Part shown: in pieces, positions 1 to 64,000 of the stretch | Position numbering within the stretch: position 1 is the stretch's first letter | Layout of the letters: each line of letters opens with the position of its first letter | NCBI RefSeq assembly: GCF_003625485.1 | Contig: NZ_RAIR01000004.1 | Location: 248,001-312,000 of the forward strand | Direction: 5' to 3' | From: Butyrivibrio sp. CB08 | GTDB lineage: Bacteria; Bacillota; Clostridia; Lachnospirales; Lachnospiraceae | Length of the DNA: 64,000 bases | Notes under the pieces: model-generated | Seen by the model: the letters and a program-made list of their open reading frames with translations, nothing else | What the model was told of the DNA's origin: nothing | Databases searched by the model: none | Translations under genes and position numbers: made by a program

Positions 1-1502
1 CCAAGAGGGCTTGTGTATTTCTCGTATATCTCTCTGGATCTAAGGAGCATGCTGCAAAGGATGTCGCTCTCTTTTTCAGGAAGGTTAAAGGTCTGGGCAA
101 TCCACTCTTTTGCAATCTCCTCGGATGTAAGGCGGGTGTTAAAAGAGAGCCTTCCAAAACCGTAGAGATTGGCTGCAGCCAGGTCATTGCCAGTCCAGTT
201 CTCGTCGTTTCCTGTGTTGATTACTGCTGCCATTCCACCAAGCTTATTGCCCATGGTGCGGCCGCTTACTACATCTGCTACTGTGTCCTTACCCCTGTTG
301 CAGTGGGTGTGGAAATCAAGGACTTCCTTGTACATTGGGATAAGGTAGCAAAGATCTATCTGATGACCTGTGTATTCCTGAGCGACCTGAACCTCAAGCA
401 TCTGGTTGGTGTGCATAAGGCCACCAAGAAGAGGTGATACAGGTTCGCGGATCTGGAAATCCATTGGTCCGTTCTTGATCTGAAGGATGACGTTGTCATG
501 ATATGCTCCGTCAAGATCCTTGAAGTAATCGTAACCAGCTCTTGCTCTGTCAGTCTTGGTGTCGCGCCAGTCCTGAGTGCAGTTATATACAAAGCATCTC
601 CAGATGATGATTCCGCCGTAGGGCTTTATCACATCTGCAAGCATGTTGGCTCCGTCAGCCTGGGTTCTGCCATAAGTGAATGGTCCGGGTCTTCCCTCAG
701 AGTCAGCCTTTACAAGAAAACCTCCAAAGCCCGGGAGTCTGTCATAAACTTCTTTTATCTTGTCCTCCCACCAGGAGATGACATCTTTATCTAAAGGATC
801 ACAGGTATCAAGGCCACCAAGCTCAATAGGGGATGCAAAGTTAAGGGACATGTACAGCTTGATGCCATAACCCTCAAAGATATCTGAAAGCTCTTTTACC
901 TTATCAAAATATCTGTCGGTGATAAGGTAGGATGCTGCGCCCTTGACGTTTACGTTATTTATTACGATGCCATTGATGCCAATGCTGGCCATGAAGCGGG
1001 CGTAGTCTCTGGTCCTGTCATCTATTACGATCTCTTCATTTACATAGAAGAAGGATTCTCCGGAGTAACCTCTCTCGATGCTGCCATCCATGTTGTCCCA
1101 GTGGTTCATCATTCGAAGAGGGTTAGTTGGAGCCGCATTTTCTTCCACCTCTGTAGCTCTTTTCCCGCAGGCGATCTGACGAAGGATGGCGAACACGCCG
1201 TAGAGAACACCCTTTTCATCAAAAGCCTCAAGAAGGATTCCGTCGTGGCTTCCGTCAATGCGGTAGCCCTCTATAGGAAGGGTTCTGTTCTGGGAAATTG
1301 TGAAGGTGAGAGCATCTGCGCTCACTTCCTCAGTGACAGTTTCTAAAGTCATGGCAAGGATACCCTTTTCAAACTCCGAAAGGGCATTTCGCAAAACCTT
1401 ATTTTCTTTGTCAAAGCCGGTAACAGCTATTATCCAGGACTTCTGTCCCTCATACATCTTGTGATAGTCAAGCCATAGCTGTGTCCATTTTTTTGGTTCC
1501 AT
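1..1502 (-). CDS. aguA: Alpha-glucuronidase, glycoside hydrolase family 67 (3' end outside window)
   Basis: About 500 N-terminal residues are visible; the family is usually near 680-700 residues, so the C-terminal part lies beyond the left edge. The protein opens MEPKKWTQLWLDYHKM. GH67 landmarks include an N-terminal domain with GVLYGVFAILRQI, the barrel entry RMMNHWDNMDGSIERGY, FLVKADSEGRPGP, QIKNGPMDFQIREP and QEYTGHQIDLCYL. The family removes 4-O-methyl-glucuronic acid from the non-reducing end of xylo-oligosaccharides. No signal peptide is present, so it should act in the cytoplasm on imported fragments. A purine-rich stretch (AGAGG) lies 11 bases before the ATG. The gene is divergent from the AraC regulator at 1599. 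Assignment to GH67 rests on recognised motifs. Confidence 0.93.
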   Translation of the reverse strand, partial: MEPKKWTQLWLDYHKMYEGQKSWIIAVTGFDKENKVLRNALSEFEKGILAMTLETVTEEVSADALTFTISQNRTLPIEGYRIDGSHDGILLEAFDEKGVLYGVFAILRQIACGKRATEVEENAAPTNPLRMMNHWDNMDGSIERGYSGESFFYVNEEIVIDDRTRDYARFMASIGINGIVINNVNVKGAASYLITDRYFDKVKELSDIFEGYGIKLYMSLNFASPIELGGLDTCDPLDKDVISWWEDKIKEVYDRLPGFGGFLVKADSEGRPGPFTYGRTQADGANMLADVIKPYGGIIIWRCFVYNCTQDWRDTKTDRARAGYDYFKDLDGAYHDNVILQIKNGPMDFQIREPVSPLLGGLMHTNQMLEVQVAQEYTGHQIDLCYLIPMYKEVLDFHTHCNRGKDTVADVVSGRTMGNKLGGMAAVINTGNDENWTGNDLAAANLYGFGRLSFNTRLTSEEIAKEWIAQTFNLPEKESDILCSMLLRSREIYEKYTSPL

Positions 1503-1549
1503 TTTAATAAACCTCTTTCCATATCTTGGTATTTAATTTGGAGCTTTTA

Positions 1550-1558
1550 TGCTAGAAT
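1550..1558 (+). promoter_or_regulatory. Extended -10 promoter candidate for the AraC regulator
   Basis: TGCTAGAAT fits an extended -10 element (TGnTAnAAT). It is followed 41 bases later by the ATG at 1599, which has a strong AAAGGAG site. No good -35 hexamer is seen at the ideal spacing. The 96-bp gap also has to carry the promoter of the divergent GH67 gene, so the two are probably co-regulated. Confidence 0.4.
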
Positions 1559-1598
1559 AACAGGGTATTAAGCTGTTAACTTACAAAGGAGCAGGGTA

Positions 1599-2492
1599 AT
1601 GATCGCTGATATTAACGCCCAGTCCAGAGAAGATATCTACTATGACACCCTTAAGGGAGTTCTTCTCTACCACAACACGCTAAATGAATATCCACTCCAC
1701 TGGCACAACGAGGTGGAGCTCATTCTGCCGCTTTCTGGTTCCTTCCAGGTCAAGTTCCACAACGACTCTTCTGCTGTGGTAAACTGTGCCCCTGGAGATA
1801 TCATGCTGATCGCTCCCGGAACTCTTCACGAATATCTGGCTGTTGCGCCAGGCGGTGAAAAGATGATTCTGCTCTTTGACATAACCAGTTATTCACAGGT
1901 TTCTCAGCTGGTGCCCCTCCTTAAGACTCTTCCACCCTACGTTCATGTTAAGCAGAGTGCTTATCCCGTGGAAGCAGCCCGCCTCCAGAACTATTTCTGG
2001 GATATTGAGAGGCTCTACGGAGAGAGCGATGAGTTCCTGCAGATCTCAGTTTATTCTCTGGTGACTCTGATCCTTGCTCAGATCGGAAGCATGCATCTTG
2101 TTGATGCTGTACTGCCATCTGGCTCATCAGATGCCCAGTCTAAAAATATTGAAAAGTTAGTAACCGTAACTAACTACATTGATTCTCACAGAAGCGAGGA
2201 CCTCTCAGTTGAGCAGCTTGCAGATCTTGCAGGTTTCTCCAAGTATCACTTTGAGAGGCTCTTTAAGTCCTGCATGGGAATATCCTGCTATCAGTACATC
2301 ACCAAGCGCCGCGTAATGATGGCGCAGGAACTTCTTGGTGACACTGACCTGTCCGTAATGGATATTGCGTTGCAGAGCGGCTTCTTCAGTCTGTCTACCT
2401 TCAACCGTGTATTCAAGGAGACCAACGGATGCTCACCCACAGAATTCCGCAAACTGTATCGACAAGGTGCAGATGTTCCTGCCGAGGGGTGA
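1599..2492 (+). CDS. AraC-family transcriptional regulator with cupin sensor domain
   Basis: The 297-residue protein has an N-terminal cupin fold (about 20-110; HWHNEVELILPLSG and CAPGDIMLIAPGTLHEY), a helical linker, and a C-terminal pair of helix-turn-helix motifs (about 190-288; LSVEQLADLAGFSKYHFERLFK and LSVMDIALQSGFFSLSTFNRVFK, ending in the typical GCSPTEFRKLYR). Such proteins bind a sugar through the cupin and activate neighbouring catabolic genes. It sits between GH67 and the esterase/GH43 genes, so it is the likely local activator of the xylan locus. A strong AAAGGAG ribosome site precedes the ATG. Confidence 0.93.
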   Translation: MIADINAQSREDIYYDTLKGVLLYHNTLNEYPLHWHNEVELILPLSGSFQVKFHNDSSAVVNCAPGDIMLIAPGTLHEYLAVAPGGEKMILLFDITSYSQVSQLVPLLKTLPPYVHVKQSAYPVEAARLQNYFWDIERLYGESDEFLQISVYSLVTLILAQIGSMHLVDAVLPSGSSDAQSKNIEKLVTVTNYIDSHRSEDLSVEQLADLAGFSKYHFERLFKSCMGISCYQYITKRRVMMAQELLGDTDLSVMDIALQSGFFSLSTFNRVFKETNGCSPTEFRKLYRQGADVPAEG

Positions 2493-2500
2493 GTGGTAGC

Positions 2501-2691
2501 TGGCCAAATAATAATTCTTTGTCCTCTTGGGACGCTTGCGGTTGGCATATCCGCTTGGCGAGGTCCTTTCGAGCCTAGCGGTAGGCTATGCTGGAAATCG
2601 AGATGAGGTTCTTTCGAATCCGATTTTCAGTACTTTTCGCCTGGCTCCGGCTCAAAAGCCCTGCGGGGGACAAAGGATTATTATTTGGCCA
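2501..2691. repeat. 191-bp element with 24-bp near-perfect terminal inverted repeats
   Basis: The left end (2501-2524, beginning TGGCCAAATAATAAT) and the right end (2668-2691) are reverse complements at 23 of 24 positions. The interior holds several smaller hairpins: GCGG/CCGC around 2537-2553, GCCTA-GCGG-TAGGC at 2573-2586, TGGAAATCG paired with CGATTTTCA around 2591-2619, and GGCT-CAAA-AGCC near 2648-2660. No convincing coding sequence or target-site duplication is seen. It sits exactly in the gap between two convergent genes, as miniature inverted-repeat elements and extragenic palindromes often do. It could also be a folded RNA or a bidirectional terminator. Only one copy was noticed in the window. 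Confidence 0.65.
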
Positions 2692-2728
2692 ATTTACGTC
2701 TCATCCCCTTGGGAGGATAATGCTGTAT

Positions 2729-4645
2729 CTAGTGAAATACAGGAATTTCGAAAGGTCCCATAGGCAAGTTTGCCTTGTTGTAAAGCATTGCTCCGGAATA
2801 AGTGTATTTGACAAGGTAACGGAGTTTAGCGATCTTATCAGGTTTAATGCTGGTCTTTAGTAAAATCTTCTCATCTGAAATTTCTGCGACAGCAGAAGAA
2901 ACATTTCCTTTGTTATCAACAATTTCAAAGTCTTTTATTTCTATACCTTTTCCGATGTCTCTCGCAACAAGTCCATTAGCATGATCAAGTGACAGCTCAA
3001 TCAGTGTATCTTTGATGAGGCCGCTTTTTGCAATCTTGGCAGCGACTGGGCTTGGGCCAGTGTATTCAGCGCTATAGCCGTACTTAATGTGGGCAGCCCA
3101 GAGAGCAAGGCGCTTACCAATGCGGCGTTTGCCGGTCGGGTGAAGGTCATTGTCTTCGCCAAGGTCCATATTTACTGTCATGCCGACCATTGGATCGTCA
3201 AGGAGCTTTGACTGGGTCAGACGGAAGGTAGGCCATGGATCGTCAACGGGCGCTACGTCGATAACAAAGTTAGGGAGCTGAACGATGATGAAGGGGAGGT
3301 TTTCCTCTCCCCACTTTTCTCTGTAACCACTTATCTGGCGGCGCAAGAGATCTTCGTAGTCCCAGGGTTCAAAGGTATTGGATTCGCCCTGATACCATAC
3401 AACTCCATCGATTGGGAAGTTGTGGCATGGTGCTGTCATGGCGTTATAAAGTCCAGTTGGATGCCAGTTGATAAAGTCGTGCTCAGGGATAGCATCGCAT
3501 CTTGCTGCCACCTTGTAGTACCACTTGCCATCCAGACGCACCTCAGCATCATCGTTAAAGATCTTGTACTCCTTGTCTGGAGTTATCCTTCCAAGGCCGT
3601 GTTCAACGCAGAGTCTTATAACAACGTGGTTATCTTTTTCTTTTGTAAGACCTTCAGGGATATCATATTTTCTTGGAGGATACTGATATTCAATACCTCC
3701 TACCAATTTGCCATTAACAAAGACCTGGTCTCTGTCTACCAAAGTTCCAAGGAACAGTCTTGCACTCTTACCTGCAAGTTCCTTTGGAAGGTCAAAGCTC
3801 TTTCTAAACCACACAGAGCCATTCATGCCAGAGAGCTCAGTGTCCTTAAACATCACTGGAATCTCCATTTCCTTCCAGCTGCGCTCGTCAAGATCCGGGT
3901 CCTTCCAGTTCTCAGAAAGGCCTCTGTCCTGCTTATCAAGCTTCTCTCTCCAGAGACTCTCATTTATATCATTCTTATCTATCTGGCTCTGTCTGAAGTC
4001 ATCATCGGCGTACTTCTCACCTTCGGCGATGAGCTCATCATATCCAGATAGCATCTCTTTTGACATCCAGGAAGAGATCTTGGAACCGCCAAGAGATGCA
4101 TTGATAAAGCCAACTGTCTGGCCTGTTATCTTCTGAAGATATGCAGCAAAGAAGTATCCGGTTGCAGAGTAGTTCATAATAGTATCTGCACTTACATGGC
4201 TCCAGCTACCGGTTCTGTGCTCCTCAAGAGGTCCGTTAAAATCTGTATCTTCAAGGATCTTAAAGGTTCTGATCCCTGGGTTTTCCTCTATAGATGCGAG
4301 GGACGGATACCTGTCTTTTACCCTGGCGATAGGAAGCTCAATGTTTGACTGACCGGTCACAAGCCACACCAGTCCTATCATCACGTCCTTAACAGTTATG
4401 GATTCTCCCCTGTCATCTGAAACAATAAGCTCGAAAGGACCTCCGCTTTCCCTGGCAGAGAGGAAGATATCAAAGCGGCCCTTCTCATCCGCTTCGCCCT
4501 TTGAAGACAGATTGTCCAATGTTACTTCTACAGTGGTTCCGGGCTTATCCCATCCCCATATATGTATTCTCTTTCTTCTTTGGATGACCATTCCATCTGA
4601 AATGATCTTTGGAAGAGTTAATTTATTCATTGCCTGTGACTCCAT
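2729..4645 (-). CDS. Sialate O-acetylesterase / acetylxylan esterase-like protein (SASA domain)
   Basis: An SGNH-fold esterase. The N-terminal KLTLPKIISDGMVIQRRKR is the usual opening of this family. The catalytic serine lies in WLVTGQSNIELP, followed by the inserted beta-sandwich domain, then GVVWYQGESNT, FIIVQLPNF and the Asp/His block DLHPTGKRRIGKRLA. The reading frame extends to an ATG at 4741 that overlaps the upstream stop (ATGA), but the 32 extra residues are unlike the family. The ATG at 4645 has a GAGAGTGGA ribosome site, so I prefer it, although coupled initiation at 4741 is possible. No signal peptide is seen. It probably removes acetyl groups from imported xylo-oligosaccharides. 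It is the second gene of an operon after the SGNH hydrolase. Confidence 0.85.
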   Translation of the reverse strand: MESQAMNKLTLPKIISDGMVIQRRKRIHIWGWDKPGTTVEVTLDNLSSKGEADEKGRFDIFLSARESGGPFELIVSDDRGESITVKDVMIGLVWLVTGQSNIELPIARVKDRYPSLASIEENPGIRTFKILEDTDFNGPLEEHRTGSWSHVSADTIMNYSATGYFFAAYLQKITGQTVGFINASLGGSKISSWMSKEMLSGYDELIAEGEKYADDDFRQSQIDKNDINESLWREKLDKQDRGLSENWKDPDLDERSWKEMEIPVMFKDTELSGMNGSVWFRKSFDLPKELAGKSARLFLGTLVDRDQVFVNGKLVGGIEYQYPPRKYDIPEGLTKEKDNHVVIRLCVEHGLGRITPDKEYKIFNDDAEVRLDGKWYYKVAARCDAIPEHDFINWHPTGLYNAMTAPCHNFPIDGVVWYQGESNTFEPWDYEDLLRRQISGYREKWGEENLPFIIVQLPNFVIDVAPVDDPWPTFRLTQSKLLDDPMVGMTVNMDLGEDNDLHPTGKRRIGKRLALWAAHIKYGYSAEYTGPSPVAAKIAKSGLIKDTLIELSLDHANGLVARDIGKGIEIKDFEIVDNKGNVSSAVAEISDEKILLKTSIKPDKIAKLRYLVKYTYSGAMLYNKANLPMGPFEIPVFH

Positions 4646-4737
4646 AATTTTCCACTCTCTTTGCTCATTATATAAAAACATGGCGTCATGTCCCTTCACA
4701 TTTTCCGCCATGTTTTTTACATTTTCTGACTTTCTTG

Positions 4738-6471
4738 TCATTCCACCCCGAAACCGAGGATTGTAAACTTCTTGTTCTGATGGCCTTCTTTCATCTGTAT
4801 CAGCACTTCTCTTGGCTTTGCCTCAGCCTCATTTATAAGAACTACCGCGTTGCAGTGAGTCCATCCGTTGACGTGGGGATCAGCATCCCTTATAAACTTC
4901 CCGTCAACAAAAACTTCTGCAGTTCCGTGAGTTGCGCTTGCGGAATCCTTAAAGATAAGAAGAAGTCTCTTGCAGGTAAGTGTCATCTTAAATGGCCTTG
5001 TGCCATCAGTGCTTTCTTCGTGGCACCAGTTGTGTGGAAATTCAGGTATCATCTCGATATCCTTGTCCATTTCCACAGCCTGAAGATCTGTGTCCTTCTG
5101 GTCAAAAGAGCCTTCGGTAACCTCTACTATATTGAACTTATCCTTAAGAGCTGGCAGCTCTTTTCTATCAAGAAGCTCAATATGTTCAAAGTCCGCTCCG
5201 ATGACAGGGGCGATTTCTTCAAGAGCCTTTTCCTCTGCAACTTCGACAGCATCTTCACTTACAGTATCTATAAGGTTTGACAGGCAGTCCGCCATAATCT
5301 GATGTCCAAGATTACTTGGATGATAAACATCATAGAAGAACTGGTTCTTGGAGATCACCCTTCCCTTACCTGGCAAAAGCGGGAACTGAGGGCTTACTGC
5401 GTCAAGGACGCTGACCATTGGTAAACAATAATTTCTTCCAACAGGAGACAGTCTGTCCTGAAGGTTCCAGTCGTTTGAGAACACTGCAAACAAAAGTACT
5501 ACTGCAGGCTTCCAGGGAAGCGCAAGAGCTTTCCTTACAAGGCTCTCGTAGCATACACCCTGCGTCTCATCACCTTCGTCGTTAACCGCAAACTCTATGA
5601 CGATAAGGTCAGGCTTGGCAGCGCCATCTCTAAGGACGTCTCTTTCAAACCTTATCATTCCAAGCTCAGAGGGAGTTCCTCCAACTCCGGCTTTTACGAA
5701 GATGCACTCTCCGCCCTTCATATATCTTTTTGCAAAGTCCTCGTAGAAGACCCTTGCATAGCACTTCTCGTTTATGGGAATAGCTCCTGCACCCTGGGTT
5801 ATGGAGCCTCCGATAAATCCAAGGGTCACGTCCTGACCGTTTTTCGCTTTCTCAAGAACTTTCTTTATTCTGCTTTCATTGCCGGTCTGCATAAGGCTCT
5901 TTTGTATCATGGCCTTATAAGCAGCGCCTTCAAAATCTACCGGCTCTTCAGCTGGCTGCTCGGGAGCTTCAAACCCGTCATTTAAATAGAACTTAACGGT
6001 TGTGGTACCCTGAATTCCCTCTGCGTCAAAGACGTATCTTATCTGGCCAAGCTCTCTGTCGCCGTCCTTCCAGTCAACCTTTGAAAGGTCGATCACCATC
6101 TCCATGTCGTCCATGGGAACAAGCGCTTCGATATTTGTAACCTCATCCCCAGGAGTTACCGGATACATCTCGACCACGAACTTTACACTTTTATCTGCAT
6201 CTGCAGAAGATACGCTGACTCCGATGGAGTGGACCATTTTCTGAAGTCCAGCCCTTGACTTCATGCACTCCACCATATCTTCATCAGTGACGTTTCCCGT
6301 AAGCTTTGCAGCATCAATAAGCCTTCCCATATCCATGTACAAAAAGTGCGCAAAACTGCCATCTGGCTGAGGAGCTCCGAAGATCTCCTTGTCCTTCATA
6401 ATATAGAAGAAGGGCCTCTTTTTTGTTGGATCCTTAGGTGCTACCGGTCCTCTGTTTATGCTATCTGACAT
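4738..6471 (-). CDS. SGNH/GDSL-type hydrolase, probable acetylxylan esterase
   Basis: The 577-residue protein has an N-terminal beta-rich domain of about 180 residues, then an SGNH hydrolase. The landmarks are block I GFIGGSITQG (nucleophile Ser223), block II KAGVGGTPSELG, block III IEFAVND and block V DVYHPSNLGH. A C-terminal region of about 160 residues (from about residue 420) looks like an accessory beta domain. No signal peptide is visible. The start has a GGGAGAGAAGG ribosome site. Its stop overlaps the first possible ATG of the downstream esterase, so they form an operon. Context within the xylan locus suggests de-acetylation of xylo-oligosaccharides; the exact carbohydrate esterase family was not determined. 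Confidence 0.82.
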   Translation of the reverse strand: MSDSINRGPVAPKDPTKKRPFFYIMKDKEIFGAPQPDGSFAHFLYMDMGRLIDAAKLTGNVTDEDMVECMKSRAGLQKMVHSIGVSVSSADADKSVKFVVEMYPVTPGDEVTNIEALVPMDDMEMVIDLSKVDWKDGDRELGQIRYVFDAEGIQGTTTVKFYLNDGFEAPEQPAEEPVDFEGAAYKAMIQKSLMQTGNESRIKKVLEKAKNGQDVTLGFIGGSITQGAGAIPINEKCYARVFYEDFAKRYMKGGECIFVKAGVGGTPSELGMIRFERDVLRDGAAKPDLIVIEFAVNDEGDETQGVCYESLVRKALALPWKPAVVLLFAVFSNDWNLQDRLSPVGRNYCLPMVSVLDAVSPQFPLLPGKGRVISKNQFFYDVYHPSNLGHQIMADCLSNLIDTVSEDAVEVAEEKALEEIAPVIGADFEHIELLDRKELPALKDKFNIVEVTEGSFDQKDTDLQAVEMDKDIEMIPEFPHNWCHEESTDGTRPFKMTLTCKRLLLIFKDSASATHGTAEVFVDGKFIRDADPHVNGWTHCNAVVLINEAEAKPREVLIQMKEGHQNKKFTILGFGVE

Positions 6472-6508
6472 ACCTTCTCTCCCTACTTTATAAGTGCTGT
6501 AACCCCAA

Positions 6509-6536
6509 AATATAACAGTGTAATAAAACTATACAA
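6509..6536 (-). promoter_or_regulatory. Sigma-70-type promoter for the SGNH/SASA esterase operon
   Basis: Read on the minus strand, TTGTAT is followed by a 16-base spacer and TATATT. It lies about 38-65 bases before the ATG at 6471. Confidence 0.5.
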
Positions 6537-6586
6537 TCCGGTCCCTCATCCTCTCCACCAAGATACTGCGAATTTCTTTTCATAAA

Positions 6587-6680
6587 TTGCTAATCGAAAA
6601 AATGTTAGCAACCTTTGGGATGACCATGGCAATAATTAGGTGGAAGGCATTTTGCGGATACAGTAAATTACAATTAGCAA
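6587..6680. promoter_or_regulatory. Three TTAGCAA half-sites between divergent esterase and GH43 genes
   Basis: TTGCTAA at 6587-6593 and TTAGCAA at 6605-6611 form a perfect inverted repeat with an 11-base spacer. A third TTAGCAA lies at 6674-6680, just before a TATATTATG box that could be the -10 for the gene at 6729. Spaced half-sites of this type are typical of an activator such as the AraC protein at 1599. That link is inference. Confidence 0.5.
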
Positions 6681-6728
6681 AAACTATATTATGCTGGGTT
6701 CAGAAATCCGGCATTCGGGGGAAATTAC

Positions 6729-9512
6729 ATGCTTAGAGAAACTACTACAGAAAACGGAAAAGTAAGGGGCCTTCCTGGCAACGACCCAAGAGTCACTGTC
6801 TTTAAGGGCATCCCTTTTGCAGCACCTCCAGTTGGCGAGAACAGATGGAAAGCGCCTCAGCCCTGCAAGGACTACGATGGCACGCTCGATGCTTTCCAGT
6901 TTGGACCAATCTCATACCAGGACACCCCTGGAATTGGAGATATCGTTTATAACAGAGAGTGGCACGTGGATCCTGAGATTCCAATGAGTGAGGACTGTCT
7001 CTACCTCAACATCTGGACTCCAGCTAAGAGCAGGGAAGATAAGCTTCCTGTCCTTGTATGGATCTACGGCGGCGGCTTCCAGTGGGGCTACACAGCCGAG
7101 ATGGAATTTAACGGAGAGCCTCTTGCTGAGCGCGGCGTTATAGTTGTCAGCATCGCTTACCGTCTTGGATGCTTTGGATTTATGGCTCATCCTGAGATCA
7201 CAGGCGAGTCTCCTGATGCTCCTTCAAACTTTGGACTTCTTGACCAGAAAGCAGGCCTTGCCTGGGTTAAAAGAAATATCGCCGCCTTTGGTGGTGACCC
7301 TGACAGGATCACTATCGGCGGCCAGTCAGCTGGCGGAGCAAGTGTTCAGCACCAGCTAAGCTGCCAAGACAACAAGGATATCATCAAAGCCGCTGCTATC
7401 TTTAGCGGAATTATCAGATTAGAAAATTCTGACGCAGATATCTTCCATCCTCTTAACTTAAGTCAGGCAGAGGATCTGGGAAAAGAGTTTTTTGACTGCC
7501 TTGGGGTATCAACCCTTGAAGAGGCACGGGCTCTTTCTTCAAGACAGCTCCTTGATGGCTATAACAAATTTGCAGATGGCCACAGAAGAATGTTCCCTAT
7601 TGTAGATGGACAGTTCTGCACAGGAGACCCTACAGAGAATCTGATGAATGGCATAGGCCTTGATGTTCCTGTCATTTCAGGCAACACCACAGATGAGTTT
7701 TCAGATGCCGGTGTCAATAACGTTGAGCTTTCAGTTAAGCAGGTCTTTGACAGCGCTTCACAAAAGTGTCCAGGCAGAAGCTTCTACTATTACAGATTTG
7801 ATCCGGATATCCCTGGAGATGGACATCCTGGCGATGCGTATCCTGGAACCTTCCACTCCTGCGATCTCTGGTTCTTCTTTAACACTCTGCACCTTTGCCA
7901 CAGACCATACGAGGGAAGGCATTTCGAGCTGGCTTGTCAGATGTGCGATTACTTCGCGAACTTTATTAAGACTGGTGATCCCAATGGCAATGATAAGGGA
8001 GGCACTCCTCTTCCAAAGTGGGAGACCTTCACAAAAGAAAACAGAAACGAAATGGAATTTACCGGCCGCGGATCTAATCTTAAAAAGGAAGGCGGCATAA
8101 GACAGGGCAGCAAGAAACAGGCTGTTAACCCTTATCTTCCATCCTGGGAATACATCCCTGATGGAGAGCCCTACGTATTTGGCGACAGGGTTTATGTATA
8201 TGGTTCCCACGACCTGTATAAGGGCGAGACCTTCTGCCTTGGAGATTATGTATGCTGGTCAGCTCCAGTTAACGATCTTGGCAACTGGCACTACGAGGGA
8301 GTTATCTATCCCAAGATTTCAGACCCTCTTAACCCTGACGGTCACATGTGCCTGTATGCTCCTGATATCACAGTTGGTCCTGACGGCAGATATTACCTCT
8401 ACTATGTACTTGATAAGGTAAGCATTGTATCTGTTGCAGTAGCTGATACTCCAGCTGGCCCATTTGAGTTCTACGGATATGTTCATTATGAAGACGGAAC
8501 CAAGCTTGGAGATAAAGAGGGAGATGAGCCTCAGTTTGATCCAGGTGTTATGACAGAGGGTGACGTTACTTACCTTTACACAGGATTCTGCGGACAGGGT
8601 GATAAGTCAAGACACGGCGCAATGTTCACTGTTCTTGATAAGGACATGCTCACTGTCAAAAAAGCTCCACAGATCATTGTTCCCGGAGATCAGTACAGCA
8701 AGGGCACAGGTTTTGAAAACCATGCTTTCTTCGAAGCTCCTTCTATTAGAAAGCACAGGGATACATATTACTTCATCTATTCATCAGAGGTTATGCATGA
8801 GCTTTGCTATGCAACATCTGACAAGCCTGAAGGTCCATTTACCTATGGCGGTGTTATCGTAAGTAACTGTGACATGCACATCGGAACCTACAAGAACGCA
8901 GAGGAGCCATCAGCTTACGGCGCCAACAACCACGGAAGCATTGTAGAGATTGACGGCAGCTGGTATATCTTTTACCACAGACATACCCATGGAACCTGGT
9001 TCTCAAGGCAGGGCTGTGCTGAAAAGATAACCTTTACAGAAGATGGAAAGATCCCTCAGGTTGAGATCACATCCTGCGGTCTTAATGGTGGTCCTCTCTC
9101 CGACTACGGTGAGTATCCTGCCTACATTGCCTGCAATATCTTCACTCCTGAAAAGAAGATGTACGTGGAGGAAAGCGCTCCAAGGATTGTTCAGGAAGGC
9201 GGAGACGGTGAGCAGAATGATGGCTACATCAAGGGTATTACCGACGGAACCACAGTAGGCTTTAAGTACTTTGATGTTACGAACGCAACTGGCCTTAAGA
9301 TCAAAACCAGGGCATACTATAACGGAAAGCTTGAGATAAAGACAGCTCTGGACAAAGATCCTATCGGAGTTATCGAAGGAAATGGCTCCAATATCTGGAC
9401 AGAACACAGCTGCAAGTTTACTGCTCCTCTTACAGATGCAAAGTGCTCTCTGTATCTTATCTACAAAGGAACAGGTAACTGCTCACTTGAATCAATAGAA
9501 TTTATTCACTAA
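6729..9512 (+). CDS. Fused type-B carboxylesterase / GH43 glycosidase / CBM6-like protein
   Basis: The 927-residue protein has three parts. Residues 1-460 are a type-B carboxylesterase: FKGIPFAAPPVGENRW, SEDCLYLNIWTP, nucleophile Ser200 in GGQSAGGAS, and probable catalytic His376 in GTFHSCDLWFFF. Residues 465-780 are a GH43 five-bladed propeller with likely base Asp478 (YIPDGEPYVF), pKa modulator Asp546 (LYAPDITVGPDGRYYLYY) and acid Glu669 (FFEAPSIRK). The last 130 residues (GYIKGITDGTTVGFKYF, then a beta-sandwich) look like CBM6. No signal peptide is present. GH43 enzymes act on xylosides and arabinosides, and the esterase half may remove acetyl or aromatic acyl groups from the same oligosaccharide. 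A GGGGGAAA ribosome site precedes the ATG. Confidence 0.88.
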   Translation: MLRETTTENGKVRGLPGNDPRVTVFKGIPFAAPPVGENRWKAPQPCKDYDGTLDAFQFGPISYQDTPGIGDIVYNREWHVDPEIPMSEDCLYLNIWTPAKSREDKLPVLVWIYGGGFQWGYTAEMEFNGEPLAERGVIVVSIAYRLGCFGFMAHPEITGESPDAPSNFGLLDQKAGLAWVKRNIAAFGGDPDRITIGGQSAGGASVQHQLSCQDNKDIIKAAAIFSGIIRLENSDADIFHPLNLSQAEDLGKEFFDCLGVSTLEEARALSSRQLLDGYNKFADGHRRMFPIVDGQFCTGDPTENLMNGIGLDVPVISGNTTDEFSDAGVNNVELSVKQVFDSASQKCPGRSFYYYRFDPDIPGDGHPGDAYPGTFHSCDLWFFFNTLHLCHRPYEGRHFELACQMCDYFANFIKTGDPNGNDKGGTPLPKWETFTKENRNEMEFTGRGSNLKKEGGIRQGSKKQAVNPYLPSWEYIPDGEPYVFGDRVYVYGSHDLYKGETFCLGDYVCWSAPVNDLGNWHYEGVIYPKISDPLNPDGHMCLYAPDITVGPDGRYYLYYVLDKVSIVSVAVADTPAGPFEFYGYVHYEDGTKLGDKEGDEPQFDPGVMTEGDVTYLYTGFCGQGDKSRHGAMFTVLDKDMLTVKKAPQIIVPGDQYSKGTGFENHAFFEAPSIRKHRDTYYFIYSSEVMHELCYATSDKPEGPFTYGGVIVSNCDMHIGTYKNAEEPSAYGANNHGSIVEIDGSWYIFYHRHTHGTWFSRQGCAEKITFTEDGKIPQVEITSCGLNGGPLSDYGEYPAYIACNIFTPEKKMYVEESAPRIVQEGGDGEQNDGYIKGITDGTTVGFKYFDVTNATGLKIKTRAYYNGKLEIKTALDKDPIGVIEGNGSNIWTEHSCKFTAPLTDAKCSLYLIYKGTGNCSLESIEFIH

Positions 9513-9520
9513 GACAGCAT

Positions 9521-9556
9521 TGGGTGACAACGAAATTTAGTTTTCTTTGTCACCCA
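9521..9556 (+). terminator. Hairpin after the esterase-GH43 gene, probable terminator
   Basis: TGGGTGACAA and TTGTCACCCA form a 10-bp stem directly after the stop codon at 9512. The T-run that follows is weak (TTGTCATTT). Confidence 0.55.
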
Positions 9557-9655
9557 TTGTCATTTATTGAGATGCTAATGCAATTATTTGAGTAGATACA
9601 TTACTCATCAAGTTGTACATTACTAATATAATAAACCAATATCTTTTTCATTTAA

Positions 9656-9670
9656 TTGGCATTATGCCAA
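9656..9670. promoter_or_regulatory. Perfect palindrome TTGGCATTATGCCAA, operator candidate
   Basis: A 15-base odd palindrome in the 381-bp gap before the binding-protein gene. The rest of the gap is AT-rich with the hairpins listed here, possible TATAAT boxes at 9712-9717 and 9821-9826 without good -35 partners, and no coding sequence. Confidence 0.4.
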
Positions 9671-9677
9671 TCCTCCT

Positions 9678-9704
9678 AAGCACTTTTGAACAAAAAGTGC
9701 TTTT
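9678..9704 (+). terminator. Second terminator-like hairpin before the xylan ABC operon
   Basis: AAGCACTTTT and AAAAGTGCTT pair over 10 bases with a 5-base loop, followed by T residues. It may be a back-up terminator for the upstream gene or part of a leader. Confidence 0.45.
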
Positions 9705-9893
9705 CGTATTGTATAATTCCCACAACAAATAAGTACAAATCTTTAATTTTTTGTGAATAAAGTAAAAAAAGTGCTTACAAAAGTAAAAGATTTCCATTCT
9801 AAAAAATAGGTGTCAATTTTTATAATGGTTTTATAAAAAGAAGCACATTGGTTTTTCATCTATTGAAAACAATATGGGAGAAAGGGGTTTAGT

Positions 9894-11678
9894 ATGAAAA
9901 ACAAAACAATGAAAAAAGTTGTTGCTCTTTCTATGAGTACTATGCTCATGGCAGCTGCTCTTGTTGGCTGCGGCGGCGCTGCTCAGAATGCAGGCGACAG
10001 CACAGGAACAACAAGTGGCGGTAGCGATACTGCAGCTCAGTCAACAGGAACTGATACTACAGTAGCTAGCGGCGACATCGTTGATTTCACATTCTTCGCT
10101 GGAATGCCAGGAACAGAGATCAACAGCGGCAACAACGAGATCCAGGACATGATCGCTGAGAAGACAGGCGTTCGTCTTAAAGAGACATGGCTTACTGGAC
10201 AGACAGTTGCTGAGGCTATCGGATCAATCATCGCATCTGGAACATATCCAGATCTTATCGATGGTGGTGACGGATGTGCAGACCTTTACAACGAAGGCGT
10301 ACTTGTACCTTGGGATGAGTATCTTGAGAGCGGCAAGTATCCTAACCTTACAAACTACTACACCAAGAACGAGTGGGATCAGTTCAGACAGGACGATGGA
10401 CACATCTACTGGTGTAACGTATTCCAGAACACAAAGGGCGCTCCTACAGGAACAGCTCACAACGACGAAGCTTTCTGGATTCAGGCTCGTGTTCTTGAGT
10501 GGGATAACTACCCAGAGATCAAGACTCTTGACCAGTACTTCGATCTTCTTGAGAGATATGCAGCAGCTAATCCTAAGACTAAGGACGCTAACGGCAACGA
10601 GATGGACATCATCCCTTACACATGTCTCTGTGATGACTGGAGATATTTCTGTATTGAGAACGCTCCTCAGTTCCTCGATGGATATCCAAACGACGGTTCT
10701 GTTATCGTAGATTTTGAAGGCAAGGACAAGCCAACTATCGTTGACTACAACACAACTCCTACAGCTAAGAAGTATTTCGCTAAGCTTAACGAAGAGTACC
10801 AGAAGGGTATCGTAGATAAAGATTTCGGAACACAGAAGTACGATGATTACATCCAGAAGCTTTCAAATGGTAACGTACTTGGTATGTGCGATCAGTACTG
10901 GGATTTCCAGCAGATCAACGACGCACTCCTTACAGCAGGCCTTGACAAGCAGGGATGCAACTATGTTCCTTTAGGACTTACAATTGAAGAAGGTATGCCA
11001 AACAGATGGCACACATATGGTGACACACTTAACACAGCTTCAGGTATCGCAGTTACAACAAGCTGCTCAGACCCTGACCTTGCATTCTCATTCCTTGACA
11101 AGATGCTTGACCAGGATATCATGAACCTCCGTTTCTGGGGTGTTGAAGGTGAAGATTACCTCGTAGATGAGAACGGTCTCTTCTACAGAACTGACGAGAT
11201 CAGAGCTAAGGTTGCTGATCCTACATACAAGGCTGATCACATGTGCATGTACAGCTACCTTCCACAGTACGGCGGAACAAGTGATGACGGCAAGAACGCT
11301 AACCTTCCAGAAGAGCAGCCTTCTGAGTTCTATGACAAGTTGGCAGAGCCTCTTCAGAAGTGCTTCGATGCATACGGCGCTAAGAACTATCCTGACCTTA
11401 TCGGTTCAGTTCAGGAAGATGTAAACGCAACACATCCTTGGTTCCCAATGTGGTCATACTCAAACAACCTCGATACATCAACAGAGGGTGGTGTAGCTTG
11501 GACAAAGATGGGCGAGTGCAAGCACGAGTGGCTTCCTAAGGTAGTTATGGCTTCTGACTTCGAGAGCGAGTGGGCTAACTACATGAAGGCTTATGAGGGA
11601 TGCAATCCTCAGGACTTCCTCAACCAGATGCAGGAAGAGCTTGACAGAAGAGTTGAAGCTGCTAAGAATGCAGGCTGA
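9894..11678 (+). CDS. ABC transporter sugar-binding lipoprotein (LplA/YtcQ type)
   Basis: The 594-residue extracellular solute-binding protein starts with a lipoprotein signal (lipobox LVGC, Cys26), followed by a Ser/Thr/Gly-rich linker and a large two-lobe binding domain (DFTFFAGMPGTEINSGNNEI, then GTYPDLIDGGDG). The length and the two permeases of LplB/LplC type downstream place it in the family-1 binding proteins that handle complex oligosaccharides. In this locus the ligand is probably a decorated xylo-oligosaccharide (inference). The gene uses a narrow set of codons, as expected for high expression. The ribosome site is AAAGGGG. A terminator hairpin separates it from the permease genes. 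Confidence 0.92.
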   Translation: MKNKTMKKVVALSMSTMLMAAALVGCGGAAQNAGDSTGTTSGGSDTAAQSTGTDTTVASGDIVDFTFFAGMPGTEINSGNNEIQDMIAEKTGVRLKETWLTGQTVAEAIGSIIASGTYPDLIDGGDGCADLYNEGVLVPWDEYLESGKYPNLTNYYTKNEWDQFRQDDGHIYWCNVFQNTKGAPTGTAHNDEAFWIQARVLEWDNYPEIKTLDQYFDLLERYAAANPKTKDANGNEMDIIPYTCLCDDWRYFCIENAPQFLDGYPNDGSVIVDFEGKDKPTIVDYNTTPTAKKYFAKLNEEYQKGIVDKDFGTQKYDDYIQKLSNGNVLGMCDQYWDFQQINDALLTAGLDKQGCNYVPLGLTIEEGMPNRWHTYGDTLNTASGIAVTTSCSDPDLAFSFLDKMLDQDIMNLRFWGVEGEDYLVDENGLFYRTDEIRAKVADPTYKADHMCMYSYLPQYGGTSDDGKNANLPEEQPSEFYDKLAEPLQKCFDAYGAKNYPDLIGSVQEDVNATHPWFPMWSYSNNLDTSTEGGVAWTKMGECKHEWLPKVVMASDFESEWANYMKAYEGCNPQDFLNQMQEELDRRVEAAKNAG

Positions 11679-11709
11679 TAAAGCTTAACTTTCAGGTTTT
11701 GAATTACAG

Positions 11710-11748
11710 GGCAGCCATATGCCGATCAAGTATATGGCTGCCTTTTTT
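11710..11748 (+). terminator. Intercistronic terminator/attenuator between binding protein and permeases
   Basis: GGCAGCCATAT and ATATGGCTGCC form a perfect 11-bp stem followed by six T. No new promoter is evident before the permease gene at 11782, so partial read-through would give more binding protein than permease. Confidence 0.8.
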
Positions 11749-11781
11749 AAGAGATATAGTTAAACGAAAGGAACCGATAAC

Positions 11782-12720
11782 ATGAGTACTACCGTCGCCA
11801 AGCCAAAAAAGAGGGTCATAACCAGAAAAGAGCTTGCAAAGCAAAAGGTTCTTATAGCATGGTCTGCAGTGTTTGTAATTTACGGATTCATATTCTGTTA
11901 TCTGCCACTTGCCGGCTGGCTGATGGCCTTTGAAAATTATAAGAATAAGACAGGACTTCTCCACTCCAAGTGGGTTGGACTTGATAAATTCAAATTCCTG
12001 TTTTCTGATGCCACATTCCTTAGAGTTATCAGAAACACTTTCTGTATGGGTACTTTGAATCTTATATTCACAACCCTTACAGCTATCGTATTTGCCATTC
12101 TTTTAAATGAATTCAGATTGATGAGGGCAAAAAAGGTAGTACAGACAATCTCCTACCTTCCTCACTTCCTTTCATGGATCATCGTTACAGGTATCATGAA
12201 CGATGCTCTTTCATCTACAGGTATTGTAAACGAGTTACTTGTTAAATTTGGATTAGTTAAAGATACCGTTCCCTTCTTCTCGATACCTGCGCTGTTCTGG
12301 CCAATCGTAACCTTTGCGCATGTATGGAAGGAAACCGGATGGAACGCCATCATCTATCTTTCAGCTATTACATCCATTGATCCCTGTCTTTACGAAGCTG
12401 CATCTATCGATGGTGCAGGCAGATGGGGCAAGATCAAAAATGTTACATTACCAGGAATCAAACCTACGATCATTATCCTGCTTATTATGAACATGGGTAA
12501 CCTGTTAAATGCAGGTTTTGAAGTACAGTATCTCTTAGGAAACGGTCTTGTTAAAAGCGTTTCAGATACCATCGACATCTATGTACTGACCTGGGGTATC
12601 AGCCAGAATGACTACTCACTTGGTACTGCTGCCGGTATCTTCAAGAGCGTAGTATCAATAGCCATCATCGTGATCGCTAATTCAATTGCTAAGCGACACG
12701 GTGGAGAAAGGTTATTCTAA
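11782..12720 (+). CDS. ABC transporter permease, LplB type
   Basis: The 312-residue inner-membrane permease has six predicted membrane segments, starting VLIAWSAVFVIYGFIFCYLPLAGWLMAF. The EAA loop, which docks the ATPase, is seen in LYEAASIDGAGRWGKIKNVTLPG. The N-terminal basic tail (KPKKRVITRKELAKQK) and the length fit the LplB subfamily. It pairs with the permease at 12734. No ATPase gene lies in the operon, so a shared MsmK-type ATPase elsewhere probably powers it. The ribosome site is GAAAGGAA. Confidence 0.93.
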   Translation: MSTTVAKPKKRVITRKELAKQKVLIAWSAVFVIYGFIFCYLPLAGWLMAFENYKNKTGLLHSKWVGLDKFKFLFSDATFLRVIRNTFCMGTLNLIFTTLTAIVFAILLNEFRLMRAKKVVQTISYLPHFLSWIIVTGIMNDALSSTGIVNELLVKFGLVKDTVPFFSIPALFWPIVTFAHVWKETGWNAIIYLSAITSIDPCLYEAASIDGAGRWGKIKNVTLPGIKPTIIILLIMNMGNLLNAGFEVQYLLGNGLVKSVSDTIDIYVLTWGISQNDYSLGTAAGIFKSVVSIAIIVIANSIAKRHGGERLF

Positions 12721-12733
12721 GGGGAGGTGCTGT

Positions 12734-13645
12734 ATGGAAAGCTTAAGTAAGTCAGGCGAAATTCATAAATTAAAACTTGGTGACATAATTTTTTATATAT
12801 TCCTGTTTCTGTTCATGACAATCTTCTGTATTGTAACCGTTTATCCGGTTCTCAATACACTGGCCATCTCCTTCAATGATGGTGTAGATGCCATGAGAGG
12901 TGGCGTACACCTTTGGCCAAGAATTTTTACAACTCAGAACTACAGCGTAGTTCTTGCCCTTAGGAACATCGGACGTGGCGCTATTATTTCTGTACTTCGT
13001 ACAGTTATTGGAACTCTTTTGGCAGTTGCAGCCAACGCTCTTCTTGCGTTTATTGTCAGCCAGAAGAACTTTGTATTCAGATCCCAGCTTTCACTTTTCT
13101 GGGTAATCACCATGTATGTTAACGGTGGTATGATCCCTATCATGCTCCTTTATAAGAATCTTCACCTTACCAATTCCTTCTGGGTATATGTTATCCCTGG
13201 AATGCTGAGCGGATTCAACATGCTGGTTATGAGAACCTACATGGAAGGTCTTCCTGATTCCCTTCAGGAAGCAGCACAGATTGACGGTGCCGGATATATG
13301 AAGATCTTTGTATCTGTTATCTCACCTCTGTGCAAACCTATCTACGCTACAATAGCTCTTTTCGTAGCTGTAGGTCAGTGGAACTCATGGTTTGATACAA
13401 TGCTCTACAACCGTATGGCAGATCAGTACACCACACTTCAGTACGAGCTGATGAAGATGCTCTCAGCTGTAACAAGTCTTAAGGGTAACGCAGGTGCTGC
13501 AACCACAGGAACATCAGTAAATATCACTCCTATTTCTGTAAGAGCAGCTGCAACCATTATCACAATGGCTCCTATCGTTATGCTCTACCCATTCCTGCAG
13601 AGATACTTTGTTGCAGGTCTTACAATCGGTGGTGTAAAAGAATAA
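12734..13645 (+). CDS. ABC transporter permease, LplC/YtcP type
   Basis: A 303-residue carbohydrate permease. The start chosen is the ATG at 12734 because a strong GGGGAGG site lies six bases before it; an in-frame ATG at 12686 would run back into the upstream gene. Membrane segments begin at IIFYIFLFLFMTIFCIVTVYPVLNTL. The EAA loop is LQEAAQIDGAGYMKIFVSVISPLCKP and the C-terminus ends FVAGLTIGGVKE, as is typical. Second permease of the xylan-locus importer. Confidence 0.93.
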   Translation: MESLSKSGEIHKLKLGDIIFYIFLFLFMTIFCIVTVYPVLNTLAISFNDGVDAMRGGVHLWPRIFTTQNYSVVLALRNIGRGAIISVLRTVIGTLLAVAANALLAFIVSQKNFVFRSQLSLFWVITMYVNGGMIPIMLLYKNLHLTNSFWVYVIPGMLSGFNMLVMRTYMEGLPDSLQEAAQIDGAGYMKIFVSVISPLCKPIYATIALFVAVGQWNSWFDTMLYNRMADQYTTLQYELMKMLSAVTSLKGNAGAATTGTSVNITPISVRAAATIITMAPIVMLYPFLQRYFVAGLTIGGVKE

Positions 13646-13663
13646 TTATTTTATGGCACTTTA

Positions 13664-13689
13664 AAGGCCCGGAGAAAACTCCGGGCCTT
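13664..13689. terminator. Bidirectional terminator between permease and atpC
   Basis: AAGGCCCGGAG and CTCCGGGCCTT form a perfect 11-bp stem with an AAAA loop between two convergent transcription units. Confidence 0.85.
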
Positions 13690-13705
13690 AATTTATTACT
13701 CTTAA

Positions 13706-14122
13706 TTATAATTCGTGTTCCTGTCCGTGGGTGCCAATTCGTACAAGGGCTCTGTAGAGCTTAGCCTCTGCGCGGATCCTTGCCTCTTTATCAAGAAGCT
13801 GATCCTTAAGCCTTTCCTCCGCTTGTTCTTTAGCGGCCTTCGCACGCTCCAAGTCGATATCTTCGCTCCACTCCCAGGTGGTTGGAAGAACTCTGACTTC
13901 ACCCTTCATGACCGAAAGCATTCCACCGATACAGGCTGCTTTTCTTTCTGTGCCGTCTGCCATGGTTACCCTGGCCGTGCCCATACCAATAGCTGTACAG
14001 TAGTCGGTGTGTCTTGCAAGAATCTCCACATCACCGTCTATTGTACGCAAAAGTATTTTTTGGACTTCGCCATCGAAATCGGGGCCATCCATGGATACAA
14101 CCTGTAAATGATAAGTAGACAT
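13706..14122 (-). CDS. atpC: ATP synthase epsilon subunit (F1)
   Basis: The 138-residue protein has an N-terminal beta-sandwich (YHLQVVSMDGPDFDGEVQKILLRTIDGDVEILARHTDYCTAI) and a C-terminal helical hairpin rich in Ala/Glu/Arg (LERAKAAKEQAEERL). It forms part of the central stalk and can inhibit ATP hydrolysis. It is the last gene of the atp operon, 12 bases after atpD, with a terminator beyond it. Confidence 0.95.
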   Translation of the reverse strand: MSTYHLQVVSMDGPDFDGEVQKILLRTIDGDVEILARHTDYCTAIGMGTARVTMADGTERKAACIGGMLSVMKGEVRVLPTTWEWSEDIDLERAKAAKEQAEERLKDQLLDKEARIRAEAKLYRALVRIGTHGQEHEL

Positions 14123-14134
14123 AGTAGCTCCTTT

Positions 14135-15559
<1,425 letters not shown>

Positions 15560-16420
15560 TCAGCTTTCCGCGCCTGCCACGATTTCTGTAATCTCCTGCG
15601 TGATGCTAGCCTGACGAGCTCTGTTATAGTACAGACTAAGAGTATCGATCATCTCTTCTGCATTGTCAGTTGCTGCCTCCATTGCAGTTCTGCGGGCAGC
15701 AAGCTCACTTGCATAGGAAATATTGATACTGGAATAAAGAATTCCCGCCAGGTATTCCGGAACAATTGCATTGAACACGGTTTCTGAGTCCGGCTCATAT
15801 AGGATAAGGTCCCTAGCTTTTCCATCAGACTCTTTTTCCTCAGTTCTAAGGTCAGAGAGAGGAAGAAGTGATGCTGCTGTTGGAACCTGGGAAAGCATGG
15901 ACACGAAGTTTGTATAGCAAAGGAAAATGTGTCCAAACTCGCCGCTCTTATATGCGTCGCAGACAATCTTTGCAACCTGGAAACAGTCTGAAATAGTTAC
16001 CTTAGCAACTTCCGCGTACTCTTCTGTGAACAGCGGCACGTTTCTGTGCTTGAAATACTCTACAGACTTTTTACCAATGGGAAGAACTGTTATGTTTTCT
16101 CTGTCCTTGGTCTCTGCTTCCATGAACTTGAACAGGTTGGAGTTATATCCACCTGCAAGGCCTCTGTCACCGGCAATTACAACGTACAACCATTTGTCAT
16201 TGTCCACAGTCTTCGTAAATGGAGACTGGAAATCAGTGTTTGAATTGGCTATATCTGTAAGTGTGCCGATCATGGTCTCGAGATAGGGCTTTGAAGCGTC
16301 AGCTCTTTCCTTGGCTTTTCTCAGCTTAGATGCTGCAACCAGCTGCATAGCCTTGGTGATCTGCATCGTGCTCTGAACGCTCTTGATTCGGAGTTTAACA
16401 GCTTTCATTGATCCAGCCAT
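15560..16420 (-). CDS. atpG: ATP synthase gamma subunit (F1 rotor shaft)
   Basis: A 286-residue protein with the conserved N-terminal helix (KLRIKSVQSTMQITKAMQLVAASKLRKA), the central GDRGLAGGYNSNLFK and the C-terminal helix (AARRTAMEAATDNAEEMIDTLSLYYNRARQASITQEITEIVAGAES). These two helices form the rotating coiled coil within the alpha/beta hexamer. It lies between atpA and atpD, the usual order. Confidence 0.97.
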   Translation of the reverse strand: MAGSMKAVKLRIKSVQSTMQITKAMQLVAASKLRKAKERADASKPYLETMIGTLTDIANSNTDFQSPFTKTVDNDKWLYVVIAGDRGLAGGYNSNLFKFMEAETKDRENITVLPIGKKSVEYFKHRNVPLFTEEYAEVAKVTISDCFQVAKIVCDAYKSGEFGHIFLCYTNFVSMLSQVPTAASLLPLSDLRTEEKESDGKARDLILYEPDSETVFNAIVPEYLAGILYSSINISYASELAARRTAMEAATDNAEEMIDTLSLYYNRARQASITQEITEIVAGAES

Positions 16421-16433
16421 TATTTATTCCTCC

Positions 16434-17963
16434 TTATTTCGCTTCTTTCTGCTTAACGAACTTCTCTGTGTAAGCGTCCAGTGCCTCTTTTAACTTGGTC
16501 TCAGTATCCCCTTCAAGCTTTCCAGTCTCACGGATCTCACGCATTGCTGCGATTCCGGATGGATCGTTGTCAAGGAATTCATAAAGTCCTGCCTCATACT
16601 CTGCAACATCAGTTGTTGCAACCTTGATCAGGATGTTATTTACTACGGCATAAAGGATGGCAACCTGTTTTTCAACAGCAACCGGCTGATTCTTATCCTG
16701 CTTAAGAACCTCAACGATTCTTTCACCCTGTGCCAGACGAGCCTTGGTGTCTTCATCAAGGTCTGATCCGAACTGAGCGAAACTTGCAAGCTCACGGTAC
16801 TGTGAGTAAACCAGCTTCAGTGTACCAGCAACCTTCTTCATAGCCTTGATCTGAGCATTACCACCAACTCGGGATACGGAAATACCAGGGTTAACCGCTG
16901 GCATGATTCCTGAGTGGAAGAGCTCTGTCTCAAGGAATATCTGACCATCTGTGATGGAGATAACGTTTGTAGGAATGTATGCTGATACGTCACCAGCCTG
17001 TGTCTCGATAATAGGAAGGGCTGTAAGTGAACCACCGCCGTTCTCATCGGAGAGCTTAGCTGCTCTCTCAAGGAGTCTTGAATGCAGGTAGAATACGTCA
17101 CCAGGATAAGCCTCACGTCCAGGTGGTCTTCTGATCAGCAGTGAGAGTGCACGGTAAGCTACGGCGTGCTTGGAAAGATCGTCGTAGATACAAAGAACGT
17201 GCTTACCCTGATTCATGAAGTACTCACCCATAGCACAGCCTGTGTATGGTGAAATATACTGCAATGGGCTTGGCTCAGACGCTGTAGCTGCTACAACGAT
17301 TGTGTAGTCCATAGCGCCGCCCTTTTTAAGATCCTCAACCAGAGCTGTAACTGTGGATCTCTTCTGTCCTATAGCAACATAGATACAGATAACATCCTTG
17401 CCCTTCTGGTTGATGATAGTGTCGATTGCGATTGTAGTTTTACCAGTCTGTCTATCGCCGATAATAAGCTCACGCTGTCCTCTTCCGATAGGGATCATGG
17501 AATCGATAGCCTTGATACCTGTCTGAAGTGGCTCCTTAACGGGCTGTCTTGCGATAATACCTGGTGCAGGTGACTCAACGGGCCTATACTCTGTGGTCTC
17601 AATTGGTCCCTGTCCATCAATTGGCTGACCGATGGCGTTTACAACACGTCCGATCATCTTCTCGCCTACAGGAACAGATACGACTCTGCCTGTACGCTTA
17701 ACGGTCTGTCCTTCGCTGATACCTACATCCTCGCCGAACAAAACCGCGGATACTACTGTTTCCTCGAGGTTCTGAGCCATTCCGAATGTACCATTCTCAA
17801 ACTCTAAAAGCTCACCGGACATACAGTTCAAAAGTCCGCTAACTCTGGCAATACCATCACCAACGGTAAGAACTGTTCCAGTCTCGTTCTGAATTATAGC
17901 GTTCTGATAATTCTTTATCTGGCTTCGAATGACCTCGGATATTTTTTCTGGTTTTAGTTCCAT
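16434..17963 (-). CDS. atpA: ATP synthase alpha subunit (F1)
   Basis: A 509-residue non-catalytic nucleotide-binding subunit. The landmarks are Walker [34 protein letters not shown], and the alpha signature [17 protein letters not shown]. Length and position are standard. Confidence 0.98.
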
Positions 17964-17984
17964 ATCATCCTCCGATGTATTGTT

Positions 17985-18524
17985 TTAGATGACAGTCTCA
18001 TCAACTTTCTTGCGAAGCTCGGATAACCTGCCTTTGACTGAACCGTCAAAGAGCTGTCCCTCCAGATCTACTCTGACACCACCGAGGATGTCCGGATCTG
18101 TCTTCTGTTTAAGAAGTACCTTCTTACCGCTGATCTTCTCAAGTTTCTCTTTGAGCTGATTAAGCTGATCGCCTGATAGTGCAACTGCTGTTGTCACTAA
18201 CGCATCTGCTATTCCGTGGTCCTCATTGTAAGCCTTTCTGAATCTCTTAAGGCATCCTGAGTATTCACGGAGCAGCCCCTTCTCGATGAGAATCTTGATG
18301 AAGCTCAGATGATAAGCGGTCAAAGAGCTGCCAAGTGCTTCGTCCACCAGCTGCAGTCTCTCTTTCTTAGGGACCGAAGGCTCCGACAGGAGGGTTACGT
18401 AATCAGGGTTATCATCAAATATCCCCTTCACAGCCTCCATTTCGCCCAAAATATCATCCGATAGGTTCTCTTCCGCTGCCAGATCATATAGGCTCTGCCC
18501 ATAAAGATCTCCAGCTTTTGACAT
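17985..18524 (-). CDS. atpH: ATP synthase delta subunit (F1, peripheral stalk)
   Basis: A 179-residue OSCP-type subunit with the N-terminal helical bundle (LYGQSLYDLAAEENLSDDILGEMEAVKGIF) and the C-terminal motif DPDILGGVRVDLEGQLFDGSVKGRLSELRKKV. It links the F1 head to the b-subunit stalk. Confidence 0.95.
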   Translation of the reverse strand: MSKAGDLYGQSLYDLAAEENLSDDILGEMEAVKGIFDDNPDYVTLLSEPSVPKKERLQLVDEALGSSLTAYHLSFIKILIEKGLLREYSGCLKRFRKAYNEDHGIADALVTTAVALSGDQLNQLKEKLEKISGKKVLLKQKTDPDILGGVRVDLEGQLFDGSVKGRLSELRKKVDETVI

Positions 18525-18535
18525 TTTAATTCTCC

Positions 18536-19033
18536 TTATGCTCCGACTTTAGAAATGAAATCTTCTATAAGTTTCTTATGATCGGATTCACTGATCTCTT
18601 TCTCAACAACCTTGCCTGCAATTTCCATTGCAAGGGATCCGATCTCATCCTTGGCCTCATTGATGGCTTTCTTCTTTTCCTGCTCAATATCAGCTGCTGC
18701 TCTAGCCTTGATGCTCTGAGCTTCTGCCTCTGCCTCATGAACTAAGGTATCTGCCTTGCTCTGGGCTTCCTTCTGGGCATCAGATACGATCTGAGCTGCC
18801 TCAGCGTGGGCATTTGTCAAGCTGTCTTCATACTGAACTTTAAGAGAATCGGCTGCATCCTTGGCCTCCCTGGCTTCCCTTATCTCCTTATCAGCTAGGT
18901 TCTTTCTCTTTTCCAGAATCTCATTGATCGGTTTGAAAAGAAACTTCTTAATGAGATACACCTGAATGAAAAGGTTCAAGATCTGAATGATAAAGGTCCA
19001 GGGTACTAGTGTTACTAGTTCCTGTGTTTGCAT
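18536..19033 (-). CDS. atpF: ATP synthase b subunit (Fo, peripheral stalk)
   Basis: A 165-residue protein with one N-terminal membrane helix (WTFIIQILNLFIQVYLIKKFLFKPI) followed by a long charged coiled coil (EKRKNLADKEIREAREAKDAADS onward) rich in Ala/Glu/Lys. It forms the stator with delta. Confidence 0.96.
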   Translation of the reverse strand: MQTQELVTLVPWTFIIQILNLFIQVYLIKKFLFKPINEILEKRKNLADKEIREAREAKDAADSLKVQYEDSLTNAHAEAAQIVSDAQKEAQSKADTLVHEAEAEAQSIKARAAADIEQEKKKAINEAKDEIGSLAMEIAGKVVEKEISESDHKKLIEDFISKVGA

Positions 19034-19071
19034 ATTTTAATCTCCTTTATCCGGGATAACAGATAAGCTAA

Positions 19072-19398
<327 letters not shown>

Positions 19399-20166
19399 TT
19401 ATTCCTCTGCCGCATTTGCTATATACATGACGGTCAGCATGCAGAAGATAAACGCCTGCATACATCCTGAGAACCAGTCAAAATATACGCCGGTTACAGC
19501 AGGGAGACCTATGCCGAGAATTGGGATCTTGGACAGGAACTGTCCAACCGCACCCGGTATCAGTCCAAACAAGGCTGCTGACGCAAGCCCTAATGCCCAG
19601 TAGATAAGTCCGTCGATAACTACGCCGGAAAGGATATTTCCAAAGTGACGGCACGCCATACTAACTGGAGTTGCCAACTCAGACAGGATATTGAATGGTG
19701 TCATGACCGCAATAGGTGTCGTGAACCCCTTTAAATATCCGCCAAAACCGTTGGTCTTGATCTTGGTTGCAGTAATCATTGTGAAAACGACTACCGCCCA
19801 GGCTGCTTCTGTTGACAGATCTGCTGTTGGACTTCTAAGTCCCACAAGGCTTATCAGATTGGATACCACGCTCGTTGCAAACAGCGCCGAAACAAATGGT
19901 ATCAACTTGTCAAACTTGGTGCCTCCTGTGTTATTGCGGACAAAATTGTTGCCCGTTTCAACCAGCATCTCTGCAAAAGCCTGCCTCTTCGAGATATTCT
20001 CAACCTTGAGATTTCTCGTCAGGAAGATACACAAACCGGTAATAATGATCATTACGATCCAGCTGACTATCAGCGTCTCTGTGATCTTTAGATCCCCTAG
20101 AATGGGAATTCCGGTTTTTATTGAGCAGTATATCTTCGCGTAATCAACTTCGAAGCTCTGACTCAT
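19399..20166 (-). CDS. atpB: ATP synthase a subunit (Fo)
   Basis: A 255-residue membrane protein with about five to six helices. The essential arginine is Arg173 in TPVSMACRHFGNILSG, equivalent to the usual SFRLFGN. The motif SPTADLSTEAAWAVVVF is also typical. It forms the ion half-channels next to the c ring. Confidence 0.95.
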   Translation of the reverse strand: MSQSFEVDYAKIYCSIKTGIPILGDLKITETLIVSWIVMIIITGLCIFLTRNLKVENISKRQAFAEMLVETGNNFVRNNTGGTKFDKLIPFVSALFATSVVSNLISLVGLRSPTADLSTEAAWAVVVFTMITATKIKTNGFGGYLKGFTTPIAVMTPFNILSELATPVSMACRHFGNILSGVVIDGLIYWALGLASAALFGLIPGAVGQFLSKIPILGIGLPAVTGVYFDWFSGCMQAFIFCMLTVMYIANAAEE

Positions 20167-20176
20167 GCTTTACTCT

Positions 20177-20605
20177 TCAACCTCCTTTCCCCGCAGAAAT
20201 GATACCGCGTAGTTTTATTACTAAACTAGGAATGAATAGCGGAACAATGCCCGCTACCAAGTTGAATACTGGAACAACTATAGCCAGTATTACCCACAGA
20301 AGCTGCAGAAGAGTCCTGTACCTGTAGCTGACGCCCATGGTACTGCGGGCCTGCTTCTCATCATCCATGGATGCAACCTTTTGCACTGTGATAGCCATCC
20401 AGAAGAAATTGCCGACAGCTACTAAAAAGCCGCAGATGCCTCCCAGGATAACCTTATAATCAAATGGTACCGCCAGATTAAATGGAGCATCCTGCGGAAC
20501 TACCATGTGCAAAACAAAAAACACCAAAAACATTACAAGGACACCAATTCCGGTGCCAAGTGCTATTTTCCCCGTCTCAGTCTTAACGGCTGGCTGAATT
20601 TTCAT
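20177..20605 (-). CDS. ATP synthase subunit I-like membrane protein
   Basis: The 142-residue protein has four predicted membrane helices (GIGVLVMFLVFFVLHMVV; VILGGICGFLVAVGNFFWMAI; LLQLLWVILAIVVPVFNLV; and a last one). Position directly before atpB and topology match the ATP synthase I family, which helps assemble the c ring or move Mg2+ in other species. Sequence conservation in this family is weak, so the name rests largely on context. Confidence 0.7.
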   Translation of the reverse strand: MKIQPAVKTETGKIALGTGIGVLVMFLVFFVLHMVVPQDAPFNLAVPFDYKVILGGICGFLVAVGNFFWMAITVQKVASMDDEKQARSTMGVSYRYRTLLQLLWVILAIVVPVFNLVAGIVPLFIPSLVIKLRGIISAGKGG

Positions 20606-20631
20606 ACCCTTAATTTCTCCCGCAAAAAGTA

Positions 20632-20910
20632 TTAGATGTGCTTACTAAAGTAAACCTCATTAGGGTCTTTTTTTATCTTCTTTTTTTCTTCTTTGTGAAC
20701 CACTGACAGATACACCTTATAAGCGGTTGTCATAGAAGCCCCAATCCCCAAGATAAAGCCAATAATGTACACCCACAGAGGGGCAGAAAGCTTGCTTACC
20801 AGAAGGTAGCACGCAAAAAGACACATCAGAAGGGGCATAAGAAGTGATAAGCCAAGCTGACCTACCATAGCAAACTGTCCAATCAGTTTTGATGCGTTTC
20901 GAACTTCCAT
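20632..20910 (-). CDS. AtpZ/AtpI-family small membrane protein, first gene of atp operon
   Basis: The 92-residue protein has two membrane helices (MVGQLGLSLLMPLLMCLFACYLL and LWVYIIGFILGIGASMTTAYKVY), the form of the F0F1-ATPase subunit AtpZ family. It heads the operon, with the promoter about 63-91 bases upstream. An AAGGAG motif lies 16 bases before the ATG, further than usual. Confidence 0.72.
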   Translation of the reverse strand: MEVRNASKLIGQFAMVGQLGLSLLMPLLMCLFACYLLVSKLSAPLWVYIIGFILGIGASMTTAYKVYLSVVHKEEKKKIKKDPNEVYFSKHI

Positions 20911-20972
20911 GGACGTCTCTTTTCCGCTCCTTCCTGCATATTTGTGTATACGACAAACAGTATAACACTATA

Positions 20973-21001
20973 ATAATACACTTTTTATGGGCTTTTCTCA
21001 A
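20973..21001 (-). promoter_or_regulatory. Sigma-70 promoter of the atp operon
   Basis: On the minus strand: TTGAGA (21001-20996), a 17-base spacer, then TATTAT (20978-20973). It lies between the aspS terminator and the first atp gene. Confidence 0.75.
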
Positions 21002-21037
21002 CTAAAGTTAGACAATTCTGGCTTTTCTCAGAATTAT

Positions 21038-21088
21038 AAAAAAATAGCCGAAACCCGCTATTTTTCTGCTTTAGCGAATTTCGGCTAT
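21038..21088 (-). terminator. Rho-independent terminator of aspS
   Basis: On the minus strand ATAGCCGAAA pairs with TTTCGGCTAT around a structured loop and is followed by seven T. Confidence 0.85.
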
Positions 21089-21126
21089 ATTTCTTTATAA
21101 ACATTTTATCAAAATTTCGTCAGTTA

Positions 21127-22938
21127 TTACTCTTCTGTCTTGTCTTCTACTACAGTCCTGATGTGAAGCTCTTCAAGCTGCTTGTCTGTAACGAAGCCAG
21201 GAGCATCCATCATTACGTCCTGTGCATTCTTGTTCATAGGGAATGGAATGATCTCCCTGATGGTATCCTCTCCTGCAAGGAGCATTACCATACGGTCTAC
21301 TCCAGGTGCGATTCCTGCGTGTGGAGGAGCACCATAAGTAAATGCGTTGTACATAGCTGGGAACTTGGCCTTAACATCATCCTCGCCAAGTCTTACCATC
21401 TCGAAGGCCTTGATCATGATCTCAGGATCGTGATTTCGAACAGCACCTGATGAAAGCTCTACGCCGTTACATACAAGGTCGTACTGATCAGCTGTGATTG
21501 AAAGAGGATCGATCTCGCCTCTCTCAGCCTTAAGAAGGGTCTCAAGACCGCCTGAAGGCATTGAGAATGGGTTGTGGCAGAACTCAAGCTCGCCTGACTC
21601 CTCACCAATCTCGTACATAGGGAAGTCTACGATCCAGCAGAATGCATACTGCTCTTTATCCATATGTCCTGGAACAGCTGCACCGAAGGTCTTAACGATA
21701 ACACCGGCTGTCTTCTGGGCTGCGCCAAGCTTACCTGCTGAAAGAACTACAAGATCTCCAGCCTTAAGTGAAAGAGCTGCAACTACGTCGTCCTTAATTG
21801 GAGCAACGAACTTGGAGATACCTCCAACCAGCTCATTATTCTCATCCATTCTGAACCAGTAAGCCTTGTTACCAGACTGAACCTCTACATCGCCGATTGT
21901 CTTATCGATGAACTTGCGGCTCTCCTTGAAATCAGAAATAACAACTGCCTTGATGCGCACATCTGTAGCTGTTCCGTCCTCAGCCTTGGTTGCAAATGGA
22001 CCAAATCCGCAGTCAGCAAGTTTATCTGTAACATCCTGCACTGTAAGGTCGATTCTAAGATCAGGCTTATCTGATCCGTATTTCTCCATAGCCTCAAGAT
22101 ATGGAATCCTCATGAAAGGTGATCCTGAAGCACGGTTGTATGTGCCATATTTAGCAAAGATTGGAGGAAGTACATCCTCACATACTGAAAATACGTCTTC
22201 CTGTGATGCAAAAGCCATCTCCATGTCGAGCTGATAGAACTCTCCAGGGCTTCTGTCTCCTCTTGCATCCTCATCTCTAAAGCAAGGTGCGATCTGGAAG
22301 TAGCGGTCAAAACCAGCTGTCATAAGAAGCTGCTTGAACTGCTGAGGTGCCTGTGGAAGGGCATAGAACTTACCAGGATGCTTTCTTGCAGGAACAAGGT
22401 AGTCTCTTGCTCCCTCAGGAGATGATGCTGTAAGGATAGGGGTTGTGATCTCCAAAAATCCGTGCTCAGTCATTGACTGTCTGAGCGCTGCAACAACATT
22501 GCATCTAAGGATGATATTCTTTTTAACCTCAGGATTTCTAAGGTCAAGATATCTATATTTAAGACGGGCTGTCTCATCAGCCTCTCTTGAGTGGTTGATC
22601 TCAAAAGGAAGCTCGTTATGATGACATTTTCCAAGAACATCGATCTTCTCTGGAACAACCTCGATGTCACCAGTTGCCTGCTTGGGGTTTTTAGAGCTAC
22701 GCTCTCTTACTACGCCCTTTACAGAAATTGTTGACTCCTTGTTGATGGCCTTGGCCTGCTTAACCATCTCTTCTGTCTCTAAAACGATCTGGGTTGTGCC
22801 ATAGAAGTCACGAAGGACAACGAATCCAAGTCCACTACCAACTTCACGCATGTTCTCAAGCCAGCCAACAAGTGTTACGCTCTCGCCGACGTTCTCCATG
22901 CGCAGCTCACCACAGTTATGTGTACGTGATTGCATCAT
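21127..22938 (-). CDS. aspS: Aspartyl-tRNA synthetase
   Basis: A 603-residue class II synthetase. The N-terminal anticodon-binding OB fold (VTLVGWLENMREVGSGLGFVVLRDFYG) is followed by motif 2 (FQIAPCFRDEDARGDRSPGEFYQLDMEM), a bacterial GAD-type insertion, and motif 3 (GAPPHAGIAPGVDRMVMLLAG). It charges tRNA-Asp. It has its own promoter and terminator, so it is monocistronic. The first of two adjacent ATGs (MMQSRTHNCGEL) has GGAG nine bases upstream. Confidence 0.98.
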   Translation of the reverse strand: MMQSRTHNCGELRMENVGESVTLVGWLENMREVGSGLGFVVLRDFYGTTQIVLETEEMVKQAKAINKESTISVKGVVRERSSKNPKQATGDIEVVPEKIDVLGKCHHNELPFEINHSREADETARLKYRYLDLRNPEVKKNIILRCNVVAALRQSMTEHGFLEITTPILTASSPEGARDYLVPARKHPGKFYALPQAPQQFKQLLMTAGFDRYFQIAPCFRDEDARGDRSPGEFYQLDMEMAFASQEDVFSVCEDVLPPIFAKYGTYNRASGSPFMRIPYLEAMEKYGSDKPDLRIDLTVQDVTDKLADCGFGPFATKAEDGTATDVRIKAVVISDFKESRKFIDKTIGDVEVQSGNKAYWFRMDENNELVGGISKFVAPIKDDVVAALSLKAGDLVVLSAGKLGAAQKTAGVIVKTFGAAVPGHMDKEQYAFCWIVDFPMYEIGEESGELEFCHNPFSMPSGGLETLLKAERGEIDPLSITADQYDLVCNGVELSSGAVRNHDPEIMIKAFEMVRLGEDDVKAKFPAMYNAFTYGAPPHAGIAPGVDRMVMLLAGEDTIREIIPFPMNKNAQDVMMDAPGFVTDKQLEELHIRTVVEDKTEE

Positions 22939-22981
22939 AAGTAATACTCCATTTCTACAAATTAATCTCGTTAACTAAGAT

Positions 22982-23010
22982 ATTTTAGACCATCATCCAC
23001 GTTCTTTCAA
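22982..23010 (-). promoter_or_regulatory. Sigma-70 promoter of aspS
   Basis: On the minus strand: TTGAAA (23010-23005), 17-base spacer, TAAAAT (22987-22982). The leader to the ATG is about 38 bases. Confidence 0.7.
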
Positions 23011-23012
23011 GT

Positions 23013-23058
23013 CATAAAAAAAGAGCCATGTAAGAAATTTACTAATTCTCACATGGCC
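23013..23058 (-). terminator. Terminator of the 24.2-kb lipoprotein gene
   Basis: On the minus strand GGCCATGTGAG pairs with TTACATGGCT (7 bp of perfect core, GCCATGT/ACATGGC), followed by a run of seven T. Confidence 0.8.
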
Positions 23059-23075
23059 CTGAATTCATTAAATAA

Positions 23076-24215
23076 TTACTTGATCACATCAAAGTTAAGG
23101 ATCTCGCCAGAGAAGCATTCATCGTAAAGTCTGCTGAGGACTGAATTGTCCTTGAGAACTCCGTTCTCATCTGCACCAACATCTGCGATGTCATGAAGGT
23201 CTGAACGATAGTAATATGTTGCCTTGCCATCTGTATCAAACTCTTCCCATGCAAACTCGTCCCAGCAAGGGAATCCGTAGGATGATGTATAAACCTTCAT
23301 GAAGTGATTTCCACCAACATAGAGCTTGTCGTTGTTAACTGCAAGTGGATATGCTGTTCCGGCAGCCTCTACAAAACCTGCGTACTGAGGTGTTCCGCTG
23401 TCAGTGTATGAGTAAACCTCTGCGTCGATAGCTGCATTGTGTCCCTCAAGGTCATCAAATGTCCATGATGCTACAAGGAGCACATCTGTATCTCCAAGCT
23501 TAATGTTTGTGTATCCGCTTCCTGCAGGGAGCTTGTCAACGATCTGTGTGAATGTATCGCATCCATCAAGGTTTACCATTGGAATGTGCTCCTGAAGCTC
23601 TCCGCTCTCCTCTGGAGCATTTGCACCAAACTGCTTGTTTGGATCGTAGATAGCCTCAGCGATTGCCTGGATATCAAATCCGTCAAGGTCCTTGGCTGTT
23701 GTGCTAAGTGAATATGAATCACCAGTCTCAACATCGTACCATGTGCAGACATCTACCCACTCAGTATCTCCAATAAAGCGCTTGCACTTACCTGCCATGT
23801 TTCCGCCTGCCCAGTTAGCAAGAGTTACATCATCTTCTACTGTCCAGTCGAAGTACATGCCTGAAAGGTCCTCTGCATTATCACCTGTAGCCTGCTGTCT
23901 TGCAGTAAAGCTCTTGTCGTCAAGGTCAAATGTCATCTGTACAAGCTGTCTGTATGGATCACCTGAATCCATAACGCTCCACTTTACATTTGTTGCACCC
24001 TCTGGAGCACTAAAGCCGTTTCCAACAAGCTGTCTGCACTCTTCCTCAGATGCATCTCTCCAAGGGTTTGCAATCTCTGTAGATTCTACAGATGCCTCAG
24101 CTGCTGCCTGCTCTGTTTCCTCTGCTGCAGGAGCCTCTGCTGGAGCTGCCTGTCCGCAAGCAGTAAGTGAAAGAACCATAAGGCCTGTCATGATCATTGC
24201 AATTGACTTTTTCAT
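23076..24215 (-). CDS. Lipoprotein of unknown function
   Basis: The 379-residue protein begins MKKSIAMIMTGLMVLSLTACGQ, a clear lipoprotein signal with Cys20 as the anchor, then an Ala/Glu/Pro-rich linker. An ATG 21 bases upstream lies inside the ribosome site (GAGGAGG), so the later ATG is used. The remainder has two halves: residues about 50-190 (NVKWSVMDSGDPYRQLVQMTFDL) and about 215-379 (DTDVLLVASWTFDDLEGHNAAIDAEVYSY, AAGTAYPLAVNNDKLYVGG). I do not recognise a catalytic motif. It is monocistronic, with an operator overlapping its -10 box, suggesting regulated expression on the cell surface. Confidence 0.85.
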   Translation of the reverse strand: MKKSIAMIMTGLMVLSLTACGQAAPAEAPAAEETEQAAAEASVESTEIANPWRDASEEECRQLVGNGFSAPEGATNVKWSVMDSGDPYRQLVQMTFDLDDKSFTARQQATGDNAEDLSGMYFDWTVEDDVTLANWAGGNMAGKCKRFIGDTEWVDVCTWYDVETGDSYSLSTTAKDLDGFDIQAIAEAIYDPNKQFGANAPEESGELQEHIPMVNLDGCDTFTQIVDKLPAGSGYTNIKLGDTDVLLVASWTFDDLEGHNAAIDAEVYSYTDSGTPQYAGFVEAAGTAYPLAVNNDKLYVGGNHFMKVYTSSYGFPCWDEFAWEEFDTDGKATYYYRSDLHDIADVGADENGVLKDNSVLSRLYDECFSGEILNFDVIK

Positions 24216-24275
24216 AATAGTATTTTTCCTCCTCATAATACCTGTTCTTTTTTTCTATTTTTTCAACCACAAACC

Positions 24276-24297
24276 ATTATACGAATACGTTTTCGTA
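24276..24297 (-). promoter_or_regulatory. Operator-like palindrome overlapping the lipoprotein promoter
   Basis: On the minus strand TACGAAAACGTATTCGTA (24297-24280) is an inverted repeat (TACGAA/TTCGTA) that runs into TATAAT (24281-24276). The core CGAAAACGTATTCG resembles a LacI/CcpA-type site (consensus TGAAAACGTTTTCA) at 11 of 14 positions. Confidence 0.5.
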
Positions 24298-24364
24298 AAA
24301 GGCAAAGAAAAAGGCTAATATTTATAAACTCTTTAGAAAATTCATTTTTGATACAGGTTTAGGG

Positions 24365-24394
24365 TTGTCATGTTTTTTTCTAATGTGCTAAAGT
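24365..24394 (+). promoter_or_regulatory. Promoter candidate for mgtE
   Basis: TTGTCA (24365-24370), an 18-base spacer, then TAAAGT (24389-24394). It gives a leader of about 130 bases before the mgtE ATG. The leader holds a GTGA/TCAC hairpin at about 24402-24420 and a small ORF. I could not fit it to the M-box magnesium riboswitch. Confidence 0.45.
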
Positions 24395-24449
24395 AATAGA
24401 GGTGACGCGCATTTGCTCACTAATCTCCGATAGAAAGGTGGTGGTTTTT

Positions 24450-24572
24450 ATGAAGTCAGATAATCATTTATGCAGTAGCGATTCTGCTCCTGGCCGAAGT
24501 ACCATAAAAATCACACATAAAGGAGATTACCATGGAATTAGAAGAAGAGAAGACTCTATCCGTCGTTCTTAA
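24450..24572 (+). CDS. Possible 40-residue upstream ORF overlapping the mgtE start
   Basis: It begins MKSDNHLCSSDSAPGRSTI at 24450 with its own AAAGGTGG ribosome site eight bases before the ATG. It ends at 24572, inside mgtE and in a different frame, overlapping it by 41 bases. The mgtE ribosome site (AAAGGAG) lies inside this ORF, so ribosomes translating it would cover the mgtE start. Leader ORFs control other magnesium transporters (for example mgtA and mgtCB in enteric bacteria), so a translational control role is plausible. No homologue is recognised. Confidence 0.35.
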   Translation: MKSDNHLCSSDSAPGRSTIKITHKGDYHGIRRREDSIRRS

Positions 24573-25896
24573 AGAACTTCTGTCGTCCAGACAATACACC
24601 AAGCTTCGCCAGACCATCTCTGACATGAACACAACAGATATCGCTGCTGCCATGAGTGAGATGGAAGAGGAAGATTCCCTTAAAATGTTCAGGATCCTTC
24701 CCAAAGATATGGCGGCTGACGTCTTTGCAGATCTGGAAGCTGATGTACAGCAGTACATCATCAGATCTATGTCTGATAAGGAAGCATCCAACATAATTGA
24801 AAATCTGATGGCCGATGACGCTACAGACATTTTGGAAGAAATGCCTGCCAGCGTTGTTAAGCGTATCCTGGCTAATGCAAGCCCGGAGACAAGAGCTGAC
24901 ATCAATCACCTTCTGCAGTACCCTGAGGACTCCGCCGGATCTATCATGACTGTGGAGTATGTTGACCTTAGGGAAGACATGACAGTAAGTGATGCCATAG
25001 AGCGCATCCGTAAAAAGGGTGTTGATTCAGAGACCATCAATATCTGCTACGTTGTAACCAAACAGAAGGTCCTTGTCGGAACTGTTGCTCTTAGATACCT
25101 CCTCATCATGGAGCCTGAAGAGATAATCGGTGACATCATGAACACCAACGTCATCAGCATTGGCACCATGACCGACCAGGAGGAAGCTGCAAGAACCTTC
25201 CAGAAATACGGTTTCACCGCCATGCCCGTTGTTGACAACGAATCCCGTATGGTTGGTATCATCACCATCGATGACGTAGTGGACATCCTTGAAGAAGAGG
25301 CTACCGAGGATATCGAAAAGATGGCAGCTATCGTGCCATCGGACAAGCCCTATCCTAAGGTTGGAATTTTTGAGACCTACAAAAACAGGATTCCCTGGCT
25401 GCTGTTCCTTATGATCAGCGCCACCTTTACAGGAGCTATCATCACAGGCTTTGAAGATGCCCTCTCAGCTTTTGTTGTACTTACAGCTTACATCCCAATG
25501 CTGATGGACACCGGCGGTAACGCAGGTTCCCAGGCAAGCGTATCCATTATCCGTGGACTTTCGCTTAAAGAGATCGAGTTCGAGGATCTGTTCAAGATCA
25601 TATGGAAGGAGATAAGAGTTGCTGCTCTTTGTGGTCTCACCCTTGCAGCCGCTAACTTCGTTAAGCTCCTTCTCCTCGACAGACTTCAGATAACAGTAGC
25701 ACTTGTCATATGCCTGACACTTCTTATAGTAGTACTTATTGCAAAACTGGTTGGCTGCTGCCTTCCTATGCTGGCGTCCAAGCTTGGCTTTGACCCTGCA
25801 GTAATGGCCAGCCCATTCATCACAACCATCGTTGATGCACTTTCACTTCTTGTGTACTTCAACATCGCAACCAGCCTGCTTCATCTGGCCACATGA
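24532..25896 (+). CDS. mgtE: Magnesium transporter MgtE
   Basis: The 454-residue protein has an N-terminal superhelical domain (about 1-130; LKMFRILPKDMAADVFADLEADVQQYII), paired CBS domains (about 140-260; GIITIDDVVDILEEEATEDIEKMA), a connecting helix, and five membrane helices (about 285-454; PWLLFLMISATFTGAIITGF, AYIPMLMDTGGNAGSQASVSIIRGL). The last motif is the family signature of the pore. In known MgtE the cytosolic domains close the pore at high Mg2+. An AAAGGAG site precedes the ATG. Confidence 0.97.
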   Translation: MELEEEKTLSVVLKELLSSRQYTKLRQTISDMNTTDIAAAMSEMEEEDSLKMFRILPKDMAADVFADLEADVQQYIIRSMSDKEASNIIENLMADDATDILEEMPASVVKRILANASPETRADINHLLQYPEDSAGSIMTVEYVDLREDMTVSDAIERIRKKGVDSETINICYVVTKQKVLVGTVALRYLLIMEPEEIIGDIMNTNVISIGTMTDQEEAARTFQKYGFTAMPVVDNESRMVGIITIDDVVDILEEEATEDIEKMAAIVPSDKPYPKVGIFETYKNRIPWLLFLMISATFTGAIITGFEDALSAFVVLTAYIPMLMDTGGNAGSQASVSIIRGLSLKEIEFEDLFKIIWKEIRVAALCGLTLAAANFVKLLLLDRLQITVALVICLTLLIVVLIAKLVGCCLPMLASKLGFDPAVMASPFITTIVDALSLLVYFNIATSLLHLAT

Positions 25897-25927
25897 CGGA
25901 TAGCCATCACAGACAACGCATAATAAT

Positions 25928-25968
25928 AGCCCTCAGGTTATGAATCACTCATAATCTGAGGGCTTTTT
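25928..25968. terminator. Strong terminator between mgtE and the Crp/Fnr regulator
   Basis: A 16-bp stem (AGCCCTCAG...TGA with TCA...CTGAGGGCT, one wobble) with a 5-base loop and a T-run. It lies between convergent genes and could serve both. Confidence 0.85.
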
Positions 25969-25985
25969 ATCTGGTAAAAGAACTA

Positions 25986-26735
25986 TCACTGTGAAATATA
26001 TATATTCCTGAGGGCGTCTCTGTCCATCACCCTTATCCTTGCATGTCCAAGTCTCTCTATAAGACCCTTTTTCTCCATGTCACGGAGTTTCCTTGACACA
26101 GTCTCAGTACGAAGGCTCACACTGGCTGCTATATCATCGAGCTTAAGGATCACATCGTCGTCAATACTTCTCTCAACTCTGTAGAGCAGGAAACCAGCAA
26201 GCCTTGCCATTGGGTCCTTAGTAGATAACAGCATATTTCTCTCGTTGGCATCATGAAGCTTCTTACTAAGAAGGATTATAGTGTTCATGGCTGCTGCCGG
26301 ATCATCTACCACCTTGATAAAGTCATCTTTGTGGATCTGGCATATTGAGGAATTGGTAAGGCACACTGCTGAATATGGATAAACGCTTCCATCCAGGAAC
26401 ATTCCCTCCCAGATGATATCGTGATCAGCAAGGATGGTAATGATCTGCTCTCTTCCAAGGGAGTCGTACCTGCAGAGCTTAACTCTTCCCTTTCTGATGA
26501 TACAGATGGAGTCAACTTCCTCACCCTCTCTAAAAAGGTAGCTTCCCTTTTTAAGAGAATCGTGCATGGAATGCTCCATAAGGCTTACCTGAAGGTCAAC
26601 AGGAAGTCCTTCCATCAGCGGGACATTCTGGGTACAAAAGCCCCCGCATTCTTCGCAGATATTGATACCTGCCAATCCTAATTTTAATTCTTCTCCGTGA
26701 CTGTCGTCGCGGTATACACCACTTTTTGAATTCAT
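25986..26735 (-). CDS. Crp/Fnr-family transcriptional regulator with N-terminal cysteine cluster
   Basis: The 249-residue protein has a cyclic-nucleotide-binding-type beta-roll (about 45-160; GSYLFREGEEVDSICIIRKGRVKLCR) and a C-terminal winged helix (DIAASVSLRTETVSRKLRDMEKKGLIER). Before the beta-roll lies a Cys27-X2-Cys30-X3-Cys34 group (ICEECGGFC); further cysteines occur in the core. FNR proteins use a similar N-terminal group plus one core Cys to hold an oxygen-sensitive Fe-S cluster, so redox sensing is plausible but unproven. Its ATG is 11 bases after the NUDIX gene and the ribosome site is weak, which suggests coupling. Confidence 0.9.
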   Translation of the reverse strand: MNSKSGVYRDDSHGEELKLGLAGINICEECGGFCTQNVPLMEGLPVDLQVSLMEHSMHDSLKKGSYLFREGEEVDSICIIRKGRVKLCRYDSLGREQIITILADHDIIWEGMFLDGSVYPYSAVCLTNSSICQIHKDDFIKVVDDPAAAMNTIILLSKKLHDANERNMLLSTKDPMARLAGFLLYRVERSIDDDVILKLDDIAASVSLRTETVSRKLRDMEKKGLIERLGHARIRVMDRDALRNIYISQ

Positions 26736-26745
26736 AAAAGTACCA

Positions 26746-27309
26746 TTAGCTGTTTATCCAGCAGTAGCAATAAGCCTGGGTTCTCACTGCAAAAGGCTCC
26801 TTCTCCAAAAGCTCTTTTATCTCTGCCTTAGTGTACCAGGCGCAGTGGATCTCCTCCTGGCAGGAAGTGCTCTCAGAAAAAGTTCCTCCTGCAACTCCCA
26901 CACAGCATGCATTTCTCTCGTTTGAAAATCCTATGGCAGAGTAGCATGGTCCCCACCACTTATCTATCCTTAAAATATCAAGTCCTGTTTCTTCCTTGAG
27001 TTCGCGCTTTGCTGCAACCTCAGGGGTCTCTCCCTCATCTATAAGACCAGCTGGGAAATTGTAGACCCATCTGCCAGTAGCCATACGAAACTCTCTGTTA
27101 ATAAGGATCTTCTCTCCGGTCTCATCGTGCATGATGATGGCTACTGCATCTTCCCCCTCCATGTTCTGAAGCTGGTCAAAGGTCTTAAGATCAGGATTCC
27201 TGCTGATCATCTCATACACTTTTTCATTGCCATCCATCATCTTGTAATGGACATCATAGCGGGTAATGAAATTGCCCTGCTCTTTCTTTTCTATATACTG
27301 AAATTCCAT
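26746..27309 (-). CDS. NUDIX hydrolase
   Basis: A 187-residue protein with the complete NUDIX box GLIDEGETPEVAAKRELKEETGL (pattern GX5EX7REUXEEXGU). The EFRMATGRWVYNFPAGLIDEGE context resembles ADP-ribose pyrophosphatase-like members, which cleave nucleoside diphosphates linked to another group. The substrate cannot be told from sequence alone. It follows the serine hydrolase by 17 bases. The ribosome site AAGGAG is strong. Confidence 0.92.
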   Translation of the reverse strand: MEFQYIEKKEQGNFITRYDVHYKMMDGNEKVYEMISRNPDLKTFDQLQNMEGEDAVAIIMHDETGEKILINREFRMATGRWVYNFPAGLIDEGETPEVAAKRELKEETGLDILRIDKWWGPCYSAIGFSNERNACCVGVAGGTFSESTSCQEEIHCAWYTKAEIKELLEKEPFAVRTQAYCYCWINS

Positions 27310-27326
27310 GATAACTCCTTAAGTCC

Positions 27327-28481
27327 TTAGCATGCGCCGTAGATTATCTGCTTGAGGCCACGAAGGAAACTGAAATCAAGGCCCTCTGCGATCTGCTGCA
27401 TGTAGATAAAGATAAGCTCCTCGTTTGGATCAACAAAGAAGTATGTTCCAGCAAGTCCATCCCATCCAAACTCACCAATGCTGCCATTAGAAGCAGCCTT
27501 AGCTGGGTCTGTTAATATCCTGAAGAGGTTTCCGTAGTTATATCCAATGCAGGACTCAAAGTCGTTGGTCTGAAGCTGCGCTTCTGAAAGCTGAGGAGAT
27601 GTCATGAACTCCATGGTGCGTCTTCCGATCAGCTCTTTTCCGTGGTATGAACCCTTGTTAAGGAGCATCTGCGCAAAGTGGGCATAGTCTCCGGCTGTGG
27701 AGTAAAGACCTGCTCCGCCCCTTTCAAACCATGGATCCCTTGTGGGGGTCTCCATCTCAAGGCGTCTTCTTACGTCGTCCTCTGCCCTTACGACTTTTCC
27801 TTTTTTATCTCTTCTATATAGAACGGCCTGACGGAACTCTTTTCCCTCACCGATCTTAAAGTCTGTGTCTTCCATGTTGAGGGGAGTGAAGATCTCTTTT
27901 TTAAAGAACTCTGAGAGCTTCATTCCTGAGATGACCTCGATCACTCCGCCGAGAATATCTGCAGAATAACCATATCTGAAGGTTTCTCCTGGCTCAAAGG
28001 CAACTCCTGCCTCTGCAAGCTTATTGCAGATGTCCACGTTGGACTTAAGGATCCCTGACTCTCTCTGGATTCTGGCCTCTTTGTAGATCTTGGACATCAG
28101 CCTTTCAGCCTCTCCAAAATCTCCGGTCATAACTATTCCGGAGGTCATATTAAGGAGATCTCTTATTGTGATCTGGTTCTGGGCCTTGCGGATTCCTTCG
28201 GATGATACGACCTTGCAGTCCTTATATCCTGGAAGATAGTCACTGACCTTGCTCATGAGATCGAGTTCGCCTCTCTCATAGAGCATCATTGCTGCCACTG
28301 CTGTGACAGGCTTGGTCATGCTAAAGATCTTGTAGATGCTGTCTGGTCTGTCTGGCTCGTAAGTGTTTTCGTAAACTCTTTTGCCCTTGTGCTCAACTAT
28401 TATTGTGGCACCCTGAAGAGCGCCTGATTCTCTCTGCTTTTCAATGAGAGTATCCAGCCTGTTAAGCTTTCTGATATTCAT
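27327..28481 (-). CDS. Serine hydrolase of the beta-lactamase (class C)/penicillin-binding family
   Basis: The 384-residue protein has the SxxK motif in FSMTKPVTAVAAMMLYERGEL and the second-motif tyrosine in FRYGYSADILGG. The end region GEFGWDGLAGTYFFVDPNEELIFIYMQQ includes the usual G-rich third motif area. There is no signal peptide, so it is probably a cytoplasmic esterase or peptidase of the family and not a resistance enzyme. It lies in a tight minus-strand series with the Na/Pi transporter and NUDIX genes. Confidence 0.9.
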   Translation of the reverse strand: MNIRKLNRLDTLIEKQRESGALQGATIIVEHKGKRVYENTYEPDRPDSIYKIFSMTKPVTAVAAMMLYERGELDLMSKVSDYLPGYKDCKVVSSEGIRKAQNQITIRDLLNMTSGIVMTGDFGEAERLMSKIYKEARIQRESGILKSNVDICNKLAEAGVAFEPGETFRYGYSADILGGVIEVISGMKLSEFFKKEIFTPLNMEDTDFKIGEGKEFRQAVLYRRDKKGKVVRAEDDVRRRLEMETPTRDPWFERGGAGLYSTAGDYAHFAQMLLNKGSYHGKELIGRRTMEFMTSPQLSEAQLQTNDFESCIGYNYGNLFRILTDPAKAASNGSIGEFGWDGLAGTYFFVDPNEELIFIYMQQIAEGLDFSFLRGLKQIIYGAC

Positions 28482-28502
28482 AACACATTCCCCAAATAAT
28501 CA

Positions 28503-30296
28503 TTAGTATTTTACTGCTGGAAGCAGATATTTGTTCTGATAGAAGTCGACTTCCTTCTCAAAGTCTTTGCCCTTGTCAGCCTTGAGCTGCTGGATATATC
28601 CGTGTGAATCATAAGCGTCCTCGTCAACCTCGATAAGGCCAACTGCAATGTTACTGCAGTGATCTGCGATACGCTCAAAGTCTGTTCCGATATCTGAAAG
28701 GTCAAAGCCCTGCTCGATGGTGCACTTGCCCTTGCGAAGTCTTCTAACGTGGCGGCGCTTAACCTCCATGTGAATACCATCGATAGCTTCCTCAAGAGGC
28801 TCGATCTTCTTGGCGATAGCAACGTCCTGATTCTCAAAAGCCTGAATTGAAAGATCCATGATCTCTTCAACGGCGCTTGCAAAGATCTCCATCTCAGACT
28901 TGGCCTTAGGAGTAAAGGACCTCTTGTTCTCACTCATATTAGAAGCCTTCTGCATGATGTTCAGGGCGTGGTCACTGATTCTCTCGTAGTCAGTTATGCA
29001 GTGCAAAAGAACTGACAGAGTGTGACTGTCCTTAACGCCAAGGTGATGGGCGTTGATCTGCATAAGGTATGTTCCAAGCTGGTCTTCGTAGGTGTCGACC
29101 TTTCTCTCAAGATAGTCAACATCCTCTGCAACTTCAGCGTCATAGTTATCAATAAGGCTGATAGCCTTAACCAGCGCATCCTTGGACATGTTCGCCATGG
29201 CGATGGCTGCGATCCTTGCCTGCTCAAGAGCAAATGGAGGGTTCGCAAGGAATCTTGGATCCAGTGTCTGGATACCCTTCTGCTCTTCCTGCTCCTTTTT
29301 CTCCTTCTCGTCGATAGGAATAGTCCTGAGGGCAAGGGAAACAAGAAGTCCTGAGAATGGCAGCATAAGTGGTGTTGCCACGAGGTTAACCAGGGTGTGG
29401 ATACCAGCGATTCCAACCATTCCGATCTCGTTCTCCATAAACGCAAAGTTAAGAGTTGCGTGAAGAGCGTAGAAGATGATCATGAAAAGAGAAGCCTTGA
29501 TAGCATTGAAGTACAGATGCATAAGGGCTGTTCTCTTACCATTCTTGTTGGCACCAAGAGAAGAGAGGATAGCTGTGATACAGGTTCCAACCTCTGCACC
29601 GATAACAACAGGAATAGCCATGCTGTATTTGATCTTAACTGAAAGTGATAATGCCTGAAGTACACCGATGGTACCAGCAGAACTCTGGATGACCATGGTA
29701 AAGATGATACCTACTAGGAAGCCTATAATAGGATTACTGAAGGTTGTAAGAACTCTCTTAAAGCTCTCCACGTCCTTAAGTGGTGAAACGGCATCAGACA
29801 TGGTGCTCATTCCAAACATAAGAACAGAAAATCCAAGAAGGATGGTTCCGATGTTTTTCTTTTTGTCGTTCTTGGAGAACATGTAAAGGCCAATGCCAAT
29901 GATCGCCAGGAACGGTGTAAATGACTTGGGCTTTAAAAGATTTATTATAAAGTTGTCACTGCTGATTGCGTTTAAGGAAAGAAGCCATGCTGTAAAGGTT
30001 GTACCAAGGTTTGCACCAAGGATGACATTTACTGCCTGCTTCAGGGTCATGATACCTGAATTAACAAGACCAACTACCATTACGGTAGATGCTGATGAAG
30101 ACTGTACCAGCGCTGTGACTCCAACGCCGAAGATATAAGCAATTATAGGGTGCTCTGTAACCTTGGCAAGCACGCTTTCAAGCTTGCCTCCTGCTGCCTT
30201 GGTCAGTCCGCCGCTCATTACATTCATTCCATACAGGAACATTGCAAGTCCGCCGACCAATCCCGCTACCAGACTAAAGATTTCTAAAGAACTCAT
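28503..30296 (-). CDS. Na+/phosphate cotransporter with C-terminal PhoU-like domain
   Basis: The 597-residue protein has about eight membrane helices in two repeats (GLVGGLAMFLYGMNVMSGGLTKAAG; TALVQSSSASTVMVVGLVNSG; TMVIQSSAGTIGVLQAL). The QSSS and QSSA motifs are the family signature. The C-terminal 200 residues form a helical PhoU-like domain (ITDYERISDHALNIMQKAS; GTDFERIADHCSNIAVGLIEV). The start at 30296 is preferred because GGAGG lies five bases upstream; an in-frame ATG at 30359 has no such site. The leader has a small GAGGC-TCCT-GCCTC hairpin at 30326-30339. Confidence 0.94.
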   Translation of the reverse strand: MSSLEIFSLVAGLVGGLAMFLYGMNVMSGGLTKAAGGKLESVLAKVTEHPIIAYIFGVGVTALVQSSSASTVMVVGLVNSGIMTLKQAVNVILGANLGTTFTAWLLSLNAISSDNFIINLLKPKSFTPFLAIIGIGLYMFSKNDKKKNIGTILLGFSVLMFGMSTMSDAVSPLKDVESFKRVLTTFSNPIIGFLVGIIFTMVIQSSAGTIGVLQALSLSVKIKYSMAIPVVIGAEVGTCITAILSSLGANKNGKRTALMHLYFNAIKASLFMIIFYALHATLNFAFMENEIGMVGIAGIHTLVNLVATPLMLPFSGLLVSLALRTIPIDEKEKKEQEEQKGIQTLDPRFLANPPFALEQARIAAIAMANMSKDALVKAISLIDNYDAEVAEDVDYLERKVDTYEDQLGTYLMQINAHHLGVKDSHTLSVLLHCITDYERISDHALNIMQKASNMSENKRSFTPKAKSEMEIFASAVEEIMDLSIQAFENQDVAIAKKIEPLEEAIDGIHMEVKRRHVRRLRKGKCTIEQGFDLSDIGTDFERIADHCSNIAVGLIEVDEDAYDSHGYIQQLKADKGKDFEKEVDFYQNKYLLPAVKY

Positions 30297-30450
30297 TTTT
30301 CCTCCAGGGTGGATACTCTCCATAAGAGGCTCCTGCCTCTTCATATCCGCCAGAATCAAGTATTTTTCTCTGTTACAGCATATATATTACAAGATAAACC
30401 TAAAAATTACCATAAAAATCTTTGCGTCTGGTCAATTTTTCTTTTGCGGA

Positions 30451-31368
30451 CTAGAAGACTCGGGTCATCCTTACGTATTTTCCGAAGGTAGCCTTACTGA
30501 TATCAACCTTTCCGCCGCCTTTATACTCATTGCCGTAGATGTTTTCTTCCACGTCAACTTCAGAGTCTTTCACAAATCCAAGCTTCTCGCACATGGCGAT
30601 TGATGCCTCGTTCTCTGCCTTAACAAGGGTCTGGACCTTGTCAAACTGTAGGACATCCCTTCCATAATCAAGGATCGCCTGACAGGCTTCCATGGCGTAG
30701 CCCTGCCTCTGATAGTCCTTACCTATAAGATATCCAAGCTCAACCTCATCAAAGCCGTTCCTTACGGAATACCCTGCTCTTCCAACGATTGCCCCATCGG
30801 ACAGCCTAACAAGCGTCCACACGCCAAAGCCCATGAGGCCATATACCTTCTTGATGTAGTCCCTTTGATATCTCTTTTCATCCTCCGGATCCTCAAAGAG
30901 CCCCTCGATAAACTCTGTCATGGACGGATCGCTGTACAGTTTGTAGAACTCATCCACATCCTCAATGGTGGTCTCTCTTATAAGAAGACGCTCCGTCCTT
31001 AGTATCTCCCAGGGCTCCTCAGCATACCTCTGGAACACCTTTACAAAGGAGTCCATATCTACGTTTTCTATCTCGGAAAAGACATATTTCGCCCCTTTAA
31101 ATTCCTGAACGTCTCTGTCGTCGTGCAGCACCCCAACAACGTAGTAGCCATCAGCAAGGAGCTTTTCTGACGCCTCGCCCCTGTCAGTTGCCACGAGAGT
31201 GGTTTCTTTTTCACTGGCAAAAGAGCTTTCGATCTCCTCTGCGCTATGAAAAAGCTCCGAGGAATATCCGCACTCCCGAACGTACCTTACGGTTTCGTCG
31301 ATGTCTGCCTTTATCTTCTCATCACAGTATTTATCTTTATCAATAAGAAAAACTAAAGCTTTTAACAA
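30451..31368 (-). CDS. GNAT-family N-acetyltransferase with an N-terminal HAD-like domain
   Basis: The 305-residue protein ends in a RimJ/RimL-type GNAT domain (about 125-300; TERLLIRETTIEDVDEFYKLYSDPSMTEFI, GYLIGKDYQRQGYAMEACQAILDYG, NEASIAMCEKLGF). Residues 1-120 resemble the later part of a HAD phosphatase fold (TLVATDRGEASEKLLADGYYVVGVLHDDRD, AKYVFSEIENVD) but lack a clear DxD motif. The start codon appears to be TTG, with AAGGAG 12 bases upstream inside the end of the preceding gene, so it is coupled to the receptor gene. The acetylated substrate is unknown. Confidence 0.82.
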   Translation of the reverse strand: MLKALVFLIDKDKYCDEKIKADIDETVRYVRECGYSSELFHSAEEIESSFASEKETTLVATDRGEASEKLLADGYYVVGVLHDDRDVQEFKGAKYVFSEIENVDMDSFVKVFQRYAEEPWEILRTERLLIRETTIEDVDEFYKLYSDPSMTEFIEGLFEDPEDEKRYQRDYIKKVYGLMGFGVWTLVRLSDGAIVGRAGYSVRNGFDEVELGYLIGKDYQRQGYAMEACQAILDYGRDVLQFDKVQTLVKAENEASIAMCEKLGFVKDSEVDVEENIYGNEYKGGGKVDISKATFGKYVRMTRVF

Positions 31369-31371
31369 TTT

Positions 31372-34300
31372 TTAGAGCATCTCCTTCTCAAAGGTAACTG
31401 TATAGTCCTTGCTATTAGGATTAGCATTCCATTTTTCCATTATCCTGTCAGCAGCGGCATTAGCTTCTTCAAGACCAGCTCCAGTCATCATTACAAGGAT
31501 GTTTCCATGGCCATCTGGAGAATAGATGTCCGTGCTTCCAAGGACTTCTTTTAATATGTCATAGAACTCCTCCAAAACATCGCTTCTTATTTCCCCTGAA
31601 ACCGGACCCTGAATATTGTAGCGAAGAAGAGCTGCATCGCTTACTCCGCCCTGCTTCATCCTCACAAGGATCCTGTAGACATCAAAGATCTTGTCACCCT
31701 CAGCTCTGTAGGCGGTGTCGCTGCCACCTCTTTCGCTGATGACCTTCCTGAGCTCATCAAGACCCATAATGTATTCTGTATCGTAGCGTGAGCCAGCAGT
31801 TAAGCTGTCTTCATTGTAGAGAAGACAGTCGTGCTTACCAGCATTCTTGACCATGTAAAGTGCTCTGTCTGCTTTCTTGAACAGAAGCTCAAAGGTCTCT
31901 TTTTCTCCGTCCTTGTTGACTTCAACAGCTCCTATGGATATTCCAAGGGGAATCGCCATATCTTTTCCCATGATCTTATGGGCAACCTTTAATATCTCTT
32001 CATTATAATGCTTACTCTTTAGCTTAAGACCTTCCTCATCAAGATCCTTAAAGAAAGCCACAAACTCATCACCACCGGTTCTGCAAAGGGCGTCATCCTC
32101 GCCACTGGTTCTCTTTAAGATGCCAGAGAGCTCAATAAGGATCCTGTCGCCCATGTCGTGACCATAAATATCGTTAACAGATTTAAAGTTATCAAGGTCA
32201 AAGATAGCCAGTATGCCTGTCTCAGTTTCGCACAGAGGCTCCAGTATCTCTTTTGCCCCTCTCTTGTTGTAAAGACCTGTAAGAGGATCGTTGGTGGCTT
32301 CCTCCTGAAGCCTTTCCACATTGCTGAAATTCTGAAGGATTCCGCTTATGAGCCAGCCAATATACATAACAAGGAAGGCCACAACAGCTGCCAGATACAG
32401 CTTAAAGTATGACCTCTCAAAGAGCTGCGACTCCTTATGTATAGGAAATACCTCTTCTCTAATTACGTTAGTTCCCGACGTATCAAGGACTTCAACGTGA
32501 AGCATGTAGTCGCCGTAGGGCAGGTTCGTGAAGGTAAGGGATCTCATGTCGGTCTGATTGCACCAGATACCTTCGTCCTCAATACCCTCAAGATATATGT
32601 GCAAAAGCGGATCTGAAAAAGAGAAATTCAAGACCGCCACATCAAACTGGATACGGCTTGATGTAGCAGGGATAGTATATTCTCCATTCTTCTCCTGAAT
32701 GACTTCATCGCCAGCCTTAAGCTCGAAGAGCCTGATGTCATAGTCATTGTTGAAAGAATCGTAGTCGGTGGTGGATATCCTTCTGACTCCGTTAGTACAG
32801 GACAGATACAGTTTATCTCCGCTTAAAACATAGTTGGAGCCTGAAGTTATGGAAGTGTGAAGGCCTCTGCTCCTGTTGAGGACCAGATAGTTATACTCTC
32901 CGTCCTCCAAAAGGTCTTTTTCATCAATAACATAGATTCCATTGCTGGACAGAACCCAGGCCTTACCAGCATCAGATATGAACACGTCATAGTTGTTGCT
33001 GTAAGGGAAGGCATCAAGGCGCTTTATCTTTTGTCCGTTGTAATAATACAGCGCATTGCTGGTGACAAAGATATATCCGCCTTTACATGGAACTATCTTA
33101 AGTACCACCATGGTCTGAAGATTCTCTTCTTCGTCCAGCGTAGCTACCAGCTCTCCGTTTCTGATAACGTAAATTCCACCGCCGTCAGAACCCGCATAGA
33201 TAACGCCGCCAGCGCCTTCCTGAATGCACAGGATCTGCTCTGTGATACCGTCGTACTCTCCAAGGGTCTTAACTACTGCATTGCCCTGGATATATGAAAG
33301 TCCGGTATTTGACGCCGCAAGGATCTGTCCGTCGGAGAGCTCATAGGTTAAGTTGAACACATCTCCTTCAGCGCCTTTGTTTTCCTGATTGAATGTGACA
33401 ATACTGCCATCCGGACGCATTTTAACAACACCTGCTTCACCATAGGTGGAGAACCAGATATTGTCTTTGCTGTCACACATAATGTTCTTGATAAGGACGT
33501 TTCGCAAAACCTCAGGATGCGGAATCGGCACAGAATAATAGGTCTTAAGATCTATGGTCACAAGACCGGTACTGGTACCGGCATAGAGAATGCCTCCCCA
33601 TACAAGGACGCTGTTTACAACGTTTGAAGGCACATCGGATCTTGCAAAGATATCCTCAAATGGGTTCCATGAGTATTTCTTGATTCCAAGCTTATTAGAT
33701 GCAAACCATACATTTCCCTGATAATCGGTAATGACGTCAACGATGGAGCTTGCGAAATCATCGGTGGTAAGGGTAGAGAGTGAACCTTTATCTGACAAGA
33801 AGCCAATTCCGTTTTCGCAGCAAAGGAAAGCTCCCTTGTAATCTCTTGAATAAAGGATCTTGTTGTAGTAGGACAGATCATCTGAGTACTGCTTGGACAT
33901 AAGGTCTGTCTTACCTTCGCTAAAGAACAGTCTTCCTGTGAAGTTGGTTGAACTACCTACAATATAGTTACCTTCGCTCTCAGCAGCCACGGTGGTGAAG
34001 TCTCCGCCAAGAACATAGATAAGTCTCTTGTCGCTAAATACAACAATGCTTCCATCACTTCTTATACCTGCCACAGTGTCTCCGCTGCTGGCAAGTTTAT
34101 TTATTCCGTAATAACTGTTTCCGCCAAAGCTCTCAACAGACATATCAAGGCCTATCATGCACAGCTGGGTGGCTGTTCCAACATAGATATTTCCCTCGTA
34201 GTCCTCTGCAATGGTTTTAATAACGTTAGAGGACAGACCCTCCTCAATGGTAAAGAATGTAATATCTCCTGATTTTACATCGTAGCAGGCAACTCCGTTG

Positions 34301-35154
34301 TCGTTGGTTCCTATCCACATGCGGCCTCTGCTGTCCACTAAAAGCTCTGTGACGTTCTTGATCCTGTCGTCAATATCCATGATCCTGAATCTGTATCCGT
34401 CATAGATGTACAGACCGGTATAGGTTCCAGCCCACACGTAGCCATCCTCTGTCTGGGCCAGGGCGTTTACCTCAACAGAATCAAGACCACTGTCTGCGTC
34501 ATACAGAACGCCGGCATATTCTGCACCAAAGTCATAAGCCTGTGCATTTATCGCAAAGCAAGGAATCAGAAGACAGATGCACAGCGCAAGCACAATGCCC
34601 CTCTTCTTAAGGATCTTTAATACCCTGTCAGCAAATATCTTTATGGCTATTGCGATCAGAAGGCTCACTGTCTTGTCCGGAATATCAACAAAGGCTTCTC
34701 CTATAAATGAAGTGAGAAGAGGAACCTGAATATCCAAGGAGATCATGTCCATAAGGGCATCACCCCAGATATTCCCAGTTCTTCCGTTGTACATTATTAA
34801 GTTAAGTGGTGTGGAAAGAAGTGCAGATACGATACCTGTAAGTACCGCTGCAGATGTGCATTTAAGATAGCTCAGATTAGTCCTTGGGTAAAAGAGTCCT
34901 ACCGTAATACCAATTCCAGCAGAAACCAATAGATATGGGAATGCCATCACATCCCCGGCAGATGCAATAATGTTGGCAACAACACCACAAAAAGCGCCAA
35001 CAAAGGGCCCATACCCTATTGCTGCCACTATTGTTCCTACCGCATCAAGCCAGATCGGCAGTTCCAGCTTAAGTGCCAGATTTCTGCCCAGGACATTTAT
35101 GCAAATACAGAAAAGAATTACACCCCAGCTCTTCCAGGATCTAAGCTTCCTCAT
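31372..35154 (-). CDS. Large membrane receptor: ECF-like domain, beta-propeller, Y_Y_Y domain and GGDEF output
   Basis: The 1260-residue protein starts with about 200 residues of six membrane helices resembling an ECF transporter S component (PIWLDAVGTIVAAIGYGPFVGAFCGVVANIIAS). A further membrane or signal-like helix (LALCICLLIPCFAINAQA) leads to a two-component-regulator propeller (about 215-780; repeats such as DGYVWAGTYTGLYIYDG, GRMWIGTNDNGVACYD), a Y_Y_Y domain (about 810-890), a membrane helix near 915-935 and a GGDEF domain with RTGGDEF at 1027-1031. The RxxD inhibitory site is absent (GEDD in its place). The last 140 residues look like a second, degenerate GGDEF-like domain. It should make c-di-GMP in response to an outside ligand. 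Confidence 0.9.
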   Translation of the reverse strand: MRKLRSWKSWGVILFCICINVLGRNLALKLELPIWLDAVGTIVAAIGYGPFVGAFCGVVANIIASAGDVMAFPYLLVSAGIGITVGLFYPRTNLSYLKCTSAAVLTGIVSALLSTPLNLIMYNGRTGNIWGDALMDMISLDIQVPLLTSFIGEAFVDIPDKTVSLLIAIAIKIFADRVLKILKKRGIVLALCICLLIPCFAINAQAYDFGAEYAGVLYDADSGLDSVEVNALAQTEDGYVWAGTYTGLYIYDGYRFRIMDIDDRIKNVTELLVDSRGRMWIGTNDNGVACYDVKSGDITFFTIEEGLSSNVIKTIAEDYEGNIYVGTATQLCMIGLDMSVESFGGNSYYGINKLASSGDTVAGIRSDGSIVVFSDKRLIYVLGGDFTTVAAESEGNYIVGSSTNFTGRLFFSEGKTDLMSKQYSDDLSYYNKILYSRDYKGAFLCCENGIGFLSDKGSLSTLTTDDFASSIVDVITDYQGNVWFASNKLGIKKYSWNPFEDIFARSDVPSNVVNSVLVWGGILYAGTSTGLVTIDLKTYYSVPIPHPEVLRNVLIKNIMCDSKDNIWFSTYGEAGVVKMRPDGSIVTFNQENKGAEGDVFNLTYELSDGQILAASNTGLSYIQGNAVVKTLGEYDGITEQILCIQEGAGGVIYAGSDGGGIYVIRNGELVATLDEEENLQTMVVLKIVPCKGGYIFVTSNALYYYNGQKIKRLDAFPYSNNYDVFISDAGKAWVLSSNGIYVIDEKDLLEDGEYNYLVLNRSRGLHTSITSGSNYVLSGDKLYLSCTNGVRRISTTDYDSFNNDYDIRLFELKAGDEVIQEKNGEYTIPATSSRIQFDVAVLNFSFSDPLLHIYLEGIEDEGIWCNQTDMRSLTFTNLPYGDYMLHVEVLDTSGTNVIREEVFPIHKESQLFERSYFKLYLAAVVAFLVMYIGWLISGILQNFSNVERLQEEATNDPLTGLYNKRGAKEILEPLCETETGILAIFDLDNFKSVNDIYGHDMGDRILIELSGILKRTSGEDDALCRTGGDEFVAFFKDLDEEGLKLKSKHYNEEILKVAHKIMGKDMAIPLGISIGAVEVNKDGEKETFELLFKKADRALYMVKNAGKHDCLLYNEDSLTAGSRYDTEYIMGLDELRKVISERGGSDTAYRAEGDKIFDVYRILVRMKQGGVSDAALLRYNIQGPVSGEIRSDVLEEFYDILKEVLGSTDIYSPDGHGNILVMMTGAGLEEANAAADRIMEKWNANPNSKDYTVTFEKEML

Positions 35155-35231
35155 AACATCCCCAAAATTTGTAAAGTCGTAGTATTCTTATTATACATTA
35201 TCGGAACAAAGATAACTACTAGGCGGAATAT

Positions 35232-35265
35232 AAAAAAGCCACAAGAAATGTCTTATTTCTTGCGG
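35232..35265 (-). terminator. Terminator for the crh-like operon
   Basis: On the minus strand CCGCAAGAAAT pairs with ATTTCTTGTGG (11 bp, one wobble) and is followed by CTTTTTTA. It lies 200 bases beyond the stop of the HPr-like gene. Confidence 0.7.
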
Positions 35266-35346
35266 TTTTCATTGTTTACAATTTGTTCATAATTAATTAA
35301 AAGAATGGTTACTTCAAATCATCTTTTAGACACATACACTTGTTAA

Positions 35347-35450
35347 TATAATAGTGTCAGATGAGTTAAGACAATACCAAACAAAAACTTTTTCATAATA
35401 TGCCAGGTAAGGAAGCTTACCTGGCATCCTCCCTTTTATAGGGCTTTTTT
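35347..35450 (+). ncRNA. Possible small RNA region in the 310-bp gap (low confidence)
   Basis: The gap 35155-35465 has no gene. On the plus strand TTTAGA (35325-35330), a 16-base spacer and a perfect TATAAT (35347-35352) could drive a short transcript. A perfect 12-bp hairpin (ATGCCAGGTAAG with CTTACCTGGCAT, GAAG loop, 35400-35427) follows, then CCTCCC and, after 35442, a T-run. On the minus strand the same hairpin would be part of the 3' end of the crh-like mRNA. Either reading is possible. Confidence 0.3.
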
Positions 35451-35465
35451 TATTTTACGGGTTAG

Positions 35466-35726
35466 TTATTTGTTGCTGCCCTGTAAGAACTTCTCCATAT
35501 CAGCTACTGCTGATTCCTCGTCAGTTCCCTCAGCTATAACTGTAACTGCCTCTCCAGATGTGAGGTTTAAAGTCATCATTCCCATGATGCTCTTGGCGTT
35601 GACCTTTTTAGACTGAGCCTCAATATGAACTGTGCTCTCGTACTTGCTGGCAAGCTGAACAAGTTCAGCTACTGGTCTTGCCTCAAGACCTCTTGGCAGC
35701 TTGATTTCGATAGATTTTGTGATCAT
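35466..35726 (-). CDS. crh: Crh-like HPr paralogue with Glu at position 15 and Ser46 kept
   Basis: The 86-residue HPr fold reads GLEARPVAELVQLASKY where HPr has GLHARPA, so the EI phosphorylation site His15 is Glu15. The regulatory serine is intact in VNAKSIMG (Ser46). Bacillus Crh has Gln15 and also follows whiA (yvcL), so by both sequence and position this is a Crh-type regulator. It should be phosphorylated by HPr kinase (hprK at 39461) and act with CcpA, but cannot carry PTS phosphate. The symbol is used in that functional sense. Confidence 0.88.
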   Translation of the reverse strand: MITKSIEIKLPRGLEARPVAELVQLASKYESTVHIEAQSKKVNAKSIMGMMTLNLTSGEAVTVIAEGTDEESAVADMEKFLQGSNK

Positions 35727-35738
35727 AATTTCCTCCTT

Positions 35739-36683
35739 TTACAATCGCATCCTGTCCGCAAGCTCCGATAGCTTACGCAATCTGTGATTAACTCCAGACT
35801 TCCCAACAGGCGGATCTAAAAACTTACCTAATTCCAATAATGATGCATCAGGATGTTCAAGCCTCACCTCGGCCATCTCCCTAAGGTTATCCGGGAGTCC
35901 CCCAAAACCCATCTGGTCTCTGATGAAGGTAATATCCTCTATCTGCTTACTGGCGGCATTGATTGTCTTGGTGATGTTGGCCACCTCGCAATTGACCTTG
36001 CGGTTTATGGAATTACGCATCTCCTTCACGATCCTGAGATTCTCAAGATTCATAAGACTGATGGGCGCTTCCATGATGTTCAGAAGGTCTACAATCCCTG
36101 CCCCTTCCTTGATATAAAGCACATGGTACTTTTTCCTCTGTACTATGCGGGCCTCTATATCAAAGCTCTCGATCAGGTCTTTTAGTAGCATTGCCTGCCC
36201 TTCATAATTGCAGACAAACTCCATGTGATAACCCTTATTAGGATCACTTATGGAGCCGGTACACAAGAAAGCATCTCTAAGAAATGTTCTCTTGCAGCAG
36301 GAATTCCTGACAACTAACGGGCTTGCGCCCTCACCAAAATCTCTGATGTTTCCATCCTTGTCCATGAGCCTGGTGGCCATCAGAACAGTTTCAACCTGCC
36401 TGGCATCTGTAAGGATAGGGCTGTAAACACGCCCACCTACGCGCACCTCTGGCACGTCTTCCAAAATGCTAGTAACTATATTAAATGCTTTTCTCAATAA
36501 TGTAAAGAGCTTTCTAAGTACCTGGGCGTTGTCAGTCAGCAAATACAGTGCCTTTCCGCCGTCTTCCATCTCTCCGACATGACCAATGCTTGTAATGATG
36601 GCAGCCATCCCTGCAAGCTGGCAGTGTCTGGAAGAAGCGGTGTGCCCTAAAAGCTCCTCTTTAACTTCTGCGGAAAAAGACAT
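35739..36683 (-). CDS. whiA: WhiA-type DNA-binding regulator
   Basis: The 314-residue protein has an N-terminal LAGLIDADG-like domain (SFSAEVKEELLGH at the start; RNSCCKRTFLRDAFLCTGSISDPNKGYHMEF) and a C-terminal helix-turn-helix (EVRLEHPDASLLELGKFLDPPVGKSGVNHRLRKL). WhiA affects sporulation in Streptomyces and cell division and chromosome segregation in Bacillus. Its ATG is two bases after the rapZ stop. Block order rapZ-whiA-crh matches Bacillus apart from yvcK, which is missing here. Confidence 0.96.
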   Translation of the reverse strand: MSFSAEVKEELLGHTASSRHCQLAGMAAIITSIGHVGEMEDGGKALYLLTDNAQVLRKLFTLLRKAFNIVTSILEDVPEVRVGGRVYSPILTDARQVETVLMATRLMDKDGNIRDFGEGASPLVVRNSCCKRTFLRDAFLCTGSISDPNKGYHMEFVCNYEGQAMLLKDLIESFDIEARIVQRKKYHVLYIKEGAGIVDLLNIMEAPISLMNLENLRIVKEMRNSINRKVNCEVANITKTINAASKQIEDITFIRDQMGFGGLPDNLREMAEVRLEHPDASLLELGKFLDPPVGKSGVNHRLRKLSELADRMRL

Positions 36684-36684
36684 A

Positions 36685-37554
36685 TCACTTGGCCTCTTTC
36701 ACATCTCTATGGGTGAGCTTAAGTCCAAAATTGCCCCCAAGCTCCTTAAGTCTATCGTACAGTTCATTGGCTATGGTAACACTTCTGTGCTGGCCTCCGG
36801 TACAGCCTATAGCTATTACCAGCTGATACTTGCCTTCCTCAACATAGCCAGGAATGAGAAACGCCAGCATATCTGTGAGCTTGTCCACAAATTCGCCGCA
36901 GGCAGGAAAGCTCTTAACATAGTCCTGAACAGGTTTGTCATTACCTGTCTGGTGTTTAAGTTCATCTACATAATATGGGTTTGGCAAAAACCTTACGTCA
37001 AAAACAAGGTCTGCATCTGATGGGATCCCATATTTAAATCCAAAGGAGAGAACGTTGATCATAAGAGAATTGTAAGATTCATTCTGTACAAAGATCTTGT
37101 CCAGTTCTTCCTTGAGTTCTCTGGTAAGAAGGCTTGATGTATCAAAGATATAATCGGCCTTGCTCTTTATCTCTGCAAGGACCTGTCTCTCTTTTGCTAT
37201 GCCATCTTCAAGTCTGTCCCCAACAGCGTTCATTGGGTGGATTCGTCTTGTCTCTTTGTATCTCTTTATGAGCACCTGATCACTGGCATCCATAAACAGT
37301 ATCTCCACAGGTATTCCCTTGTCTTTAAGGGACTCAATGATACCTGAAACACCTTCAAAACTCTGACCGGCTCTTGCATCTATTCCAAGGACAACCTTGG
37401 TGATGCCACTGTCAGGCATAGTGATCAGCTCTGTAAATTTCTCGATAAGAGAAACCGGAAGGTTATCAACGCAGTAAAATCCTGCATCTTCCAGCATATG
37501 TATAGCGGTTGCCTTACCACCGCCGCTCATTCCTGTTACAATGACGAATCTCAT
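36685..37554 (-). CDS. rapZ: RapZ/YvcJ-family nucleotide-binding protein
   Basis: The 289-residue protein opens with a P-loop, VTGMSGGGKATAIHMLED (usual form GMSGAGKS/T), and ends with the family's C-terminal domain (GCTGGQHRSVTIANELYDRL). In Escherichia coli RapZ binds the small RNA GlmZ to control amino-sugar synthesis; in Bacillus YvcJ has GTPase activity. The job in this organism is uncertain. Next to murB and whiA, a cell-envelope link is likely. Confidence 0.94.
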   Translation of the reverse strand: MRFVIVTGMSGGGKATAIHMLEDAGFYCVDNLPVSLIEKFTELITMPDSGITKVVLGIDARAGQSFEGVSGIIESLKDKGIPVEILFMDASDQVLIKRYKETRRIHPMNAVGDRLEDGIAKERQVLAEIKSKADYIFDTSSLLTRELKEELDKIFVQNESYNSLMINVLSFGFKYGIPSDADLVFDVRFLPNPYYVDELKHQTGNDKPVQDYVKSFPACGEFVDKLTDMLAFLIPGYVEEGKYQLVIAIGCTGGQHRSVTIANELYDRLKELGGNFGLKLTHRDVKEAK

Positions 37555-37569
37555 GATGGCTGTCCTTCC

Positions 37570-38481
37570 TTAAAATTCACCAAGCATAATGACTTCGGGT
37601 TCCAGTGTTACTCCAGAATTTTCATAAACACGCTTTTTAACTTCGCAGATAAGTTCATAGATATCAGCAGAAGTTGCGTTATCCTTATTAATTACAAAAC
37701 CGCAGTGCTTCTCAGAAACCTGCGCTCCGCCCACACTAAATCCGCGAAGGCCTGCATCTTCAATGAGCTTTCCTGCAAAGTACCCCTCCGGGCGCTTAAA
37801 TGTGGATCCGGCACTTGGATATTCAAGAGGCTGCTTCTCTTTTCTCTTAAGAGCAAGCTCCTTCATACGCTCAGAGATCTCTTCCTGATCACCCTTTGAA
37901 AGCGTAAGCCTTACACTGGTAACCACATCTCCTCTTTTCTTAAGCGCACTGTTTCTGTATCCAAAGTCGCACTCTTCACCTTTATAAGTAACAACAACTC
38001 CGTCTGATGCTATGGCCCTTACAGATACTGTGATGTCCTTCATCTCTCCGCCGTAGGCTCCGGCGTTCATGATCATGGCACCTCCAATGGTCCCAGGGAT
38101 CCCCGCTGCAAACTCAAAGCCTGCAAGAGCGTTATCTCTGGCAAAAGAGGCGATGGCGGAATTAAGTACTCCCGCCTCAGCCACGATTGTGGTGTCATCT
38201 TCGATGCGAAGGTCATTGAGCTTCTCAAGGGAAATAACAACTCCATCATAGCCCTTATCTGAGATCAGGAGGTTACTTCCATTACCCAGGATAAAGAAAG
38301 GCTGGTCATTCTGCCTTAAGAATCTGACAACCTTTAGCGCCGCCTCTTCATCACCTGGTCGTAAAAATAAGCTGGCAGGCCCACCAGTTCTAAACGTGGT
38401 GTGCCTGCTCATAAGTTCATCTATTAATATGTCTTCATTTGGGACTATTTCTCTTAGTCCCTCTAAAACTTCACTGTTCAA
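37570..38481 (-). CDS. murB: UDP-N-acetylenolpyruvoylglucosamine reductase
   Basis: A 303-residue FAD enzyme of type II MurB, the second committed step of peptidoglycan precursor synthesis (NADPH-dependent reduction to UDP-MurNAc). Seen are the FAD-binding MSRHTTFRTGGPASLFLRP, ILGNGSNLLISD, AGIPGTIGGAMIMNAGAYGGEM and the catalytic region EYPSAGSTFKRPEGYFAGKLIEDAGLRG (Ser of PSAGSTF). The start codon appears to be TTG, with AGAGGA upstream. Confidence 0.95.
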   Translation of the reverse strand: MNSEVLEGLREIVPNEDILIDELMSRHTTFRTGGPASLFLRPGDEEAALKVVRFLRQNDQPFFILGNGSNLLISDKGYDGVVISLEKLNDLRIEDDTTIVAEAGVLNSAIASFARDNALAGFEFAAGIPGTIGGAMIMNAGAYGGEMKDITVSVRAIASDGVVVTYKGEECDFGYRNSALKKRGDVVTSVRLTLSKGDQEEISERMKELALKRKEKQPLEYPSAGSTFKRPEGYFAGKLIEDAGLRGFSVGGAQVSEKHCGFVINKDNATSADIYELICEVKKRVYENSGVTLEPEVIMLGEF

Positions 38482-38493
38482 AGCAAATCCTCT

Positions 38494-39429
38494 TTAGCCG
38501 ATAACCAGACGTGCTGCGCCAAATACGCCAGCATCATTTCCAAGCTTTGCAAGAGCAAACTTAGCATCTCCGCAGCCTGGGAATACGTATTTTTTAAAGC
38601 TTGGCATAAGAAGGTCAAAGAGCATATCTCCAGCCTTGGATACTCCGCCGCCAAGAACGATGATCTCAGGGTTAGTTACTGAAGCAACAACTGCTATTCC
38701 CTTACCAAGGTAGTAGCCGTATTTCTCAGCACACTCTTTTGCAACCTTATCTCCAGCCTTAGCTGCATCAAAGATGTCTCTGCACTCGAAGTCCTTGCCC
38801 CTAAGTACGCTGTCCTCATCAGTTGCAGCGAGAACTCTCTTAGCAATTCTTACTGCGCCTGTTGCGCTGGCATACATCTCGAAGCAACCGTGATTGCCGC
38901 ATCCGCAAGTCTCTGGCTCGTCATCTACAAGGTGGATGTGTCCGATCTCTCCACCTGATCCCTTAGCACCAGAAAGGAGATTGCCTTCAACGATGATTCC
39001 GCCGCCGACACCTGTTCCAAGAGTAACAAGGCAAAGGTTCTTGTAGCCCTGTCCGCCGCCCTTCCATGCTTCTCCAAGAGCTGCTACGTTAGCGTCGTTA
39101 CCAGCCTTAACTGGAAGTTTAAGCTTTGAGTGGAGCTCGTTTACAACGTTGACCTTTTCCCATCCAAGGTTAACAGCCTGATAGCATACACCATCAGCGT
39201 TAACTGCGCCAGGAACGCCAACACCTGCTCCAACTACCTGTGTGTCCTCAATGCCTTTTTCCTTCATCTTGGCTCTGATAGACTCAGCAATATCAGGAAT
39301 GATCTGTGATCCGTGATCCTCTGTTCTTGTAGGGATCTCCCAGAAATCCACCTTCTCACCGGTCTCTGTAAGAAGACCGATCTTAACTGTTGTTCCTCCA
39401 ACATCTGCCCCAAATACGTATCTTGCCAT
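38494..39429 (-). CDS. glcK: ROK-family glucokinase
   Basis: The 311-residue protein has an N-terminal ATP-binding motif (FGADVGGTTVKIGLL), the substrate region GNDANVAALGEAWKGGGQ with GTGVGGGIIVEG, and the ROK zinc motif CGCGNHGCFEMYAS. It should phosphorylate glucose to glucose-6-phosphate using ATP, handling glucose freed from oligosaccharides inside the cell. Placement next to hprK and crh fits carbon-flow control. Confidence 0.94.
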   Translation of the reverse strand: MARYVFGADVGGTTVKIGLLTETGEKVDFWEIPTRTEDHGSQIIPDIAESIRAKMKEKGIEDTQVVGAGVGVPGAVNADGVCYQAVNLGWEKVNVVNELHSKLKLPVKAGNDANVAALGEAWKGGGQGYKNLCLVTLGTGVGGGIIVEGNLLSGAKGSGGEIGHIHLVDDEPETCGCGNHGCFEMYASATGAVRIAKRVLAATDEDSVLRGKDFECRDIFDAAKAGDKVAKECAEKYGYYLGKGIAVVASVTNPEIIVLGGGVSKAGDMLFDLLMPSFKKYVFPGCGDAKFALAKLGNDAGVFGAARLVIG

Positions 39430-39460
39430 GCCATAACCTCTTTTCTATATTAATTGTTTA

Positions 39461-40408
39461 TTACTCGTCGTCATCCTCGTCGCTTCTCCTGCGTGCAAGA
39501 GAATTCTGAACTCTGTTGTAGAGCTCCTGAGCTGCGTTGTAGCCCATTGCCTTCTGTCTGTGGTTAACCGCAGCAGACTCGCAGATAACTGCAAGGTTTC
39601 TACCTGGACGGATAGGGATCCTGTGGCACACTACCTTGTTTCCAAGATACTCTGTGTACTCCTCCTCAAGTCCAAGTCTGTCGTACTCTTTATCCTTGTC
39701 CCAATCCTCGAGCTTTATTACAAGGTCGATGGTCTGGGTCTCTCTTACGCTTGATACACCGTATAGGGTCTTAACATCGATGATACCTACACCTCTCATC
39801 TCGATGAAGTGCTTGGTAATATCAGGTGCAGAACCGATAAGTGTCTCCTCACTTACTCTTCTGATCTCAACAACGTCGTCTGATACAAGACGATGTCCTC
39901 TCTTAATGAGCTCGATGGCCGTCTCAGACTTACCAATTCCGCTCTCACCTGTAATAAGAACGCCGACACCATATACATCAACTAAAACGCCGTGGATAGA
40001 GATACATGGTGCAAGCTTAACATTAAGCCATCTGATGATCTCTGCAGTGAATGAAGAAGTTGACTTCTTGGTGATAAGAACCGGAACCTTCTCCTCAACT
40101 GCGATCTTTACAAAAAGTGGATCTGGAGTTAAGTCTCTGCAGAACACAACTCCAGGGATATCAAAGGAAAGGAACTCTCTGTACATCTGCTCTTTCTTGT
40201 TGGCAGGAAGAGATTCCATATATGTATATTCAACGAATCCGATGACCTGAAGTCTGGTGGCCTCGAAGTGCTCGAAGTATCCAGCCAGCTGAAGAGCAGG
40301 TCTGTTAATATCTGGCTGGCTTATCCTGATCTTTTTGATATCAACCTCAGGTGTAAGATTCTCCAGCTTTTGTTTCTCGATAATGTTCTTTAAACTTACG
40401 CTAGACAT
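39461..40408 (-). CDS. hprK: HPr kinase/phosphorylase
   Basis: The 315-residue protein has the N-terminal DRTGG-like domain and a C-terminal kinase with Walker A GESGIGKSETAIELIKRGH, the basic residue site RLVSDDVVEI, and the family signature MRGVGIIDVKTLYGVSSV. It phosphorylates Ser46 of HPr/Crh at high fructose-bisphosphate and reverses this with phosphate. The target Ser46 is present only in the HPr-like protein at 35466, not in the one at 42482. Confidence 0.96.
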   Translation of the reverse strand: MSSVSLKNIIEKQKLENLTPEVDIKKIRISQPDINRPALQLAGYFEHFEATRLQVIGFVEYTYMESLPANKKEQMYREFLSFDIPGVVFCRDLTPDPLFVKIAVEEKVPVLITKKSTSSFTAEIIRWLNVKLAPCISIHGVLVDVYGVGVLITGESGIGKSETAIELIKRGHRLVSDDVVEIRRVSEETLIGSAPDITKHFIEMRGVGIIDVKTLYGVSSVRETQTIDLVIKLEDWDKDKEYDRLGLEEEYTEYLGNKVVCHRIPIRPGRNLAVICESAAVNHRQKAMGYNAAQELYNRVQNSLARRRSDEDDDE

Positions 40409-40478
40409 AGGTTTTTTGCCCCCTGTTTGCCATATTCCATATACAACGCCTTCATATTATCATAGAAGAGTTTTATGT

Positions 40479-42347
40479 TCAAACATTTTCAGGATGAAAG
40501 AAATCGTAAATCTGCTTTGCAGTATTTTCCGGAATCTCAGGCACCTTACTCAGTTCTTCTATGCTGGCATTTTTAATGTCCTCAATGGATTTAAAGCTCT
40601 TCATAAGAGCCTTTCTCCTTGCTGGTCCGATTCCAGGAATATCATCAAGGGAGCTCTTTACCTGAGATTTGCTTCGAAGAGATCTGTGATACTCGATGGC
40701 AAATCTGTGGGCCTCATCCTGTATCCTTGTTATGAGCTTAAATCCTTCTGACCTGGTGTCGATAGGAAGTTCTACATTATTATAGTAAAGGCCTCTGGTC
40801 CTGTGGTTATCATCCTTGACCATTCCGCAGACTGGGATCTTAATCCCAAGCTCATCAAGGACCTGGAGACAGATATTTACCTGACCTCTTCCTCCGTCCA
40901 TCAGTATCAGATCAGGGAACTTGGTAAAGCTGCCGTACTTGGCATCGATGTCCCTTACTTCCAGCTCCTGCCTCTCTTCAATTCCATGAAGAAGCCTTCT
41001 TGTGAGGACCTCGTGCATGCATGCGTAGTCGTCAGGCCCGGATACAGTCTTAATCCTGAACTTGCGGTAGTCGCTCTTTTTAGGCTTACCCTTCTCGTAA
41101 ACTACCATGGATCCAACATTGGCAAAGCCGCTGATGTTAGATATATCATAGGCCTCCATTCGGTCAAGGCCCTTTATGCCAAGGAGCTTTTCGATCTCTT
41201 TGACAGCTCCGATGGTCCTACCTTCTTCTCTCTTTATCCTCTCCTTGTCCTTTGATAGAACAAGCTCTGCGTTCTGGGCTGCAAGCTCCATGAGCTTTTC
41301 CTTTTGTCCCCTCTCAGGAACAGAGATATAAACCCTTGAGCCCTTTCTCTGGGAAAGCCACTTCTCGATAATATCCATGTCTTCGATGGGCTCTGGCAAA
41401 AGAACTTCCCGCGGAATAAACGGAGTTCCTGCGTAGAACTGTTTTACGAAGTTCTCTAGGATCTCGCTCTGGGGATTCTCTGCCACGTGGGTCATATAAA
41501 AATGCTCTCTGCCAATAAGCCTTCCGTCTCTTACAAAGAACACCTGAACAACGGCGTCCTTATCATCGGAAGCAATGGCAAGGATATCCTTGTCCTCCAT
41601 GGAGGAGTCTGTCATCTTCTGCTTCTGGGCCACGACCTTCACTGATGCGATAAGGTCCCTGTACCTTGCTGCGTTCTCAAAGTCCAGATCCTCTGAAGCA
41701 GCCTCCATCTTCTGCTGAAGGTCATTGAGGATAAGGGCATAGTTGCCATTTAAAAACTCAAGAGCCTTATCTATCCTGTCCCTGTACTCTTCCTTACTGA
41801 TGTTACCTGTGCAGGGTCCGCAGCACTGCTTCATGTGGTAGTTAAGACATGGCCTCTCTGCGCCAATGTCCCTTGGAAGAACCCTGTTGCAGGTTCTAAG
41901 GCCGTAGAGCTTATTGATAAGCTCAATGGTATCCTTAACTGCTGCCGCGCTGGTAAAAGGTCCGAAATATCTGGACTTGTCCTTTTTCATTAAACGGGAG
42001 AAAAGAATTCTTGGATAATCCTCAGAGACTGTCACCTTAATATAAGGATAAGTTTTGTCATCCTTGAGCATAGTGTTGTATCTAGGGCAGTGCTCCTTGA
42101 TAAGGTTGTTCTCGAGGACCAGTGCCTCCAGCTCTGAGTCTGTGACGATATATTCAAACCTGGCTATCTGCTTAACCATCCGGTCAATCTGAGGGCCACG
42201 TCCTATATTTGAACGAAAATAACTCCTCACACGGTTGTGAAGATTGATGGCTTTTCCAACATACATGATGGTGTCATTCTCATCATGCATAATATAAACT
42301 CCCGGCTTATTTGGAAGTTTTTTCAGCTCTTCTTTGATATCAAACAT
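40479..42347 (-). CDS. uvrC: UvrABC excinuclease subunit C
   Basis: The 622-residue protein has an N-terminal GIY-YIG nuclease ([32 protein letters not shown]), a UvrB-binding UVR motif ([24 protein letters not shown]), the RNase H-like nuclease ([35 protein letters not shown]) and C-terminal helix-hairpin-helix ([19 protein letters not shown]). It cuts damaged DNA on both sides of a lesion. A poor ribosome site (TATAGG) precedes the ATG. It is the first gene of the hprK-crh block. Confidence 0.97.
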
Positions 42348-42373
42348 ACCTATATTATATCCATTTCACATAA

Positions 42374-42431
42374 TAAAACCACCAAAAGCGATGGCCAAGA
42401 TAAGAGGATGCCATTCGTTTTGATGGTTTTA
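42374..42431. repeat. Imperfect 22-bp inverted repeat upstream of uvrC
   Basis: TAAAACC...GATGGC (42374-42395) pairs with GCCATTC...GGTTTTA (42410-42431) with about four mismatches and a 14-base loop. It lies between the uvrC start and the terminator of the PTS operon and may fold in the uvrC leader. Confidence 0.45.
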
Positions 42432-42437
42432 AAGAGG

Positions 42438-42468
42438 AAAAAAAGGATACTCTGGCTGAAAGAGTGTC
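42438..42468 (-). terminator. Terminator of the PTS operon
   Basis: On the minus strand GACACTCT and AGAGTATC form an 8-bp stem with one mismatch, followed by a run of seven T. Confidence 0.7.
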
Positions 42469-42481
42469 TATCTTAAGCGCT

Positions 42482-42739
42482 TTACAGATTATCCTTAAGA
42501 TATCTGTAAAGTGCGTCAGCCGCCTGGTCTTCATCTTCTCCCGCAAATGTTATGGAAAGAGTCTGACCGCACTTAACCCCCAGCCCAACAAGGCCAAAGA
42601 CGTGCTTAACATCAGTCTCCTGTCCATTTCCCTTCGCTGTAATGGTAGAAGAAAAGCTCTGTGCAAGCTTTACTAGTCCCCCTGCAGGAAGTGCATGCAC
42701 TCCCTCAGGGTCTGTAATTACATAATCAATTATCTTCAT
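42482..42739 (-). CDS. HPr-family phosphocarrier of the PTS operon, His15 kept, Ser46 replaced by His
   Basis: The 85-residue protein has EGVHALPAGGLVKLAQSF, with His15 present but Arg17 changed to Leu, and DVKHVFGLVGLG where HPr has KSIMGVMSLG, so position 46 is His instead of Ser. It can therefore still receive phosphate from enzyme I but should escape HPr kinase. Its ATG overlaps the stop of the dehydrogenase (ATGA). As the last gene of the PTS operon it is probably a dedicated phosphocarrier for that system. Confidence 0.88.
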   Translation of the reverse strand: MKIIDYVITDPEGVHALPAGGLVKLAQSFSSTITAKGNGQETDVKHVFGLVGLGVKCGQTLSITFAGEDEDQAADALYRYLKDNL

Positions 42740-43998
42740 ATCTCCACACCAAAGTGCTCAAACAAAATCTTCTCAGCTTCCGGATTCCAAAGTCCTGCGT
42801 GAGCTTTGCAGCTCTCATCAAGCTTCTTGAACAGTGGATCTGTCTCTCCGAGCTTACCAAAGTCATCGATTGCTGTAAGTGGCATATCAATAAGTGTATA
42901 GATAAGCTTCTTGCCACCTGGGATGTTTGGCAGGTTGCAGGTTGTTTCTGCAGCTGCATCCAGACCGCCTACGTGTGTGACCATAACTGATGGGTTGATC
43001 TCTCCCTTAGCTGCAAGGTCAAGAGCCTCTAAGAGATCGTCATTGTTACCACCTGTGGTTCCAAGAATATGTGTGCTTGTATAGTGAGCATTGTAGAGAT
43101 TGATCTCTGACTTGAACTGATTGTCTGTAGGTCCTGCAAAGAAGTTCATGCAGCCGTCAAAAGCAAGGAGTCTGTCTCCCATCTCAGCAACGCTTCTTAC
43201 TGGAACATAAACAAATACATCATCGTAGCCATGGCCCTCAGTGATCTCCATGAGCTTTTCTTCTGCATCGCTCTCTGAAGAATTAAAGTAGATGAGCTCT
43301 ACTCCCTTTTCTTTGGCAAACTCAGGGCTTATTACAGATGCTGCTCTCTCAAGCTTCTTGTCATCAAGATCTGTAACTACGATCCTCTTTGGCTTATTCT
43401 CAAATCTAAGGCCATAGCTTACCGCTCCAAGACCCATTGGTCCGCAGCCGCCCATGATAAGGATATTTCCACCCTCCTTGGTTCCCATGGCATGATTGTA
43501 ATTCTGTTTGTTGGTGTGGTAGTTAGCGTGGTAACCACCGATAATGCAGCTCATTGGTTCTCCAAGAGATGCCTGGTAGTAGCTCTCTCCGTTATAAGGA
43601 AGAAGTGCATCCAGCTCCATTACTTCGTGAGGCATGATGCAGTAGGTAGCATCTCCGCCGCAGAAACGATAGGAATATCCAGGGGAATCAAGCTTACCCT
43701 GGTAGTTAAGTGCTGGCTGAAGAGCCCACTTATCTCCTACCTTGTACTTATCCTTCCACTTAGAACCTACCTCTACGATTACGCCTGAGCACTCATGTCC
43801 TGTGATGATAGGATTAACATCGATATCCTGAGGTGCTCTCTTATGCTTCTTGCCCTGCTTGGCAAGCTTGTAGGTGGACATGCAGATGCTGTCACTTACT
43901 ACCTTAACTAATATCTCATCGTCCTTGATCTCAGGGAGCTCAAACTCCTCAAGTCTAAGGTCCATTTCTCCATACATTCTTACTGCTCTGGTCTTCAT
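42736..43998 (-). CDS. Zinc-dependent dehydrogenase, L-sorbose-1-phosphate reductase-like
   Basis: The 420-residue medium-chain dehydrogenase starts MKTRAVRMYGEMDLRLEEFELPEI with a GGAG site eight bases upstream; an in-frame ATG at 44025 is less likely. Zinc-site residues appear in SDSICMSTYK and GHECSGVIVEVG, and the nucleotide site is MGGCGPMGLGAVSYG. The phrases CMNFFAGPTDNQF and HILGTTGGNNDD match my memory of SorE of the sorbose operon. SorE reduces L-sorbose-1-phosphate to glucitol-6-phosphate. No mannitol-1-phosphate dehydrogenase is present, so the PTS may take up sorbose or another sugar (inference). Confidence 0.82.
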   Translation of the reverse strand: MKTRAVRMYGEMDLRLEEFELPEIKDDEILVKVVSDSICMSTYKLAKQGKKHKRAPQDIDVNPIITGHECSGVIVEVGSKWKDKYKVGDKWALQPALNYQGKLDSPGYSYRFCGGDATYCIMPHEVMELDALLPYNGESYYQASLGEPMSCIIGGYHANYHTNKQNYNHAMGTKEGGNILIMGGCGPMGLGAVSYGLRFENKPKRIVVTDLDDKKLERAASVISPEFAKEKGVELIYFNSSESDAEEKLMEITEGHGYDDVFVYVPVRSVAEMGDRLLAFDGCMNFFAGPTDNQFKSEINLYNAHYTSTHILGTTGGNNDDLLEALDLAAKGEINPSVMVTHVGGLDAAAETTCNLPNIPGGKKLIYTLIDMPLTAIDDFGKLGETDPLFKKLDESCKAHAGLWNPEAEKILFEHFGVEI

Positions 43999-43999
43999 A

Positions 44000-44425
44000 T
44001 TATTCTTCTCCTTCAAACAGGTCACTTATCTCCTGCTCATTTAATGTCAGCAGATGGTCAACACCTGCCTTGTCTGAAAAGGTCATGGCTATCTTCTGGA
44101 GAACGTTTAAATGCTCATCTCCAACTGCTGCTATTCCAATGATGACCTTCACCTTTTCAGGCGCACCCCAGTCCTGGCCCTCTGGTACTGTCATAAGCAC
44201 AAGGCCAGTCTTTTTTATATGTCTCTTAGCATCCTCAATACCGTGAGGAATTGCTACTGCATTCCCAATATATGTGTTAAATACCTTCTCTTTATCCAGC
44301 ATCGCCTGAGTATAATACTCGTTGGTATACCCCTGAGATGAGAATATCTCTCCAATTCTTCTTATGATATCTTCTTTCTCCGAAGGCTCCTGGTTTATAA
44401 AGATATTTCTGGTTTCTAGAATCAT
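44000..44425 (-). CDS. PTS EIIA component, mannitol/fructose type
   Basis: A 141-residue EIIA-2 domain with the phosphorylated histidine in GNAVAIPHGIEDAKRHI. It receives phosphate from HPr and passes it to EIIB. The start at 44425 (MILETRNIFINQEP) is preferred because GGAGGG lies six bases upstream; the ATG 18 bases earlier includes this site. Immediately downstream of the PRD regulator. Confidence 0.93.
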   Translation of the reverse strand: MILETRNIFINQEPSEKEDIIRRIGEIFSSQGYTNEYYTQAMLDKEKVFNTYIGNAVAIPHGIEDAKRHIKKTGLVLMTVPEGQDWGAPEKVKVIIGIAAVGDEHLNVLQKIAMTFSDKAGVDHLLTLNEQEISDLFEGEE

Positions 44426-44439
44426 GTGTCCCTCCAATT

Positions 44440-46476
44440 TCAAAGACTTCCCAGCTGCTCGCTAAAGTAAGCTTTTAATATTTCCTGCAGCTTGTCCTGA
44501 ACCATTTCCTCATTACCGCTCTTTATGGCATCAAGGAAATCTGAATCCTCGATGATGGCGCTGGATACTCTGCCCAGCATTTCGGCATTCTGCTGCCTGT
44601 TGTCGTCCACTGGCATTGCCATGCACAGCGCTGCCCTTATTCCAGATAACTTTTCATCTGTAAAAGAGCTACCGGCCTCTATTCCAGCAGTGACTATCTG
44701 ACACTCTTTTACCGCCTTGCTCCTGCAATGGAAAAGAGCAAGTCCAAGTTCCGGGAAGAGCTGGCTCATCACCTGCTCCCTGGCCATGATATCTGCTGTA
44801 AGTACGGCTGCTGCCTTGGATGTATCCGTTATGTCAGCGGATAGAATCCTTATCAGGGATTCAAGGGTCATATCTTCTGAAACTACCAGATGATGATACC
44901 TTCTGATAATACCCTTTATCCTGTTAATAATGTTGTTGATCTCATCAAGCTGTCTTGTGAAATCATTGTTCTCCTGCTTGGCAGGCATTGATGCGTATTC
45001 GTCGATCTTTACGCTGATCTGTAAAATATCCCTCTGTGTTATGAGAGGATTGACAAGGCAATAATCAACTCCAAGGTCATCCACGCCTATGCTTGAAATA
45101 AAGAAGTCCGTCCTTGAAACCACGTGTCCGTTTATCTCATCTATTCCATAGGCCTTAAGTACGATATCCCAGTCCGCAAAATGACTCTTTAGCTTGGCCA
45201 TCATAAGCTGGGCCACACCAAAGCCGCTGGCACATATAACCCCGATAGTAACTGTGCGCTTTTTCCTCTTGCGGGAGTCGATCTTTTCCCTGGCTGCGCC
45301 AAAGTGCATGGCAAGATAGCCAACCTCTGCGTCTCCAGGAACAAGTCCTGTCTTATCTGTAATGACCTTTGCCGCCCTCTGACAATCTGCGTAGATGTCA
45401 GGGTACTCGCTTTTTATCTCAGACAAAAGCGGGTTGCTGATGGCCATGTCGTTCTTCATTCGATAGAGCGCCGGCTCAAGATGTACCATAAGGCCTCTTA
45501 TGAAATCCTCTTCATATCGAAGCTCTCTGGCAAAATCAGGATCCATCACATCTATCATTCCATTGATGATCCCCATCAGTTCCTCGGTCTGAATGCCGCT
45601 CTCTCTGATGGCATCACTGCTGTAATTAAGCTTGGCTCCCTTGATGTGGAGCAGAATATTGTTTACCTCTGACTCGGGAATGTCGATATCGAACTCTTCC
45701 TCTAAAGCCTTCGCAATGTTCTTGGCGGTATCGTAACCGTTGTCAAACCTTGCGTCGTAGGTCTCCATGGATACCAGTTCTCCCTGCTTTATCCTCTCGA
45801 CTGCAACTGCGAGGTGGACAAGAAGCCCCACATATGCATCGTTGGTAAGAAGGTGCAGGTATGGTTCCTGAAGTCTCTCCAGAACCTTTTCCACGTCAAC
45901 CAGTATCTCCTCATTCATAAGAAGATATATGTTGTCATCGGCATTCTTGAGCTTTTCGCTCTTCATGTTCTCGGTGACAAAACGCTGCATGGCAGTTCTG
46001 TAGCTCTTTTCATTGCCAGAAAGAGCTATTCCATAGCCTGGCTTTCTGATGATATCAAGGTGACATTCGCTGGCCCAGTCGCTTATGGCCTCCAGGTCAT
46101 TGCTTATGGTTGCTTCACTGACACCAAACATATCACTGTAGTAAAAGAGCTTTTGAGGCTCTCTGTTTCTTAGGAGCTCAAGTTTAAGAAGTTCTCTTCT
46201 CTTTTCCTTATCAGAAACAATTTGGTCAGAATGAGCTTTGACAGCCTCAAGGAGCTTTGCCTTGTTTTCTGCAGTACCCTCGATCTGGCTGCCCTCACCC
46301 TTCTTTCTTACAAGAGTCAGATCATATCCCTGAAGAATGCCTGCGATATAATCTGCCTCTCTTAAAATGGTACGCTTACTCACACCCAGAGCATCAGCGA
46401 CCTCACTGTCTGTCGCCGGCTGCTCTGCGTTTAGCAAATAAAGGATTATTTGTCTAATACGTGGTGTAAGTTCCAT
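44440..46476 (-). CDS. MtlR/BglG-type PRD regulator with EIIB and EIIA domains
   Basis: The 678-residue protein has an N-terminal helix-turn-helix (ATDSEVADALGVSKRTILREADYI) plus a second wing region (SDMFGVSEATISNDLEAISDWA), two PRD domains (about 185-400, with EVGYLAMHFGAA), a EIIB-like domain with Cys in GVICASGFGVAQLMMAKL, and a C-terminal EIIA-like domain (LFPELGLALFHCRSKAVKE). This is the layout of MtlR-type DNA-binding activators controlled by PTS phosphorylation. Within the operon it should tie transcription to transport. Confidence 0.93.
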   Translation of the reverse strand: MELTPRIRQIILYLLNAEQPATDSEVADALGVSKRTILREADYIAGILQGYDLTLVRKKGEGSQIEGTAENKAKLLEAVKAHSDQIVSDKEKRRELLKLELLRNREPQKLFYYSDMFGVSEATISNDLEAISDWASECHLDIIRKPGYGIALSGNEKSYRTAMQRFVTENMKSEKLKNADDNIYLLMNEEILVDVEKVLERLQEPYLHLLTNDAYVGLLVHLAVAVERIKQGELVSMETYDARFDNGYDTAKNIAKALEEEFDIDIPESEVNNILLHIKGAKLNYSSDAIRESGIQTEELMGIINGMIDVMDPDFARELRYEEDFIRGLMVHLEPALYRMKNDMAISNPLLSEIKSEYPDIYADCQRAAKVITDKTGLVPGDAEVGYLAMHFGAAREKIDSRKRKKRTVTIGVICASGFGVAQLMMAKLKSHFADWDIVLKAYGIDEINGHVVSRTDFFISSIGVDDLGVDYCLVNPLITQRDILQISVKIDEYASMPAKQENNDFTRQLDEINNIINRIKGIIRRYHHLVVSEDMTLESLIRILSADITDTSKAAAVLTADIMAREQVMSQLFPELGLALFHCRSKAVKECQIVTAGIEAGSSFTDEKLSGIRAALCMAMPVDDNRQQNAEMLGRVSSAIIEDSDFLDAIKSGNEEMVQDKLQEILKAYFSEQLGSL

Positions 46477-46486
46477 TGCGTCTCCA

Positions 46487-47893
46487 TTAAATACTAGCTT
46501 TTAATTCCTGTGCCAGCTGATCATACTCTGGTGCTGACATGAAGTTATTGATAGTGATGACTCTGGCATTAGGAGCACTGTTTCTTGCTCTTCCTGCAAG
46601 GTCCTGATGTGTTACAACGATCTGAGCTTCTGCTGGGATCTCAGATACTGAAGCGTGCTTAACTTCGATATCAGATCTTCCAACTTCTGCAAGCTTCTTC
46701 TTAAGAACTGTTGCTCCCATTGCTGATGAGCCCATTCCTGCATCACATGCAAATACGATGTGCTTGATCTCAGAAGCGCCAGCTACAAGTGTGTCAGCTA
46801 CTGTCTTAACTTCGCTTGCTGCAACACCCTTGCTCTGTGCCTTCATCTCTTTCATCTGAGTTGTTGAATCCTCAAGGCTCTGCTTTGAGTTTGAAAGCTT
46901 GATGATAGGAGCTGCGATAACGAATGAAACAGCTGCTGCAACAACTACTGAAAGAAGTACCATGAAGGTTGATCCCTTAGGAGCCATTCCAACATAAGCG
47001 ATGATTGAACCAGGTGATGGAGGTCCAGCAAGGCCAAGCTTGAAAGCTGTGTTGAAGATCATAGCTGCAACTGATCCGCCGATTGTTGCAAGTAAAAGAA
47101 GTGGATTCATAAGTACATATGGGAAGTAGATCTCGTGGATACCACCAAGCAGATGTACGATAAGTGCTCCAGGAGCTGAATCCTTAGTAACCTTATCCTT
47201 AGCAAAGAGCCAGTATGCTACCAGCACACCAGTACCTGCGCCAGGGTTTGTCTCAATCATGTAGAAGATTGACTTGCCAGCTGTTGCAACCTGCTCTGCT
47301 CCAAGAGGAGTGAAGATACCATGGTTGATAGCGTTGTTAAGGAAAAGAACCTTAGCTGGCTCAACAAATACTGATACAAGTGGAAGAATGTTGTTGTCAA
47401 CAAGTACTGCAACACCACCATTAAGTACTGCAAGTACGCCGCCCATGAATGGGCCAATTACATAGTAGCCAATGATTGCAAGAAGTAGTCCAAGGATACC
47501 AACTGAGAAGTTGTTTACAAGCATCTCGAAGCCAGTAGGGATCTTGCCCTCAACGGCCTTGTCAAATTTCTTGATAACCCATCCTGCAAGAGGTCCTGCG
47601 ATCATAGCACCCATGAACATTGTGTACTCTGTTCCGCAGATGACACCAATTGTCATGATGGCGCCCATTACTGCACCCCTCTGTCCGCCGACCATCTTAC
47701 CACCCTGATAAGCAATAAGAACTGGAAGAACGTAAGTAAGCATTGGGCCTACGATTGAACTAAGTGCTGCATTTGGAAGCCAGCCTGTCTCGATGAAAAG
47801 AGCTGTAAGAAGTCCCCAGGCTATGAATGCACCGATGTTTGGCATAACCATTCCGCTCAGGAATCTACCAAAACTTTGTATTTTTTCTTTCAT
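46487..47893 (-). CDS. mtlA: PTS mannitol-family EIICB permease
   Basis: The 468-residue protein has a EIIC membrane domain of about eight helices (GRFLSGMVMPNIGAFIAWGLLTALFIETGW; FLNNAINHGIFTPLG; IETNPGAGTGVLVAY) and a C-terminal EIIB domain with the phosphorylated cysteine in HIVFACDAGMGSSAMGATVLKKKL. It resembles MtlA lacking the fused EIIA. The sugar may not be mannitol because the neighbouring dehydrogenase is SorE-like. The ribosome site is AAGGGG. Confidence 0.92.
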   Translation of the reverse strand: MKEKIQSFGRFLSGMVMPNIGAFIAWGLLTALFIETGWLPNAALSSIVGPMLTYVLPVLIAYQGGKMVGGQRGAVMGAIMTIGVICGTEYTMFMGAMIAGPLAGWVIKKFDKAVEGKIPTGFEMLVNNFSVGILGLLLAIIGYYVIGPFMGGVLAVLNGGVAVLVDNNILPLVSVFVEPAKVLFLNNAINHGIFTPLGAEQVATAGKSIFYMIETNPGAGTGVLVAYWLFAKDKVTKDSAPGALIVHLLGGIHEIYFPYVLMNPLLLLATIGGSVAAMIFNTAFKLGLAGPPSPGSIIAYVGMAPKGSTFMVLLSVVVAAAVSFVIAAPIIKLSNSKQSLEDSTTQMKEMKAQSKGVAASEVKTVADTLVAGASEIKHIVFACDAGMGSSAMGATVLKKKLAEVGRSDIEVKHASVSEIPAEAQIVVTHQDLAGRARNSAPNARVITINNFMSAPEYDQLAQELKASI

Positions 47894-47908
47894 AAGTTTC
47901 CCCTTCCA

Positions 47909-47923
47909 ACCTGAATGTCAGGT
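47909..47923 (-). promoter_or_regulatory. Small leader hairpin before mtlA
   Basis: ACCTGA and TCAGGT form a perfect 6-bp stem with a 3-base loop just upstream of the ribosome site of mtlA. Confidence 0.3.
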
Positions 47924-47999
47924 AGTTTTTTGCGGTTCCTTGACACGTCTGCCGTGGAAACCCTCTTTAATAGCGAATGCATCCGAATGATTTAATCTT

Positions 48000-48028
48000 A
48001 TTCTATTTGTACGCCTTTGGAATTTCAA
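48000..48028 (-). promoter_or_regulatory. Sigma-70 promoter of the mtlA-type PTS operon
   Basis: On the minus strand: TTGAAA (48028-48023), 17-base spacer, TAGAAT (48005-48000). The leader to the ATG is about 100 bases. Confidence 0.65.
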
Positions 48029-48045
48029 TTCATACATCTTTAAGT

Positions 48046-48060
48046 TTGTCACCCTGACAA
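48046..48060. promoter_or_regulatory. Palindrome TTGTCACCCTGACAA upstream of the PTS promoter
   Basis: A perfect 6-bp inverted repeat with a 3-base centre, ending 18 bases before the -35 box. The position suits an activator such as the PRD regulator encoded in the operon. A further TGACAAG half-site follows at once. Confidence 0.45.
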
Positions 48061-48078
48061 GTGACAAGTCCTTAAGAG

Positions 48079-48113
48079 TCAAAAATGGCGCGGAGTACAG
48101 CCCCCCGCGCCAT
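48079..48113 (-). terminator. Terminator of pyrG
   Basis: On the minus strand ATGGCGCGG and CCGCGCCAT form a perfect 9-bp GC-rich stem followed by TTTTTGA. Confidence 0.85.
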
Positions 48114-48131
48114 AGTATTTTTGGTATTAAA

Positions 48132-49742
48132 TTACTTCTTGTTTTCGTGCTCAAGTGATGCCTTGATAAATCCTGAGAACAGAGGATGTGGTCTGTTAGG
48201 ACGGCTCTTAAGCTCTGGATGAGCCTGTGTAGCCATGTGGAAATCATTGGATGGAAGCTCGATCATCTCTACGATCCTGCCATCTGGTGACATTCCGCAA
48301 AGCTTCAGGCCGTTCTGTACAAGTACATTTCTGTAGTCGTTGTTGACCTCATATCTGTGGCGATGACGCTCTGTGATATTCTCTGAACCAAAGAGCTCAA
48401 ACGCCTTGGAATCCTTATCAAGAACACATGGATATGAACCGAGACGAAGTGTTCCCCCGATATCTTCAACTCCGTTCTGATCAGGTAAAAGAGCTATCAT
48501 AGGATGCTGAGTATTTGGATCAAACTCGATTGAATGAGCATCAGCATAACCAACCACGTTCCTTGCAAACTCTACGATCGCGAGCTGCATTCCAAGGCAA
48601 AGGCCAAGATATGGAAGGTTGTTCTCACGGGCATACTTGATTGCTGTGATCATGCCCTCGATTCCTCTGTCGCCGAAGCCTCCAGGAACAATGAGTCCGT
48701 CAACATCTGAGAGGATCTCTTTTACGTTGTCCTCAGTAACTTCCTCTGAGTCAACCCACTTGATATCTACAGCAGTCTGATTGGAAATACCGCCGTGCTT
48801 TAAAGCTTCTACAACACTGATGTACGCGTCATGGAGCTGTGTGTACTTACCTACAAGAGCAACCCTTACTTCATGCTTAAGTGAGTAAAGGGTGTCAACC
48901 ATTGCCTTCCAGTCTGTAAGATCAGGCTCTGGACAATCAAGGTTAAGGCATTCACATGCAACCTGAGCCAGATGCTCTTTTTCCATAGCAAGAGGAGCTT
49001 CATACAGGTACTCAAGGTCAAGGTTGTTGAGAACGTGGCTGCTTGGAACATTACAGAAAAGAGCTATCTTCTCTTTGGTCTCCTGATCCAGCTCCATCTC
49101 ACTTCTACATACGATTACGTCTGGCTGAAGTCCCATTCCCTGCATAGTCTTAACTGCGGACTGGGTTGGCTTTGTTTTGATCTCCTGAGAGCAGCGAAGG
49201 TATGGAATAAGAGAAACAAGGATGAGCATTGCGTTCTCATGTCCAACTTCGTGCTGGAACTGTCTTATTGCTTCTAAGAATGGCTGTGATTCGATATCTC
49301 CGACGGTTCCGCCCACCTCGATGATGGCAATGCGGGTGTCGTCGTCTGTGAAGTTCCTGTAGAACTTACTCTTGATCTCATTGGTGATGTGAGGGATGAC
49401 CTGTACTGTGCGTCCGCCGTAGTCTCCGCGGCGCTCCTTCTGAAGTACAGACCAGTATATCTTACCGGTGGTGACATTGGAGTTCTTGTCCAGGTTCTCG
49501 TCGATGAATCTCTCGTAGTGACCAAGGTCAAGGTCTGTCTCAGTTCCATCTTCTGTTACGAAAACCTCTCCGTGCTGAACCGGATTCATGGTTCCTGGAT
49601 CGATATTGATATAAGGATCGAACTTCTGCATTGTGACCTTATATCCGCGGGCCTTAAGGAGCCTGCCCAGCGATGCAGCAGTAATGCCTTTACCAAGACC
49701 TGATACAACGCCTCCTGTAACAAAGATGTACTTAACAGCCAT
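48132..49742 (-). CDS. pyrG: CTP synthase
   Basis: The 536-residue enzyme makes CTP from UTP, ATP and glutamine. The N-terminal synthase domain shows [46 protein letters not shown] and [18 protein letters not shown]. The C-terminal glutaminase has GGFGDRG, the nucleophile cysteine in [12 protein letters not shown] and the His/Glu pair in [11 protein letters not shown]. Full length for the family. It is divergent from ftsH, with a TATAAT at 49845-49840 on the minus strand as a candidate -10. Confidence 0.98.
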
Positions 49743-49780
49743 TTTAATATTGTCCTCCCGGGAAATTTATGAATGAATGA

Positions 49781-49809
49781 TTGATAATATAAATTGTATG
49801 CGATATAAT
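49781..49809 (+). promoter_or_regulatory. Sigma-70 promoter of ftsH
   Basis: TTGATA (49781-49786), 17-base spacer, TATAAT (49804-49809). It gives a leader of about 63 bases. Confidence 0.75.
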
Positions 49810-49879
49810 TCGTATATCGTGGTGTAGTAATCTCGTGCTATTATAGCATAAGATAGCATTTTATATAAAGGAAAAATAT

Positions 49880-52129
49880 ATGGATAATAATCAGAATCAG
49901 AGAAATAATAATCCCCTCGGCGGAGGGAATCAAAACGGCTCCCCAAGGAAGCAGAATATAATACTTCTTTTGGTGGCTGCCGTAGTAACAATGGTCTGCA
50001 TGACCTACTTTATGAAGGCCTTTTCAGAAAATACCAACTCTGAAGTTACCTATTCAGAATTTCTTCAGATGGTAGATGATGGCAAGGTTGATCACATCAT
50101 TATCGAAGACGACAGGATAAATATCTATCCCAAGGAAACAAAAGCTGAGGACCAGCTGGGCTTTGGCTACTCCCTTACAGGTTACACAACTGTAACATAC
50201 TATACCGGTAAATCAGAAGAGGACGGCGTTCTCACTCAGAGAATGCTTGATAAAGGAGTCGAGGTTTCAAGCGAGGTTCCGGATTCATCAGGAGCAATCC
50301 TTACATTCCTTCTTTATTATATAGCTCCAATTCTTCTTATGTGGCTTCTTCTTTCTGTGATCTTTAAGAGAATGGGAAGAGGCGGCGGACCACTTAGTGT
50401 TGGTAAGAGCAATGCCAAGGTTTATGTTCAGAAGGAGACCGGAGTTACCTTCAAGGATGTAGCTGGTGAGGACGAGGCAAAAGAGTCACTGGTAGAAGTT
50501 GTAGACTTCCTCCATAACCCATCCAAGTACGCCAAGATCGGAGCCAAGCTCCCTAAGGGCGCCCTCCTTGTAGGACCTCCCGGAACAGGTAAGACACTTC
50601 TTGCCAAGGCCGTTGCAGGTGAAGCTCATGTTCCTTTCTATTCACTGGCAGGTTCAGATTTCATCGAGCTCTACGTTGGTGTAGGTGCCAGCCGTGTAAG
50701 AGATCTTTTCAGCGAAGCTAGTAAGAATGCACCATGTATCATTTTCATAGATGAGATCGATGCCATCGGACGTAGCCGTGACAGCAAGTACGGTGGTGGT
50801 AATGAGGAGAGAGAACAGACACTTAACCAGCTCCTTTCCGAGATGGATGGTTTCGATTCCTCCAAGGGTGTACTTATCCTTGGTGCTACCAACAGACCTG
50901 AGATCCTTGATAAAGCGCTCCTTAGACCTGGTCGTTTCGACAGACGTATCATCGTTGATAAGCCTGATCTCAAGGGAAGAGAAGAGATCCTTAAGGTTCA
51001 CTCCAAGGACGTTAAGATGGATGAGACCGTTGATCTTAAGGGAATCGCCCTTGCAACCAGTGGTGCTGTAGGTTCTGACCTTGCAAACATGATCAACGAA
51101 GCTGCCATCAACGCCGTTAAGGCAGGCAGAGAGTACGTTTGCCAGCAGGATCTTATGGAAGCTGTAGAGCAGGTTCTTGTCGGAAAAGAAAAGAAGGACA
51201 GGATCCTGAGCAAGGAAGAGAGAAAGATCGTATCCTACCACGAGGTTGGACACGCACTTATAAGCGCAGTTCAAAAGAACACCGAGCCTGTTCAGAAGAT
51301 CACTATCGTACCAAGAACCATGGGAGCTCTTGGATATGTTATGCAGGTTCCTGAGGACGAGAAATATCTTCAGACCAAGGACGAGATCATCGATGACATC
51401 ATCGTTGCCCTTGGCGGACGTGCAGCAGAGGAAGTTATCTTCAACACTGTTACCACAGGCGCTGAGAACGATATCGAGAAGGCCACATCAATGGCCCGCA
51501 GCATGATCACCATGTTTGGTATGAGTGAGAAGTTCGGACTTATGCAGCTTGAGTCCATCCAGAACAGATATCTTGATGGAAACAGAGTCCTCAACTGCAG
51601 TGATCAGACAGCAGCAGAGGTTGACGCTGAAGTTCAAAAGCTCCTTGCTGAATGCTACGACAGAGCCAAAAAGATCATCAGTGAGCATCTTGATGCAATG
51701 GACAAGATCGCTCAGTTCCTTATCGAAAAAGAGACTATCACTGGTAAAGAATTCATGAAGATCTACCGTGAGGTATGCAACATCCCTGAACCCACAGAGG
51801 AAGAGGCAGAGGCAGCCAAGCACGGAAGGATCTACGCAACAAGAGCTGAGTCAGCCCTTGTTGGTGAGAACGTTCCAGTTAAAAAGCCCAAGGACAAGGA
51901 AGAGTCCAAAGAGGAAGAGTCCAAGGACGATGCTCCAGAAAAGGGGGCATTCATCGATGCTCTTGCAGGAGCAGCTGGTGACCTTCCAGTTAGCCCTGAG
52001 GCTGTTAACGATGAGCCTGTTGAAGAGGACGCCGAGCCTAAGGCTGAGGAAGCTTCAAGTGAAGATACTGCTCCTGTAAGACAGGGCGTATTCTCACATG
52101 TTCCAGATGATTTTGATAAAAAAGACTGA
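49880..52129 (+). CDS. ftsH: ATP-dependent zinc metalloprotease FtsH
   Basis: The 749-residue membrane protease has two N-terminal membrane helices ([41 protein letters not shown]) around a short external domain, an AAA+ ATPase with Walker A GPPGTGKT (232-239), Walker [13 protein letters not shown] and the SRH segment [22 protein letters not shown], and a zinc protease domain with HEVGH (454-458; the usual form is HEAGH). The last 110 residues are an acidic, low-complexity tail ([17 protein letters not shown]) longer than in many FtsH proteins. It degrades misfolded membrane and regulatory proteins. Confidence 0.98.
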
Positions 52130-52137
52130 CTTATACA

Positions 52138-52175
52138 AACAGCCATCTGAACTTTGGATTCAGATGGCTGTTTTA
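52138..52175. terminator. Bidirectional terminator after ftsH
   Basis: AACAGCCATCTGAA and TTCAGATGGCTGTT form a perfect 14-bp stem with a 7-base loop, followed by T residues. It serves convergent genes. Confidence 0.88.
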
Positions 52176-52185
52176 GATATGATAT

Positions 52186-53697
52186 TTATGCTGCGCCTTC
52201 CTGCTGATACTCCTCAATCATGAGATCATAAGCTTCTATGGCACTATTGAAGCGGTCAAGTACGTCTTTTGCCTTATACATTCCATTTTCATCTGCTGTA
52301 ATTCCGTTAAGATGAAGTGTATAGATTCCAGGAGGATTGTTGTCATCAAGAATGCTCATGCTTCTTAGCTGCTCAGTCTGCTGATAGACAAGGTCAAGGG
52401 TGATGTACTCTTCGCCGCTACCATCCTTCCAGGTGTTTATAACAAGCTTTGCTCCTATAGGGGTCTTTTTCTCTATCGTATCGGGAAGAGAATAATCTGA
52501 AACATCCAGTGCAGCCAGCACACTTGCAAGGTTTGAGTCATGTCCGCAAAGGAAGGTAAACTGCCTTCCTTCAGTTGTAAGTTCGCTCTCTATCTCCTGA
52601 AGAAGAGGGTGGGCTACATTAGTAGCTACTAGCGGTGCTGTAAAGAGAGCGTCACCGTAAACATCCTTTATCTCTGAGATTGCTTCCCACTGCTCTGTAG
52701 TAAGGTCATGGTCAAAAGCTGCCTTCTTTTCATCTTCTTCCTCAAAGTACTGAAGAACCAGGGCATCGCTTATCTGGCACGCCTTCTTTAGTGACCCTGA
52801 TACTGAAGGTTCTTTCCCTTCTTCGATAGCAAACTCGTCATCTCCGGTATCAAAGCCTGTAAAGGAGCCATTCTTGAAATCATCAGATTCCTTCACATCA
52901 ATCACTTCTTCTAAAAGAGAATAATTATCACTCAGATCTTCTATCACAGGACCAAACTTTTCTATGATCTCATCTGTTGCATCAGCTGCATAATCATCAG
53001 AAGCATACGTGAAAACTGGGTTAAATACCGGATCCATGGTATCAAAATCGCTGTGATACTCAACATCTATACCATCAACCGGCAAAAGACCTGCTGCGAA
53101 AAACTCAGCTGTAGCAATAGTTCTTTGTTTGGAGTTTGCATAAATGCGAACTGCCTCGTCTTCTGGTCTGTAGTTTGGTTCAAACAGCCCTTCTTTCTCA
53201 AGCCATTTCCTGAAGTACTGGCCCATCTCTGTTTCTAAAGTCCCTCCTCTTACAGAGAGCTGGCTGGCCTCTGCTGACCAGTCAAGCCACTCGTGAGGAG
53301 TTATGGTATCAAGTGCTGAGCCCTCGCCTGATAGCGGAGCTCTGATATTATGTCTGCTAAGGACAACAGACTTCTCTAGTGTGAAACCTTCTCTTGAAAG
53401 AGTTGCCCTTACGTTCTCATCCTCAGAAGTACCTCCTTCTGTCTTTGACGGGAACTGGATAATGTTATCTGCCTGTGCTGCTTCGATCTCTCTTTCAACA
53501 TACTGGTTTTCTGCTCTGGTGATGGCATCCGGGTAAATCTTAAGGAAATCGCTCTTCATAGAGATCGGAACGTATCCCTGCTCTTTGTAGGCAGCGGATT
53601 TTTCTTCCCAGTTCTGAGTTCCCCATTCCCTCACATCATCATCCGCCACAACCATATAAGCCTCAGAGGGGGTATGGATTTCTTTTATCCAGAGCAT
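52186..53697 (-). CDS. Histidine acid phosphatase; first ~85 residues are the displaced tail of the upstream HAD domain
   Basis: A reading frame of 503 residues. The phosphatase part (about residues 100-503) has the nucleophile motif VVLSRHNIRAP (RHxxRxP) and the later catalytic HD in FTFLCGHDSNL, as in acid phosphatases and phytases. The opening residues (AYMVVADDDVREWGTQNWEEKSAAYKEQGYVPISMK) are instead the typical end of a HAD phosphatase, which continues from the gene at 53663-54580 in another frame. I infer one original protein of about 797 residues. If translated alone, the true start is unclear. The substrate could be a phosphorylated sugar, nucleotide or phytate. Confidence 0.75.
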   Translation of the reverse strand: MLWIKEIHTPSEAYMVVADDDVREWGTQNWEEKSAAYKEQGYVPISMKSDFLKIYPDAITRAENQYVEREIEAAQADNIIQFPSKTEGGTSEDENVRATLSREGFTLEKSVVLSRHNIRAPLSGEGSALDTITPHEWLDWSAEASQLSVRGGTLETEMGQYFRKWLEKEGLFEPNYRPEDEAVRIYANSKQRTIATAEFFAAGLLPVDGIDVEYHSDFDTMDPVFNPVFTYASDDYAADATDEIIEKFGPVIEDLSDNYSLLEEVIDVKESDDFKNGSFTGFDTGDDEFAIEEGKEPSVSGSLKKACQISDALVLQYFEEEDEKKAAFDHDLTTEQWEAISEIKDVYGDALFTAPLVATNVAHPLLQEIESELTTEGRQFTFLCGHDSNLASVLAALDVSDYSLPDTIEKKTPIGAKLVINTWKDGSGEEYITLDLVYQQTEQLRSMSILDDNNPPGIYTLHLNGITADENGMYKAKDVLDRFNSAIEAYDLMIEEYQQEGAA

Positions 53698-54580
53698 AAT
53701 TCATCATGCTGGTATCACTTCCGCTGTTACCAAAGGCAAGTACCGGATACTGACCTATCTCCCTCTCAATCCAGATGGTCTTATTGGCATTAAGATTCTT
53801 CTGGATAAAGCCGCCGGTAAATACCAGCTCATCGCCATCTGCATATTTAAAGTCCATATTTGAAGATACGTCTTCGTTTCCTTTTACCTTGACTTCGAAC
53901 TCTGTACCGATCACATGGGCCGGAGAAACATAGTCACGTATAGGAGAGTTTGCTACGATTGCCCTTGTAGTAGTGCGCTCTGTTCCGCTTACCACATAGA
54001 TCGTAAAGTCGTTGTCATAAAGGTACTTGACCACTTCCACCATTGGCAGATAGAAACCGTCAATGTACTTCATGTTATTAAAGCTATCTGTTTCCTTCTG
54101 GCCAAATTCTACAGCGAAGTCATAGAGCTCTTTTACAGTCATTCCTGCATAGGCCTTGGCAAAGTTTCTTGCAAGTTCCTCCCCAGCGGTGTAGCCAGGC
54201 TTTATTTCTGCAGCTGCTGCCTTCAGGTCGTCAGAGACCCTTTCAGGGTGATCCTCGAGGCAGTAGTTGATGAACATCATGGTGTCGTAGTAGGTGTAGT
54301 AAGTTTCGCAGGTAAGAGTACCATCCATGTCAAATACAGCAATCCTGTCCTCTACCGGAATGAAGTTTTCGCTGTCCTTTTTGTTTGTAACCTTTGAAAC
54401 GTACTCGCATAGGCTCTCTGCGGCTTCCGAGTCAGCAGCCCAGTATTCTGAAAGGGCCTTGCCGCCATTCTTTCCGCAGCCGCATAAACCTGTGCAACAA
54501 AAAAGCAGGGCTATTATCAGCACAGTAGATAACAGCCTGCTCTTATTTTGATCTTTACCTCTTGTAAAATATGTATTCAT
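53663..54580 (-). CDS. HAD-superfamily phosphatase lipoprotein, truncated by frameshift
   Basis: The 305-residue frame starts with a lipoprotein signal (LLFCCTGLCGCGKNG) and a HAD domain whose motif I is IAVFDMDGTLTCETY, with motif II near YVVSGTERTT and the late motif LAFGNSGSDTSMMNYAL. It stops early at 53663, just after NPYPL, and the expected continuation is found in the overlapping frame at 53697. The ribosome site is AAGGTGAG. Surface location with the histidine phosphatase would suit phosphate scavenging. Confidence 0.8.
   Translation of the reverse strand: MNTYFTRGKDQNKSRLLSTVLIIALLFCCTGLCGCGKNGGKALSEYWAADSEAAESLCEYVSKVTNKKDSENFIPVEDRIAVFDMDGTLTCETYYTYYDTMMFINYCLEDHPERVSDDLKAAAAEIKPGYTAGEELARNFAKAYAGMTVKELYDFAVEFGQKETDSFNNMKYIDGFYLPMVEVVKYLYDNDFTIYVVSGTERTTTRAIVANSPIRDYVSPAHVIGTEFEVKVKGNEDVSSNMDFKYADGDELVFTGGFIQKNLNANKTIWIEREIGQYPVLAFGNSGSDTSMMNYALDKRNPYPL
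53668..53672. other. Frameshift site: run of five G (C5 on the coding strand)
   Basis: On the coding strand CCATACCCCCTCTGAGGCTT gives NPYPL-stop. Removing one C gives NPYPSEAYMVV, which joins the two frames into continuous HAD sequence. The whole span 52186-54580 minus one base is 2394 bases, or 797 codons and a stop. Sequencing error, a real null allele or phase variation are all possible. Confidence 0.75.
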
Positions 54581-54656
54581 ATCTCACCTTCCTGCTTTCT
54601 CATAAGAACTAACAATATTCTAACATCTGGAATATGCAGCTTTTCTTAAAAAACTA

Positions 54657-55475
54657 TTAATCCTTGGAAGGTGTTTTAATAATTAAATTACTTTCTGTTC
54701 CGTACACTTCTATCTGGGTAAGAGCCGGGAACGGGCTTGGATCGTCTGCCTTAATGAGATTTCCAAGCCTGATCCACTCTATTCCCTTTTTGTTTATGTC
54801 AAAGACATGGGGCTCCTGGACCTTTTTGTCCATGTTCACCACCTCAGTTGTTCCGTCAGAGAATTCAAAGGTTCCCTGAACCCACCAGTTGTCGTGTGGG
54901 AAGTCTGCTCTTGTATAAATAACAATCTTGTCAAAGTCTACCTTTCTGCCAAAGTCTATTGTGATCTTGGCATCATCCTGCCTGTTGATCCCCCAGGACT
55001 CATATGGCCACTCGCCGTGAGATAAAGTACAGATGCAGCCATCAATTGCATTTCTTGCTGCAAACACTGCTTCTCCTCTGGTCTCTACATTGGCACTGGC
55101 GTGTGGATATACACCTGAAACCTCATGCTGGTCAAAAGGATTAAGGGCCAGGTTCTTATAGGAATTTATCTCATAGTCCCTTGCATAACGGATAGTCACT
55201 ACATGCCTGTTGCCAAAGAAGGCCAGGGGGTTGTAGCTTGTCTTTTTCTCATAGAAGGGAACAGTGTAAAGAACTGTCTCCTCCTTGATAAGGACGAGCG
55301 ATGTCTCAATAGCCGCATCAACCTTGACCATGTAGAAGCGCCCAGGCTCAAGGCCTGAAAACTCTATGATGTCGCCCTTTCTATATTCACCATCCCAAGC
55401 AAGGACAGCCTCATCCGTGCCTTCGCTTTCCGCCTTTGGCACGTGGTCCCAGTCATTATAAACTGTAATCTTCAT
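54657..55475 (-). CDS. Protein with F5/8 type C (discoidin-like) carbohydrate-binding domain
   Basis: The 272-residue protein has an N-terminal beta-rich part (about 1-110; WDGEYRKGDIIEFSGLEPGRFYMVKVD) and a C-terminal discoidin-like domain (about 115-265; ARNAIDGCICTLSHGEWPYESWGINRQDDAKITIDFGRKVDFDKIVIYTRADFPHDNWW, then EWIRLGNL and FPALTQIEVYG). There are no catalytic motifs and no signal peptide. It may bind an oligosaccharide or support the lyases in the cytoplasm. It follows DUF2264 by 29 bases and is the last gene of the uronate operon. Confidence 0.75.
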   Translation of the reverse strand: MKITVYNDWDHVPKAESEGTDEAVLAWDGEYRKGDIIEFSGLEPGRFYMVKVDAAIETSLVLIKEETVLYTVPFYEKKTSYNPLAFFGNRHVVTIRYARDYEINSYKNLALNPFDQHEVSGVYPHASANVETRGEAVFAARNAIDGCICTLSHGEWPYESWGINRQDDAKITIDFGRKVDFDKIVIYTRADFPHDNWWVQGTFEFSDGTTEVVNMDKKVQEPHVFDINKKGIEWIRLGNLIKADDPSPFPALTQIEVYGTESNLIIKTPSKD

Positions 55476-55504
55476 CTGTGTATTTCCTTTGTGATAAGTG
55501 TTTG

Positions 55505-57544
55505 TTACAGTGTGAGCTTTCCTTCTATTCCATAGAAATCTATGGTCTTTACCATGCCGCTCTTTAAGTGGATCTTAACAGGTCCATATCCACCGCAGCA
55601 CTGAGGGTCTTCGTACTCTATTTTTTCTATTGGGAAAAGCTCATCCTCAGTAAAGTCCTCAAAGGACTCTTTGGTGATGGTCTGGGAGATCAAAAAGTAT
55701 GGATCATATCCGTACTGCTTATCTCTCCTTGTGGTAGCGTAGAGGACAACTGACTTTTCTGAATCAGGGTTGGTTCCTGTGCTTGCCTTTGAGAGGATGT
55801 CTCCCCATCCGTCGAAGATAGTAAAGGCCAGCTGTTTTTCTTTTCCCGTGTGATCTCTTCCCTTTAAGATAACTGCCTTGGCGCTGCCATTGGTTTTGGT
55901 GAGCATCTCGGTTCCATTATCCGGAAAACCAAAGCTTCCAAGGGTAAACTCTATAGGTCTTCTGTACATACGGATCTTGTCAGCTCTTAAAATTCCGCAT
56001 GGAACTGCAAAGTCTGCAAGGTCTATGGCTGTTCTCCAGTGGCACTCTGTCTCCATCTCGTACTCAAAGAACTGACGCCTGTAGAGAACACCGTCCTTCT
56101 CACCAGCCCAGAGAGTGGTGTTTCCTCTAAGGATCTGACCATCATCAAGGTACTTTGCCACGTACTGCTGGGATTCCACATCCTCAGCTACAGTAGCTTC
56201 CCATGGGAACTTGCTGTTAAACACAAGCTTTGAGTAGTTGTTCATTCCGTGGATATCTTTTTTATCCTTGAACACCTTACCTGTTCTTAGCTCAGTGATT
56301 CCGTTGGCTTCGTGGTTAGTGATGCAAAGACCTGGCCCATCAAGGTATGTGACCTTGCTCTCGTTTTTCTGCAGTTTATCCCAGGTTCCGTTGTTTTCTT
56401 TTGCAGTCCAGAATGGATGATCTGCTGGAAGATGCAGGCACAAAAGGGCTTTCGCAAGCCAGAAGGGTGATTCCGCACAGGAATATCCCTGAAGCAGTGG
56501 CACGAAAGGTCCGTAGAATCCAAGGGTTGGAACGCCCTTATAAAGGAAATCTTCTCTTGTAAGGAACTGAAGAAGTGACCCTGAGCAGATCCTTCTGGCA
56601 AGGCCAGGGTCCACAGAGGAGTTCTTCATAAGGAGATTTCCGTCAAATGCACTGGTGGCGGCATTTCTATAGATACCGCTCCTGCCCCACATATTTGTAA
56701 AGCCATCCCTGTCAAAGTAATCAGGGTAGGTCTTCATAAGTTCATTGGAATTTTCTTCAAACCGAGCGGCGATGTAAGGCTCTTTTTCATAGCCATACCA
56801 GTTGTTCCAGATGGCTGTGTACATGTTGAAGGCCCAGCATGAGTAGTAGTCAAAAGAGTGACCGTCTCTATACCAGCCGTTTCCTGCATAGTAGTGGAGG
56901 ATGTTCTGGGCGTGATCACGCATGATATCCTCGTCTATGTCGTATCCGTTCATGTGAAGGAAGGCCAGATCAAGCATGTTGAAAAGGCGCCAGTTCTGGG
57001 GAACGGTATTGGAGTGGCCAAAGTCTGAAAGGAAGGCAGCGATCCTGTCCTTCTCCTCCTGGCTGTAGGTATCCCAGATCTCTTCCTGTGAAAGCCACAG
57101 ACAGATCACAAGAGCCGCTGTTTCCACAGTCTGCTGGAAGGCAGCGAAGTTGTTGCCGCTCTTATCCTGGGCTTTCATATCCGTGTAATTTAGTACGTAG
57201 TTCTTTTCCCCGGGGGTAACTGCGTAGAGAACCTGCTTCCTGTAGTAGTCTCTTACGCTTATCCCGTTGAGTTCAAGGTCAGGCTCTATGTGCATGAGAG
57301 GCGCTGCGATGAAAAAAGATCTTGCAAGGCCCTCAAAAACTTCAGCCTTAAAGCGCCACTCGGGATCTCCCGGATGAGGGTAAGTAACCTCTGTCTCATA
57401 TCTTGGCATGACAACCGGAGCCTCAATACTCTCAAGGTTATCAAAGACTCCTGATAACAGGTACCTGGCAGCTTCGATCCAGCTTTCCCTTGTAAGGCCG
57501 GTATATGGGCTAAGTTCAAAGTCGGTTTTGGTTGGTTTAAACAT
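55505..57544 (-). CDS. DUF2264 domain-containing protein
   Basis: A 679-residue protein from the ATG at 57544, which has GGAG seven bases upstream (an in-frame ATG at 57568 overlaps the end of GH88). The N-terminal 350 residues look like an alpha/alpha barrel (FEGLARSFFIAAPLMHI, NNFAAFQQTVETAALVICLWLSQEEIW, YYAGNGWYRDGHSFDYYSCWAFNMYTAIWNN), as in DUF2264. The rest is beta-rich. The family is often found near polysaccharide lyases and glycosidases. I would guess a glycosidase or lyase role, but no catalytic residue is known to me. Confidence 0.85.
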   Translation of the reverse strand: MFKPTKTDFELSPYTGLTRESWIEAARYLLSGVFDNLESIEAPVVMPRYETEVTYPHPGDPEWRFKAEVFEGLARSFFIAAPLMHIEPDLELNGISVRDYYRKQVLYAVTPGEKNYVLNYTDMKAQDKSGNNFAAFQQTVETAALVICLWLSQEEIWDTYSQEEKDRIAAFLSDFGHSNTVPQNWRLFNMLDLAFLHMNGYDIDEDIMRDHAQNILHYYAGNGWYRDGHSFDYYSCWAFNMYTAIWNNWYGYEKEPYIAARFEENSNELMKTYPDYFDRDGFTNMWGRSGIYRNAATSAFDGNLLMKNSSVDPGLARRICSGSLLQFLTREDFLYKGVPTLGFYGPFVPLLQGYSCAESPFWLAKALLCLHLPADHPFWTAKENNGTWDKLQKNESKVTYLDGPGLCITNHEANGITELRTGKVFKDKKDIHGMNNYSKLVFNSKFPWEATVAEDVESQQYVAKYLDDGQILRGNTTLWAGEKDGVLYRRQFFEYEMETECHWRTAIDLADFAVPCGILRADKIRMYRRPIEFTLGSFGFPDNGTEMLTKTNGSAKAVILKGRDHTGKEKQLAFTIFDGWGDILSKASTGTNPDSEKSVVLYATTRRDKQYGYDPYFLISQTITKESFEDFTEDELFPIEKIEYEDPQCCGGYGPVKIHLKSGMVKTIDFYGIEGKLTL

Positions 57545-57568
57545 CTGTATTCTCCAAAGTGAGTTCAC

Positions 57569-58702
57569 TTAAAAAATGCAAAGAGCATTGCCTGCAAGCT
57601 TCATAACTGCCTCGATGAAATAGTAATCACCATAGATGATGGACATGTTGTGGCCATCTCCGTGGTAGTCCACAGCGCAGTTATTAAGAAGGTTGTCTGT
57701 ATCAAGGCCCCAGCTGATGCGCTTTTCATCAAGGGTCTTAAGGAGTTTAATTGCTGCGTCCAGGTACTTATCTCCCCCTTCATCAAGAAGGAATGAAAGC
57801 TCGATAAGGCCTGATGCTGTGATAGCTGCTGCTGTTGAATCCTCAAGATCTACGTCCTTAGGCTGGCGATAGTCTATTGGAACAAGATAAGAATCCGGAA
57901 GCTCTGAGATAACGTAGTCCGCGATCTTTTTTGAAGTTTCCAGATATTTCTTGTCACCGGTGTAGCGGTAACTGAGGGCGAATCCGTAAATTCCCCAGCT
58001 CTGGCCCCTTGTCCAGGATGAGCCAACACCATACCCCTGTCCTCCAAGGGATTCCTTCATCTTACCTGTCTCAGGATCATAAACCACGATGTGATTAACT
58101 GAGCCATCTTCCCTTACAAAATCTCTCATGGCTGTGTCAGCATGGGCTACGGCCATCATCTTAAATCTTGGATCAGTGGTCTCTTCTGATGCCCAGTAGA
58201 GAAGTGGAAGATTCATCATGCAGTCGATGATTGCATAGCCTCTTCTGTCCACGTTGTCCCAGTTGTTCCAGGCTCTTATGAAGTTACCTGCCATGTTAAA
58301 GCGGCCTGCCATGTTGCCTGCTGCCAGCATTGCGCGGTTAAGGGACTTGGGCTCCTTTTCCAGTTTGTATCTGATAACTGATGTGGGAAGCCACTTAAAG
58401 CCGTTGTCGTGGTCAAGCCCTTCAGTGATCATAAGGTTAGCATCAAGCTTATCCTCAACCTCTATGGCCTGCTGCCTGAACATCTCATTTCCTGTGAGCT
58501 TAAATAGCTGCCACATCTCGCCGCCCCAGAATCCATTGGTCCACCATGTGATCTCGGAAGCAGATTTATCATCAAATTTTCCATCTTTAGTTGTGTATGG
58601 GATTTTATCAAGATTCCTCTGTGTGACAGGAACCATCTTATCTTCGATCTTTTTAAGAACGTCCCTTACCCACTGTTGTTCTTCCCCAGTAAGATTTCTC
58701 AT
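57569..58702 (-). CDS. GH88 unsaturated glucuronyl hydrolase
   Basis: The 377-residue alpha6/alpha6-barrel protein begins MRNLTGEEQQWVRDVL, with a strong GGAGGG site; an earlier in-frame ATG at 58798 lies in the intergenic region. Family landmarks are ITWWTNGFWGGEMWQLF, GLDHDNGFKWLPTSV, GSSWTRGQSWGIYGFALSY and SWGLDTDNLLNNCAVDYHGD. GH88 enzymes release the unsaturated uronic acid left by polysaccharide lyases. Together with the heparinase-type gene upstream it implies breakdown of a glycosaminoglycan-like or other uronate-rich chain. It is cytoplasmic. Confidence 0.92.
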   Translation of the reverse strand: MRNLTGEEQQWVRDVLKKIEDKMVPVTQRNLDKIPYTTKDGKFDDKSASEITWWTNGFWGGEMWQLFKLTGNEMFRQQAIEVEDKLDANLMITEGLDHDNGFKWLPTSVIRYKLEKEPKSLNRAMLAAGNMAGRFNMAGNFIRAWNNWDNVDRRGYAIIDCMMNLPLLYWASEETTDPRFKMMAVAHADTAMRDFVREDGSVNHIVVYDPETGKMKESLGGQGYGVGSSWTRGQSWGIYGFALSYRYTGDKKYLETSKKIADYVISELPDSYLVPIDYRQPKDVDLEDSTAAAITASGLIELSFLLDEGGDKYLDAAIKLLKTLDEKRISWGLDTDNLLNNCAVDYHGDGHNMSIIYGDYYFIEAVMKLAGNALCIF

Positions 58703-58732
58703 GTACCCTCCAACTTGTATGACTTTATTATC

Positions 58733-58797
58733 ATTATAGGTATAAGTTTCCAGTATATTAATGAAAATCTGTGCAAATATCTTATCTTTCTTGCACA
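58733..58797 (-). promoter_or_regulatory. Internal promoter with operator-like inverted repeat before GH88
   Basis: On the minus strand TTAATA (58761-58756), a 17-base spacer and TATAAT (58738-58733). Immediately upstream TGTGCAA and TTGCACA (58797-58770) form a perfect 7-bp inverted repeat with a 14-base centre. GH88, DUF2264 and the F5/8 gene may thus have a second promoter. Confidence 0.45.
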
Positions 58798-58799
58798 CA

Positions 58800-60683
58800 T
58801 TACTGTATTTCGAGCTTTAAGTTTCCTTCTTCGCCCATGGTTATAAGCACCCTGTAAACCTCGTGCTTCCAGCAGATCTTAAGCCTCTCATCAAGAACAG
58901 GATAGGTCTCAACATTTACTCCAAGAGATCCTTCTATTCTCACTTCCCCAAGGTCTCCAAGCTTTATAATGCTGACCTGTCCCTCATCTGTCACCTCTGG
59001 TTTTTCATAAGTCATAAGGCTCATTACAGACCTAAGGGCTCCCACATAGTTATCAACTACCTGGATTCCCTCTTTTGGCAAAAGAGCTATCTTCCTCTTG
59101 TAGCTCTTTACCCTGGTATCTCCATAGGCAGGAGCAATATCCATCTGAAGACTTCTGCCCTCAAGGTCACAGGTAACACCGTATGCTCCGAATCTTCCGC
59201 CGTCTCTTTGCATTACGACGCCCATGTCATAAACATCCATTTCTGGGGCCTTTCCAAGGCTTCCCTTATAGTCTCCATCCAGGAATGTTGGCAGATTGTG
59301 GAACTGTGACTGCATGGTCCAGATCTCGTAGCGTTTATCTGAAAAGGTCTTTCCGGTGTAAGTCTCAACCCCAAGGTCAATGATCATGGGTTTTCCATCC
59401 TTGTAGACGGTAAAGGAACCAACATCATTATGGTTGTGGGAATCCGCGTTGTTACCGGCTTTTGCCGCAAGAACGTATCTTTCATCCCTTGCGATCATAA
59501 GGCCCGTGCTGTCAAAAAAGCTGTCCTGTGGGGATATTTCTTTTCCCTCATAGCCAAGCATCTCGTCGTAGTTTAGAACCTGAAGCACATGGTAAAAGAG
59601 ATTTATCTCATCGGTAATAAGTCTCTCAGAGGCTGACCCTTTCGCAAAGTCAGCTGCTGCAAAGGTCTTAAGTGCCTCGTCCCCTGTGGCCTTTCCAAAC
59701 AGATACTCTCTTGCTGTGCGCCTTCCACAGATAGGACTGCAGTCAGCGAAGTTAATATAGTAGTCGCCGCAGGCATGCATTTTGACGATGTAGCTTCCTA
59801 TATTTCTGATAAGTTCATTCTTGAATATGTCTGTAAAAGAGGTCTCTAAGACGCTGCTCATCACATGAAGAGCACCAAAGAGGCAGAGTCCAGCATGGGA
59901 ATAGTACTGGGCGCCTTCGTTGCAGCACCCGTCATCACCGTACTCATCAAGGAAAAAGTCCAGAGAGACAGCCGCTTTTTCAAGGTAGTAGCGCCTCTCC
60001 TCCTGTGTGAAATAAGTCTCTCTTCTTGTTAAAGCCGCGATCAGGATGTTCTGGGTTATCCATGGAGTCCAGTTGCACATAGGCTCTTTTCCATTGCCCA
60101 TCCACCAGAAATGCTCCCTGAAATATGGCTTAAAGATCCTCTCGTTCAATCTCTCATCCACGTACTGAGAGATGTAGGGACTTATCTTATCAAAAGCGGG
60201 CCTTAGCAGATACTCTGCCATGGCCACAAAGGCTCCTGTCTCTGCATCGAACAGGTCGATGACAGGTCTTGATGCGCTTGGAAGATACTCCTGCACAGCG
60301 TCTCTTACGTAGGTGTTGTGGGCAGGAAGGCACCAGGTAGTCTCCTCAAGGATGAGGTAGAGGCCATCCAAGATGTCATCCATAAAACGGCCCTTATTTT
60401 CCACGCACTCAGCCATAATGAGACCAGCGAGCTTCTTTCTTCTTGGGAAATACTTATCCTCGAAGGGGAGTCTTTCTCCGGTTTTGCTAAACTGTGTGAA
60501 ATCAGAGATAAGAAGCTGGGTCCAAGGCGCAAGTAGCGCCTCTTCTCCAGCCTCTATGATGTCTTTTTTAAGAGAGGAAGAAAGTCCTTCCCATCTTTCT
60601 CTATGTGAGATGTCAGGGTATCTGAAAAATGCAGATGCTCCCTTAGTCTCTTTTACATGATCACTAACAATAGTTCTTTTCAT
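58800..60683 (-). CDS. Heparinase II/III-family polysaccharide lyase
   Basis: The 627-residue protein has an N-terminal alpha/alpha barrel (about 60-370; NWTPWITQNILIAALTRRETYF, DDGCCNEGAQYYSHAGL) and a C-terminal beta-sandwich of the heparinase II/III type (AGNNADSHNHNDVGSFTVYKDGKPMIIDLGVETYTG; YEIWTMQSQFHNLPT). The His/Tyr in these segments are where catalytic residues lie in the family. It should cut a uronate-containing oligosaccharide by beta-elimination, giving the substrate of GH88. No signal peptide. The ribosome site AAAGGA overlaps the end of the permease gene. Confidence 0.88.
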   Translation of the reverse strand: MKRTIVSDHVKETKGASAFFRYPDISHRERWEGLSSSLKKDIIEAGEEALLAPWTQLLISDFTQFSKTGERLPFEDKYFPRRKKLAGLIMAECVENKGRFMDDILDGLYLILEETTWCLPAHNTYVRDAVQEYLPSASRPVIDLFDAETGAFVAMAEYLLRPAFDKISPYISQYVDERLNERIFKPYFREHFWWMGNGKEPMCNWTPWITQNILIAALTRRETYFTQEERRYYLEKAAVSLDFFLDEYGDDGCCNEGAQYYSHAGLCLFGALHVMSSVLETSFTDIFKNELIRNIGSYIVKMHACGDYYINFADCSPICGRRTAREYLFGKATGDEALKTFAAADFAKGSASERLITDEINLFYHVLQVLNYDEMLGYEGKEISPQDSFFDSTGLMIARDERYVLAAKAGNNADSHNHNDVGSFTVYKDGKPMIIDLGVETYTGKTFSDKRYEIWTMQSQFHNLPTFLDGDYKGSLGKAPEMDVYDMGVVMQRDGGRFGAYGVTCDLEGRSLQMDIAPAYGDTRVKSYKRKIALLPKEGIQVVDNYVGALRSVMSLMTYEKPEVTDEGQVSIIKLGDLGEVRIEGSLGVNVETYPVLDERLKICWKHEVYRVLITMGEEGNLKLEIQ

Positions 60684-60689
60684 TTAAAG

Positions 60690-61526
60690 TTATCCTTTAA
60701 CAGCACCGGTTGTGATGCCAGCTACAAAGTACTTCTGAAGTGAGATAAATACGATAAATACTGGTATTAATGATAACACAGATGCTGCCATGATAAGTCC
60801 ATACTCAGCAGAGTACTGGGATATGAACATCTTAAGTCCGATCTGCAAAGTCTTTTTTGACTCTGTGGTCAGATAGATGAGTGGTCCAAGGAAGTCGTTC
60901 CAGGTGTTAACGAATGTGAAGATAACCAGTGTTGAAAGAGCTGGCTTGGACATTGGTATCATGATCTTAGCGTAGATACCATACTCTGACATTCCATCGA
61001 TCCTGGCTGCTTCGCACAATGAATCTGGGATTCCTGCGTAGAACTGTCTCATCAGGAACACACCAAAGGCTGAGAACGCCTGAAGGATTATGATCGCCAG
61101 ATGAGTGTCCGCAAGGCCGAGACCTCTCATGAACATGAACTGAGGAACCATGTAAACCTGCCATGGAACTGCAATAGTTGCAACGTATGCAAGGAAAAGA
61201 ATATCTCTTCCCTTGAACTCAAGCTTGGCAAAAGCGTATGCTGCAAAGCTTGATGTAAGGAGCTGCAGGCAGGTAACAATAAGTGTCAGCTTGGCAGTGT
61301 TTAAAGTAAACTTTGCAAGAGGGATCTTGGTCCAGATGTCCACATAGTTCTGCCATCTTGGAGCTGTTGGGATCCACTCAAAAGGTATTACAAATACATC
61401 TTTATTGAACTTCAGAGATGCTGATATCATCCACACGAAGGGCACTAACATCATAAGTGCCAGGAGGATAAGCAGCGCATAGACTATTACTCGTCCTATG
61501 GTTCTGTTTGCTTTTTTGCTTTTCAC
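60690..61526 (-). CDS. Sugar ABC transporter permease (MalG type)
   Basis: A 278-residue permease with six membrane helices (VIVYALLILLALMMLVPFVWMISASL at the start) and the EAA loop in LCEAARIDGMSEYGIYAKIMIPMSKPAL. It ends FVAGITTGAVKG, typical of the family. The start codon appears to be GTG with a GGGAGG site. It partners the permease at 61544. Confidence 0.94.
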   Translation of the reverse strand: MKSKKANRTIGRVIVYALLILLALMMLVPFVWMISASLKFNKDVFVIPFEWIPTAPRWQNYVDIWTKIPLAKFTLNTAKLTLIVTCLQLLTSSFAAYAFAKLEFKGRDILFLAYVATIAVPWQVYMVPQFMFMRGLGLADTHLAIIILQAFSAFGVFLMRQFYAGIPDSLCEAARIDGMSEYGIYAKIMIPMSKPALSTLVIFTFVNTWNDFLGPLIYLTTESKKTLQIGLKMFISQYSAEYGLIMAASVLSLIPVFIVFISLQKYFVAGITTGAVKG

Positions 61527-61543
61527 GTCAAATTCCTCCCAGG

Positions 61544-62467
61544 TTAATCGTTCGCGTAGTTCTTCTCACCCCTGAACTGGATGAGTGTGACAACAAGTAC
61601 TATGGCAAAGAGTACCAGGGCAGATGCTGATGCCTGGCCCAGCTTCCAGTTTCTGAAAGCTTCCTCGTAGATATAGAAAACAAGTACCATAGCGCTCTTA
61701 TTTACAACGCCGTTTGATCCGCCTGCCAGCATGTATACGATGTCGTATACCTTAAAGCAGTTGATCGTAAGCATAATGGTTACAAAGAAAGTGGTGGGCT
61801 TAAGCTGTGGAACAGTGATGTGCATGAACTTCTGCCAGGAGTTTGCTCCGTCAAGAGCTGCTGCCTCGTAGAGGTCTTCACTTATTCCCTGAAGTCCCGC
61901 CAGGTAAATTACCATATAATAACCCATGTTCTTCCATACGGAGAACATGATAATAGTCAACATTACTGTACTTGATGAAGCAGCCCACTTAAGAGGCGCT
62001 ACATGAAATACATTCATAAGGACCTGATTGACGATACCGCCTTTTGCAGGGGTAAAGAGCATGTTCCATACAGCTGCAACTGCAACCAGTGAAGCTACAT
62101 ATGGAAAGAAAGCTACGGTCCTGAAGAAATCTCTTCCTTTTATTTTCTGGTTAAGAAGGATAGCAAGTCCCAGGGCCATGATCAGTGTTACCGGCACTGT
62201 GAACACGCTATATACGATAGTGTTCTTAAGTGACGCCAAAAATCTGTCGTCCTTAAAGATATTTACAAAATTCTGAAGTCCCACGAACTTCATTGCATTG
62301 CTTCCATCCCACTCTGCAAAGGACATGAGAAGAGCAAGCACTATTGGTCCAAGTGTAAACACCGCAAACCCGATAAAGTTTGGTGCAATAAAAGAATAGG
62401 CCACCAGATTTCTTTTCCTGGCCCTTCTCTTCATATTCTTTTCCATCGCGGTAAGCTCTGCTGCCAT
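61544..62467 (-). CDS. Sugar ABC transporter permease (MalF/UgpA type)
   Basis: A 307-residue permease with six membrane helices (NLVAYSFIAPNFIGFAVFTLGPIVLALLMSF). The EAA loop is LYEAAALDGANSWQKFMHITVPQLKPT. No ATPase gene is in the operon, as in the first ABC locus, so a shared ATPase elsewhere is likely. A GAGGA site precedes the ATG. Confidence 0.94.
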   Translation of the reverse strand: MAAELTAMEKNMKRRARKRNLVAYSFIAPNFIGFAVFTLGPIVLALLMSFAEWDGSNAMKFVGLQNFVNIFKDDRFLASLKNTIVYSVFTVPVTLIMALGLAILLNQKIKGRDFFRTVAFFPYVASLVAVAAVWNMLFTPAKGGIVNQVLMNVFHVAPLKWAASSSTVMLTIIMFSVWKNMGYYMVIYLAGLQGISEDLYEAAALDGANSWQKFMHITVPQLKPTTFFVTIMLTINCFKVYDIVYMLAGGSNGVVNKSAMVLVFYIYEEAFRNWKLGQASASALVLFAIVLVVTLIQFRGEKNYAND

Positions 62468-62487
62468 TAGTAATTCCTCATTTCTAT

Positions 62488-62529
62488 AAAAAGGGCACTT
62501 GAAATGTAGTGAATATGTTTCAAGTGCCC
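62488..62529 (-). terminator. Intercistronic terminator/attenuator between binding protein and permeases
   Basis: On the minus strand GGGCACTTGAAA and TTTCAAGTGCCC form a perfect 12-bp stem followed by TTTTT. As in the first ABC operon it would lower permease expression relative to the binding protein. Confidence 0.82.
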
Positions 62530-62553
62530 CGTTTTAATCTTTACTTCTTAAGA

Positions 62554-63921
62554 TTACTGTGCAAGGATTGCCTGAACACCTTCGTTCATAGCTGCAATAG
62601 CATCATCAACGCTTGTCTCTTCGTTCATGATAAGGTCATGCTGCTCGTTGAGAACTGTCTCAATCTCAGATGACTTGTCGTTTGCAGGCATCTCAAGGTA
62701 TGTGTGGCTTGTTACAAGTGCTTCCTTAGAAGCAGCGTCTGTTGGGAATCCATCCATTGAAGAGATGAGTTCTACGATCTTGTCGTTTGTCATAGCTGGG
62801 ATGTTACCTGTTGAAGCCATAACCTCTGCACCCTCTGATCCAGATACGAACTTAACGAAATCCCATGCTGCATCCTTGTTAGGAGCTGATGTTGGAACTG
62901 CAAGACCTGTGATTGTTGAAAGAGTTGATCCAGGCTCTACACCTGCTGCGTGAGGATACTTAACAATACCCCAGTTTGTGCAGTCTGTGTACTCGCCGTC
63001 TTTGATCTTCTGGATAAGTGTTGCGATGAACCATGAACCCATGTTGAGAGTTGCTACATTACCCTGAGCAAAAGCTGCTGAGTAGTGGAGACCCTGTGTC
63101 TTAAGTGTAGCGTAGTCCATGCATACGCCGTCCTTCTGCTGTGCGAGAACCATCTCGTAGTAAGGCTTTGTGAACTCGTAGTTGCCATCAACGATTGTGT
63201 TCTTTCCATCAAGGATACCATCAAGCTGGATTGTTGATCTCCATGTGTGGTAGTGTGCACCATAAACTTCTGAACCAGGAGTTGTATCTGTTACGCTTCT
63301 TGCAAGTGCATCGTACTCTTCCCATGTCATGTCGTTTGTAGGATAGTCAACGCCTGCTGCATCAAATACGTCCTTGTTGTAGAAAAGAACCCAGATATCT
63401 GAACGGAAAGGAAGCTCATAGAGATTTCCGTCGATTGTAACTTGATCTGTAACACCGTTGTAGAGTGAAAGATCTACGCCGTCTGCTGAGATACGGTCAT
63501 TGAGTGACTCAAGTACTCCCTTGTTAACAAGTGAAACGTAACCAGGAACGTCCTTGATTGTAACTACGTCAAAGTCTGAACCAGAACCTGAAAGCTGTGT
63601 TCCAAGAACTGTGCTGTAATCTGTTGATCCAAGGTCAACCATCTCGATTGTTACGTTTGGATGTGCTGCTGTATAAGCATCGATAAGTGGCTGATAGTAA
63701 ACTGTGCTTGATACATCCCAAAGAGCCCATTTAAGATTAACTGGCTCATCTGATGCCTCTGCTGCTGGAGCCTCTGCTGCAGGTGCCTCTGCTGCTGGAG
63801 CCTCAGTTGTTTCTGTCTGTGCTGGCTCTGCAGGAGCGGTCTGTGCTGCGCTTCCGCAAGCTGTGATGTTGGCTACAACCATAGCCATAGCAAGAATTGT
63901 GCTAAGAATTCTCTTTTTCAT
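62554..63921 (-). CDS. Sugar ABC transporter substrate-binding lipoprotein
   Basis: The 455-residue protein begins MKKRILSTILAMAMVVANITACGS, with the lipid anchor at Cys22. A linker with three APAAE repeats (about residues 41-55) precedes a family-1 binding domain (LKWALWDVSSTVYYQPLIDAYTAAHPNVTIEMVDLG; YELPFRSDIWVLFYNKDVFDAAGVDYPTNDMTWEEYDALA). It should bring uronate oligosaccharides to the two permeases downstream. A GGGAGG site lies before the ATG. Confidence 0.95.
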   Translation of the reverse strand: MKKRILSTILAMAMVVANITACGSAAQTAPAEPAQTETTEAPAAEAPAAEAPAAEASDEPVNLKWALWDVSSTVYYQPLIDAYTAAHPNVTIEMVDLGSTDYSTVLGTQLSGSGSDFDVVTIKDVPGYVSLVNKGVLESLNDRISADGVDLSLYNGVTDQVTIDGNLYELPFRSDIWVLFYNKDVFDAAGVDYPTNDMTWEEYDALARSVTDTTPGSEVYGAHYHTWRSTIQLDGILDGKNTIVDGNYEFTKPYYEMVLAQQKDGVCMDYATLKTQGLHYSAAFAQGNVATLNMGSWFIATLIQKIKDGEYTDCTNWGIVKYPHAAGVEPGSTLSTITGLAVPTSAPNKDAAWDFVKFVSGSEGAEVMASTGNIPAMTNDKIVELISSMDGFPTDAASKEALVTSHTYLEMPANDKSSEIETVLNEQHDLIMNEETSVDDAIAAMNEGVQAILAQ

Positions 63922-63944
63922 GGAATAACCTCCCTTTACATTTT

Positions 63945-63958
63945 AGCCGATGTCGGCT
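63945..63958. promoter_or_regulatory. Palindrome AGCCGATGTCGGCT before the uronate operon
   Basis: A perfect 6-bp inverted repeat with a 2-base centre, 24-37 bases upstream of the ATG. A TATAAC box on the minus strand (63992-63987) could be the -10; its -35 would lie past the window edge. Confidence 0.4.
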
Positions 63959-64000
63959 GTCCTTTGTTCACAGTAATTTTATAATTGTTATACGAAATTA

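Follow-up and report, generated by a model that had tools for sequence, protein, structure and literature searches.

In the textbook picture of Firmicutes, a single HPr couples phosphotransfer via His15 to the energy signal that HPr kinase/phosphatase (HprK) places at Ser46, and thus a fed cell brakes its own phosphotransferase system (PTS). The window studied here, i.e., the whole analysed stretch of 64,000 nucleotides from Butyrivibrio sp. CB08, contains, within the operon of one sugar PTS, an HPr gene whose product carries histidines at both positions, 15 and 46. This raises the question of whether such a protein can serve as a phosphocarrier that HprK does not inhibit, and whether it is an isolated case.

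The HPr gene, its operon and its genome

The HPr open reading frame occupies positions 42482–42739 on the minus strand, running from 42739 to 42482 with the stop included, and encodes 85 amino acids. The product scores 73.3 bits against the Pfam PTS-HPr profile (PF00381, cut-off 23) and 61.8 bits against TIGR01003 (cut-off 47.9). Its AlphaFold model has a mean pLDDT of 97.8, and HPrs lead the comparison of this model with the PDB, the TM-score to E. coli HPr (4xwj, 1poh) being 0.91. Since residues 6–81 of E. coli HPr align with the window HPr without gaps, the residue numbering is direct, and the key residues are His15, Leu17, Pro18, Lys45, and His46. The translation and the alignment bear out the combination of His15 with His46 reported in the initial annotation, which missed the replacement of the active-centre Arg17 by leucine. 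Hence the protein has the fold, the family profile, and the His15 of an HPr, and it lacks both Arg17 and the Ser46 of an HprK-regulated Firmicutes HPr. Moreover, the translation contains no serine or threonine between Thr42 and Thr60.

The HPr gene is the last in a minus-strand series formed, in this order, by an MtlA-like EIICB (46487–47893, passing the NCBIfam mannitol PTS cut-offs), an MtlR-like regulator with PRDs (44440–46476, assigned by profile matches and residue reading), an EIIA of the mannitol/fructose type (PTS_EIIA_2; 44000–44443, a TTG-started frame), and a zinc-dependent MDR dehydrogenase (42736–43998, Pfam ADH_N and ADH_zinc_N), whose frame shares 4 bases with the start of the HPr gene. 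All expected phosphorylation sites are in place, namely, His67 of EIIA (numbered from the TTG start), Cys383 in the IIB part of the EIICB, and, in the regulator, His221, His277, His332, and His391, the latter two within the best PRD match, as well as Cys415 in a stretch that is EIIB-like by eye and His583 within an EIIA_2 match; we take these to be the phosphorylated residues by comparison with what is known of MtlR and PTS proteins.

The HprK gene (39461–40408, minus strand, above the TIGR00679 cut-off) lies about 2 kb beyond the HPr gene. At a distance of 6.8 kb from the latter, an HPr-like protein encoded at 35466–35726 on the minus strand has, according to profiles and residue reading, Glu15 and Ser46; thus, the description of the PTS-operon HPr as the mirror image of a Crh-like protein stands. 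A gene that by eye resembles whiA lies upstream of the Crh-like gene. In the same region, at 31372–35154 on the minus strand, a 1260-aa open reading frame combines, by eye, a membrane N-terminus, propeller-like repeats, and a GGDEF-like stretch. The cre-like operator pattern WTGNAANCGNWNNCW has 0 matches in the 64-kb window, against 0.98 expected by chance, a difference of little weight.

The PF00381 search of the window's genome yielded six HPr-family matches. Two of these proteins, L001 and L003, keep His15, Arg17, and Ser46, and L003 adjoins the sole enzyme I found in the genome; the open reading frame upstream of L003 is by eye a fructose-type EII. The PF02896 profile has two matches in the genome, this enzyme I and a 963-aa frame taken as a PPDK-like protein. 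As L001 and L003 carry both sites, the window's genome does not divide the HPr functions between two proteins, and the split over two paralogues suggested in the initial annotation fails here, although it does occur in five other genomes (see below). Two further matches are short and comprise the Ser46 half only: L005 (1456–1686, 76 aa) and L006 (1435–1695, 86 aa) have K-S-I-(M/L)-G as around Ser46 and no His15 half. Weak short matches of this kind make up 36 out of 138 and 39 out of 132 PF00381 matches in the two genome samples described below, L005 and L006 being the only ones read; such Ser46-half proteins are possible further HprK substrates.

A probable dedicated phosphocarrier and the alternatives

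We consider it probable, with considerable reservations, that the window HPr is a PTS-dedicated phosphocarrier from a Ser46-less subfamily that HprK cannot inhibit. Enzyme I would place a phosphoryl group onto His15, from where the HPr would deliver it to the EIIA encoded in the operon and probably also to the PRDs of the neighbouring MtlR-like regulator. As position 46 is not serine, HprK would be unable to turn this HPr into a poor phosphoacceptor; the proposed escape from HprK follows from the lack of Ser46 and of any nearby serine or threonine, and it holds for the known route of inhibition. The phosphotransfer route could then stay open when both conventional HPrs are phosphorylated at Ser46, so that the sugar would still be taken up and the operon perhaps still be induced through the PRDs.

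In order to place the protein among its relatives, we scanned for them with 14 orthologues, obtaining 596 pattern matches, of which 556 were confirmed, and analysed the best 80 by similarity to the window protein; the set is therefore not random, and the search patterns did not span position 46. Among these best 80, His15 is present in all and Ser46 in none; position 46 is occupied by Arg (34), Lys (25), His (nine), Ala (six), Thr (three), Asp (two), and Ile (one), and HprK phosphorylation of the three Thr46 proteins is possible. Two of the 80, L062 and L070, contain in-frame stops, and L062 is the one with Ile46. This contig belongs to Butyrivibrio sp. FCS014, where the locus appears on three contigs (L041, L042, L062), the HPr frame and the neighbouring genes being broken on one of them, which is probably redundant assembly rather than biology.

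In the loci retrieved, members of the subfamily are usually encoded close to enzyme I or to PTS genes of the fructose/mannitol type. Among the 67 non-Butyrivibrio loci within the best 80, enzyme I lies within 3.5 kb of the HPr in at least 51, fruK is near it in at least 40, fruA in at least 36, and mtlA in at least four; at least 60 have one or another of these genes, and seven have none. These counts are lower bounds owing to contig ends, and the family names were checked on eight proteins. Four loci (L051, L065, L079, L081) combine an MtlA-like EII with a Lys46 HPr beside enzyme I, and three of them have nearby a dehydrogenase of the window's kind; the identity between the window dehydrogenase and the dehydrogenases of such clusters is 56–64%. 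In L051 (2875–9992) and L079 (2995–9990, labelled by similarity) an MDR dehydrogenase, a mannitol-type EII, 1-phosphofructokinase, the Lys46 HPr, and enzyme I are clustered, which may hint at a pathway that converts mannitol 1-phosphate into fructose 1-phosphate.

The point at which the Butyrivibrio proteins depart from these relatives is position 17. Arg17 is retained in 67 of the best 80 relatives and replaced by Leu in 13, all of them from Butyrivibrio, three from one assembly. According to a modelled complex, in E. coli numbering, Glu67 of enzyme I pairs with Arg17 of HPr, and Glu84, with Lys45 and Ser46 (PMC3724859). All the Arg17 mutations studied in E. coli HPr weakened its function with enzyme I, and S46D lowered the phosphoacceptor activity approximately 2000-fold (PMC5320558); likewise, HPr phosphorylated at Ser46 is described as a poor enzyme I substrate (PMC12445079). 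These effects of mutations at Arg17 and of S46D are the main doubt about the efficiency of the Butyrivibrio HPr, two orthologues of which have Asp46 together with Thr18, and the phosphotransfer efficiency of the window HPr is uncertain due to R17L. Phosphotransfer as its only function, as initially claimed, is thus plausible but weakened here.

The enzymes I themselves were compared at the partner positions; five partial ones were omitted, and an enzyme I of genome G049, which has two HPrs close to it, counts in both groups. Those encoded beside non-Ser46 HPrs have Glu at residue 67 in 49 out of 52 and Asp at residue 84 in 47 out of 52, and so Arg or Lys at position 46 of the HPr could face an acid; those beside Ser46 HPrs have Glu67 in five out of ten and Glu84 in eight out of ten. 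All four enzymes I from three Butyrivibrio genomes and one related genus have Pro67, Lys68, and Ser or Thr at 84. The Butyrivibrio HPr is thus altered at positions 17 and 46, for both of which the partner residues are altered in its enzyme I; since the conventional HPrs of the same genomes retain Arg17, the altered enzyme I is at most permissive for Leu17.

These residues lend some weight to a different, rather unlikely reading, in which the protein is a regulatory HPr: owing to R17L it would accept phosphate poorly from enzyme I and would exchange it mainly with the local EIIA and MtlR-like regulator, as a local buffer or sensor of this PTS. Leu17 in all 13 Butyrivibrio loci among the best 80, the Asp46/Thr18 pair, the signs of purifying selection described below, and the co-occurrence with a PTS operon that holds a PRD regulator are all compatible with such a role. 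It fits less well with the retention of Arg17 in the 67 other loci, at least 51 of which have enzyme I nearby, and the altered partner residues of the Butyrivibrio enzyme I may tolerate Leu17.

A less probable explanation is that the window HPr is a redundant copy adding little, the mannitol-type PTS being served by L001 and L003. These two proteins could indeed serve the same PTS, one of them being encoded beside the sole enzyme I found, and this also counts against a dedicated carrier. A conventional HPr serving this PTS beside an inactive local one would contradict the initial annotation; conventional HPrs do exist, and nothing shows the local one to be inactive. What weakens redundancy is conservation within the genus. 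An orthologue is present in 12 out of 37 Butyrivibrio genomes (G000–G036), own included, with 51–100% identity and His15 invariant. MtlA was found (E 1e-60) in 13 of the 37; the 24 genomes without MtlA also lack the HPr, and all 12 MtlA genomes whose contig covers the place of the HPr have it, the remaining one, G029, having an mtlA contig that stops short of this position. The dN/dS ratio is 0.07–0.19 in the seven computable out of eight orthologue pairs, with dS reaching 1.9, near saturation, in the widest pair; these values suggest purifying selection on the gene. A degraded gene is ruled out by these values together with the co-occurrence with the mannitol PTS.

Finally, His46 as a second phosphohistidine site, also suggested initially, is highly improbable because the residue is not conserved: nine of the 12 Butyrivibrio orthologues have it, but the other three have Lys (one) or Asp (two), none has Ser, and His occurs in just nine of the best 80 relatives.

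His15 and Ser46 across the order

The broader distribution was surveyed in 48 genomes of the order, Lachnospirales, that are at least 95% complete, own included. PF00381 gave 138 matches, distributed over 44 genomes; the reading covered the 102 that are full-length, which come from 43 genomes, and 36 short matches without the His15 half were left out. The His15 class was defined as His15 plus Pro18 or Arg17. Out of 60 His15 HPrs, 47 have Ser46 and 13 do not (His, Lys, Gly, Asn, or Arg instead), and all 42 proteins with no normal His15 centre, three of them unaligned at position 15, have Ser46. One or more His15 HPrs lacking Ser46 occur in 11 out of 43 genomes; HprK, checked in seven of these (G000, G039, G050, G051, G071, G076, G087), is present in all seven. 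In G071, G076, and G087, all full-length His15 HPrs lack Ser46, which is kept on a separate protein without His15, and G050 has a sole Asn46 HPr and one short match. In 14 of the 43 genomes (e.g., G043, G064, G082), a Ser46 protein is accompanied by no full-length His15 HPr; judging from the sequences, the serine signal is apparently retained there without a PTS carrier.

In this sample, enzyme I was found in the 1.5–2 kb flanks of 31 HPr genes, 26 with Ser46 and five without, the latter being five out of the 13 non-Ser46 HPrs. As most HPrs adjacent to enzyme I keep Ser46, pairing of non-Ser46 HPrs with enzyme I is not an order-wide rule.

A second sample comprised 22 genomes chosen for carrying the subfamily; 91 out of 132 PF00381 matches were read, and 41 (39 short, one partial, and one with stops) were left out. 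The script counted 35 proteins with His15 and Ser46, 32 with His15 and without Ser46, and 24 with no normal His15 centre, all 24 having Ser46; L288 (EHDNP) is by eye of the Tyr15 type with a chance histidine, and fairer counts are therefore 34 for the first class and 25 out of 25 for the last. A His15/Ser46 HPr is also present in 20 of the 22 genomes. The complete split recurs in two more genomes, G094 and G104, whose completeness is not stated, and the Ser46 protein of G104 has Tyr15. This protein (L219, Intestinibacillus massiliensis) is by eye like the His15-bearing L214 and L215, possibly an independent loss of His15. In the flanks, mostly of 1–1.5 kb, enzyme I accompanies 24 out of 32 non-Ser46 HPrs vs. 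10 out of 35 Ser46 HPrs.

HprK was found in all 29 genomes tried, including the five with a complete split; the B. subtilis control gave no signal in this search, so that misses would not prove absence. No LacI-type protein reached the TIGR01481 (CcpA) cut-off in any of six genomes, a cut-off that just two out of 14 control genomes pass, so that CcpA may nevertheless be present.

A tree of 204 HPrs was built from 80 columns, with columns 15, 17, and 46 removed; 87 of its 194 inner branches are open. The window HPr falls into a starred set whose 12 rows are without exception Butyrivibrio orthologues. The 46-row group around it consists entirely of His15, non-Ser46 proteins, with a weak SH-aLRT value of 77, and 10 more non-Ser46 rows fall outside this group. 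On the best tree, the non-Ser46 label requires at least seven changes, two of them on supported branches; thus, more than one loss of Ser46 is probable, with a single large group of such proteins. The lack of His15 is associated with retention of Ser46 (Fisher p 0.0006 for the 102 order-sample sequences, kinship ignored); the phylogeny leaves only four independent pairs (five on unsupported branches) for a sign test, and with so few pairs we treat the association as a clade-level pattern.

Relation to known HPrs and implications

With Firmicutes HPr (ptsH), the window HPr shares the family, the fold, His15, Lys45, the hydrophobic residues following position 46, and the PTS context, while differing in the lack of Ser46, in Leu17 instead of Arg17, and in its location in the operon of one sugar. 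NPr of the nitrogen PTS is also an HPr paralogue with His15, but its structural similarity to the window HPr is weaker (5t17, E 1.6e-3), and the latter scores 27.6 bits against an NPr cut-off of 119. The Bacillus Crh, an HPr-like protein without His15 (PMC3526391), is likewise an HPr paralogue keeping one of the two sites, but with the opposite pattern, as the window HPr retains His15 and has lost Ser46. FPr and other HPrs of enterobacteria and their relatives are tied to one sugar PTS (PMC2405797), and the window HPr resembles them in its tie to the PTS of one sugar; unlike the FPr fusion, however, it is a free 85-aa protein in an HprK-bearing genome, with the EIIA encoded by a gene of its own. 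The accessible part of PMC2405797, which treats HPr evolution and names His15 and Ser46, describes no Ser46-less HPrs in HprK-bearing Firmicutes, and no publication on such proteins was found among titles and beginnings of abstracts, in a search whose coverage excludes most subscription journals.

Judging by sequence and tree, the window HPr is the Butyrivibrio branch of the largest non-Ser46 subfamily seen, and the split in its genome is only partial. More generally, and tentatively, the two jobs of HPr could have become separated in part of the order, with HprK-blind His15 carriers on the one hand and Ser46 proteins lacking a normal His15 centre on the other, completely so in some species, and HprK signalling would then be uncoupled from the PTS flux. 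If this is true, sugar uptake would be free of the Ser46 brake, and the two phosphorylations would no longer oppose each other within a single molecule. The occurrence of Ser46-less HPrs in HprK-bearing genomes means that the brake should not be assumed in an order with many gut and rumen bacteria, and the genomes with a complete split would be natural experiments on the purpose of the coupling between His15 and Ser46.
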